Positions 1 through 34,230 of a DNA stretch of 34,230 nucleotides are shown here, piece by piece (the first letter of the stretch is position 1; each line of letters opens with the position of its first letter). The translations under genes and the position numbers were made by a program. Origin of the DNA: Treponema sp. (GTDB lineage Bacteria > Spirochaetota > Spirochaetia > Treponematales > Breznakiellaceae); assembly GCA_031268385.1 (NCBI GenBank), contig JAIRXH010000142.1, positions 1 to 34,230 on the forward strand, written 5' to 3'. The notes under the pieces were generated by a model. That model was not told the origin of the DNA. It did no database searches and saw only the letters and a program-made list of their open reading frames with translations.

Positions 1-189
1 TTCAGCGACACGGGCTGGTCCCTGCGCATCATCGAGGCCATATCCTTCGCCGTGTTCCTGCCCATGGCGGCGCTCCTCAACACCTGGTTTTTCAAAAAAA
101 CCGGAAGCGTTTATATGGGCTCGACCATTTCCGCGCTGTTTCTTGCTTTTTCCACGGTAGGCAATACCTGTTTCCAGTTCCTTTTCTAG
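1..189 (+). CDS. C-terminal end of a membrane protein (5' truncated)
   Basis: Reading frame 1 is open from the first base to a TAG at 187-189 and gives 62 residues ending in NTCFQFLF. Two hydrophobic stretches are visible (about residues 9-22 and 39-55), separated by a short basic hinge (FFKKTGSVYMG), as expected for the last two membrane helices of an integral protein. Codon use is GC-rich like the neighbouring genes. The catalytic or transport part lies outside the window, so I do not assign a family. The gene converges on metA, and the MITE-like element begins six bases after its stop codon. Confidence 0.6.
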   Translation, partial: FSDTGWSLRIIEAISFAVFLPMAALLNTWFFKKTGSVYMGSTISALFLAFSTVGNTCFQFLF

Positions 190-194
190 CCTGA

Positions 195-322
195 CAGGCT
201 GTTGAAAAAGTGGATTTTTAGCACTAATTGTGTCAAAAATCCCGATTAAACGCCTGTTTTGGCAGGCTGCAAGGTAGAAAATTCGCAGTTTCACCGCGAA
301 TTTTCTTTATTTCAACAGCCTG
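195..322. mobile_element. MITE-like element, 13-bp terminal inverted repeats, CTGA target duplication
   Basis: Bases 195-207 (CAGGCTGTTGAAA) are the exact reverse complement of 310-322. The element is flanked by the same tetranucleotide, CTGA, at 191-194 and 323-326, as a 4-bp target-site duplication would be. At 128 bp it is far too short for a transposase and contains no convincing ORF. Inside is a perfect 10-bp stem (277-286 with 296-305). The ends resemble those of transposase-mobilised insertion sequences, but I cannot name the parent family. It sits directly behind the stop codon of the upstream gene and may also act as part of its terminator. Confidence 0.6.
277..305. repeat. Hairpin inside the MITE-like element
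   Basis: GAAAATTCGC at 277-286 pairs perfectly with GCGAATTTTC at 296-305 across a 9-nt loop. On the plus strand the right arm ends in TTTTC followed by TTTAT, so it could act as a weak intrinsic terminator for the gene ending at 189. Confidence 0.5.
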
Positions 323-334
323 CTGAAGAACAAC

Positions 335-355
335 GGCGGGGTTTCATGCCCCGCC
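335..355. terminator. GC-rich hairpin, possible bidirectional terminator
   Basis: GGCGGGG (335-341) pairs with CCCCGCC (349-355) over a 7-nt loop. It lies between two convergent genes. No U-tract follows, so a terminator role is inferred only from stem strength and position. It may instead be part of the adjacent REP-like repeat cluster. Confidence 0.4.
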
Positions 356-513
356 GCCGCACAACTGCTCAGGCGATTACCGCGGGTAATGCCCCCGTTG
401 CCCGCAGTTGTGCAGTGTGCCCGCAGTTGTGCGGCATTGAACCCGCGATCCGTTATCAACCCGCGCGTAGCCGCCGCACAACTGCCTAGGCGATTACCGC
501 AGGTAATCGCCCC
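353..513. repeat. REP-like cluster: 43-bp direct repeat with inverted arms, overlapping the metA 3' end
   Basis: Two near-identical units lie at 353-395 and 470-513. Each starts with GCCGCCGCACAACTGC and continues into a palindrome built on GGCGATTACC. Between them, GCAGTTGTGC occurs in inverted orientation at 404-413 and 423-432; 423-435 matches the reverse complement of either unit's arm over 13 bp. The arrangement resembles bacterial REP/BIME elements. The right-hand unit overlaps the last eight codons of metA and supplies its stop codon. Confidence 0.6.
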
Positions 514-1418
514 AGGTCATAAGGCGTTTCCTGGTACACATAGTTGAGCCAGTTGGAAAAAAAGAGATGCGCGTGGGCCCTCCAGCGGACTATGGGGGTC
601 TTTGACGGATCGTCTTCCGGGTAGTAGTTTCGGGGAATGTCTATGGAAAGTCCCCGCGAAAGATCGCGGCGGTATTCCCTGTCGAGGGTAAGGGGATCGT
701 ATTCAAGGTGGCCGGTAACGTAGATTTCGCGGCCTTCGCGGGCGGTAACGATAAAGAGCCCGGTCTCCGGGCTTTCCGACTGTATGGCAAGCCGGCCGTC
801 GGCGGCGACCGCGTCCCTGTCTATCGTAGTGTGGCGCGACTGGGGGGCAAGAAATTCATCGTCAAAACCCCGGAAAAGGGTTGTGTGCCGCTCGTGTATC
901 CTGTGGGGGAAGATGCCGAAGAGTTTTTGTTCAAGCTGTTTTTTTTGAACGCCGTAGCGCCGGTACAGTCCCGCCTGCGCGCCCCAGCAGATGTGCATCA
1001 CCGACCATACGTTCCGGCCCGAATAGTCTATCATGCCGGCAAGTTCGTCCCAGTAGTCCACCTCTTCAAAGGGAAGGGTTTCCACCGGCGCGCCGGTAAT
1101 GATAAGGCCGTCAAGGCGCACGTTGTTTTCGATAATCTCCTGGGAATCGCGGTAGAATTTCTCAAGGTGTCCAGGCGGGGCGTTTTTCGATTCATGGCTT
1201 CCCATACGCAGAAAGCTCAGATCCACCTGCAGGGGGCTGTTCCCCAGAAGCCGCAAGAGCTGTATTTCGGTATCCACCGTTGTGGGCATAAGGTTGACTA
1301 TGCCGACCTTGAGGGGCCGTATGTCCTGGTGTTCGGCCCTGGCCTCGGTCATGACAAAAACATTCTCCCGCCTCAGCGCTTCGCAGGCGGGCAGATCCTC
1401 AGGAATTTTTATGGGCAT
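486..1418 (-). CDS. metA: Homoserine O-acyltransferase MetA, predicted acetyl-CoA type
   Basis: This cytoplasmic enzyme activates the hydroxyl of L-homoserine in the first committed step of methionine synthesis. At 310 aa it is full length for MetA. The catalytic cysteine is C144 in HICWGAQAG, and H237 and E239 in TGHLEYD complete the active site. Known biochemistry of the family: a glycine in the GAPxG region goes with succinyl-CoA and a glutamate at the same place with acetyl-CoA. Here the motif is GAPVETLPFEEVDYW (E113), so acetyl transfer is predicted although databases often call the family succinyltransferase. It lies 11 bp behind the UPF0303 gene on the same strand, probably in one operon. 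Its own ribosome site is weak (GCGGA before ATG). The last eight residues, after YQETPYDL, are encoded by a REP-like palindrome. Confidence 0.93.
   Translation of the reverse strand: MPIKIPEDLPACEALRRENVFVMTEARAEHQDIRPLKVGIVNLMPTTVDTEIQLLRLLGNSPLQVDLSFLRMGSHESKNAPPGHLEKFYRDSQEIIENNVRLDGLIITGAPVETLPFEEVDYWDELAGMIDYSGRNVWSVMHICWGAQAGLYRRYGVQKKQLEQKLFGIFPHRIHERHTTLFRGFDDEFLAPQSRHTTIDRDAVAADGRLAIQSESPETGLFIVTAREGREIYVTGHLEYDPLTLDREYRRDLSRGLSIDIPRNYYPEDDPSKTPIVRWRAHAHLFFSNWLNYVYQETPYDLGRLPAVIA
489..511. terminator. Perfect 10-bp palindrome over the metA stop region
   Basis: GGCGATTACC (489-498) and GGTAATCGCC (502-511) form a perfect 10-bp stem with a 3-nt GCA loop. It lies inside the last metA codons, immediately before the TAG (complement of 486-488). 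A diverged copy is at 372-393. It could stabilise or terminate the metA transcript; no U-tract is visible. Confidence 0.45.
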
Positions 1419-1429
1419 GGCGGTTCCGC

Positions 1430-1933
1430 TTACAGTTTTACGCCGGAAGGAAAGCGGGGCACATTCGCCTCTCCAAGAAAGGCCGCGCAGGCGTCGACAA
1501 GAACGGCGTGATCCTCAAGATGGGGCATTCCCGAAACCGTAAAAACCGCGGCAAGTTCCGAATCTTTTATGCGGACGGGAAAGCCGCCGCCGCCCCATAC
1601 ATAGAAACGGGGATCAAGCCCCCGCGATTCAAGCGTTTCCTTCCGCTTTTCGAGGCGCAGGGTAAAAAGCAGGGTGCTTTCCTCAAAATCCCTTACCGTG
1701 TTGAATTTTTTGGTCATCCAGCCTTCGTTGTCCGCCGTGGTCCCCGCGGCCATGTACTGAAAGACGGCCAGCCCGCTTGTGAGCCGTATGCTTACCGAAA
1801 GGGGATAGCCGTTTTTCAGAATAATGCCGGCCGCCTCGTTCCCCAGCTTCCAGGCGTCTTCCCGGTTGAAACGGGGAAAACGGAGCAGTTCTTCCTGCTT
1901 TTCCACTATGGCGATCAATTTGTCAATTTTCAT
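1430..1933 (-). CDS. UPF0303 / heme-degrading-domain family protein
   Basis: This 167-aa soluble protein belongs to the UPF0303 (DUF336, GlcG/HbpS-like) family. The evidence is the pattern FNREDAWKLG near residue 23, the AGTTADNEGW segment near residue 62, and the C-terminal VSGMPHLEDHAVLVDA that typifies the group. Members are small alpha/beta proteins; some relatives bind heme, but no reaction is established for this subgroup. There is no signal peptide or membrane segment. The ATG at 1933 follows GGAG with suitable spacing. It is the first gene of a likely two-gene unit with metA and is transcribed away from the GH3 gene. Any role in methionine metabolism would be guesswork. Confidence 0.85.
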   Translation of the reverse strand: MKIDKLIAIVEKQEELLRFPRFNREDAWKLGNEAAGIILKNGYPLSVSIRLTSGLAVFQYMAAGTTADNEGWMTKKFNTVRDFEESTLLFTLRLEKRKETLESRGLDPRFYVWGGGGFPVRIKDSELAAVFTVSGMPHLEDHAVLVDACAAFLGEANVPRFPSGVKL

Positions 1934-1968
1934 TCCAGCTCCTCTGGCGCACCCGTGCCTTTTGTATT

Positions 1969-1977
1969 ACTATAGCA
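1969..1977 (-). promoter_or_regulatory. Extended -10 promoter for the UPF0303-metA unit
   Basis: Read on the minus strand, TGCTATAGT has the TGn extension plus a near-consensus -10. It lies about 36 bp before the ATG at 1933 and leaves room for a short leader carrying the GGAG site. No good -35 is visible. Confidence 0.4.
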
Positions 1978-2015
1978 CAGGCCCGTATGGAGTGAGAATA
2001 CGGCAAGGAGGCAGC

Positions 2016-4115
2016 GTGAACAGGGAAGAACGCATCGGGGATTTGATTTCCAAAATGACGCTCGAAGAAAAAGTGTCCCAGTTAAGCTATACCAGTCCGG
2101 CGATACCGCGCCTTGGGATACCTGAATACAACTGGTGGAACGAATGCCTTCACGGGGTGGCGCGGGCGGGCATTGCCACGGTTTTTCCCCAGGCCATAGC
2201 GCTGGCGGCCACGTTCGACGACGCCTTTGTGCGGAAAGTGGCGGAGGCCATTTCGGACGAGGGCCGGGCAAAGTACAACGAGGCCGTCAAACGGGGCAAC
2301 CGGGGCCAGTACTGGGGGCTTACCTTCTGGACGCCGAACATCAACATCTTCCGCGATCCCCGCTGGGGAAGGGGGCAGGAAACCTACGGGGAAGATCCCT
2401 TCCTTACCAGCCGCATAGGCGCCGCCTTTGTCCGGGGCCTGCAGGGGCCGGATCCCGAACATCTCAAGGCCGCCGCCTGCGCCAAACATTACGCGGTCCA
2501 TTCGGGGCCCGAACGGCTGCGCCATACCTTTGACGCGGTTGTATCGAAAAAAGATCTCTTTGAAACGTATCTTCCCGCCTTCAAGGCACTGGTCGACGAA
2601 GGGGTTGAGGCGGTCATGGGCGCCTATAACCGGACCCTCGGCGAACCCTGCGGCGGCAGCACATATTTGTTAAAGGAAATACTCCGGGGTACATGGGGTT
2701 TCAGGGGCCATGTAACTTCCGACTGCTGGGCCATACGGGATTTTCACGAACATCACAAGGTCACAAAGACCCCCGAAGAATCGGCGGCCATGGCCCTTAA
2801 CGCCGGCTGCGATCTTAACTGCGGCTGTACCTTTCCCGAACTTACCGTTTCATTCAAAAAGGGCCTTGTTACCGAGGAGGCGATCAATACAGCCCTTGCG
2901 CGGCTTTTGCGGACCCGCTTCAAGCTGGGAATGTTCGATCCTCCCGAAGACGATCCCTATTCCGGACTTTCGGGGGATGTGATCAACTGTGAAAAACACC
3001 AGAAGCTGGCCCGCGAGGCGGCGGAAAAATCCATCGTGCTTCTCAAAAACGACAGGGGGCTTCTTCCCCTTGACGACAGCGCCAAACGCATAACCATAAT
3101 TGGTCCAAGCGCCGCCAATCCCCTGACGCTTTTCGGCAACTACTACGGGATCAGCCCCCGCTTTGTCACCTTCCTTGAAGGGCTGGGCATGAAGGTGCGG
3201 GACAAGTACGCCGTCAGCCTTGAATACCGGCCCGGCTGCCTCCAGTATGAGGAGAGCCACCCCGCCCGTTTCGGTTCCCAGACGGGCTTCTTCACCGGCG
3301 CGGACACCGATCTCTTTATCGCGGTCATGGGCCTTGACGGCTCCATGGAAGGGGAAGAGGGGGACGCCATCGCCTCCGACTCAAACGGCGACCGGGACGC
3401 CATAGAGCTTCCCCCCTGGCAGCTCAAATTCCTCCGCGCCGTCAAGGATACCGGAAAACCCGTGATTCTTGTTCTTACCGGGGGAAGTCCCATCGCCATT
3501 CCCGAGGATATAGCCGACGCGATTATCTTCGCCTGGTATCCCGGTGAAAAGGGCGGGGAAGCCCTCGCCGGCATCATCTTTGGCGATGTCGTTCCCTCCG
3601 GCAAATTGCCCCTTACCTTTCCCGCTTCCACAAGCCAGCTTCCCCCCTACGAGGACTATTCCCTCACGGGAAGGACCTACCGCTACATGACGGAAAAGCC
3701 CCTCTATCCCTTCGGATTCGGTCTTTCCTATACATCGTTCCGCTTTGATTCCATAGGGCTTTCTTCGCCGTCCATAGCGAAAGACGGCCTTGTAAAGGCG
3801 GTGGTAAAGATCAGCAATACGGGAAAGCGTGACGGCGAAGAGGTGATCCAGATCTACATTTCAAAGGATGCCCGCGCCGCCTGCGATCCCCTCTTTTCGC
3901 TCCGGGCGTTCCGCCGTGTCTTTTGCCCGGCGGGAAAAACGGTGAGCGCCGAATTCGAGCTTTCCGCCTCCGCCTTTGAATCGGTTGACGCCGAAGGCGG
4001 CAGCGTCCTTGTTCCCGGTTCCTACACGGTAACGGCCGCCGGCGCCGCCCCTGTTCCCGCCGCGCTTGAAAAGGGGGCGGCCGAACCTGTGCGCGCGGTC
4101 ATAACGGTGAGGTAA
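2016..4115 (+). CDS. Glycoside hydrolase family 3 beta-glycosidase (beta-xylosidase/beta-glucosidase type)
   Basis: This retaining exo-beta-glycosidase is probably cytoplasmic, since no signal peptide follows the chosen start. The N-terminal GH3 barrel (about 1-300) begins with MTLEEKVSQL and NWWNECLHGVARAG, the style of the xylosidase/arabinosidase branch. The nucleophile aspartate is D236 in HVTSDCWAI. The second domain (about 340-560) contains the SMEGEEGD stretch with acid/base candidates E445 and E447. A C-terminal fibronectin-III-like domain (about 600-699) begins around GEEVIQIYISKD. At 699 aa it is normal for the family. The open frame extends further upstream, but the GTG at 2016 is chosen because AAGGAGG lies 4 nt before it and homology begins there. 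It stands alone between divergent and unrelated genes. Whether xylose, glucose or arabinose is the natural leaving sugar cannot be told. Confidence 0.92.
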   Translation: MNREERIGDLISKMTLEEKVSQLSYTSPAIPRLGIPEYNWWNECLHGVARAGIATVFPQAIALAATFDDAFVRKVAEAISDEGRAKYNEAVKRGNRGQYWGLTFWTPNINIFRDPRWGRGQETYGEDPFLTSRIGAAFVRGLQGPDPEHLKAAACAKHYAVHSGPERLRHTFDAVVSKKDLFETYLPAFKALVDEGVEAVMGAYNRTLGEPCGGSTYLLKEILRGTWGFRGHVTSDCWAIRDFHEHHKVTKTPEESAAMALNAGCDLNCGCTFPELTVSFKKGLVTEEAINTALARLLRTRFKLGMFDPPEDDPYSGLSGDVINCEKHQKLAREAAEKSIVLLKNDRGLLPLDDSAKRITIIGPSAANPLTLFGNYYGISPRFVTFLEGLGMKVRDKYAVSLEYRPGCLQYEESHPARFGSQTGFFTGADTDLFIAVMGLDGSMEGEEGDAIASDSNGDRDAIELPPWQLKFLRAVKDTGKPVILVLTGGSPIAIPEDIADAIIFAWYPGEKGGEALAGIIFGDVVPSGKLPLTFPASTSQLPPYEDYSLTGRTYRYMTEKPLYPFGFGLSYTSFRFDSIGLSSPSIAKDGLVKAVVKISNTGKRDGEEVIQIYISKDARAACDPLFSLRAFRRVFCPAGKTVSAEFELSASAFESVDAEGGSVLVPGSYTVTAAGAAPVPAALEKGAAEPVRAVITVR

Positions 4116-4131
4116 CGCCGGAGGAGCGGCC

Positions 4132-4173
4132 TTGTTTTTGGCCGTTCAATGCTTCTATATTATATACAAGGAG
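4132..4173 (+). promoter_or_regulatory. Promoter and ribosome site of the TAXI-TRAP operon
   Basis: Two overlapping sigma70-like choices are present: TTGTTT (4132-4137), 18 bp, TATATT (4156-4161); or TTGGCC (4138-4143), 17 bp, TATATA (4161-4166). AAGGAG at 4168-4173 is 7 nt before the ATG. The -35 choices fall in a small hairpin (4127-4131 with 4140-4144). Confidence 0.45.
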
Positions 4174-4180
4174 AACGGGA

Positions 4181-5131
4181 ATGAAACTGAAAAAATACGT
4201 TTTTTTCTTGATGATGACGGTGTTTGCCGCGGGCCTCTGGGCAAAGGCGGGCGGAGAGCGCATACGGATGGCGACCGGGGGAAATACGGGAACCTATTAC
4301 GCGTTCGGCTCGGCGGTGGGCCAGATTTTTACCAGTAAGACCGGCATACCCGTTGTCATACAATCCACCGGGGCGTCGAAGGCCAACATACAGCTTGTGG
4401 CCGCGGAGGAAGTGGAACTGGCCATTGTTCAGAACGATGTCATGGATTACGCCTACCGGGGAACGGATCTTTTTACCGGGGAACAGACCCAGGCGTTTTC
4501 CGCCATGGCGGCGCTCTACGCCGAGGTATGCCAGGTGGTGGCGAATTCCGCGTCGGGAATAAAAACCATCGCGGATCTTGAAGGGAAAAATGTTTCCGTC
4601 GGCGACGCCGGAAGCGGCACCGAATTCAACGCCCGCCAGATCCTTGAAGCCTACGGAGTTTCCTTTGACGGCATCAACAAACAGAACCTGAGTTTCGGCG
4701 CGTCGGCGGACGCGCTGCGGGACAACAAGATAGACGCCTTTTTCTGCGTCGCCGGCGCGCCGACCATGGCCATTGTCGATCTCGCGATGGGAAAGGACAT
4801 TACCGTGCTTGAAGTAGACGACGCCCATGCCGCCGTCCTGATGGAAAAATATCCGTTTTATACCCAGTACCCCATAGCGTCGGGAAGCTACCGGGGCGTT
4901 CCCGGCGCGGTAAAGACCGTGGCGGTCAAGGCGACCTTTATCGTGAGCAACAAACTTTCGGACGATACGGTGTACCGGCTTACCAAAACGCTGATGGAAA
5001 GCGGCGCCGAAATAGCGGCGGCCCACTCCAAAGGCGCCGAACTTTCCACATCGTACGCGGTCAGCGGAATTTCCGTGCCGTTCCATCCTGGAGCCCGGCG
5101 GTACTTCCGGGAAATAGGCGTGATGCGGTAG
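4181..5131 (+). CDS. TRAP transporter solute-binding protein, TAXI family
   Basis: This is the extracytoplasmic receptor of a sodium-coupled TRAP importer. Residues 1 to about 22 form a signal peptide (MKLKKYVFFLMMTVFAAGLWAKA) with no lipobox cysteine, so the protein should be free in the periplasm. The mature part has the TAXI hallmarks: RMATGGNTGTYY near residue 29, QSTGASKANIQ near 61, and SVGDAGSGTEFNA near 140. The length of 316 aa is standard. It is followed without a gap by a DUF1850 gene and then by the fused permease, the usual gene order of TAXI systems. Ligands of characterised relatives include glutamate and dicarboxylates, but the binding pocket is not diagnostic enough to name one here. 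Confidence 0.93.
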   Translation: MKLKKYVFFLMMTVFAAGLWAKAGGERIRMATGGNTGTYYAFGSAVGQIFTSKTGIPVVIQSTGASKANIQLVAAEEVELAIVQNDVMDYAYRGTDLFTGEQTQAFSAMAALYAEVCQVVANSASGIKTIADLEGKNVSVGDAGSGTEFNARQILEAYGVSFDGINKQNLSFGASADALRDNKIDAFFCVAGAPTMAIVDLAMGKDITVLEVDDAHAAVLMEKYPFYTQYPIASGSYRGVPGAVKTVAVKATFIVSNKLSDDTVYRLTKTLMESGAEIAAAHSKGAELSTSYAVSGISVPFHPGARRYFREIGVMR

Positions 5132-5641
5132 TTGAAAGGTTTCTTTTTCCTTGCCGTTAACCTGTTCCTCGCCTCTCTTGCCCAGGCGGGAGGGGCGCGG
5201 GCAAAAAGCCCCGCGGAAGCGGCGCCGGGCGCTCTTTCGGCCTTCCTTGTTCTTTCCGATGAAAAGACGGGGAAGGTATACGGCGAATGGGAAGCTCCCG
5301 AAGGAAAGGAATTTGCCGTCGAATTTATCCATTCGGTGAACAACAGCCCGGTGCGGGAGATGTTCAGTGTGGAAGGCGGCGTGATACGCGGCCGGGCCGT
5401 CCTTTTTTTTTCCTTCGGCGCCGGTATGCAAAGTACGCTGGAAGAAGGGGAACGTTTTGTCCGCGACGGTGAGGGCATGATCATAACGGGGTCAAAGCGT
5501 ACCTGGGAGGAATTGCGTTATATTGTGGGAACCGTTTCGGATCACGTTCTTTTTATCGGGGATGAACGTATTGGCCTGCGGGATCTGTGCGGAAGAAACG
5601 CCCAGGTTGTTTTCAGCATAAGAAAAGGAGGCGGAAAGTGA
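5132..5641 (+). CDS. DUF1850 protein of the TAXI-TRAP operon
   Basis: This small exported or membrane-anchored protein has 169 aa if translation starts at the TTG that directly abuts the preceding TAG. Residues 1-19 (MKGFFFLAVNLFLASLAQA) form a signal sequence. The core has the DUF1850 signature: FIHSVNNSPVREMF near residue 68 and FFSFGAGMQSTLEEGE near 93. The family is repeatedly found between TAXI receptors and permeases; its function is unknown, and an accessory role in the transporter is inference. The TTG is unusual, but no better start precedes the signal sequence, and translation is probably coupled to the upstream gene. The stop overlaps the permease start (GTGA). Confidence 0.8.
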   Translation: MKGFFFLAVNLFLASLAQAGGARAKSPAEAAPGALSAFLVLSDEKTGKVYGEWEAPEGKEFAVEFIHSVNNSPVREMFSVEGGVIRGRAVLFFSFGAGMQSTLEEGERFVRDGEGMIITGSKRTWEELRYIVGTVSDHVLFIGDERIGLRDLCGRNAQVVFSIRKGGGK

Positions 5642-7569
5642 CGCGTCAGGATGATTCTTTTCACGCCTTGAGCGAAAGCGAAACCGAAGAACTCGTTGCC
5701 AGCGTCGACCGGGAATCGAATGTGCGCAAGTTCTCGGGGCTTCCTTCGTATATAGTCAAGGGTTTTTTGCTGCTCTTTGCCGTGTACATATTCTGGATAA
5801 CCCTTTTCGCGTCCCTGCCCGAACAGGTCAGACGCAGCGCCTTTTTGGGTTTTCTTGTCTTCAACGGCTACCTCCTTTATCCCGTGCGCCGCGCGAAGGT
5901 TAAAAGGATCAACCATATCCCCTGGTACGATATGGCGCTGGGCATTGCCGGCAGCGCCGCGTTTTTCTATTATGTGTTCAATTTTAACGCGATAATTGCC
6001 CGCGCCGTTCTCTTGCTGCCGGTTGACGTTGCCGTGGGGATTGTGGGAATAGCGGTTCTCGCGGAACTGTGCAGGCGGGTTGTGGGGCTTCCCATACTGG
6101 TTGTCGCCGCCGCCTTTATTGTTTATTCGGCGGTGTCGGGCTTTTCCCTGCGCCGTGTCGTGCATCAGCTTTTCTATACCACCGACGGCATCATTGGAAC
6201 TCCGACGGGCGTCTGTTCGACCTTCATCGTTCTTTTTATTTTTCTCGCTTCTTTTCTTGAAAAATCGGGCATTGCCGCTTTTTTTATTGATCTTGCCAAT
6301 TCTGTCGCCGGTTTCGCGTCGGGAGGGCCCGCGAAAGTGGCGGTCATCGCGAGCGCGCTTGAGGGAATGTACTCTGGAAGCTCCGTCGCCAATACGGTCG
6401 GCTCGGGCAGCGTGACCATTCCGGTCATGAAAAAGACGGGTTACAGGCCGGAGTTTGCCGCGGCGGTGGAAGCGGCCGCTTCGACGGGCGGACAGATCAT
6501 GCCCCCCATCATGGGGGCCGCCGCCTTTCTCATGGCGGAACTGACCGGCATTCCCTATCCCATGATCGCGGTGTCGGCGGTGCTTCCCGCCGTGCTTTAT
6601 TTTACGGGGATTTTCCTCATGATCCATTTCGAGGCGAAGAAGCTCGGCCTTAAGGGGCTGCCCCGCGAGTCCATTCCCCGGTTCGGAAAACTTCTTATAA
6701 GCCGGGGCTATCTCTTTCTTCCCGTCGTAGTGCTGGTCGCGTTTATGGGCGCGGGCTTTACGCCTGCCTACGCCGCCTGCTTCGCCATAGCGGCGGCGGT
6801 TGTCATCAGTTTTTTCAGAAAGGATACGCGCTTTACCCCCGCGTCCTTTGTCGACGCCCTTGCCGGCGGTTCGCGGAACACCATAGGCGTCGCCATGGCC
6901 TGCGCCATGGCCGGCATTGTCGTCGGGATTGTTTCACTGTCCGGCCTGGGACAGGTGCTTATCGCCGCCCTGCTTGTCGTGGCGGAAAACAGCCTCCTCC
7001 TTGCTCTTTTTCTTACGATGATAGCGTGCCTTGTTCTTGGTATGGGAATTCCCACCACGGCGAATTACGTGATCATGGCGACCATAACCGCGCCCATCGT
7101 GATACGCATGGGTATTCCGGTCATGGCGGCCCACATGTTTGTGTTTTATTTCGGCATAGTGGCCGACATAACGCCGCCTGTCGCCCTGGCCGCCTACGCT
7201 GGAGCGGCCATAGCCGGCGCCAACCCCATCAAGACCGGGCTCATCGCGACGCGGCTGGCCATAACCGCCTTTATCATTCCCTATATTTTCGTGTTCAGTC
7301 CGGCCATGCTCCTTATCGATACCACTCCTCTTGAAGTTATCCGTATCGTGCTGACTTCCTGCATAGGAATGTTCGGCCTTGCCGCGGGCCTTGAAGGCTA
7401 CATGCTGAAAAAGGTTTCCGTTCCCCTGCGCCTGGCCGCCATGGCCGGGGGCCTTTTGCTGATTGATCCGGGATTCTACTCCGATCTTGCCGGATTCTGC
7501 CTTATCGCCCTTGTAACGCTGTCCCAAATTGTCGCGACAAGGCGAAAATCCAAAGCCCCGGCAGGCTGA
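5638..7569 (+). CDS. TRAP transporter fused permease (4TM-12TM), TAXI type
   Basis: This inner-membrane permease has the small (DctQ-like) and large (DctM-like) subunits fused in one chain of about 643 aa. A soluble N-terminal tail (about 35 residues) is followed by many hydrophobic segments. The DctM signatures include GMYSGSSVANTVGSGSVTIPVMKKTGY near residue 244 and a second glycine-rich half with LGMGIPTTANYVIMA near residue 463, typical of ion-transporter-superfamily inverted repeats. The GTG at 5638 is chosen because AAAGGAGG lies 6 nt upstream and the start overlaps the previous stop as GTGA; the frame itself is open 17 codons further up. With the receptor and DUF1850 protein it makes a complete sodium-driven uptake system. 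Confidence 0.93.
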   Translation: MTRQDDSFHALSESETEELVASVDRESNVRKFSGLPSYIVKGFLLLFAVYIFWITLFASLPEQVRRSAFLGFLVFNGYLLYPVRRAKVKRINHIPWYDMALGIAGSAAFFYYVFNFNAIIARAVLLLPVDVAVGIVGIAVLAELCRRVVGLPILVVAAAFIVYSAVSGFSLRRVVHQLFYTTDGIIGTPTGVCSTFIVLFIFLASFLEKSGIAAFFIDLANSVAGFASGGPAKVAVIASALEGMYSGSSVANTVGSGSVTIPVMKKTGYRPEFAAAVEAAASTGGQIMPPIMGAAAFLMAELTGIPYPMIAVSAVLPAVLYFTGIFLMIHFEAKKLGLKGLPRESIPRFGKLLISRGYLFLPVVVLVAFMGAGFTPAYAACFAIAAAVVISFFRKDTRFTPASFVDALAGGSRNTIGVAMACAMAGIVVGIVSLSGLGQVLIAALLVVAENSLLLALFLTMIACLVLGMGIPTTANYVIMATITAPIVIRMGIPVMAAHMFVFYFGIVADITPPVALAAYAGAAIAGANPIKTGLIATRLAITAFIIPYIFVFSPAMLLIDTTPLEVIRIVLTSCIGMFGLAAGLEGYMLKKVSVPLRLAAMAGGLLLIDPGFYSDLAGFCLIALVTLSQIVATRRKSKAPAG

Positions 7570-7584
7570 CCGGCGGACAAACAC

Positions 7585-7601
7585 TTTCGCCGCGCGCGAA
7601 A
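7585..7601. terminator. Hairpin downstream of the TRAP operon
   Basis: TTTCGC (7585-7590) pairs with GCGAAA (7596-7601) across CGCGC. It is 16 bp past the permease stop and faces the tRNA gene transcribed the other way. There is no clear U-run, so function is tentative. Confidence 0.35.
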
Positions 7602-7651
7602 CCGCAACGGTACGGACAGGCGGATATAAATTGTTCCGTGTATTTTGAAAC

Positions 7652-7724
7652 TGGAGAATGGGGGATTCGAACCCCCGGCCTATAGATTGCGAACCTATCG
7701 CTCTACCAACTGAGCTAATTCCCC
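7652..7724 (-). tRNA. tRNA-Ala, anticodon CGC
   Basis: The reverse complement folds as a full 73-nt cloverleaf. The acceptor is GGGGAAT/ATTCTCC with the G3-U70 wobble pair that is the classic alanine identity element. The D arm is GCTC...GAGC, the anticodon loop TTCGCAA (CGC at 34-36) on an ATAGG/TCTAT stem, and the T arm GGGGG-TTCGAAT-CCCCC. The discriminator base is A. The 3' CCA is not encoded and must be added after transcription. The tRNA reads GCG codons, which are common in this GC-rich sequence. It stands alone with its own strong promoter. Confidence 0.97.
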
Positions 7725-7773
7725 GGCCGGATCTTATGGCATAACGGACCATGCCGAAAGCCTCGGATGCATT

Positions 7774-7802
7774 ATCATAGCAATGTTGATATAATTGATC
7801 AA
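7774..7802 (-). promoter_or_regulatory. sigma70-like promoter of tRNA-Ala
   Basis: On the minus strand, TTGATC (complement of 7797-7802), exactly 17 bp, then TATGAT (complement of 7774-7779). The -10 lies about 50 bp before the mature tRNA 5' end, which implies a short 5' leader for RNase P to remove. Confidence 0.65.
7787..7795 (+). promoter_or_regulatory. Extended -10 promoter placing a leaderless start at 7804
   Basis: TGATATAAT carries a consensus TATAAT (7790-7795) with a TGn extension. The ATG of the glycosyltransferase is only 9 bp downstream of the hexamer and has no Shine-Dalgarno sequence. Transcription would begin almost at the start codon. It interleaves with the divergent tRNA promoter. 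Confidence 0.5.
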
Positions 7803-7803
7803 T

Positions 7804-8940
7804 ATGGTTTCGCTGCTGTTCAATATTTTCCGTTTCGGCTTTGCCCTGGTCTTTGTCGCTCTCCACGCGGCCCTTATGGCGGGTTTTCTCCGGGAATGGA
7901 CGCGGGACCGGAAGGCCGCCGGGAAAACACGGAAAAGGGAGGATCTTCCCAGGGTATCGGTGATTGTCCCCTTCCGCAACGAAAGCCTTCGGATAGGGGG
8001 GCTCCTGCGGACACTCGGAGATCAGAATTATCCCGGAGCCGAGTATATTTTTATCGACGACCGTTCCACCGACGACGGCCCCCTCGCGCTTGCCCGTTTT
8101 ACGGAGGGAAGGAAGGACTGCCGCGTCATCACTCTTGCCGAGAATCCGGGGCCAAATCACAAACAGTACGCCATAGGCCGGGGCATAGAGGCCGCCGGGG
8201 GAAACCTGCTTCTTTTTACGGACGCCGACTGCGAAGTGCCCCCCGGCTGGATTCTGGCCATGGCCGGACGCATGGCGGATGAACGGGTGGGGGTGATCAT
8301 AGGGCCGGTTTTCAGGAAATACGGCAGGGGCTTTTTTTACTTTTATCAGTGTATCGATCACGCGATGCGGTACATGTACCTGGCCGCTTCCACGGGACTC
8401 GGCGCCGCCGGGGGCGGTTTCGGGAACAACCTTATCCTCCGCCGGGAATGCCTTGACCGTATAGGCGGCTACGGATCGGTACCCCCTTCGCCGACCGAGG
8501 ACGCCGCGCTTGTATCCCGCATCCGTTCCCTTTCGGGCTTTGAGGTCCGTTCGGCCGTCGGGAAGGACAGCCATGTGTTTACCCGGCCGGAACATTCCTG
8601 GGCCGCTTTTCTCAACCAGACGCTCCGCTGGAACAACGGCGGGCTGTTCAGCGCCGATCCCCTGACCCGGACAGGCTTTGGCGGCCTCATGATCTCCATA
8701 TCAATGGGGATCATCGCCATTCCCTTCCTGCCCTTCTTTCCGGGCCTGTGGCCGCTGCCGGCGGCGGTTCTGTGCTCCATGCTCATGAACACCGCCGCCG
8801 TCCTGGGCATGGGAAGCGTTCCCTGTGGAAACGCGGCGGGCTATGTTCTTCAGCTTCTCTTTACCCCTGCCTGGATGACGCTGCTTACCATACTGGGCTT
8901 TCTGGGTTTCAGGACGGACTGGAAGGGAAGCCGCTTCTGA
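7804..8940 (+). CDS. Family 2 glycosyltransferase, membrane-anchored
   Basis: This inverting GT-A glycosyltransferase of about 378 aa has an N-terminal signal anchor (residues 5-25) and three or so hydrophobic helices at the C-terminus (about 295-370), so the catalytic domain faces the cytoplasm at the membrane. Motifs in order: VSVIVPFRNES near residue 49, FIDDRSTDD near 83, the metal-binding FTDADCE near 137, PTEDAAL near 230, and the QxxRW-type QTLRWNNGG near 275. These place it with processive or lipid-linked GT2 enzymes rather than secreted ones. Donor and acceptor are unknown, and no polysaccharide cluster surrounds it. The start is taken at ATG 7804; a TTG at 7795 is in frame but lies inside the -10 element. 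Confidence 0.9.
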   Translation: MVSLLFNIFRFGFALVFVALHAALMAGFLREWTRDRKAAGKTRKREDLPRVSVIVPFRNESLRIGGLLRTLGDQNYPGAEYIFIDDRSTDDGPLALARFTEGRKDCRVITLAENPGPNHKQYAIGRGIEAAGGNLLLFTDADCEVPPGWILAMAGRMADERVGVIIGPVFRKYGRGFFYFYQCIDHAMRYMYLAASTGLGAAGGGFGNNLILRRECLDRIGGYGSVPPSPTEDAALVSRIRSLSGFEVRSAVGKDSHVFTRPEHSWAAFLNQTLRWNNGGLFSADPLTRTGFGGLMISISMGIIAIPFLPFFPGLWPLPAAVLCSMLMNTAAVLGMGSVPCGNAAGYVLQLLFTPAWMTLLTILGFLGFRTDWKGSRF

Positions 8941-8956
8941 GACCGGAAGCCGCCTT

Positions 8957-10042
8957 TTATATGACGCCTGTCATCCAGCCTTTGGCGTCCGGAAGGGTTC
9001 CGTACTGGATTCCCTTGAGGGTGTCCCGTATATACGCGGTAAATTCCCCTGTTTTGCCGCCGTTAAAGACCGCCTTCTTCCCCTGATGGGTAAGGGACTC
9101 TATGGGGGTTGCCCCGGCGGCCGTACCGCTGACAAAACATTCCATTGTTTCACCAAGCGCTTCCTCAATGTCTATCTTCCGCTCGCCGACCTTTATGCCC
9201 TTGTCACGGGCCAGTTCTATAATGCTGGCCCTCGTTATTCCCGGAAGTATGGTATCTCCCAGTTCGGGCGTTACCAGTTCACCGGATTTAAGGCGGAAGA
9301 AGATGTTGCAGGATGAACCTTCCTCCACGTATTTGCGGTGTACCGCGTCAAGAAAGACGCATTCCATGTAACCCGATTCGGCGGCCTCATGCTTGGCAAG
9401 GGCGGCTATCACATAATTGGAGCTGGCCTTGATCCAGCCGGTTCCCCTGGGCGTCGCCCTGATCCGGTCCGTGACGACGGCGTCAAAATTGCCCGCGGAA
9501 AAATAGGAGCTTACCGGCGTACAGATTATCACAACCCAAGGGTCGCGGCATGTATTTACCCCTATGCCCCCTTCGGCGTAGGTAAAGGGCCGCACATACA
9601 CAGAATCGGCGGTCATGAAGGAATCTTTTTCCCATTCCGTCTTGTAGTGCGGCCTGAAGCCCATTTCGGCGTTCCGGCGCACCGTTTCGGCGCAGGCCCT
9701 GACGAAGATCTCTTCGGGGAAAGGAGGCATAAAAAGGCCCTTCATTGACTTGTAAAAACGGGACGCGTTCCGCTCCGGCCTGAAAAGCGAAAGCCCGCCG
9801 TTTCTCTGGGGCATCGCCTTGAGTCCCTCGAAACAGCCGAGCCCGTACTGGGTGGTGTAGTTTACCAGCGGCATGTCGCTGAAAAAATTCCGGGAATTGC
9901 CGAGTTTTTCCAGTTCATCCCCGGACAGAGCCGCTTCCTCATCGGGCTTTCTGTGGGGTTTTTCCAGGTACTCTTCTTTCCAGGTCCCGTTCGCGTATTT
10001 TGCCCGGAATACCACGGGATAACTGTTTAATGCAAAGGCCAT
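8957..10042 (-). CDS. ilvE: Branched-chain amino acid aminotransferase
   Basis: This PLP-dependent fold-IV aminotransferase interconverts leucine, isoleucine and valine with their 2-oxo acids, using glutamate/2-oxoglutarate in the cytoplasm. At 361 aa it belongs to the longer, eukaryote-like BCAT branch. Recognisable elements are GLGCFEGLKAMPQRNG near residue 67, the PLP lysine K205 in GWIKASSNY, EEGSSCNIFF near residue 243 and FVSGTAAGATPI near the C-terminus. The ATG at 10042 follows AGGAGG; an upstream extension of the frame to 10237 has no start support and runs through the promoter. It ends 16 bp from the glycosyltransferase stop, so the two genes converge. Confidence 0.94.
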   Translation of the reverse strand: MAFALNSYPVVFRAKYANGTWKEEYLEKPHRKPDEEAALSGDELEKLGNSRNFFSDMPLVNYTTQYGLGCFEGLKAMPQRNGGLSLFRPERNASRFYKSMKGLFMPPFPEEIFVRACAETVRRNAEMGFRPHYKTEWEKDSFMTADSVYVRPFTYAEGGIGVNTCRDPWVVIICTPVSSYFSAGNFDAVVTDRIRATPRGTGWIKASSNYVIAALAKHEAAESGYMECVFLDAVHRKYVEEGSSCNIFFRLKSGELVTPELGDTILPGITRASIIELARDKGIKVGERKIDIEEALGETMECFVSGTAAGATPIESLTHQGKKAVFNGGKTGEFTAYIRDTLKGIQYGTLPDAKGWMTGVI

Positions 10043-10103
10043 TGTATTCCTCCTGCCTGCCTGATGACTGAAAACGCAGCCTGTACGTAATTGGTACAAC
10101 TCA

Positions 10104-10132
10104 AGAATACCATGTTGAAGGTTTTGTAACAA
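10104..10132 (-). promoter_or_regulatory. Promoter of ilvE
   Basis: On the minus strand, TTGTTA (complement of 10127-10132), 17 bp, then TGGTATTCT with -10 TATTCT (complement of 10104-10109) and a TGn extension. It leaves a leader of about 55 nt before the ilvE ATG. Confidence 0.55.
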
Positions 10133-10169
10133 GCAAGTTTTACGGTGCATTGCATTCAGGGGGCGTTCT

Positions 10170-11303
10170 GTGGGATTATGGGATATGGCTTTAAACTGCG
10201 GCATCGTGGGGCTTCCCAATGTGGGCAAGTCCACCATTTTTTCGGCGCTGAGTTCCGCCCGCGCCGAGGCGGCGAATTATCCCTTCTGTACCATCAACCC
10301 CAATGTGGGTACAGTCGATGTCCCCGATTCGAGGCTTGCAAAACTCACGGAAATCTTCAGGCCCGCGCGTACCGTGCCGGCGTCCGTGGAATTTGTTGAT
10401 ATCGCGGGCCTTGTCAGGGGAGCGTCAAGGGGCGAAGGGCTGGGAAACCAGTTTCTTTCCCACATACGCGAGGTGGGCGTCATAGCGCATGTGGTGCGCT
10501 GTTTTGAAGATCCCGACATCATCCATGTAAACAACCGCGTCGATCCCGAAGACGATATGGAAACCGTCAATATCGAGCTGGCCCTTGCCGATCTGCAAAC
10601 GCTTGCCAAAAGGCGGGAGCGGGCGGAGAGGTCTCTCAAGGTTCAGGGAAAGGACGAAAAGAAAAACGCCGAAACGGTTCTTTCCGCGCTGGACGCGATA
10701 GCCCCCGCGCTGGAACAGGGAAAACCCGCCCGTTCCGTTCCGCTTTCCCCCGAACAGGAAGACGCCGTATACGACTGCCATTTTATCACCATGAAAAAAC
10801 AGCTTTATGTCTGTAATGTTGACGAACAGACGATACGGAACGGAACGGGCGTATCCGCGCCGGTTGGGGCGGTACGGAAACGGGCCGCCGCCGAAGGGGC
10901 CGGGCTTGTGTGTATCTGCGGAAAATTCGAGGCGGAGCTTGCCGACATCACGGACGGCGCGGAAAAATCCGCCTTTCTCGCCGAATTGGGCCTTGAAGAA
11001 TCGGGACTTTCCGCCCTGATACACGCGGCGTACCGGCTTCTGGGGTTGTATACCTTTTTTACCGCCGGCGCGGATGAATGCCGGGCCTGGACCATTCATT
11101 CGGGCGACACCGCCCCGCGCGCCGCGGGAGTGATACATACGGACTTTGAAAAAGGCTTCATCAAGGCGGAAGTGTATTCCTTTGACGACATTGTACAATA
11201 CGGAACCGAGGCGAAAATAAGGGAGGCGGGAAAATACCGCGTCGAGGGAAAAGACTATGTTGTCCGCGACGGGGATGTGATGTTCTTCAAATTCAACGTG
11301 TAG
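10170..11303 (+). CDS. ychF: Redox-regulated ATPase/GTPase YchF (Obg family)
   Basis: This ribosome-associated P-loop NTPase of the OBG/YchF subgroup, also called OLA1-like, preferentially binds ATP in characterised members. G1 is GLPNVGKST near residue 14, the DIAGLVRGAS switch is near 75, and the C-terminal TGS domain (about 290-377) ends in VVRDGDVMFFKFNV as in nearly all YchF proteins. The GTG at 10170 is used because AGGGGG lies 6 nt upstream. The family more often begins MALNCGIVG, which corresponds to ATG 10185 but lacks a ribosome site, so the true start may be five codons later. It diverges from ilvE and converges with the C39-like gene. Confidence 0.94.
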   Translation: MGLWDMALNCGIVGLPNVGKSTIFSALSSARAEAANYPFCTINPNVGTVDVPDSRLAKLTEIFRPARTVPASVEFVDIAGLVRGASRGEGLGNQFLSHIREVGVIAHVVRCFEDPDIIHVNNRVDPEDDMETVNIELALADLQTLAKRRERAERSLKVQGKDEKKNAETVLSALDAIAPALEQGKPARSVPLSPEQEDAVYDCHFITMKKQLYVCNVDEQTIRNGTGVSAPVGAVRKRAAAEGAGLVCICGKFEAELADITDGAEKSAFLAELGLEESGLSALIHAAYRLLGLYTFFTAGADECRAWTIHSGDTAPRAAGVIHTDFEKGFIKAEVYSFDDIVQYGTEAKIREAGKYRVEGKDYVVRDGDVMFFKFNV

Positions 11304-11341
11304 GAATCAGGCGCGCCGAAACAGCCGGCCTTACCGGCCAC

Positions 11342-11355
11342 CCCGCTATGGCGGG
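11342..11355. terminator. Short hairpin between convergent ychF and peptidase genes
   Basis: CCCGC (11342-11346) pairs with GCGGG (11351-11355) over TATG, in the 59-bp gap between two convergent stops. No U-tract is present, so it is a tentative terminator. Confidence 0.3.
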
Positions 11356-11362
11356 CCGCGCG

Positions 11363-13135
11363 TCAGTTGCCTTTCCGGGGAACCACTATCATGTCCGGCC
11401 GGCGGAGGGAACCCAGCAGTTCAACCGACGGATAATACCGGTTCCGGCCCATCATGCTGATGTCGTCCCCATAGCGGAAGCTGTTCGATCCCCAGTCGCT
11501 GGGAATAGGATCGTAGATGACAAAATATTCACCGTCAAGCGAATAGCCCTTGATCACAATGTAGTGTCCCACCGAATCATTGTAGTATTTGCCGAAGAGA
11601 TCCTGGGAGGGATCCTGGCGGGTGGTTTTGACGCCGCTGGTGTGGAACAGCACGACGGCTATGCCGCCCGCGTCGATTACGTCCTTTACCTGCTGCACGG
11701 TCCTTACCGGGGAAATTACCGCCGGAACGTCCTCTCCCTTTATGACGGCGAACAGTTCTTCAAGACTGGTTCCGCCTTCCCCCTGCCACCCCACTGATTC
11801 GCGCACCGAGGAAACGGGGAAGTACTTTCCTATGGACCAGCCTATGGCCATGGAGGCCGAAGCCGGGCCGCAGTTTGAGGTTGTGCCGGTGTTGAACTGG
11901 GTGCGGTACCAGTTGAAATTTTCCTGGGCGGCGGCGGCGTGCATGGTGGGGACGGGGCTTACAAAGATGGAGTAGTACTGTTCAGGGTGGCTTGCCTCCC
12001 GCACGGTAAGCCCGTAGAAACCGGGCCTGGTAAACCTGACCTTGGTAAGGTACTGATCCGATTCGCTGAAATCCAGAGGCGCCGCGGCGACGGACGGATA
12101 ACGGGCCACGGCGGTGATGACGCCGTTTACCACAAAGAAATCCTCCGGCGAGGAAAGCGTTATGAATTTGGTCGTGCTGTATTCGGCCGCCGATCCCGGA
12201 TGGGGCACATCTATATAGACTGAATTGGAACGGTAAATGACCCCCGAGGCGTCACGGGCGGTAAGCCGGGCCACATAGGTTTTGGGTACGGTATACTCGT
12301 ATATGGGATCGGGCCTGAACCCGCGTTTTCCGTCGCCGAAATCCCACTCAAAGGACTGCAGGTTTTCCGCCGGAGGGTCCACAATGGAGAAATGCACCGT
12401 AAGGCCCGAACCCGCCACATCCCCGCTGGCCCTTGTTTCGTAGGAAATGCGCGCCGGCCGCGGCCCCGCCGAAGCGGCGGTATTCCGCCGGGGCTGGCGG
12501 GCCATCTGCCGGGAGGCCGTCTCCTGGTTGTCGTAGGAGGGAATTTTGATGACGGTTCCGACCCGTATCTTGTTGGGATTGGCAATGCGGTTATAGTAGG
12601 CCAGAACATCGAGGGGAATGGAATACGCGTAGGCGATTTCCGAAAGTGTCTCCTTGGGCCTGACACGGTATTCAAAATCAACGGAACGATCCGTTTCCGC
12701 GGTTCCCGCCCCGGTGCGGTCTTCGCGGCCGTCCCAGGCGGAAAGCGCCGCCCAGTCCTGATCCTCGGGGGGCAGTACCAGTATGTCCGGAAGGGATCCT
12801 TCCGCCGTGAAATCCGCCGCGCCGTTCAGCACGGCGGCCATGTTGTCCGGGGGCAGTTCCGGGGACGTGAGCGCGAATGAAACAAGGAAAACCGCTCCGG
12901 CCCCCAAAAGGCCAATACATGCGATAAAGGCGGCCCTGGGTACAAACGGATTGCCATACGCCGCGCGGACCAGGCCGCGCGGAAGATCCCGCGCGCCGGC
13001 CGCGAAGGCCCTTAAACCGGCCGCGGCAATTTTCCAAAAACCCCGGAACGGAAATGCGGCGTGTAATCCCGTATGACGCGGCGATATGCGCGGCCGGCGT
13101 TTTGCCGGTTTCTGGTTCAGTAACAACCCCTCCAT
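11363..13135 (-). CDS. LysM-PKD-C39-like peptidase domain protein, membrane-anchored
   Basis: A 590-aa predicted envelope protein of unknown substrate. A basic N-terminal region (about 1-70) precedes one membrane helix (about 75-97, AFIACIGLLGAGAVFLVSF). A LysM peptidoglycan-binding domain spans about 154-201 (VRPKETLSEIAYAYSIP). A PKD-like beta domain at about 245-308 carries FEWDFGDG. The C-terminus (about 405-590) is a papain-like C39 peptidase-type domain with C422 in TSNCGPASASMAIGW, H524 in SVGHYIVIKGY and D542 in FVIYDP, a plausible triad. Stand-alone C39-like proteins may act outside bacteriocin export, for example in cell-wall or surface protein processing; that is inference. The ATG at 13135 is used: GAGGAG lies upstream but rather far (11 nt). 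The frame extends 32 codons further without support. Confidence 0.82.
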   Translation of the reverse strand: MEGLLLNQKPAKRRPRISPRHTGLHAAFPFRGFWKIAAAGLRAFAAGARDLPRGLVRAAYGNPFVPRAAFIACIGLLGAGAVFLVSFALTSPELPPDNMAAVLNGAADFTAEGSLPDILVLPPEDQDWAALSAWDGREDRTGAGTAETDRSVDFEYRVRPKETLSEIAYAYSIPLDVLAYYNRIANPNKIRVGTVIKIPSYDNQETASRQMARQPRRNTAASAGPRPARISYETRASGDVAGSGLTVHFSIVDPPAENLQSFEWDFGDGKRGFRPDPIYEYTVPKTYVARLTARDASGVIYRSNSVYIDVPHPGSAAEYSTTKFITLSSPEDFFVVNGVITAVARYPSVAAAPLDFSESDQYLTKVRFTRPGFYGLTVREASHPEQYYSIFVSPVPTMHAAAAQENFNWYRTQFNTGTTSNCGPASASMAIGWSIGKYFPVSSVRESVGWQGEGGTSLEELFAVIKGEDVPAVISPVRTVQQVKDVIDAGGIAVVLFHTSGVKTTRQDPSQDLFGKYYNDSVGHYIVIKGYSLDGEYFVIYDPIPSDWGSNSFRYGDDISMMGRNRYYPSVELLGSLRRPDMIVVPRKGN

Positions 13136-13262
13136 TGTAAACGGTACTCCTCGTTCAATTATCGGACAAAAAAGAACTTTTCTACGCGAATTTCCGAAAC
13201 GATCCCGAAAAATCCGCATCGCCTGAAACACGGAATATGAGGACAGACTTCACCATTCGCGT

Positions 13263-13295
13263 TAACGCCGATTGGCCGCACGTCAATCGGCGTTA
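13263..13295. repeat. Perfect 12-bp inverted repeat between PCMT-like and C39-like genes
   Basis: TAACGCCGATTG (13263-13274) and CAATCGGCGTTA (13284-13295) are exact reverse complements around a 9-nt loop. It lies in the 209-bp gap between two minus-strand genes. No U-tract follows on either strand, so it could be an operator, an RNA processing or stability hairpin, or a non-canonical terminator. Confidence 0.5.
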
Positions 13296-13344
13296 CCCTG
13301 TATTCCCGGTATTTACTATATCGCGGAAAAACGCGCTTGTCCAC

Positions 13345-14385
13345 TTATTCTTCCGTCTGGAAGGCCCTGTAGGAACTGCCCGCCTCATTGCGGAAGGGAA
13401 TGAATTTGACACCCATTCCGTTGTAGACATCCCGGCGGCTTATGGCGATGGAGCCTGATTCGGTCACTTCCTTTTTGACTTCCATGATGTACTGCCGGCT
13501 TGGGGGGCCCAGGGGCAGCACCATGATTCCACCCGGTTTAAGCTGCCTGAGAAGGGGAGGGGGTATGTGATCGATGGAACAGGTTACGATGATCTTGTCA
13601 AAGGGGGCGTATTTTTCCCATCCGTAATACCCGTCGTCCAGTTTACGGTTAATGGAGTTGTAGGAAGGGAAAGATTTTTCGAAATCCCGGTAGAGTTGAT
13701 CCGTTTCTATAAAGAGCGGTTTGATAATTTCTATTGTGTACACTTCGGTTGTCAGGTAGGAAAGTATGGCCGACTGATACCCGGAGCCGGTGCCTATTTC
13801 CAGGACTTTGTCGCCGGGCTGTATGTTCAGCGTGGTGGTCATCATGGCGACAACATCCGGGTCGGTAATGGTGGCCCCGTATCCTATGGGAAGCCAGGTA
13901 TCGGCGTATTCGAAACCCCGGTTCGCCGCGCGGACAAAATGTTCGCGGGGGACAAGGAGAAAGGCGCGCAAATCTTCCGTCCGCTTTAATTCTTTTGAAT
14001 TCTTGACAAAACTTTCCGCCAGTTCCCATCTTTTTTCAAGAAAATCGGGGGAATCGCTCCTGTTGGCCTGCATCCAGGAAAGCCAGGCCTCCCTGGTTTC
14101 TATGGGCATGGACTGGGCAAATCCCGGACCGTTGTACTTTCTGACTCCCGGAAGCGTTTCATAGGCAAGACCGTACTCCGGGCTGTCCTTTCCCTTTTCG
14201 GCGGCTATTTTGGTAACTTCCTCCACCGCCGACCGCGCCGCCACCTCTTCATACGCCGCGACCCGTTCCGATTTTGCGGAAACCGCGAGGGGAAGAAGCA
14301 GGCCGAACAGGAAACCCAGCATGAGGCCGCTTACCATGATAATGACGTTAAAGGCAGAGACTGTCCGCCTGAAAAAAGAAAACAT
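13345..14385 (-). CDS. Membrane-anchored PCMT-like (protein-L-isoaspartate O-methyltransferase family) protein
   Basis: A 346-aa protein with an N-terminal hydrophobic helix (about residues 10-36) and a SAM-dependent methyltransferase domain. The PCMT pattern is clear: a helical lead-in with LVPREHFVRAA, then VLEIGTGSGYQSAILSYL (motif I, near residue 185), VYTIEIIKPL (motif post-I), YAPFDKIIVTCSIDHIPPPLLRQLKPGGIMVLPLG (motifs II-III). Classical PCMT is soluble and about 210 aa, so the membrane anchor and about 140 extra N-terminal residues are unusual. Repair of isoaspartate in envelope proteins is an inference. The ATG at 14385 is chosen because a strong promoter has its -10 over the earlier in-frame ATG (14403), which cannot lie on that transcript. 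Confidence 0.82.
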   Translation of the reverse strand: MFSFFRRTVSAFNVIIMVSGLMLGFLFGLLLPLAVSAKSERVAAYEEVAARSAVEEVTKIAAEKGKDSPEYGLAYETLPGVRKYNGPGFAQSMPIETREAWLSWMQANRSDSPDFLEKRWELAESFVKNSKELKRTEDLRAFLLVPREHFVRAANRGFEYADTWLPIGYGATITDPDVVAMMTTTLNIQPGDKVLEIGTGSGYQSAILSYLTTEVYTIEIIKPLFIETDQLYRDFEKSFPSYNSINRKLDDGYYGWEKYAPFDKIIVTCSIDHIPPPLLRQLKPGGIMVLPLGPPSRQYIMEVKKEVTESGSIAISRRDVYNGMGVKFIPFRNEAGSSYRAFQTEE

Positions 14386-14398
14386 ATCCGTGTGCTCA

Positions 14399-14427
14399 AT
14401 CATAGATTTTTGCGGAATGAATGTCAA
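14399..14427 (-). promoter_or_regulatory. Near-consensus sigma70 promoter of the PCMT-like gene
   Basis: On the minus strand, perfect -35 TTGACA (complement of 14422-14427), 17 bp, then -10 TATGAT (complement of 14399-14404). Start of transcription is expected near 14391-14393, only 6-8 nt before the ATG at 14385, so the mRNA is nearly leaderless. Confidence 0.75.
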
Positions 14428-14467
14428 CGCCGCGAATTACCGGCGTTTGCCGTGCCTTGGCGCCTGG

Positions 14468-14496
14468 TTGTGGTTTGTCAAATCCCCGGTTATACT
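14468..14496 (+). promoter_or_regulatory. Promoter of the spermidine-synthase-like gene
   Basis: TTGTGG (14468-14473), 17 bp, TATACT (14491-14496). It is followed by an 80-nt leader with GGAG at 14564-14567 before the ATG at 14578. It is back-to-back with the PCMT-like promoter. Confidence 0.5.
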
Positions 14497-14577
14497 GGAG
14501 GCATTCCCGAAGCCCCGCCGGGTTTGGGGGAATCTTGCTGTTTTGGTTACAACGCCGATCTTTGGAGCGCCTTATTT

Positions 14578-17097
14578 ATGAAAAACGCAAAACTGATTGC
14601 CCTGTTTCTTGTTTCCGTCGCGGGAATATCCTATGAACTGTGCGTCATGCGGATCTTTTCGGTCGGGGGCTGGTCGAGTTTCGGTTCGCTGGTTATTTCC
14701 ACCGCCCTTTTGGGCATAGGCCTTTCGGGGATCATCCTTTCCTTTATCGATGAATGGGTGAGGGAATACGCGGACAGAATACTGGCCGTTATCGCCGCCG
14801 TCCTTCCCCTGCTTATGGCCCTTGGGGTTATTACCGCCCAGATGGTTCCCTTCAATCCCCTTCTTTTGGCCTCCGACCCGCGCCAGCTCTGGTTTATCGG
14901 GGCTTACTACATCATTTACGGCGTTCCCTTCTTCGCCGTCGCCGCCTTTACCGGCGTCGCGTTTATCGCCCTGCGTGAACGCATCATGCGCGTTTATTTC
15001 TGGAACATGATAGGCTCCGGCGTGGGAGGACTTTTCATCGTTCTTTTTATGTTCGCCCTTCCTCCCCGGTACCTTGTCCTTCCCATTCTTGTCCTTGCCA
15101 TCGCCGCCGCCCTCTTTGCCTGCGCCGGGGATAACGGCGAGTTTCCCGTGCCGGGCCTTTTTGCCCTTGTAGTGACCGGCTTCGGGTCAATCTGCCTTGT
15201 TTTCTTCATGGGAGACATACGGGTGTCGGATTTCAAGGATGTAAGCGGGGTGCGGAAATTCGAGGATACCAAACTGGTTCACCATTCCTACGGTCCCGGA
15301 GGGGAATACCACGTCTACGCTTCCCGGTATTTTCATTTTGCCCCCGGCCTTTCCGATAACGCGGACAGCGAAATCGCGGGCCCGTCCGGTAACGCGGACG
15401 GCGCTGCCGACACGTCCTTTCAGCCTTATTGGGGGCTTTTTGTTGACGGCGGGGGACCCATAGGAATAATGGGGAGCCTCCGGGAAAACCAGCGGGTGTA
15501 CATGGACTACCTTCCCATGGCCGCTCCCTACACCGTACTCAAAAAGCCCGATGTTCTGCTTGTCAACCTGAGCGGCGGCATCAACGCCCAGCTTGCCCGG
15601 TACAAGGAGGCCAAAAAAATAGACATTGTGGAGCCTTCCGCCGAGATGATACGTCTCTTGCGGGACGATCCGAATGTTTCCCGGTTCAACGGGGATCTCC
15701 TCAAATTGGAAAACATCAACATCATGCAGGGGGAGGCCAGATCCTTCTGCGTGGATCACGGAAACGCCTACGATTTGATAGAAATAAGCCTTGTGGATTC
15801 CGTGGGTTTTTCCAGCGCCGTAGGATACCCCATTCACGAGGATTTCAAGTTTACCGTGGAGGCGTTTACGGAGTATTTCGGGGCGCTCAGGGAGGGCGGG
15901 GTGCTTTCCGTAACCGTCTGGGACAGTCTTACCCCTCCCCGGAATGTACCAAAGCTCCTTAACACCGTTATTACCGCCATGAAAGAATCGGGCTTTTCCG
16001 CGCCGGAACAGAGCCTTTACGCGTTCAGCCTTCTCCGATCCACGTCGACCATACTCGTCAAGAAAGGTCCCTTTACCGAAGTGGATCTTTATTACCTGGA
16101 CAATTTTGTGAGGACCCGTTCCTTCGAATTCCTGTATGTTCCCGGCACGGAGCTTCCCCTGCGCAACATCAATATTCTCATGGGAGTGTACCGCAGCCAT
16201 TTTGAGGGCCGCGAGGCGGATGTGGAAAGCTATTCCAACGCCGACATGTGCCGGGCGGCGATACCCAGGTTTTTCGCGGACGGGGGGGAAGAACTTGAAC
16301 GGGAATATATTTTCGACATCAGGCCCATACGGGATTCCCGGCCCTATTATACGGGGTATCTCAAACTTGAAAACCTTTCGATGTACATGGACAGGAGGCA
16401 GGATATTTCCGAGGAATGGGGCCACCTTCTTCTGCTTGCCCTTCTTGTGCAGTCCTGTATCTTCGGCTTCATCGTCATCATCATTCCCCTCATAGGCCAC
16501 AGGAAGGAACTCTTTCGGAGCGGGGGAGACGCGGGCAGTACCATCGGGGTTATCTTCTACTACGCCGGACTGGGGCTGGGGTACATGCTCATTGAAATTT
16601 ATCTGATTCAGCGCCTGGCGGTCTTTCTTTCCAATCCCACCTATTCGGCCAGCATCGTCATTACCGTCATGCTGATTTTTTCCGCACTGGGGAACCTGGT
16701 CTCCGGCCTTGTCAAACGGTTCCGCGTGTTTGTGGTTCCCGCGGCCTGTGTCCTCGCGGCCGCCGTCTTTTTGTTTTACATTCTCGGCCTTGACGGATTT
16801 CTGGGCCATTTCCGCTCGTCATCCCTTTTTCTTCGCGTGATGGTATCCGCGGTGATTATAGCCCCGGCGGCTTTTTTCATGGGGGCGCCCTACCCGAACG
16901 GGCTGGACAGCCTTCAGGAAACCAAGAGTCATCTTATGCCCTGGGCCTGGGGAATGAACGGCGGCCTTTCACTTGTGGGAAGCGCCCTGGCCCGCATCCT
17001 CGCGGTGTCAAGCGGGTTTCCGGTTCTCCTGGGTGTGGGGATCTTTGTGTACATCATGGTGGGCGCCCTGTTTCCGGTCAATTTGAGAAGGGGGTAA
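14578..17097 (+). CDS. Multipass membrane protein with spermidine-synthase-like domain
   Basis: An 839-aa protein in three parts. About 1-230 is a bundle of six or seven membrane helices. About 240-605 is a soluble Rossmann domain resembling spermidine/spermine synthase (LSGGINAQL at 331-338, acidic E352 in DIVEPSAEM for the adenosyl ligand, then GEARSFC and YDLIEISLVDS). About 615-839 is a second bundle of five or six helices. Such membrane-fused homologues are widespread, but their substrates are mostly unknown. The active-site DSSDP-type motif of true aminopropyltransferases is replaced by EISLVDSVGF, so aminopropyl transfer should not be assumed. Start ATG 14578 has GGAG 10 nt upstream; the frame extends 62 codons further but through the promoter. 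The next gene follows after 15 bp, so the two are probably co-transcribed. Confidence 0.85.
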   Translation: MKNAKLIALFLVSVAGISYELCVMRIFSVGGWSSFGSLVISTALLGIGLSGIILSFIDEWVREYADRILAVIAAVLPLLMALGVITAQMVPFNPLLLASDPRQLWFIGAYYIIYGVPFFAVAAFTGVAFIALRERIMRVYFWNMIGSGVGGLFIVLFMFALPPRYLVLPILVLAIAAALFACAGDNGEFPVPGLFALVVTGFGSICLVFFMGDIRVSDFKDVSGVRKFEDTKLVHHSYGPGGEYHVYASRYFHFAPGLSDNADSEIAGPSGNADGAADTSFQPYWGLFVDGGGPIGIMGSLRENQRVYMDYLPMAAPYTVLKKPDVLLVNLSGGINAQLARYKEAKKIDIVEPSAEMIRLLRDDPNVSRFNGDLLKLENINIMQGEARSFCVDHGNAYDLIEISLVDSVGFSSAVGYPIHEDFKFTVEAFTEYFGALREGGVLSVTVWDSLTPPRNVPKLLNTVITAMKESGFSAPEQSLYAFSLLRSTSTILVKKGPFTEVDLYYLDNFVRTRSFEFLYVPGTELPLRNINILMGVYRSHFEGREADVESYSNADMCRAAIPRFFADGGEELEREYIFDIRPIRDSRPYYTGYLKLENLSMYMDRRQDISEEWGHLLLLALLVQSCIFGFIVIIIPLIGHRKELFRSGGDAGSTIGVIFYYAGLGLGYMLIEIYLIQRLAVFLSNPTYSASIVITVMLIFSALGNLVSGLVKRFRVFVVPAACVLAAAVFLFYILGLDGFLGHFRSSSLFLRVMVSAVIIAPAAFFMGAPYPNGLDSLQETKSHLMPWAWGMNGGLSLVGSALARILAVSSGFPVLLGVGIFVYIMVGALFPVNLRRG

Positions 17098-17112
17098 AAA
17101 CAAGGGGGTGCT

Positions 17113-17544
17113 ATGATAGATACGGACACGCTGCAGCGGTATTCACTTTTCGGCGGAATTGGCGAGGAAGAAATACGGAAGATTCTTCCGCTCATGGAGA
17201 ACGAATCCTATGAGGCGGGGGATAACATCATCGTCGAAGGCCAGCGGAACGACAGGATCCGCTTTATCGTGGAAGGCAGAACGGCGGTGGTGAAAAAGGG
17301 GATTGTTCTTTCCGAATTCAGGGAAGGGGACGCCTTTGGAGAAATGGAGGTCCTTGACGTGATGCCTTCCGCGGCCACCATCAAGGCCCTTTCCGGCGTC
17401 CGCGTAATGTCCATGTCCAACAGATCCCTGCGGGAAATTTACCGGCTCGACATTAAAACTTTTTCCCTCATCATCATGAACCTCGCGCGGGACCTTTCCC
17501 GCCGCCTCAGGCACATGGACGACAAGGCGTCGGAGAGGGAATAG
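17113..17544 (+). CDS. Stand-alone cyclic-nucleotide-binding-domain protein
   Basis: A 143-aa cytoplasmic protein consisting of a single cNMP-binding (Crp-type) jelly-roll domain (about 8-120) followed by a basic helix. The signature FREGDAFGEMEVLD is present. No helix-turn-helix or other effector domain follows, so it is not a Crp-like transcription factor. In the phosphate-binding cassette the glutamate is kept, but the usual arginine is replaced by serine (MPSAAT where PRSAT is typical), which questions cAMP or cGMP binding. The ATG at 17113 follows AAGGGGG. It is 15 bp behind the membrane synthase-like gene; a regulatory partnership is inference. Its stop lies inside a hairpin. Confidence 0.88.
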   Translation: MIDTDTLQRYSLFGGIGEEEIRKILPLMENESYEAGDNIIVEGQRNDRIRFIVEGRTAVVKKGIVLSEFREGDAFGEMEVLDVMPSAATIKALSGVRVMSMSNRSLREIYRLDIKTFSLIIMNLARDLSRRLRHMDDKASERE

Positions 17545-17577
17545 GGTCTGTCCACAATGGACATTATGGGCAGACCC
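17544..17577. terminator. Two-tier hairpin, bidirectional terminator between cNMP and pckG genes
   Basis: Outer stem GGGTCTG (17544-17550) pairs with CAGACCC (17571-17577). An alternative inner stem TGTCCA (17549-17554) pairs with TGGACA (17558-17563). It begins on the last base of the cNMP gene stop codon and ends 5 bp before the pckG stop, so it can serve both convergent transcripts. Confidence 0.55.
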
Positions 17578-17582
17578 CAAAA

Positions 17583-19406
17583 TTATACACCCAGCCGTTT
17601 TTCTATGGCGTCAAGCTCCGCGTACAGTTCTTTCGGCAGCCTGTCGCCGAATTTGGGATAGTGGTTCTTCCGCACGTCGGCGATTTCCTTTTTCCAGCCC
17701 TCGATGTCCATGCCGCAGATCTCCTTCATCGCTTCGGCGCTGACGCCCTTGGGGGGATCGATGGCGTCCGGCTTGGGGAGATTGCCGATGGGGGTTTCCA
17801 CGCAGTTGTCTTTTCCGTCGCAGCGGTCAAAGATCCAGGCCAGCACCCGGCTGTTCTCTCCGTAGCCGGGCCACATAAACTTGCCGTCTTTATCTTTGCG
17901 GAACCAGTTGACGAAGAAGATTTTGGGCAGTCTGGATTCGTCGTGGGTCTGTCCCAGCTTGATCCAGTGCTTGAAGTAATCGCCCATGTGGTAGCCGCAG
18001 AAGGGCAGCATGGCAAAGGGGTCCCGGCGCACCTGGCCTACCTGGTCCGAGATGACGGCGGCGGTAACTTCGGAGCCGGTGATGGAGCCCATGAACACGC
18101 CGTGTACCCAGTTCTTGCTCTGGTTTACCAGGGGAATGGTGCCGGGCCGTCTGCCGCCGAAGAGGAAGGCGCTTATGGGTACGCCCTTGGGGTCTTCCCA
18201 TTCAGGGGCGATAACCGGGCACTGCCGGGCGGGCGCGGTGAAGCGGGCGTTGGGGTGGGCGATCTCCTCGCCTTTGGGGCTCTTGTCCGTCTGGGGCGCG
18301 GGTTTTTTGTTTCCCTTCCAGTCTATGATTTCTTTGCCCGGCGCCCCATGGCCTATCATCTCCCACCATATATCGCCGTCCTCGGTAAGGCCGCAGTTGG
18401 TAAAGATGGTGTTCTTTTTGATCGACTCCATGGCGTTAAAGTTTGATTCGTTGTTGGTGCCGGGGGCCACGCCGAAGAAGCCCGCTTCGGGGTTGATGGC
18501 GTACAGGCGGCCGTCGGCGCCGAACTTCATCCAGGCGATGTCATCACCGACGGTCTGGACCTTCCAGCCGGGGAGGGTGGGGATGAGCATGGCGAGGTTG
18601 GTCTTGCCGCAGGCGGAGGGAAAAGCGCCGGTGATGTATTTTACTTCGCCTTTTGGATTGGTGATCTTGAGTATGAGCATGTGTTCGGCAAGCCAGCCCT
18701 CGTCCCGGGCCAGCACGCTGGCGATGCGGAGTGCCAGGCACTTCTTGCCCAGCAGGGCGTTGCCGCCATAGCCTGAGCCGTAGGACCAGATTTCCCTGGT
18801 TTCGGGGAAGTGGCTGATGTACTTGTTTTCGATGGGGGCGCAGGGCCATTTGCCGTTGTCCGCCTCTCCTGGACCCAGCGGTTTCCCCACCGAGTGGAAA
18901 CAGGGCACGTAGAAGCCGTCCTTTCCAAGCACATCCAGCACCTTCGTTCCCACCCTGGTCATGATGTGCATGTTGGCCACCACGTAGGGCGAGTCGGTAA
19001 TCTGTACCCCGATTTTGGCTATATCGGAACCGACAGGACCCATGGAGAAGGGGATCACGTACATGACCCGCCCTTTCATGGACTTGTCGTAGAGCCCCTT
19101 CATGGTTTTTTTAAGTTCCGCCGGATCTACCCAGTTGTTGGTGGGGCCCGCGTCGCCCTCGTTTTTGCTGGCAATGTAGGTTCGACCTTCTACCCTGGCC
19201 ACGTCCGAGGGATCCGAGCGGAAAAGGAAGCTGTTGGGGCGCTTTTTAAGGGGAGTGGCAAGCCCCGCGTCAACGGTGATTTTGATCATCCTGTCGTATT
19301 CGGCCTGGGAGCCGTCGCAGACTTCCACCGAATCCGGCATCATGAGGGCGGAAGCGTCTTCGACCCACTTCTTCAACCCCGCGTGTTCAAGATCCTGTAC
19401 TTTCAT
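17583..19406 (-). CDS. pckG: Phosphoenolpyruvate carboxykinase (GTP)
   Basis: This cytoplasmic enzyme interconverts oxaloacetate plus GTP with phosphoenolpyruvate, CO2 and GDP. At 607 aa it matches the GTP-dependent family, not the roughly 530-aa ATP type. Diagnostic elements are the P-loop [12 protein letters not shown] with the reactive hyper-conserved C266, [13 protein letters not shown] just after it, [13 protein letters not shown], and [14 protein letters not shown]. In anaerobes it often runs towards oxaloacetate to feed fumarate or succinate production; direction here is unknown. The ATG at 19406 has CAGGAG 6 nt upstream; the longer frame to 19484 includes no ribosome site. It has its own promoter and is not obviously part of the sugar locus upstream. 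Confidence 0.96.
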
Positions 19407-19509
19407 GAAAACTCCTGTAAAAAAAACGAAATTGATAGAGCCTTGATATACCTGAAACGGTTCCAAAAGCCGGCCGCGAAACAACCGTTTTCGGCTCGGG
19501 CTTATCTTG

Positions 19510-19538
19510 ATACTAATTTAAGCGGGGATAAATGGCAA
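19510..19538 (-). promoter_or_regulatory. Candidate pckG promoter
   Basis: On the minus strand, TTGCCA (complement of 19533-19538), 17 bp, TAGTAT (complement of 19510-19515). It gives a leader of about 100 nt before the pckG ATG. This lies in the 183-bp gap after the kinase gene; nothing else is recognised there. Confidence 0.45.
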
Positions 19539-19589
19539 GTCTTCCGCCGTCCTCTGACACGGCGGCTGAAGACGTCATGACTACCCTGT

Positions 19590-21056
19590 TCATGGTATTT
19601 TGTCGTACAGACCCAGAAAACGGCCGTAGGCTTCGTCCCACATGTCCCTGTCGCGGGGCAGAAATACCCCGCTTTCGAACGAATTTTCGATGATTTCCTT
19701 CCGCTGGCCGTCTCCGTGGAGTTCTCCAAGGGCTTCCAGTTGTACAAGGATGTTTCCCGCCGCGGCGGCCTCCGACGTGCCTGTCACCACCGGCGTATTC
19801 AGGGCGTTGGCGGTAAACTGGTTCAACATGCGGTTCCTCGCGCCCCCGCCAACTACATACACCGCGTCCGTTCCGCGTGTATGGGGCCGCAAAAGATCGA
19901 ATGCCTTGCGGTATTTGAGCGCGAGACTTTCGAGAATGCAGCGTACCGTCTGTCCTGTTCCTTCAGGCGTATGCTGGCCTGTTTCGAGGCAAAATTCGCG
20001 GATCTTGAGGGGATAGTTGCCGATTTTTACAAAATCATCCGGCCGGATAAGACTTTGCAGGGGTTTTTCCTTTTCGGCCATACCGTCAAGTTCATCGTAG
20101 GAATAATCCGAACCTGACTCCGACCATTGTCTGCGGCATTCCTGCAGTATCCACAGTCCGGATATGCTGATTGTCGAGCGGCAGGAACCGTCCCAGCCTG
20201 CCTCGTTGGAAATCCCCTGTTTTATGATGTTTTCATCCTCCAGCAGAAACGGGGAACAGGAAGAAATGAGAGACCATGTACCGCTTGAGATAAAGGTAAA
20301 TTCTCTGGAAGGGGATGGTGCGGCCAGCGCGGCACTCGCGGTATCGTGTCCCGCCACGGAAATTACCCGCGTATTGCAGCCCGTTTCGCGGGCGGCCTCC
20401 TGATTCAAGGGACCGAGGATCTTTCCGGCGTAATCCACTTCGGTAAAAAGATCCCTCGAAATTCCGATTTTATCAATAAGTGATACCGCCCATTTTTTTT
20501 GTTTCATGTTGTAAAGCTGCGTTGTGGCGCAGATGGTATATTCGCTGTGTTTTTTTCCCGTAAGGAAATATTCTATCAAGTTGGGCAGCATGAGAAGCGT
20601 TTTTGCCGATTCCAGGGCTTCTTCCCCGTGTTTTTTCATGTAGTAGAGCTTGAACAGCGGATTGATTTCCCAGTTCGAAAGACAGGTTTCAAGAAACAGT
20701 TCATGCTCCCCGCCGAGCGCGGCTATCGCCTCTTCCATGTTTTTCCTGTCGAAAGCGTTGTCACGGTAGCTTCTGGGCATGGACAAGAGTCCCCCGGAGC
20801 CGTCAAGAAGACCGAAGTCGACTCCCCAGGTATCGACGCCCATGCTTTCGGGTTTTACGCCGCATGAAGCTATTCCCTTCTTGATGTTGTCCATTATCCA
20901 CAAAAGATTCCAGTATGCCCTGCCGCCGAGAAGGCTTGGGGAATTGGGAAATCTTGCCGCCTCACGCAGTTCCACGCGTCTGCCGTCAAAAGCGGCGAGG
21001 ATTCCCCTGCCGCTGCTTGCCCCAAGATCAAAAGCCATGAGGATGCGCTTTTTCAC
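19590..21056 (-). CDS. Rhamnulokinase-type FGGY carbohydrate kinase
   Basis: A 488-aa cytoplasmic sugar kinase of the FGGY family, closest by pattern to RhaB. It begins with the phosphate-binding AFDLGASSGRG near residue 8. MGVDTWGVDFGLLD near residue 72 matches rhamnulokinase. Then come INPLFKLY near 147, VAGHDTASA and FISSGTWSLI near 235-260, and the C-terminal VYVVGGGARNRMLNQF. RhaB phosphorylates L-rhamnulose at O-1, and related kinases take L-fuculose or other ketoses. Its start overlaps the stop of the TIM-barrel gene by four bases (ATGA), so the two are co-translated and the barrel protein probably makes the kinase substrate. No rhamnulose-1-phosphate aldolase or RhaA is present here, so L-rhamnose as the substrate is unproven. 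Confidence 0.88.
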   Translation of the reverse strand: MKKRILMAFDLGASSGRGILAAFDGRRVELREAARFPNSPSLLGGRAYWNLLWIMDNIKKGIASCGVKPESMGVDTWGVDFGLLDGSGGLLSMPRSYRDNAFDRKNMEEAIAALGGEHELFLETCLSNWEINPLFKLYYMKKHGEEALESAKTLLMLPNLIEYFLTGKKHSEYTICATTQLYNMKQKKWAVSLIDKIGISRDLFTEVDYAGKILGPLNQEAARETGCNTRVISVAGHDTASAALAAPSPSREFTFISSGTWSLISSCSPFLLEDENIIKQGISNEAGWDGSCRSTISISGLWILQECRRQWSESGSDYSYDELDGMAEKEKPLQSLIRPDDFVKIGNYPLKIREFCLETGQHTPEGTGQTVRCILESLALKYRKAFDLLRPHTRGTDAVYVVGGGARNRMLNQFTANALNTPVVTGTSEAAAAGNILVQLEALGELHGDGQRKEIIENSFESGVFLPRDRDMWDEAYGRFLGLYDKIP

Positions 21057-22231
21057 TGGTGAATTTCCCCTGTCTTTCCGGCCGGAATGAGTTCGTCAAG
21101 ATACATGCCGTCTCTGGGGATCCACTGTCTCCACCAGGAAACCGATTCTTCCATGCCGGAAAGAAAATTGTGCATAATTGCCGCGGTTCCGGCAAACAAT
21201 TCCAGCGTTAAATAAATTTCGGCGCATTGTTTCGGCATTCCTCCGGGCGGGACACGATCGTAGGATGCCTTGAGCGAGCGGAGCACCTTTGTGCCGTCAA
21301 TAATGCCCCGCATGTTGTGTTCCGCCGTAAAGGGCAGATGATCCGATTTGTGCCCGTTTGTCTGCTGAAGGTGAATGATGGGACTGTAGGCGCCCAATTC
21401 CTCAAGCCAGGAATAACAGTCGCCGTCTTTTGGTTCCGAAAAAAGATGCGGAGTTCTCCGTATTTCTTCCTCAAGCTCCGCCGTGTCGCCTTTTTTTGCC
21501 AGGGCGAAAGCCCTGTCGCTGCCGAACCACGTTTCCTTTTTTTCCGCGTCCGCTCGTGGCAGCCGTGAAATGTCCGGCCTGTTAAAAATATTCCGGTGGT
21601 GACCCACATCTTCGGTAAAATAAAAGGGGCTGCCGCTTTCCTCTGTTACTGTACGGACAAGTTCCCTGGTCTGGCCTATGGTCCAGGGGTATTGATGAGG
21701 GGAATACATTTGTTCAATTCCAACCTGGCCGCATCCTGATGCGGCGGCATACCGGTTGAGTTCCACGAGGTTTTCCGTCAATAACGCGACCGCTTCCCCG
21801 TACAGCGCGGCGTCCTGCAGGACACGGTGCGGAAAGGCGTGGGCGAAAAAACCGAAACCCGCGCCTATCCTTCCGGCCGTATCGGCCATGGGCTTGAACC
21901 ATTGATCAAGCAGCCGCCTGCGTACGCGGGGATCGGTATGGGTTAATCCCAGTGTTGTGTATGTACCATGTCCCGAGTAGAGGTTGGCGACTTTGACCCC
22001 CGTAGTGTCCTCCGCCCTTTTTACCGCGTCTATCCAGCTTTCAAGGTAGTCCCGCCCCATAAACAGCGGATCCAGTTCGTTGTCCGCACTGGCCTCCGCG
22101 TAACCGATTCCCAGTCCCGAAATAACGCCGCACCATTCTTCCGGCGTGGTCCATCTTTTACAGGCAAAGCAGTTGTCTATTGCCAGATAGATTTTTGGAT
22201 AGGCCGTTTTGTTTTCAGTTTCACCTGTCAT
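21053..22231 (-). CDS. Xylose-isomerase-like TIM-barrel protein (putative sugar isomerase/epimerase)
   Basis: A 392-aa cytoplasmic protein of the AP-endonuclease-2/xylose-isomerase-like barrel superfamily. Likely metal ligands line up in the expected order: E173 in GIEQMYSPHQ, D208 and H211 in FTEDVGHH, and a histidine in IIHLQQTNGH. The N-terminus LAIDNCFACKRWTTPEEW and NLYSGHGTYTTLG look like a defined subfamily, but I cannot link it to a characterised enzyme; it does not look like classical RhaA or the Pseudomonas-type rhamnose isomerase. Coupling to the kinase suggests it converts an aldose to the ketose that the kinase phosphorylates. The start is taken at ATG 22231, because GAGGG is 9 nt away; the ATG at 22237 would be only 3 nt from it. 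Confidence 0.8.
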   Translation of the reverse strand: MTGETENKTAYPKIYLAIDNCFACKRWTTPEEWCGVISGLGIGYAEASADNELDPLFMGRDYLESWIDAVKRAEDTTGVKVANLYSGHGTYTTLGLTHTDPRVRRRLLDQWFKPMADTAGRIGAGFGFFAHAFPHRVLQDAALYGEAVALLTENLVELNRYAAASGCGQVGIEQMYSPHQYPWTIGQTRELVRTVTEESGSPFYFTEDVGHHRNIFNRPDISRLPRADAEKKETWFGSDRAFALAKKGDTAELEEEIRRTPHLFSEPKDGDCYSWLEELGAYSPIIHLQQTNGHKSDHLPFTAEHNMRGIIDGTKVLRSLKASYDRVPPGGMPKQCAEIYLTLELFAGTAAIMHNFLSGMEESVSWWRQWIPRDGMYLDELIPAGKTGEIHQ

Positions 22232-22261
22232 TGACATTAGCCCTCTTCCGTGACATATAAT
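22231..22261 (+). promoter_or_regulatory. rpiR-type regulator promoter
   Basis: Consensus TTGACA (22231-22236), a 19-bp spacer, and TATAAT (22256-22261). The -35 overlaps the first codons of the divergent TIM-barrel gene. The long spacer suggests a regulated promoter. Confidence 0.55.
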
Positions 22262-22274
22262 TTACCTGTAATTT
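22259..22274. promoter_or_regulatory. Candidate operator in the divergent regulator/isomerase region
   Basis: AATTTAC-CT-GTAATTT is an inverted repeat with six of seven arm positions matching. It overlaps the -10 of the minus-strand promoter and lies just after the -10 of the regulator promoter, where an autoregulating RpiR protein would act. AATTTAC also occurs at 28599-28605 inside the palindrome before the ABC operon. Confidence 0.4.
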
Positions 22275-22287
22275 CCCGGGACACCAA
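22259..22287 (-). promoter_or_regulatory. Promoter of the isomerase-kinase pair
   Basis: On the minus strand, TTGGTG (complement of 22282-22287), 17 bp, TAAATT (complement of 22259-22264). Its -10 coincides with the pseudo-palindrome, so a repressor there would block it. Confidence 0.4.
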
Positions 22288-22299
22288 GAGGCATCTCAT

Positions 22300-23235
22300 A
22301 TGGAAAGAGAGAATTTCAGTGATTCGGCCGCCAGCTGCGTTTTGCGGCTGCAGGCTGTTCTCCAGACCCTGAAACCTGTTGAACGCCGGGTAGCGGACTA
22401 TATTCTCCGCGACCCCCAAGATGTGCTGTCGTTGACCATCATTGAACTTTCCGCCAAAACGGGGGCAAGTTACGCCACCATTAACCGTTTGATAAACCGC
22501 ATCGGCTTTACCGGCTTCAAGGAATTAAAAAAATTCCTGTACCGGGATATTATCAATCATAACAGTATAATCAATCTGCGTCACAGTTCCCTTGATTTCC
22601 TTGACGTTATTACCCTTTCCCAGGGGGCGACAGCCGAAGAAATTTGCAACAATATCTACGATCTGTCTTCCAAGGTGCTTGATGAAAGCCACAATATCAT
22701 TTCCATCGCGGCAATGGAAAAAGCCGCGGAGAAGATACTTTCCACAGGCAATTTCTGCATTATAGGCACCGGCCTTTCCGGCATCAGCGCGCGCTATGCC
22801 TACAGCAGATTTTTTCGCATAGGCGTTCCCTGTTATTACGAGGAAGACAGTACCCTGTACGGAATGAAAACCTCCCTGCTTGAAAAAAACGATCTGCTTT
22901 TTGCCATATCATCATCGGGCAGATCGGCCAGCATACTTGATTGTGTACGGCAGGCGAAGGAGAATCAGGCGGATGTTATTTCCCTTACCGATTACGCGAT
23001 TTCTCCTCTGTCGCGGCTCGCGACAATCAACCTGTTTACGACTCCCCGTAACGTGAGCCAGTTCATGAATATTGACATGCCGCTTGTCATAGGACAGATA
23101 TTCATTATTGATGTCCTTTACATGATCTGCTGCGTCAAAATGGGAAAGCGTTCCTCCGAAATCTATATCAAAACAAAACGTTCAGCCGATTCAGAGAAAG
23201 TACGCGACATTACCATTCCGTCAGTCAGGCCGTAG
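22300..23235 (+). CDS. RpiR-family transcriptional regulator (HTH plus SIS domain)
   Basis: A 311-aa cytoplasmic regulator. The N-terminal HTH_6 domain (about 1-80) has LKPVERRVADYILRDPQDV and LSAKTGASYATINRLINRIGFTGFKELK, the typical RpiR recognition helix. The C-terminal SIS domain (about 125-265) contains IIGTGLSGISARYAYSRFFRIG and FAISSSGRSASILDCVRQAKE, which bind phosphosugars in this family. The ATG at 22300 follows AAGAGG. It sits between the glycosidase and the isomerase-kinase pair, so the likely effector is a phosphorylated product of the kinase; both the promoter it shares with that pair and the ABC operon are plausible targets. The direction of control (repressor or activator) is not visible. 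Confidence 0.93.
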   Translation: MERENFSDSAASCVLRLQAVLQTLKPVERRVADYILRDPQDVLSLTIIELSAKTGASYATINRLINRIGFTGFKELKKFLYRDIINHNSIINLRHSSLDFLDVITLSQGATAEEICNNIYDLSSKVLDESHNIISIAAMEKAAEKILSTGNFCIIGTGLSGISARYAYSRFFRIGVPCYYEEDSTLYGMKTSLLEKNDLLFAISSSGRSASILDCVRQAKENQADVISLTDYAISPLSRLATINLFTTPRNVSQFMNIDMPLVIGQIFIIDVLYMICCVKMGKRSSEIYIKTKRSADSEKVRDITIPSVRP

Positions 23236-23288
23236 CGGTCATAGGTCCTTTTTTTCCGTCCGCCTCCCTGCTGTTGCTGCCGGGTCCT

Positions 23289-25346
23289 TTACGCGGTTTC
23301 CACCCGGAAGATGTGAAATATTTCAAGCGGCGGCAGGCTTATTACGGATCCCTTTTCCGCTTTCCGAACCGGAAGTTCTTCCCCGCCTTCCGCCATCAGG
23401 GCTCTTCTTGCCCTGTACGGTACCGTTATCTCAATGCCGGTCATGATGGCGAGGGGAGATGCCTCCTGCTGGTTAATCGCGGCGAAATAGATCGTCCCGT
23501 TCCTGGTCCAGTTGAGGATCTCGACAAAAGAGGGGGCGTTGGAAGAGAATTTCAGTTCTCCGGAGAGTTCCCTCACGATACGGCCTGCCGCCTTCCTGCT
23601 CAGATAGGGCCGGGAACCCTCAATGGGAGCCGCGGTCCAGAAGATTTTGCCCCCGCCCGAATTTTTAAGAATGGCTGCGGGTCTGTCCGTATGGATTCCC
23701 GGAGGATTGGAATGGATGGCGGAGAATTCTTTTTTGCCTGTCATGGTGTACGGCAGGGTAATGGTTGCCAATAGTTCATAATTTCCCCTCATGGCAAGCA
23801 ATTCCATCCTGCCTTGGACGGCCATGGGCGAAACATCGTCAAAATCGGCGAAAAACCGCCTGCCCGCTTCCGTGGGACGCATGTAGGTGACGTTATGTCC
23901 GGTTCTTCCCTCGTATTCGGCTTCAAGAAGTTCAAGCAGGCGCGGGTGTCCCAAGTGGCCGCTGATGTAAAGATTGCCGCCCCTGCCAAGAAAATCCTCG
24001 ATAGCCTTCATTTCTTCATCACGGACATTGACGACACCCGGAATAACCAGAAGATCTTCCTCAACCGCGGCGAGCTTTCCGGAGGGGATGACGGTGAATG
24101 GGATGTTTTCTTCCCGGAGTATTCTGGTCATACCCAGGGGGTTTTGCAGATATTCCTGTTTCTGCCTGCTCTGATATGTGTCGGGACAGACAGAATTGCC
24201 GTTTTCGCCAAGATCGTATTTTGAACGGCTTGAAAACCATATTGCGACATTGGCATGCATGTGGCCTCCCACGTGTTTTTCATAGGGAGCCGATTTTGCG
24301 AATACATTCTTGATTGTTCCCCTGTATATGCTTTCACACATGGTCCCCGAGGGATTCATTCCGTCGCAGATTGAGAAGGCCCCGTCGTGTACCAGCGCGG
24401 TGATTGTATGAAGGAGCAGTTCCTCCTCGCTTTTGGTGGTGGTATGGTACGAAAGATCCGGATCGCAGCGTGATGTGATATACACAAAGGGAAGGGCCTT
24501 GCTGAGGTTGCGGTAGTATTTGCAGATAAAGGTCTGTTCCAGATAGCCGCCGTAAAGATCCCCTCCGACATAATCACACTGTTCCGCGACAAGATCCGTG
24601 GAACCAAATTGCCAAGGGGCGGTGGCGACGGCCATGTTGTGCTCAATGGTTACTTCGGGACGCACTTTTTTGACGTGGGATGTATTAAGAGCGGCAAATT
24701 CCGCCATCCACTCTTCCCTCAGCGCCTGCCAGCGGCGCATTTCGGGATCGCTCCAGTCGACGATACGGGGCAGTTCCCGTCCCGTGGCATCGTGGTATTT
24801 TCTGCGGCAGCTGGGACAGAAGCAGGGTTCGGGCCAGAAGGGCATATCCAGAAATATTGATTCAAACCGGTAGTTTTCCGCAAGCTCGGTAAGGCAGTCC
24901 CTGACATAGGAACGGTAGTCTTCGTTATTGGGACAGACAATGCCGTAACGGCCCCTGCGGAACATGGTGATGCTGTAATAATCCTCATATTCGCGGGAGG
25001 TTTTTCCCTCACCGTTTATTGACCTCCAGTCGGGATGGTTTTCATAGGCCCAGTTGTCGAAGACCTGTGAAAAATAGGCCATGACGGCAATGCCGTTTTT
25101 ATGGCATAATTCTGTCATTTCCCCCACATAATCGCGTCCGTGAAGCCCCCTGTGCATGCGGCCTGTTTTAGTCGGAAAGTAGGCGAGTCCTGTATGGGAA
25201 CGGCACTTGACCACAAGCTGCTGCACCCCCGCGTCCTTCATCATGTCGACCAGTCCGGGCGGGTCGAGCCTTGAGAGGAATTCGTCATTCCAGTCATCCA
25301 GATGCATGTCCATAAAAATACGGCGGTAATTTCCTTCAATCCACAT
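23289..25346 (-). CDS. Putative intracellular glycoside hydrolase, TIM barrel with GHL6/beta-galactosidase-like architecture
   Basis: A 685-aa protein without a signal peptide, so it should act in the cytoplasm on imported sugars. The N-terminal half (about 1-350) is an alpha-amylase-like TIM barrel of the kind grouped as hypothetical glycosyl hydrolases (GHL6) or fucosidase-like: CRSHTGLAYFPTKTG near residue 49, AVMAYFSQVFDNWAYENHPDW near 93, IFLDMPFWPEPCFCPSCRRKY near 163. Candidate acids are D166 in FLDMPF and the glutamate in VTIEHN. The middle (about 400-520) looks like a GATase-like trimerisation domain (VIPGVVNVRDEEMKAIEDFLGRGG), followed by a beta-rich end. I cannot assign a CAZy family or substrate. 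ATG 25346 follows AAGGAGG by 7 nt, and the gene is last in the ABC operon (26 bp after the permease). Confidence 0.75.
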   Translation of the reverse strand: MWIEGNYRRIFMDMHLDDWNDEFLSRLDPPGLVDMMKDAGVQQLVVKCRSHTGLAYFPTKTGRMHRGLHGRDYVGEMTELCHKNGIAVMAYFSQVFDNWAYENHPDWRSINGEGKTSREYEDYYSITMFRRGRYGIVCPNNEDYRSYVRDCLTELAENYRFESIFLDMPFWPEPCFCPSCRRKYHDATGRELPRIVDWSDPEMRRWQALREEWMAEFAALNTSHVKKVRPEVTIEHNMAVATAPWQFGSTDLVAEQCDYVGGDLYGGYLEQTFICKYYRNLSKALPFVYITSRCDPDLSYHTTTKSEEELLLHTITALVHDGAFSICDGMNPSGTMCESIYRGTIKNVFAKSAPYEKHVGGHMHANVAIWFSSRSKYDLGENGNSVCPDTYQSRQKQEYLQNPLGMTRILREENIPFTVIPSGKLAAVEEDLLVIPGVVNVRDEEMKAIEDFLGRGGNLYISGHLGHPRLLELLEAEYEGRTGHNVTYMRPTEAGRRFFADFDDVSPMAVQGRMELLAMRGNYELLATITLPYTMTGKKEFSAIHSNPPGIHTDRPAAILKNSGGGKIFWTAAPIEGSRPYLSRKAAGRIVRELSGELKFSSNAPSFVEILNWTRNGTIYFAAINQQEASPLAIMTGIEITVPYRARRALMAEGGEELPVRKAEKGSVISLPPLEIFHIFRVETA

Positions 25347-25372
25347 GATAATTCCTCCTTAAAACGAATTGT

Positions 25373-26215
25373 TTAACCTTTTATAGTTCCTTCGGTCATG
25401 CCAATAATTATTTTCTTGTAAAAAACCGAATATACGATAATTACCGGAAGCAGCGAGATGGCAACTCCGGCAAGGAATTCGGTATATTGCGCATTATGGG
25501 CGCCCTGAAAATTCCGCAGTCCTATGGGGATGGTCTTGAGAATATTGTCCTTTATTAGAACCAGTGCAAAGGGGAATTCGTTCCATGTACCCATGAACGA
25601 AAGTATAACGACGGTTGCCAGAACAGGACGGCAGAGGGGCATGATAATGGTAAACATTGTTCTGACCAGAGAACTCCCGTCTATGATGGCGGCCTCTTCC
25701 AGTTCAACGGGAATGGAACCGATGAAACTTTCAACAAGAAAAATTGAGGTAGGGATTCCGAACGCAAAATACACGGGCAGCAGGGTAAAACGGTTGTTCA
25801 GCATACCGACATTTCTGTATTCAATAAAAACGGGAACCATGAGTGAAGGCATGGGAATAAGGATGGCGGTAAGAAACATTCCGTAAATCAGGTTGCGTCC
25901 CCTGAAGCTGAAACGGGACAGAAAATAAGCCGTAATGAAAGAGGCAAATACAACCAATACAAGGACTATGATGCTGTTAAAAAACGAATTGAAGGCATAA
26001 TCCCCCATTCTGCCTATTGCTATCGCGTCAATAAAATTTGTCCAATTCAGTTTACGGGGAAGATTTATAATGCTCAGCGAAAATTCCTCCGCGGTTTTGA
26101 AGGATGAATAAAAAACCCAGACAAAGGGAAATACGCAAAAAAAAGAAAAGAGCGTGACCGGGACATTGACGGCTATTGATCCGGCGAGCCTTGAAATTTT
26201 AAGCGTCTTATTCAT
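25373..26215 (-). CDS. Carbohydrate ABC transporter permease, MalG type
   Basis: This 280-aa inner-membrane subunit has six predicted helices. The cytoplasmic EAA loop that contacts the ATPase reads ELEEAAIIDGSSLVRTMFTI near residue 180, and the N-terminus has FPFVWVFYSSFKTAEEF as in CUT1-family MalG proteins. The ATG at 26215 has GGAGG upstream, and the first 8 nt overlap the end of the partner permease gene, so translation is coupled. The frame is open to 26260, but that region codes for the partner permease. Together with the MalF-type subunit and the binding protein it forms an importer; the ATPase is not encoded here and is probably a shared MsmX-like protein elsewhere. Confidence 0.94.
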   Translation of the reverse strand: MNKTLKISRLAGSIAVNVPVTLFSFFCVFPFVWVFYSSFKTAEEFSLSIINLPRKLNWTNFIDAIAIGRMGDYAFNSFFNSIIVLVLVVFASFITAYFLSRFSFRGRNLIYGMFLTAILIPMPSLMVPVFIEYRNVGMLNNRFTLLPVYFAFGIPTSIFLVESFIGSIPVELEEAAIIDGSSLVRTMFTIIMPLCRPVLATVVILSFMGTWNEFPFALVLIKDNILKTIPIGLRNFQGAHNAQYTEFLAGVAISLLPVIIVYSVFYKKIIIGMTEGTIKG

Positions 26216-27095
26216 ATCGTTTTCCTCCAAGGAGCTTTCGTGACGAGAGGACAAGAACAAGGCTCAGGACAAGGAGCCCTATGGAAATGGTACTTCCATA
26301 ACTTATTCTCAGGCGATCAAATGAAACCGAGTACGAATAGAGCGCCAAAACCTGGCTGCTTTTCCCCGGTCCGCCCTTGGTTAAAACCAGTATATGATCG
26401 AAAATTTTCATTGTTCCCGAGACACAGAGCATTATGGTTACCTTGAAAGTACTGTAAATCATCGGCAGGGTAATACGCAGCGATTTTTGTATATCGTTAC
26501 AGCCGTCGAGGCTTGCGCATTCCAGAATTTCGGAAGGTATACCCTTGATGGCCCCCATGAACATGATCATCCACAGCCCTATGTACTGCAGTACCACCGG
26601 AATTGAAACGGTAATCAGAATATAATCGGGATTATCAAGCCAGGGCAGAATGAACCTTTCAAGATGTAAAAAACGCAGGAGAAAATTTACAAGGCCATAA
26701 TCTTTGTTGTACATTATTGACCAGATAAAGCCTATGACCAGGGCCGATACGGTTACCGGAAAGAAAATAACGGTACGGTGAAATTCCTTGAATTTCAGCC
26801 TGTCTGAAATAAGCAGAAAAGATATGACAAGGGCCAATCCAACCTGTCCAATGGTACAGATCATGACAATAACGAGGTTGTTATACGCGCCTTTCCAGAA
26901 TTCAAGGTCCTTTCCGAGGGTAATATAATTTGCCAATCCCACAAATTGCTTTGTTCTTCCGCCTGTCCAGTTAAAGAAGCTGTAGTAAAAAGAAATAAAC
27001 ACCGGCAGTATGGCGTTAAGAAAAAATATGATGATAATCGGCCCCAAAAAAAGGAAAAAAACATACGGCTTGGGATTGGATAACTTTCTTGCCAC
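26208..27095 (-). CDS. Carbohydrate ABC transporter permease, MalF/UgpA type
   Basis: A 295-aa membrane protein with six predicted helices. The opening ARKLSNPKPYVFFLFLGPIIIIFFLNAILPVF and the SFYYSFFNWTGG segment are typical of the shorter CUT1 MalF-like permeases that lack the large MalF loop. The EAA motif is EILECASLDGCNDIQKSLRITLPMI near residue 192. The start is a GTG at 27095 with GGAGG about 10 nt upstream. It lies 75 bp behind the binding-protein gene. Codon use is more AT-rich than in the flanking metabolic genes, as in the whole ABC part of the locus. Confidence 0.93.
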   Translation of the reverse strand: MARKLSNPKPYVFFLFLGPIIIIFFLNAILPVFISFYYSFFNWTGGRTKQFVGLANYITLGKDLEFWKGAYNNLVIVMICTIGQVGLALVISFLLISDRLKFKEFHRTVIFFPVTVSALVIGFIWSIMYNKDYGLVNFLLRFLHLERFILPWLDNPDYILITVSIPVVLQYIGLWMIMFMGAIKGIPSEILECASLDGCNDIQKSLRITLPMIYSTFKVTIMLCVSGTMKIFDHILVLTKGGPGKSSQVLALYSYSVSFDRLRISYGSTISIGLLVLSLVLVLSSRKLLGGKRYE

Positions 27096-27170
27096 GGAAC
27101 TTTTGCCTCCATAAAATACCTGTCCGGAGAGATCCGAAAATCGTCCGGCCAGATATGTAAAAATTGTACC

Positions 27171-28493
27171 CTACTGACGACGGGTGGCTTCAAGTTCAGC
27201 CTGTAAAAGTTCGGCGTAACGCTGGGCGGTCATACGTCCTACCGCCACATCCTGCAGATTGGAATAGAATGCGTCTACAATCTGGGCGTTAAGTTGTACA
27301 TCAAATACCGGTGCCAGCGTACTTGCGCCTGTATGGCGAAGTAGTTCCCTGTAAAGAGGGCTTAGTCTGGATTCGTCGGGGTTTTTGGGTTTTGCCGCCG
27401 GTCCGCCGCCGACTTCTACCATGGTAGTGGCAAAATCAGAACCACATACATAGTGAAGGTAATCGGCAAGTGCTCTCTGGGCGCTGTCATTAACACGTGT
27501 TTTGATCCCGAAACCCCAACCCGAAGCCGCCTGATTAATGCCTCCAACGCCGGTACCTCCCATTTCCCGGGGTATGGCCGGCAATATGCCTATGCGGGTA
27601 GCGTCAAGGACGTCCTTTGGACAGTTCATGTCCAGGGTGGCGACTTCCCAGTAACCGTCTACCATCATCGCGGCCTTTCCATTAAAGTAAACACTGTCCT
27701 TTTGTTGATTGTCGATGGAATTCAGATCGGAATTAAAAGCCCCTGTTTTGACAAGATCCTGCAGAGTTTCCGCCGCTTTGATGAATTGGGAATCGGTAAA
27801 ATTAGCACCCTTGTTGTCCCTGAGATTGTAATACCATTCAACCGGCGCATAACGATATACGACTGTATTGAAGAACAGGGAAGGAAGGGGCCATTGTTCC
27901 TTATTTCCCATCAGAATGGGTACATAGCCTTTGGTCTTGACTTTCTCTATTGTGTCAAGGAAGCCCTGCCAGGTAACAGGAAATTCGTCTATGCCGCATT
28001 CGGTGAATATTTTTACATTATAGAAGATACAGTGATTCACCCCCGACTGGTAGGGAATCGCGTAAACCTTTTCGTCGACAATAAAGTCTTCATAAACGCC
28101 CCCAGGATATTCCTGTTCCCATCCGGGGACGGATCGTATAACGGACATGATTTCCATGATTTCACCGTCACGGGCGAGTTCCGGAAGAACGGTACCCTTG
28201 GTCATAAAGGCGTCGGGAAGTTCGGCGGCGGCAATGTAGGTTTTAAGTTTTGTCTCGTATTCATCATGGGCTACCGATTCCCTGATGACTTTAATATCCG
28301 GGAAATCTTTCACAAATTTTTCATATTGAGATGTGTATGCTATCGCTTGGGCGTCCCGGCTGGCATTAGAAACCATATCGAAAATATGGATCTCAACAGT
28401 ATCAGTTGCGGCCGTTTCAGACTTTTTTCCGCAGCTTCCCGTTATAAAAACAGCCAAAAACAGTAAAAATATACCATGCAGCCCCTTTTTCAT
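27171..28493 (-). CDS. Sugar-binding lipoprotein of the ABC importer
   Basis: A 440-aa extracytoplasmic solute-binding protein of family 1 (CUT1 type). A signal peptide ends in the lipobox-like ITGSC (C21), so the protein is probably lipid-anchored to the membrane facing the periplasm. The fold signatures include the helical segment ending ELPDAFMTKGTVLPELARDGEI near residue 110 and YAIPYQSGVNHCIFYNVKIF near 165, where such proteins contact the sugar. ATG 28493 follows GGAGG by 6 nt. It is the first gene of the operon with the two permeases and the glycosidase. The ligand is unknown; an oligosaccharide is likely because an intracellular glycosidase is encoded in the same unit. Confidence 0.94.
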   Translation of the reverse strand: MKKGLHGIFLLFLAVFITGSCGKKSETAATDTVEIHIFDMVSNASRDAQAIAYTSQYEKFVKDFPDIKVIRESVAHDEYETKLKTYIAAAELPDAFMTKGTVLPELARDGEIMEIMSVIRSVPGWEQEYPGGVYEDFIVDEKVYAIPYQSGVNHCIFYNVKIFTECGIDEFPVTWQGFLDTIEKVKTKGYVPILMGNKEQWPLPSLFFNTVVYRYAPVEWYYNLRDNKGANFTDSQFIKAAETLQDLVKTGAFNSDLNSIDNQQKDSVYFNGKAAMMVDGYWEVATLDMNCPKDVLDATRIGILPAIPREMGGTGVGGINQAASGWGFGIKTRVNDSAQRALADYLHYVCGSDFATTMVEVGGGPAAKPKNPDESRLSPLYRELLRHTGASTLAPVFDVQLNAQIVDAFYSNLQDVAVGRMTAQRYAELLQAELEATRRQ

Positions 28494-28546
28494 GATATTC
28501 CTCCGAAGATAAATTTATCGCATCCTTTTGTCGCGACATGGACTAT

Positions 28547-28574
28547 ATTGTATCATATAATTTATAAAATGCAA
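28547..28574 (-). promoter_or_regulatory. Promoter of the ABC importer operon
   Basis: On the minus strand, TTGCAT (complement of 28569-28574), 16 bp, then TGATACAAT with -10 TACAAT (complement of 28547-28552) and a TGn extension. The leader is about 50 nt and carries GGAGG before the ATG at 28493. Confidence 0.55.
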
Positions 28575-28580
28575 TATAAA

Positions 28581-28611
28581 TTTTCCGTATTTTGTGAAAA
28601 TTTACGGAAAA
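28581..28611. promoter_or_regulatory. 31-bp interrupted palindrome upstream of the ABC operon promoter
   Basis: Arms TTTTCCGTA (28581-28589) and TACGGAAAA (28603-28611) are exact reverse complements. Inside is a second small dyad, TTTT-GTG-AAAA (28590-28600). It lies just upstream of the -35 hexamer, a typical place for an activator or a looping repressor. RpiR control is possible. Confidence 0.5.
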
Positions 28612-28695
28612 AACAAATCATCAAGAATATTTGCGGAAAGGGGATTGTCTGTACCTGATTTTGCGGCCGTTACCGGTTCCGCCCGTAAACCGGCT

Positions 28696-29109
28696 TTACG
28701 CGCTAAGGCTGAAGACTGCGCCCGAAGGGGCGGCGGCGGCCGCGGGGCTGTAGGGGAGGGCCGCGCCGGCTGCCTGGGCGGAGGACGCCTTCGCGGCGCG
28801 GATCTGGTTTTCGTACTGCTCTATGAGGGCGTTGATGCGTTCTTCGCTGGTCCTGCCTGAAGCGCCCCAGGAAGGCTCCGGCTGTTTTTTGAGCCTGGCA
28901 AGCTGTTCAATCAGGGTGTCGAGGATTTTCAGCCTGTTGATTGTTACTCCCCGGACTCCTTCGGGGGCGGGAACGCCTGAAACATGCCTGAAGTGGGAAT
29001 AGATATAGGCGGAAGGGGCGACCGGCAGGGACATTCTGCCCGACCTTGCCGCGGTGATTGCGTATCCTACACTGGGAAATGCGCCTGAAGGCGCCGGTCC
29101 CATTTTCAT
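28696..29109 (-). CDS. Small hypothetical protein
   Basis: A 137-aa protein that I do not recognise. It has a glycine/proline/alanine-rich N-terminus (GPAPSGAFPSVGYA), a central predicted helix (TINRLKILDTLIEQLARLKKQ, about residues 56-76), a second helix (SEERINALIEQYENQIRAAKA) and a low-complexity alanine-rich tail. There is no signal peptide or membrane segment. The paired helices suggest an oligomerising or partner-binding protein. ATG 29109 is preceded by AGGAG at 9 nt; an upstream TTG lies before that site. Its stop codon overlaps a small hairpin (28684-28700). It follows the orphan binding-protein gene on the same strand after 90 bp. Confidence 0.6.
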   Translation of the reverse strand: MKMGPAPSGAFPSVGYAITAARSGRMSLPVAPSAYIYSHFRHVSGVPAPEGVRGVTINRLKILDTLIEQLARLKKQPEPSWGASGRTSEERINALIEQYENQIRAAKASSAQAAGAALPYSPAAAAAPSGAVFSLSA

Positions 29110-29199
29110 TTTCCGTTTCTCCTGTTTCAAGTATCGGAAAATAAAGGAACGTGTATTAGGGTGATGATTAAGCTGCGGCCAATCGGCGCCGTTCTGATC

Positions 29200-30450
29200 T
29201 TATTTTCTGTTCTGGCGGCTCCAGTCGGCGACGCGCCGCTCCAGCGGGCGGATTTCGTTTCCGCCGCCGCGTATCCGTTCGTTGAGGTAGGGGAGGATCA
29301 CCTGTTCCTTGATGGCGGTCCAGTCGCGGGGGAGGATGTTGGGCGGTGAAAGAAAATCGCCGGGAGGCATGTGGTCAAGGAGGTGGGGGTAAAACCTTGG
29401 AAATATTCCCTCGGTAACGGTCCGCATTGCCGAAAAACCGCCGGCTATGCCGAAACTGGTTTCCATGAGACGGTTGTTTCTGCTTTTTTCCAGTATGCTC
29501 CGCTGCGTATCGGTCTGAAAAAACCAGCGGGTAAACGCGTTGGACGCTTTTTTTGCCCGGCCCTTTTTGCAGATGCCGTAATAGACGGTTTCCTCGTTTA
29601 AAGGGATCACGTTCTCTTCGGCAATCCACCTGAAATCCAGGGCCGGTCCCCCCGGCAGGGTAAAAAAATCGGCGCTGTCCATATAGGTAAAGAGAATGCG
29701 GCCCGAGAGGGCCAGTTTTTCAGGCGGTTCAAAAAAATACCTGAAGACAAAATCTTCTTCTTCCCGTACGCCGGTGTTCGCCCCGTTTGTCCATTCACAG
29801 GCCAGGCCGGCGGCCCTTTCAAGGGCGGCGGCATCCCACGCGACGGGAGAGGCCTCCCGGAAGGAAACGCCCGAAAGCGCCGTGATGATAAAAAGGAACT
29901 GGGTGTTCCACGCGGGGGAAAATCCCATACGGGTATACACGCCTCTTCTTTCGAGGTTGTACGCCTTTCCCAGCGCCTTTATTTCATCAAACCCTATGGT
30001 AAAAGGACTGGAAGGGCGCGTTTCCCTGTCCCTCGCGAAGACAAGGGCGGGAAGGTTGAACGAAACCGGAAGCAGGTACTGCTTTCCCTCAATGTTGCCC
30101 AGATCCAGGAGACGGGGGTAAAAGTCGTTTTTCGGCACAATGCCGTTGTTGAAAAAATCATCGAGAGACTTGAAATGGACGCGTGTGGAGGCGTTTTTGA
30201 GCCAGCTTCCCGCGATAATATCGGGCGGCCGTTTTCCCTCGGCGATCTCTTGCGACGGGAAGGGGAAATACCGGATTTCCACCTTGAACTGATCCTGGAC
30301 GGAGTTGAAGTATTCCGCGTACAGGGCGAATTCGGGCCTGTCTGTCCAGATGACGGCGACTTCGCTTCCCGGAGAACAGGAGAGGGTACACAGAAAAAAG
30401 GCAAGGAAAACGCCGGAGATCTGCGCGGCGGTAAAACGGCGGAAGGACAT
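29200..30450 (-). CDS. Orphan extracellular solute-binding lipoprotein
   Basis: A 416-aa family-1-like solute-binding protein. Its signal peptide ends in CTLSC (C25), a lipobox-like site. The order VAVIWTDRPEFALYAEYFNSVQD, PPDIIAGSWLKN, KQYLLPVSFNLPALVFARD and WIAEENVIPLNEETVYYGI matches sugar- or polyamine-type receptors. No permease or ATPase gene is adjacent, so it may serve a distant transporter or act as a sensor. ATG 30450 has AGGAT nearby, but the same bases form the -10 of a strong promoter (TAGGAT, 6 nt before ATG), so the transcript may start at or near the start codon. Confidence 0.85.
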   Translation of the reverse strand: MSFRRFTAAQISGVFLAFFLCTLSCSPGSEVAVIWTDRPEFALYAEYFNSVQDQFKVEIRYFPFPSQEIAEGKRPPDIIAGSWLKNASTRVHFKSLDDFFNNGIVPKNDFYPRLLDLGNIEGKQYLLPVSFNLPALVFARDRETRPSSPFTIGFDEIKALGKAYNLERRGVYTRMGFSPAWNTQFLFIITALSGVSFREASPVAWDAAALERAAGLACEWTNGANTGVREEEDFVFRYFFEPPEKLALSGRILFTYMDSADFFTLPGGPALDFRWIAEENVIPLNEETVYYGICKKGRAKKASNAFTRWFFQTDTQRSILEKSRNNRLMETSFGIAGGFSAMRTVTEGIFPRFYPHLLDHMPPGDFLSPPNILPRDWTAIKEQVILPYLNERIRGGGNEIRPLERRVADWSRQNRK

Positions 30451-30456
30451 GGTACG

Positions 30457-30485
30457 ATCCTATTTTGCACTTCCGCGCTTGTCAA
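30457..30485 (-). promoter_or_regulatory. Promoter of the orphan binding-protein gene, leaderless geometry
   Basis: On the minus strand, perfect TTGACA (complement of 30480-30485), 17 bp, TAGGAT (complement of 30457-30462), ending 6 nt before the ATG at 30450. The -35 shares five bases with that of the divergent promoter. Confidence 0.55.
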
Positions 30486-30507
30486 TCCTCGTCAAGAGGA
30501 CTATTAT
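30479..30507 (+). promoter_or_regulatory. Promoter of the 160-aa protein gene, leaderless geometry
   Basis: TTGTCA (30479-30484), 17 bp, TATTAT (30502-30507), ending 7 nt before the ATG at 30515. There is no Shine-Dalgarno site. It is back-to-back with the binding-protein promoter. Confidence 0.6.
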
Positions 30508-30514
30508 TATACCA

Positions 30515-30997
30515 ATGCAGATCAGAGACGCCAGGGTAATCAGGCTTATAGAACGGATAGGTGAGCATTACCGCACCAATATTTCCAACCGTTACATACG
30601 TCCCGCGCTGCTTCAGCTTCCCCTGGAAAAGCAGAGTCTTGATCTTATCGAAATACTCACGGAAAAGCTGGAGCAGTACCGCTACCAGGGTTTTCATCTG
30701 GATGAACTGTACCGTCAGATTGCCGCGGCCGCCCGCTTTGTTTCGCTGGCCAGGCGCGAACTTGTTCCCACGCTGAGGAACCGCCTGAGCGGCGGGGCGA
30801 ATTCCGGCCCCGACAAGGTGCTCCGCGACATGGCGGTGAACAATTTCGGCTCCAACCTTCAGCTTTTTGCCGATCTGGTTAACGAACTGTACGTGGGCCT
30901 TGTGGAACTGGACAAGGCCGACTCAAAGGGACACATGCCCCTGTACCTGCAGATGCCCGAACTCGGCGACATAGGCCGGCAGCTTGTCGGCGGCTGA
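30515..30997 (+). CDS. Small helical hypothetical protein
   Basis: A 160-aa soluble protein, predicted almost wholly alpha-helical, with no signal peptide or membrane helix and no family that I recognise. Notable stretches are VIRLIERIGEHYRTNIS near the start, LLQLPLEKQSLDLIEILTEKLEQY, FVSLARRELVPTLRNRLSG and FADLVNELYVGLVELDK, followed by a conserved-looking tail LYLQMPELGDIG. ATG 30515 is chosen because the promoter -10 ends at 30507; the frame is open upstream to 30305, but that part is antisense to the binding-protein gene. It diverges from the lipoprotein gene and converges with the aminotransferase gene. Confidence 0.65.
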   Translation: MQIRDARVIRLIERIGEHYRTNISNRYIRPALLQLPLEKQSLDLIEILTEKLEQYRYQGFHLDELYRQIAAAARFVSLARRELVPTLRNRLSGGANSGPDKVLRDMAVNNFGSNLQLFADLVNELYVGLVELDKADSKGHMPLYLQMPELGDIGRQLVGG

Positions 30998-31016
30998 GAT
31001 CCTCACGCGTACAGGT

Positions 31017-32330
31017 TCATTTCGAAAGTTTTTCGGCGGCGCGGTAAATGGTCCGGTATATGTCCGGGATCTTCTCTTCGTCTATGCTTGAAAAGGCGAT
31101 TCGGAGGTAGCGTTCGCCCAGCGCTATTGTTCCTATACCGTGCGCCGAAAGCAGATGCCGGCGCAGGGTTTCGGCGTTTACCCCCCTGCAGAAGAAACTC
31201 ATAAAGTACCCCGAATTGAAGGGCAGGGGAATCAGCACGGGATGATCCGCGTTTTCTCCGACTATCGCCTTTACCCTGTTGTAACGGCTCCGCATCAGGC
31301 TGCGGTAACGCTCCTTCTCGCCGGGGGTACGGCTGTCTTCCGCCGTTTTGAGCATGAGGAACTGGGCCGGAGTATTGGACGAGGATACCGATGATCGTAT
31401 TGCCCCCGTGAGTTTCCTGATGAGGGCGTCGTAGTGACCGCCGTCAAGCCCCTTTGAGCCAAAGGTAAGGAAGCCTGTCCTCAGTCCCCATGTGTAGTCT
31501 TCCTTGATGGGACCGTCTATTTTAACGGCGAGCACCCTTTCATGGAGAGATGCGAAGCGGCCAAAGAGGGATTCCTGTATAATATCCTCCTCGTAAAAGA
31601 GGCCGAAGTAGGCGTCGTCGCAGATAACAAGAACATCGGCGCCTCCTTCGGCGGTCTTGTGGACAAGGGCCGCCAGGGCGCGGGCTTCGGCGCGAGTGGG
31701 CGAATAACCGGAAGGATTGTTGGGAAAGTTGAAGATGACGCGCACCGATCCCGACGCGGCCGCCTGGGCCAGCGCCTTCTCTATGGCGTCCATGTCAAGC
31801 CCGCTTCCCGGCCCGTCCGCTTCGGGGTTTGCGAAAAAGGGAATGCCCGCAAGTTCCGCCCCCCGGCGGACGCCGAAAATAAGCTCGTAATTGTCCCAGC
31901 AGGGATCGCTTGCGAGCACTCTGCCTCCCTTGCTGACAAACAGATCCGCCGTATAGGAAAGTCCCGCGGTAAGTCCGGGAACGACGACGGGAAGGGAAAT
32001 TCCCCCCGGATCAAGGGACGGGTTTTTCTGTATGATCAGTTCTTTCCAGACGGTTCTTGCCTTTTCCACTCCCGCGGTGGGGGCGTAGGCGACAGCCTCG
32101 CTGGGGCTAAGACCGGGCATGTTCTCCGCTATGACCGAAAAGATCAGGGGGGTTCCGCCGCTGTAGGCCATGCCTATGGTCGCGTCCGCGGTATGGGCGG
32201 ACTTTTTCGCTTCCGCGGACTGCGCAATTATTCCCCTGGGAAAATAAAGGCGGCGTCCCAGATTGGAAAGCAGCCGCCCCGCGACGGTTCCGTCAAGAAC
32301 TGAATTGAGCTCAAGAGCCAGATGATTCAT
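31017..32330 (-). CDS. PLP-dependent aminotransferase, class I/II
   Basis: A 437-aa cytoplasmic fold-I aminotransferase. VVVPGLTAGLSYTADLFVSKGG leads into the large domain, FNFPNNPSGYSP provides the conserved Asn-Pro, and ICDDAYFGLFYEED the cofactor-ring aspartate. K276 in KIDGPIKEDYTWGLRTGF is the likely Schiff-base lysine, and RYLRIAFSS carries the substrate-carboxylate arginine. The donor and acceptor cannot be read from sequence; the family includes aspartate, aromatic and alanine aminotransferases. No ribosome site precedes ATG 32330. Instead a six-codon reading frame (32347 down to 32327) ends in a TGA that overlaps the start as ATGA, so coupled translation is possible. Confidence 0.88.
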   Translation of the reverse strand: MNHLALELNSVLDGTVAGRLLSNLGRRLYFPRGIIAQSAEAKKSAHTADATIGMAYSGGTPLIFSVIAENMPGLSPSEAVAYAPTAGVEKARTVWKELIIQKNPSLDPGGISLPVVVPGLTAGLSYTADLFVSKGGRVLASDPCWDNYELIFGVRRGAELAGIPFFANPEADGPGSGLDMDAIEKALAQAAASGSVRVIFNFPNNPSGYSPTRAEARALAALVHKTAEGGADVLVICDDAYFGLFYEEDIIQESLFGRFASLHERVLAVKIDGPIKEDYTWGLRTGFLTFGSKGLDGGHYDALIRKLTGAIRSSVSSSNTPAQFLMLKTAEDSRTPGEKERYRSLMRSRYNRVKAIVGENADHPVLIPLPFNSGYFMSFFCRGVNAETLRRHLLSAHGIGTIALGERYLRIAFSSIDEEKIPDIYRTIYRAAEKLSK

Positions 32331-32531
32331 GTATCACACAGTTTCATGAAAAGGACACTCTTAGTCAATCGGCTGCAATATTATCCCACTTGACAGTGAA
32401 AAACAATCTGTACTATCGTTTCGAACGAAATTGATATACTTTCTTTACATTGTGTTATATACTTTTTTTGGAAAAAAGCGGGGTGGTTTCAACATGATAT
32501 GTTGTAAAACCGTACTCCCGAAAACGCGGTT

Positions 32532-32576
32532 CCCCGGTCCGGGGCGCTTTGGGGAATAGCCGGAAAGGGGCCGGCT
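32532..32576. promoter_or_regulatory. Paired GC hairpins in the leader of the repeat lipoprotein gene
   Basis: CCCCGG (32532-32537) pairs with CCGGGG (32539-32544) across one base, and AGCCGG (32558-32563) with CCGGCT (32571-32576), followed by TCTTTC. TTCCCC (32530-32535) can alternatively pair with GGGGAA (32551-32556), which excludes the first hairpin. This could be an attenuator-like switch before the ATG at 32615. The rest of the 284-bp gap (32331-32614) is AT-rich at 32330-32470, with several -10-like TATA blocks and a TTTCG-AA-CGAAA dyad near 32420-32431. Confidence 0.35.
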
Positions 32577-32614
32577 TCTTTCGGCGCTTCCGGACTGTCA
32601 AAAAAGGGTTTGTT

Positions 32615-34230
32615 ATGAAAAAGCACATTCTGGTTCCGGCGATGCTGGCGGCGCTTGTTGCCGCCTGTTCCAACCCTTTGTTAAAATGGATAGATACGCC
32701 CGCCGATATCACTGTCAATTCGGGTTCCGCCTCCTCCTCGTCTGTGCCGCTTTCCGCCAAATCGATAGAAACCTTTTCCTTCGGCTTTTCCGGAGAGACA
32801 TCGGCGATACAGGCCGAACCGCACACACGCGTGATGGGCAGGACCCCCATTACCGTGGTGCTGCCCGCGGGTACGCCAAAGACCGGTCTGGTTCCGGCCA
32901 TAACCTTTACCGGCAAATCCGTGAGCCCCGCTTCGGGGACGCCGGGGGATTTTACCGATCCTGTACCGTATACCGTTACCGCCCAGGACGGAAGCACCCG
33001 TGATTACGAGGTAGAGGTAATTGTAAAAAAACAGGAATCCGCCGAAATTATCTGGTTTGACCTTGAGAATGCCGCGGGATCATATATGGCCGAAGGGACA
33101 GTGCATCAGCCTCCGCCGGGGGAAGAGTGGGGAGAAGTTATTCTCACTGTCCCCAGCGGGACAAACCTTGCGAACCTTACCGCGAAAATTGTCCAGACCG
33201 GTCAGTCCGTGAGCGGCGGCGGCGGGTCCGCTTCGGGAACCGCCGTGACCCTGACCGGTAATTTTTCCGGTCCGGTAATATATACGGTAACGGCGGCTGA
33301 CGGGTCCAAACAATACTACAACGTCCAGGTTTTCAGGGATAAATCTTCCGTAAAAGAGATAACGGCGCTTTCCTTTAGCGAGACGGAGACAGGACACCTG
33401 ATAATAGGCGCGGAGCCTGACGCGGACGGGAAGATCCCCATTATGGCGACGGTTCCGGCCGATACGAACCTGGCCTCCCTTACGCCGCGCATTACCTATA
33501 AAGGGGCTTCGATTTCCGGGGCGCAGGTTTCGGAAACCCGGCTTCCAGGCGCGGACACAACCCTGGCGCTTCCTGTAACGGGCGGTTCGGCCGTCGACTT
33601 TTCCGTCATTCAAAACTATACGGTAACGGCGGAAGACGGGAGTTATCAGGTATATGAGGTAACGGTCTTTGAGGGCGACCTCAATACGGGCAAGGAGATT
33701 ACGGGCTTTTACTTCCCCTTCCTCAACAACACCCAGGGAACCGGAGCGCCGGCGGGCATTATCGACGAGGCGGCCAAAACCATTACCGTCACCGTTCCGC
33801 CGGGGACGGATTTGAGGACCCTTGCCCCGGCGGTCTACCATACCGGGGTATCGGTAAGCCCCGTTTCCGGGAAACAGGCTGATTTTTCCAATTCGGCGTC
33901 GGTTCCCGTCTACTATACGGTAACGGCCCGTGACGGAAGCACGGCGCACTACGCGGTCCGGGTGTACCCGGCGAAACGGAGCGACAAGGCGATTACCGCC
34001 TTTGGTTTTGCCAATATAGGCGGCGAAAGCGCGATTATCGGTTCCAGCCCGTCGGAAGGGAAGCTGTCCATTATGGTAACGGTTCCCTATGGGACCGATG
34101 TGTCCCACCTTACCCCGGAGCTTACCCATACGGGAGTTTCGGTGAGCGGATCCGGCGTTTCGGGGAACGGTCCCGGCGCGGTAACGGGTTCGCCAAATAC
34201 GAACTTTACCGGCCCTGTAGATTATACGGT
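32615..34230 (+). CDS. Large surface lipoprotein with repeated DUF5018-like modules (3' end outside window)
   Basis: Open from ATG 32615 to the last base (538 codons, no stop), so the gene is truncated by the window. AAGGG lies 7 nt before the start. The signal peptide ends in LVAAC (C18), a lipobox, so the protein is probably lipid-anchored and exposed. About five beta-rich modules of 85-105 residues follow, at roughly 50-133, 138-230, 234-340, 344-440 and 443 onward. Each opens with a strand such as ITAFGF or ITALSF and closes with YTVTAxDGSxxxYxVxV. The DNA repeats too: TATACGGTAACGGC recurs at 33281, 33617 and 33914. Such repeat lipoproteins are frequent in treponemes, often with a variable C-terminal domain that gives the function; that part is not visible. 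Confidence 0.85.
   Translation, partial: MKKHILVPAMLAALVAACSNPLLKWIDTPADITVNSGSASSSSVPLSAKSIETFSFGFSGETSAIQAEPHTRVMGRTPITVVLPAGTPKTGLVPAITFTGKSVSPASGTPGDFTDPVPYTVTAQDGSTRDYEVEVIVKKQESAEIIWFDLENAAGSYMAEGTVHQPPPGEEWGEVILTVPSGTNLANLTAKIVQTGQSVSGGGGSASGTAVTLTGNFSGPVIYTVTAADGSKQYYNVQVFRDKSSVKEITALSFSETETGHLIIGAEPDADGKIPIMATVPADTNLASLTPRITYKGASISGAQVSETRLPGADTTLALPVTGGSAVDFSVIQNYTVTAEDGSYQVYEVTVFEGDLNTGKEITGFYFPFLNNTQGTGAPAGIIDEAAKTITVTVPPGTDLRTLAPAVYHTGVSVSPVSGKQADFSNSASVPVYYTVTARDGSTAHYAVRVYPAKRSDKAITAFGFANIGGESAIIGSSPSEGKLSIMVTVPYGTDVSHLTPELTHTGVSVSGSGVSGNGPGAVTGSPNTNFTGPVDYT
32969..34230 (+). repeat. Tandem coding repeats, recurring TATACGGTAACGGC block
   Basis: The module-closing segment recurs at 32969 (variant TATACCGTTACCGCC), 33281, 33617 and 33914, with a partial copy (TATACGGT) at 34223-34230. 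Each is followed, where visible, by GAC GGx codons for Asp-Gly. Spacing is about 300-340 bp, the module length. DNA-level identity beyond protein need suggests recent duplication or homogenisation. Confidence 0.6.

Follow-up and report, generated by a model that had tools for sequence, protein, structure and literature searches.

Results

A divergent gene pair with back-to-back promoters

The window, i.e., the whole stretch of 34,230 nucleotides that was analysed, contains a divergent gene pair near its right-hand end. The minus-strand gene (29200-30450; ATG start at 30450) encodes a 416-aa solute-binding-protein-like lipoprotein, whose match to PF01547 remains below the cut-off. The plus-strand gene (30515-30997) encodes a 160-aa helical protein and starts with ATG at 30515, a start supported by alignment with relatives. 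A start at the in-frame TTG further upstream (30479) was rejected, as stops intervene between it and the ATG in several relatives (L039, L041, L046, L048, and L050). The small protein has no sequence match in Pfam, NCBIfam, or PDB. Its structure model is a confident helical bundle (mean pLDDT 89). Since the structural matches of this model (best Z 7.7; best Foldseek E 0.67) are no better than those expected between unrelated bundles, the fold was left without an assignment.

Of 59 relatives, 49 have a homologue of the lipoprotein and 32 have one of the small protein; both kinds occur throughout the order, and the two genes usually form a divergent pair. The named relatives are mainly Treponema metagenome bins, besides Breznakiella homolactica and Gracilinema caldarium. 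The window's own bin also contains a small-protein paralogue with 65% identity (L002; G000:C152, 1124-1609). It lies convergent with another aminotransferase-like gene, just as the small-protein gene does with the gene at 31017-32330 in the window. Because of this like arrangement, the two-gene block may have been duplicated, or the bin may be mixed.

Between the two start codons, the heptamer TTGTCAA (30479-30485) reads as TTGTCA on the plus strand and TTGACA on the minus strand. As read directly from the sequence, the -35 hexamer of the small-protein gene, TTGTCA (30479-30484), is separated by 17 bp from the -10 element TATTAT (30502-30507), which ends 7 nt ahead of the ATG (30515-30517). 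On the minus strand, the lipoprotein -35 hexamer TTGACA (30480-30485), with six of six consensus bases, is separated by the same distance from TAGGAT (30457-30462), which ends 6 nt ahead of the ATG (30450-30448). The bases and spacings are exactly those claimed by an earlier reading made from the sequence only, namely TTGTCA-17-TATTAT-7-ATG and TTGACA-17-TAGGAT-6-ATG, and TTGNCA with TANNNT at 17 bp represents sigma-70-type elements. The small-protein transcript is predicted to begin at 30514-30515 and the lipoprotein transcript at 30450, which sets the divergent starts 64 to 65 bp apart, each with its own -10.

Both promoters score 10/12 and are within the top six sigma-70 matches of the surrounding 10 kb, where 19 such matches occur against 9.0 expected from shuffles. 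Each promoter is, therefore, only mildly unusual by sequence alone, and the case that the pair is not due to chance comes from its conservation in relatives and its recurrence elsewhere. An inverted repeat in the spacer (TCCTC/GAGGA, 30486-30500) was discarded as a feature, as it is missing from most relatives.

The shared heptamer is conserved

The comparative set consisted of 91 non-redundant small-protein loci; in 67 of them, the lipoprotein gene lies nearby in divergent orientation. Of the 55 divergent loci in the window's family and its close kin, 52 contain the heptamer; the other 12 of the 67 are deep lineages without it. On the small-protein strand, all 52 loci have T as the centre base, so the hexamer is invariably TTGACA for the lipoprotein and TTGTCA for the small protein. 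While the remaining heptamer bases are identical through the selection of these loci, the flanks and the -10 bases were not selected for. Specifically, the flanks G, C, T, C are kept at 81 to 96% and the plus-side -10 bases T1, A2, and T6 at 92 to 96%. In nearly all divergent loci, 17 to 18 bp separate the small-protein -10 from the -35. The lipoprotein -10 varies among relatives (TAGGAT, TAGAAT, TACACT, TATTAT, TAACAT), with T1, A2, and T6 kept. On this comparative evidence, which spans dozens of species, we consider the shared heptamer to be functional.

No Shine-Dalgarno sequence precedes the small-protein ATG in the window. On the lipoprotein side, an AGGA lies 7 nt ahead of the ATG, and we counted it against a leaderless reading. 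TAGGAT could thus be a Shine-Dalgarno element of a transcript starting further upstream, and the spacing of AGGA would fit this in the window itself. However, relatives keep T1, A2, and T6 at this position and not AGGA, and where the lipoprotein leader is long, a distinct Shine-Dalgarno site is present (GGAGG in L123, GAGG in L124). On the relatives' sequences, we reject the reading of TAGGAT itself as a Shine-Dalgarno element and hold an upstream start of this kind to be highly improbable.

Natural variants separate the two halves of the element

Family loci without an adjacent lipoprotein gene, many of which belong to one clade, retain the TTG half of the heptamer. The CAA half is found in 3 of 15 such loci as compared to 52 of 55 divergent loci (Fisher 1.7e-8). 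The CAA half is the lipoprotein's -35; in other words, exactly the -35 of the missing gene has been lost. Two further loci have un-shared the element. L052 has two copies of the conserved core GCTTGTCAATC about 42 bp apart, one per direction, and L076 has TTGTCAA for the lipoprotein and a separate TTGTAA for the small protein. The second small-protein gene of the window's genome (L002) has TTGTCA-17-TACAAT-6-ATG despite much of its spacer being different.

The layout recurs at unrelated gene pairs

A search of 59 related genomes for the back-to-back layout gave 27 distinct sites; the 15 genomes that carry them all belong to the window's family. A reversed control pattern gave 0 sites in the same 59 genomes. 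A stricter pattern applied to 40 genomes gave the same picture. In a phylum sample, 29 of 296 genomes had layout sites as against 1 site for the reversed control, although AT-rich genomes may contribute chance matches to these counts; the layout thus extends beyond the window's family. When exact 6-nt distances were required within the family, the shared spacing occurred at 7 sites and 31 separated spacings together at 18. This corresponds to 7 versus 0.58 per separated spacing (P ~3e-6), where the set of fixed bases in the control differs somewhat from that of the shared-spacing pattern.

The gene pairs concerned were named from sequence by inspection. The pair of signal peptidase I and a PEGA/SUMF1-like protein carries the layout in eight genomes, including the window's own, where it constitutes a second back-to-back site (G000:C8:1829-1898; L186). 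Other pairs are SecA with a propeller-like lipoprotein, a membrane protein with a TPR-type lipoprotein, and a RecO-like with a radical-SAM-like protein. G033, a member of the family, has the most shared -35 divergent sites among the genomes searched, namely five (C23, C101, C111, C131, and C154).

These sites also bear on whether TTGTCAA serves chiefly as the operator of a DNA-binding regulator, with its -35 match being secondary. The core GCTTGTCAATC is near-palindromic and its conservation extends beyond the -35 hexamers, so another protein may also read it. Nevertheless, the heptamer has a -10 on either side at the distance proper to a -35, TTGNCAA at the unrelated pairs has other centre bases and flanks, and absence of the lipoprotein gene goes with loss of precisely its -35. 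An operator as the main function is, therefore, unlikely, and a shared -35 remains the preferred reading of the heptamer.

Leaderless geometry is widespread, and leaders were gained in some relatives

In 42 of 52 loci, 5 to 8 nt lie between the lipoprotein -10 and the start codon, which is ATG in 40 of these 42. The small-protein side is bimodal: the distance from -10 to start codon is 5 to 10 nt in 58 of the 91 loci and 15 to 53 nt in 33, with none between. In the short class, the start codon is ATG in 55 loci and GTG in 3, and a single locus of the 58 has a Shine-Dalgarno match of at least 5 nt. In the long class, TTG is the start in 27 of 33 loci, and 26 of 33 have a Shine-Dalgarno match of at least 5 nt. 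The classes differ in start codon (Fisher 3e-16) and in Shine-Dalgarno matches of at least 4 nt (4e-14), though the loci are related and the counts not independent, which makes these P values descriptive. A 5′-terminal AUG is the favoured start of leaderless messages. Therefore, ATG starts and scarce Shine-Dalgarno matches are what would be expected if the short class were truly leaderless. The window itself, like its relatives, has TANNNT 5 to 9 nt ahead of the start codon, at 7 nt (small protein) and 6 nt (lipoprotein), and the minus-side AGGA is not conserved as such. The comparative evidence thus strongly supports the earlier proposal that the two genes share one -35 and that both have leaderless geometry.

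The deep families f4 and f5, which are without the shared element, have TATACT 6 to 10 nt ahead of ATG. Since they keep the -10 so close to the start codon, the leaderless state looks ancestral and appears to have been kept in the window, with leaders gained later in some relatives. On the tree, leader state changes about 8 times; at least 3 changes are forced by well-supported branches, and the count of 8 includes one change that depends on the mislabelled L094. A Shine-Dalgarno leader has been gained repeatedly, mostly together with a TTG start and with the promoter otherwise unchanged (L037, L038, L042, L073, L078, L083, L087, L092, and L096-L124). Several loci have a longer lipoprotein leader and keep the heptamer (L102, L108, L113, L120, L121, L123, and L124). 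In G032, the small-protein message is predicted to have a leader of ~13 to 14 nt and the lipoprotein message none. The sequence-only reading had held that longer 5′ leaders conserved in relatives would speak against it. Such leaders do exist in some relatives, but these switch cleanly to Shine-Dalgarno and TTG, and leaderless geometry persists in the genus of the window and in the outgroup families. No transcript 5′ ends or dRNA-seq for Treponema-type species were found in the literature searched.

Leaderless genes form a minority class

The sequence-only reading had also called for a survey of distances between -10 motifs and start codons, which we carried out on two samples, 400 kb from G032 and 283 kb from the genome of the window. 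In both, strong promoters were in sharp excess 5 to 8 nt ahead of ATG, with a peak at 6 nt, as judged against most other distances. The TANNNT excess amounted to ~2 to 5% of genes, compared with a Shine-Dalgarno excess of 18 to 30%, in both samples. From these sequence counts, we conclude that leaderless genes are a real minority class in these genomes.

The window had been said to hold four genes of leaderless geometry in 34 kb, which stands only in part. At 7786-7806, TATAAT lies 8 nt ahead of the ATG (7804) and is preceded by TGA (an extended -10), without a good -35; the geometry at this gene is leaderless. On the minus strand at 14383-14427, TTGACA-17-TATGAT is found with the ATG 13 nt past the -10 (14385). 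Because of this distance, the 14385 gene is predicted to have a short leader of ~6 to 7 nt and is not strictly leaderless.

Discussion

The present study suggests that the intergenic region is very probably a compact divergent promoter of the housekeeping sigma factor, in which one -35 serves both directions, both mRNAs are leaderless, and one polymerase binds at a time. The near-palindromic TTGNCAA would act as the -35 for either direction, and each direction would use its own -10, ~17 bp away and 5 to 9 nt ahead of the start codon. Both transcripts would start at, or within 1 to 2 bases of, the start codon and would be translated as leaderless mRNAs from their 5′-terminal AUG. Sigma region 4 of a single polymerase would occupy the site, and each binding event would pick one direction. 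Since the two -35 hexamers coincide at five of six base pairs, we infer from the geometry that polymerase binding is mutually exclusive. Competition may make expression of the two genes exclusive or balanced, as had been envisaged from the sequence.

The promoters could be real and leaderless, with the shared -35 being a by-product of compaction and the competition too weak to have regulatory meaning. This possibility contests the regulatory part of our proposal only and not the promoter anatomy. For E. coli bidirectional promoters of basal strength, removing one direction brings the other little gain (PMC12825309). Moreover, the element has been un-shared in some relatives (L052 and L076), and a leader can be gained on one side without losing the shared element. 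On the other hand, the heptamer is retained at all but 3 of the 55 divergent loci with its centre base fixed, and both promoters are fairly strong by consensus. Strength is the condition for competition, as in E. coli the two directions of a bidirectional promoter come into competition only at high transcription levels (PMC12825309). We consider the chances of such a by-product to be even. The conservation is high enough to ask whether competition is selected.

Beyond this locus, we tentatively propose, as a possibility that we think rather doubtful, that doubly leaderless divergent promoters form a class of their own in Spirochaetia. In this class, the centre base of TTGNCAA and the two -10s would set the ratio of the two genes, the orientation of polymerase at the single sigma-4 site would be regulated, and the arrangement would serve gene pairs for secretion and the envelope (signal peptidase I, SecA, lipoproteins). 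The small-protein loci also provide an evolutionary series, in which one and the same promoter yields a leaderless message starting with AUG in certain species and a message with a Shine-Dalgarno and UUG in others. Cultured strains exist at least for the leaderless side of this series. Gene callers that expect a Shine-Dalgarno sequence may misplace the starts of such genes.

Leaderless genes of Deinococcus-Thermus have TANNNT ~6 to 7 bp ahead of the start and no Shine-Dalgarno (PMC12340547), and the adjacent TANNNT without a Shine-Dalgarno at our locus matches this pattern. In contrast, they make up nearly one third of genes there and do not need a -35 (PMC12340547), whereas the class is much smaller in our samples (~2 to 5%) and the locus has a clear -35. 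Leaderless transcripts are described for Leptospira interrogans of the same phylum (PMC5243855), and the divergent pair prpD/Rv1129c of M. tuberculosis has both messages leaderless (PMC3898074). The accessible parts of these two reports do not describe a shared -35 or a conserved double geometry.

The bidirectional promoters described by Warman, Grainger and colleagues in E. coli and other prokaryotes share a -10, with starts ~18 bp apart (PMC12825309, PMC10268837). Like those, the present promoter uses one short near-symmetrical core element for both strands, and here too the polymerases would exclude each other. Unlike those, the -35 is shared and the -10s are separate, and the predicted starts are spaced well outside the 7 to 25 bp around a shared -10 by which such promoters are recognised. 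Alongside the shared -10, the shared -35 provides a second layout in which a single core promoter element could drive two genes. In E. coli, flgAP2/flgBP2 are sigma-28 promoters sharing a -35, and one opens less when the other is activated, which is ascribed to polymerase competition (PMC12781870). The same -35 hexamer on both strands is likewise found in our window, where the elements are of sigma-70 type and not sigma-28. The flgAP2/flgBP2 case is a single locus, and leaderless geometry is not reported in the accessible part of that paper (PMC12781870). As our literature search covered only a minority of subscription journals, pairs with a shared -35 may have been described before. The shared -10 is thus known from the E. 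coli bidirectional promoters and the shared -35 from flgAP2/flgBP2, and what is new here is the conserved, recurring, doubly leaderless form.
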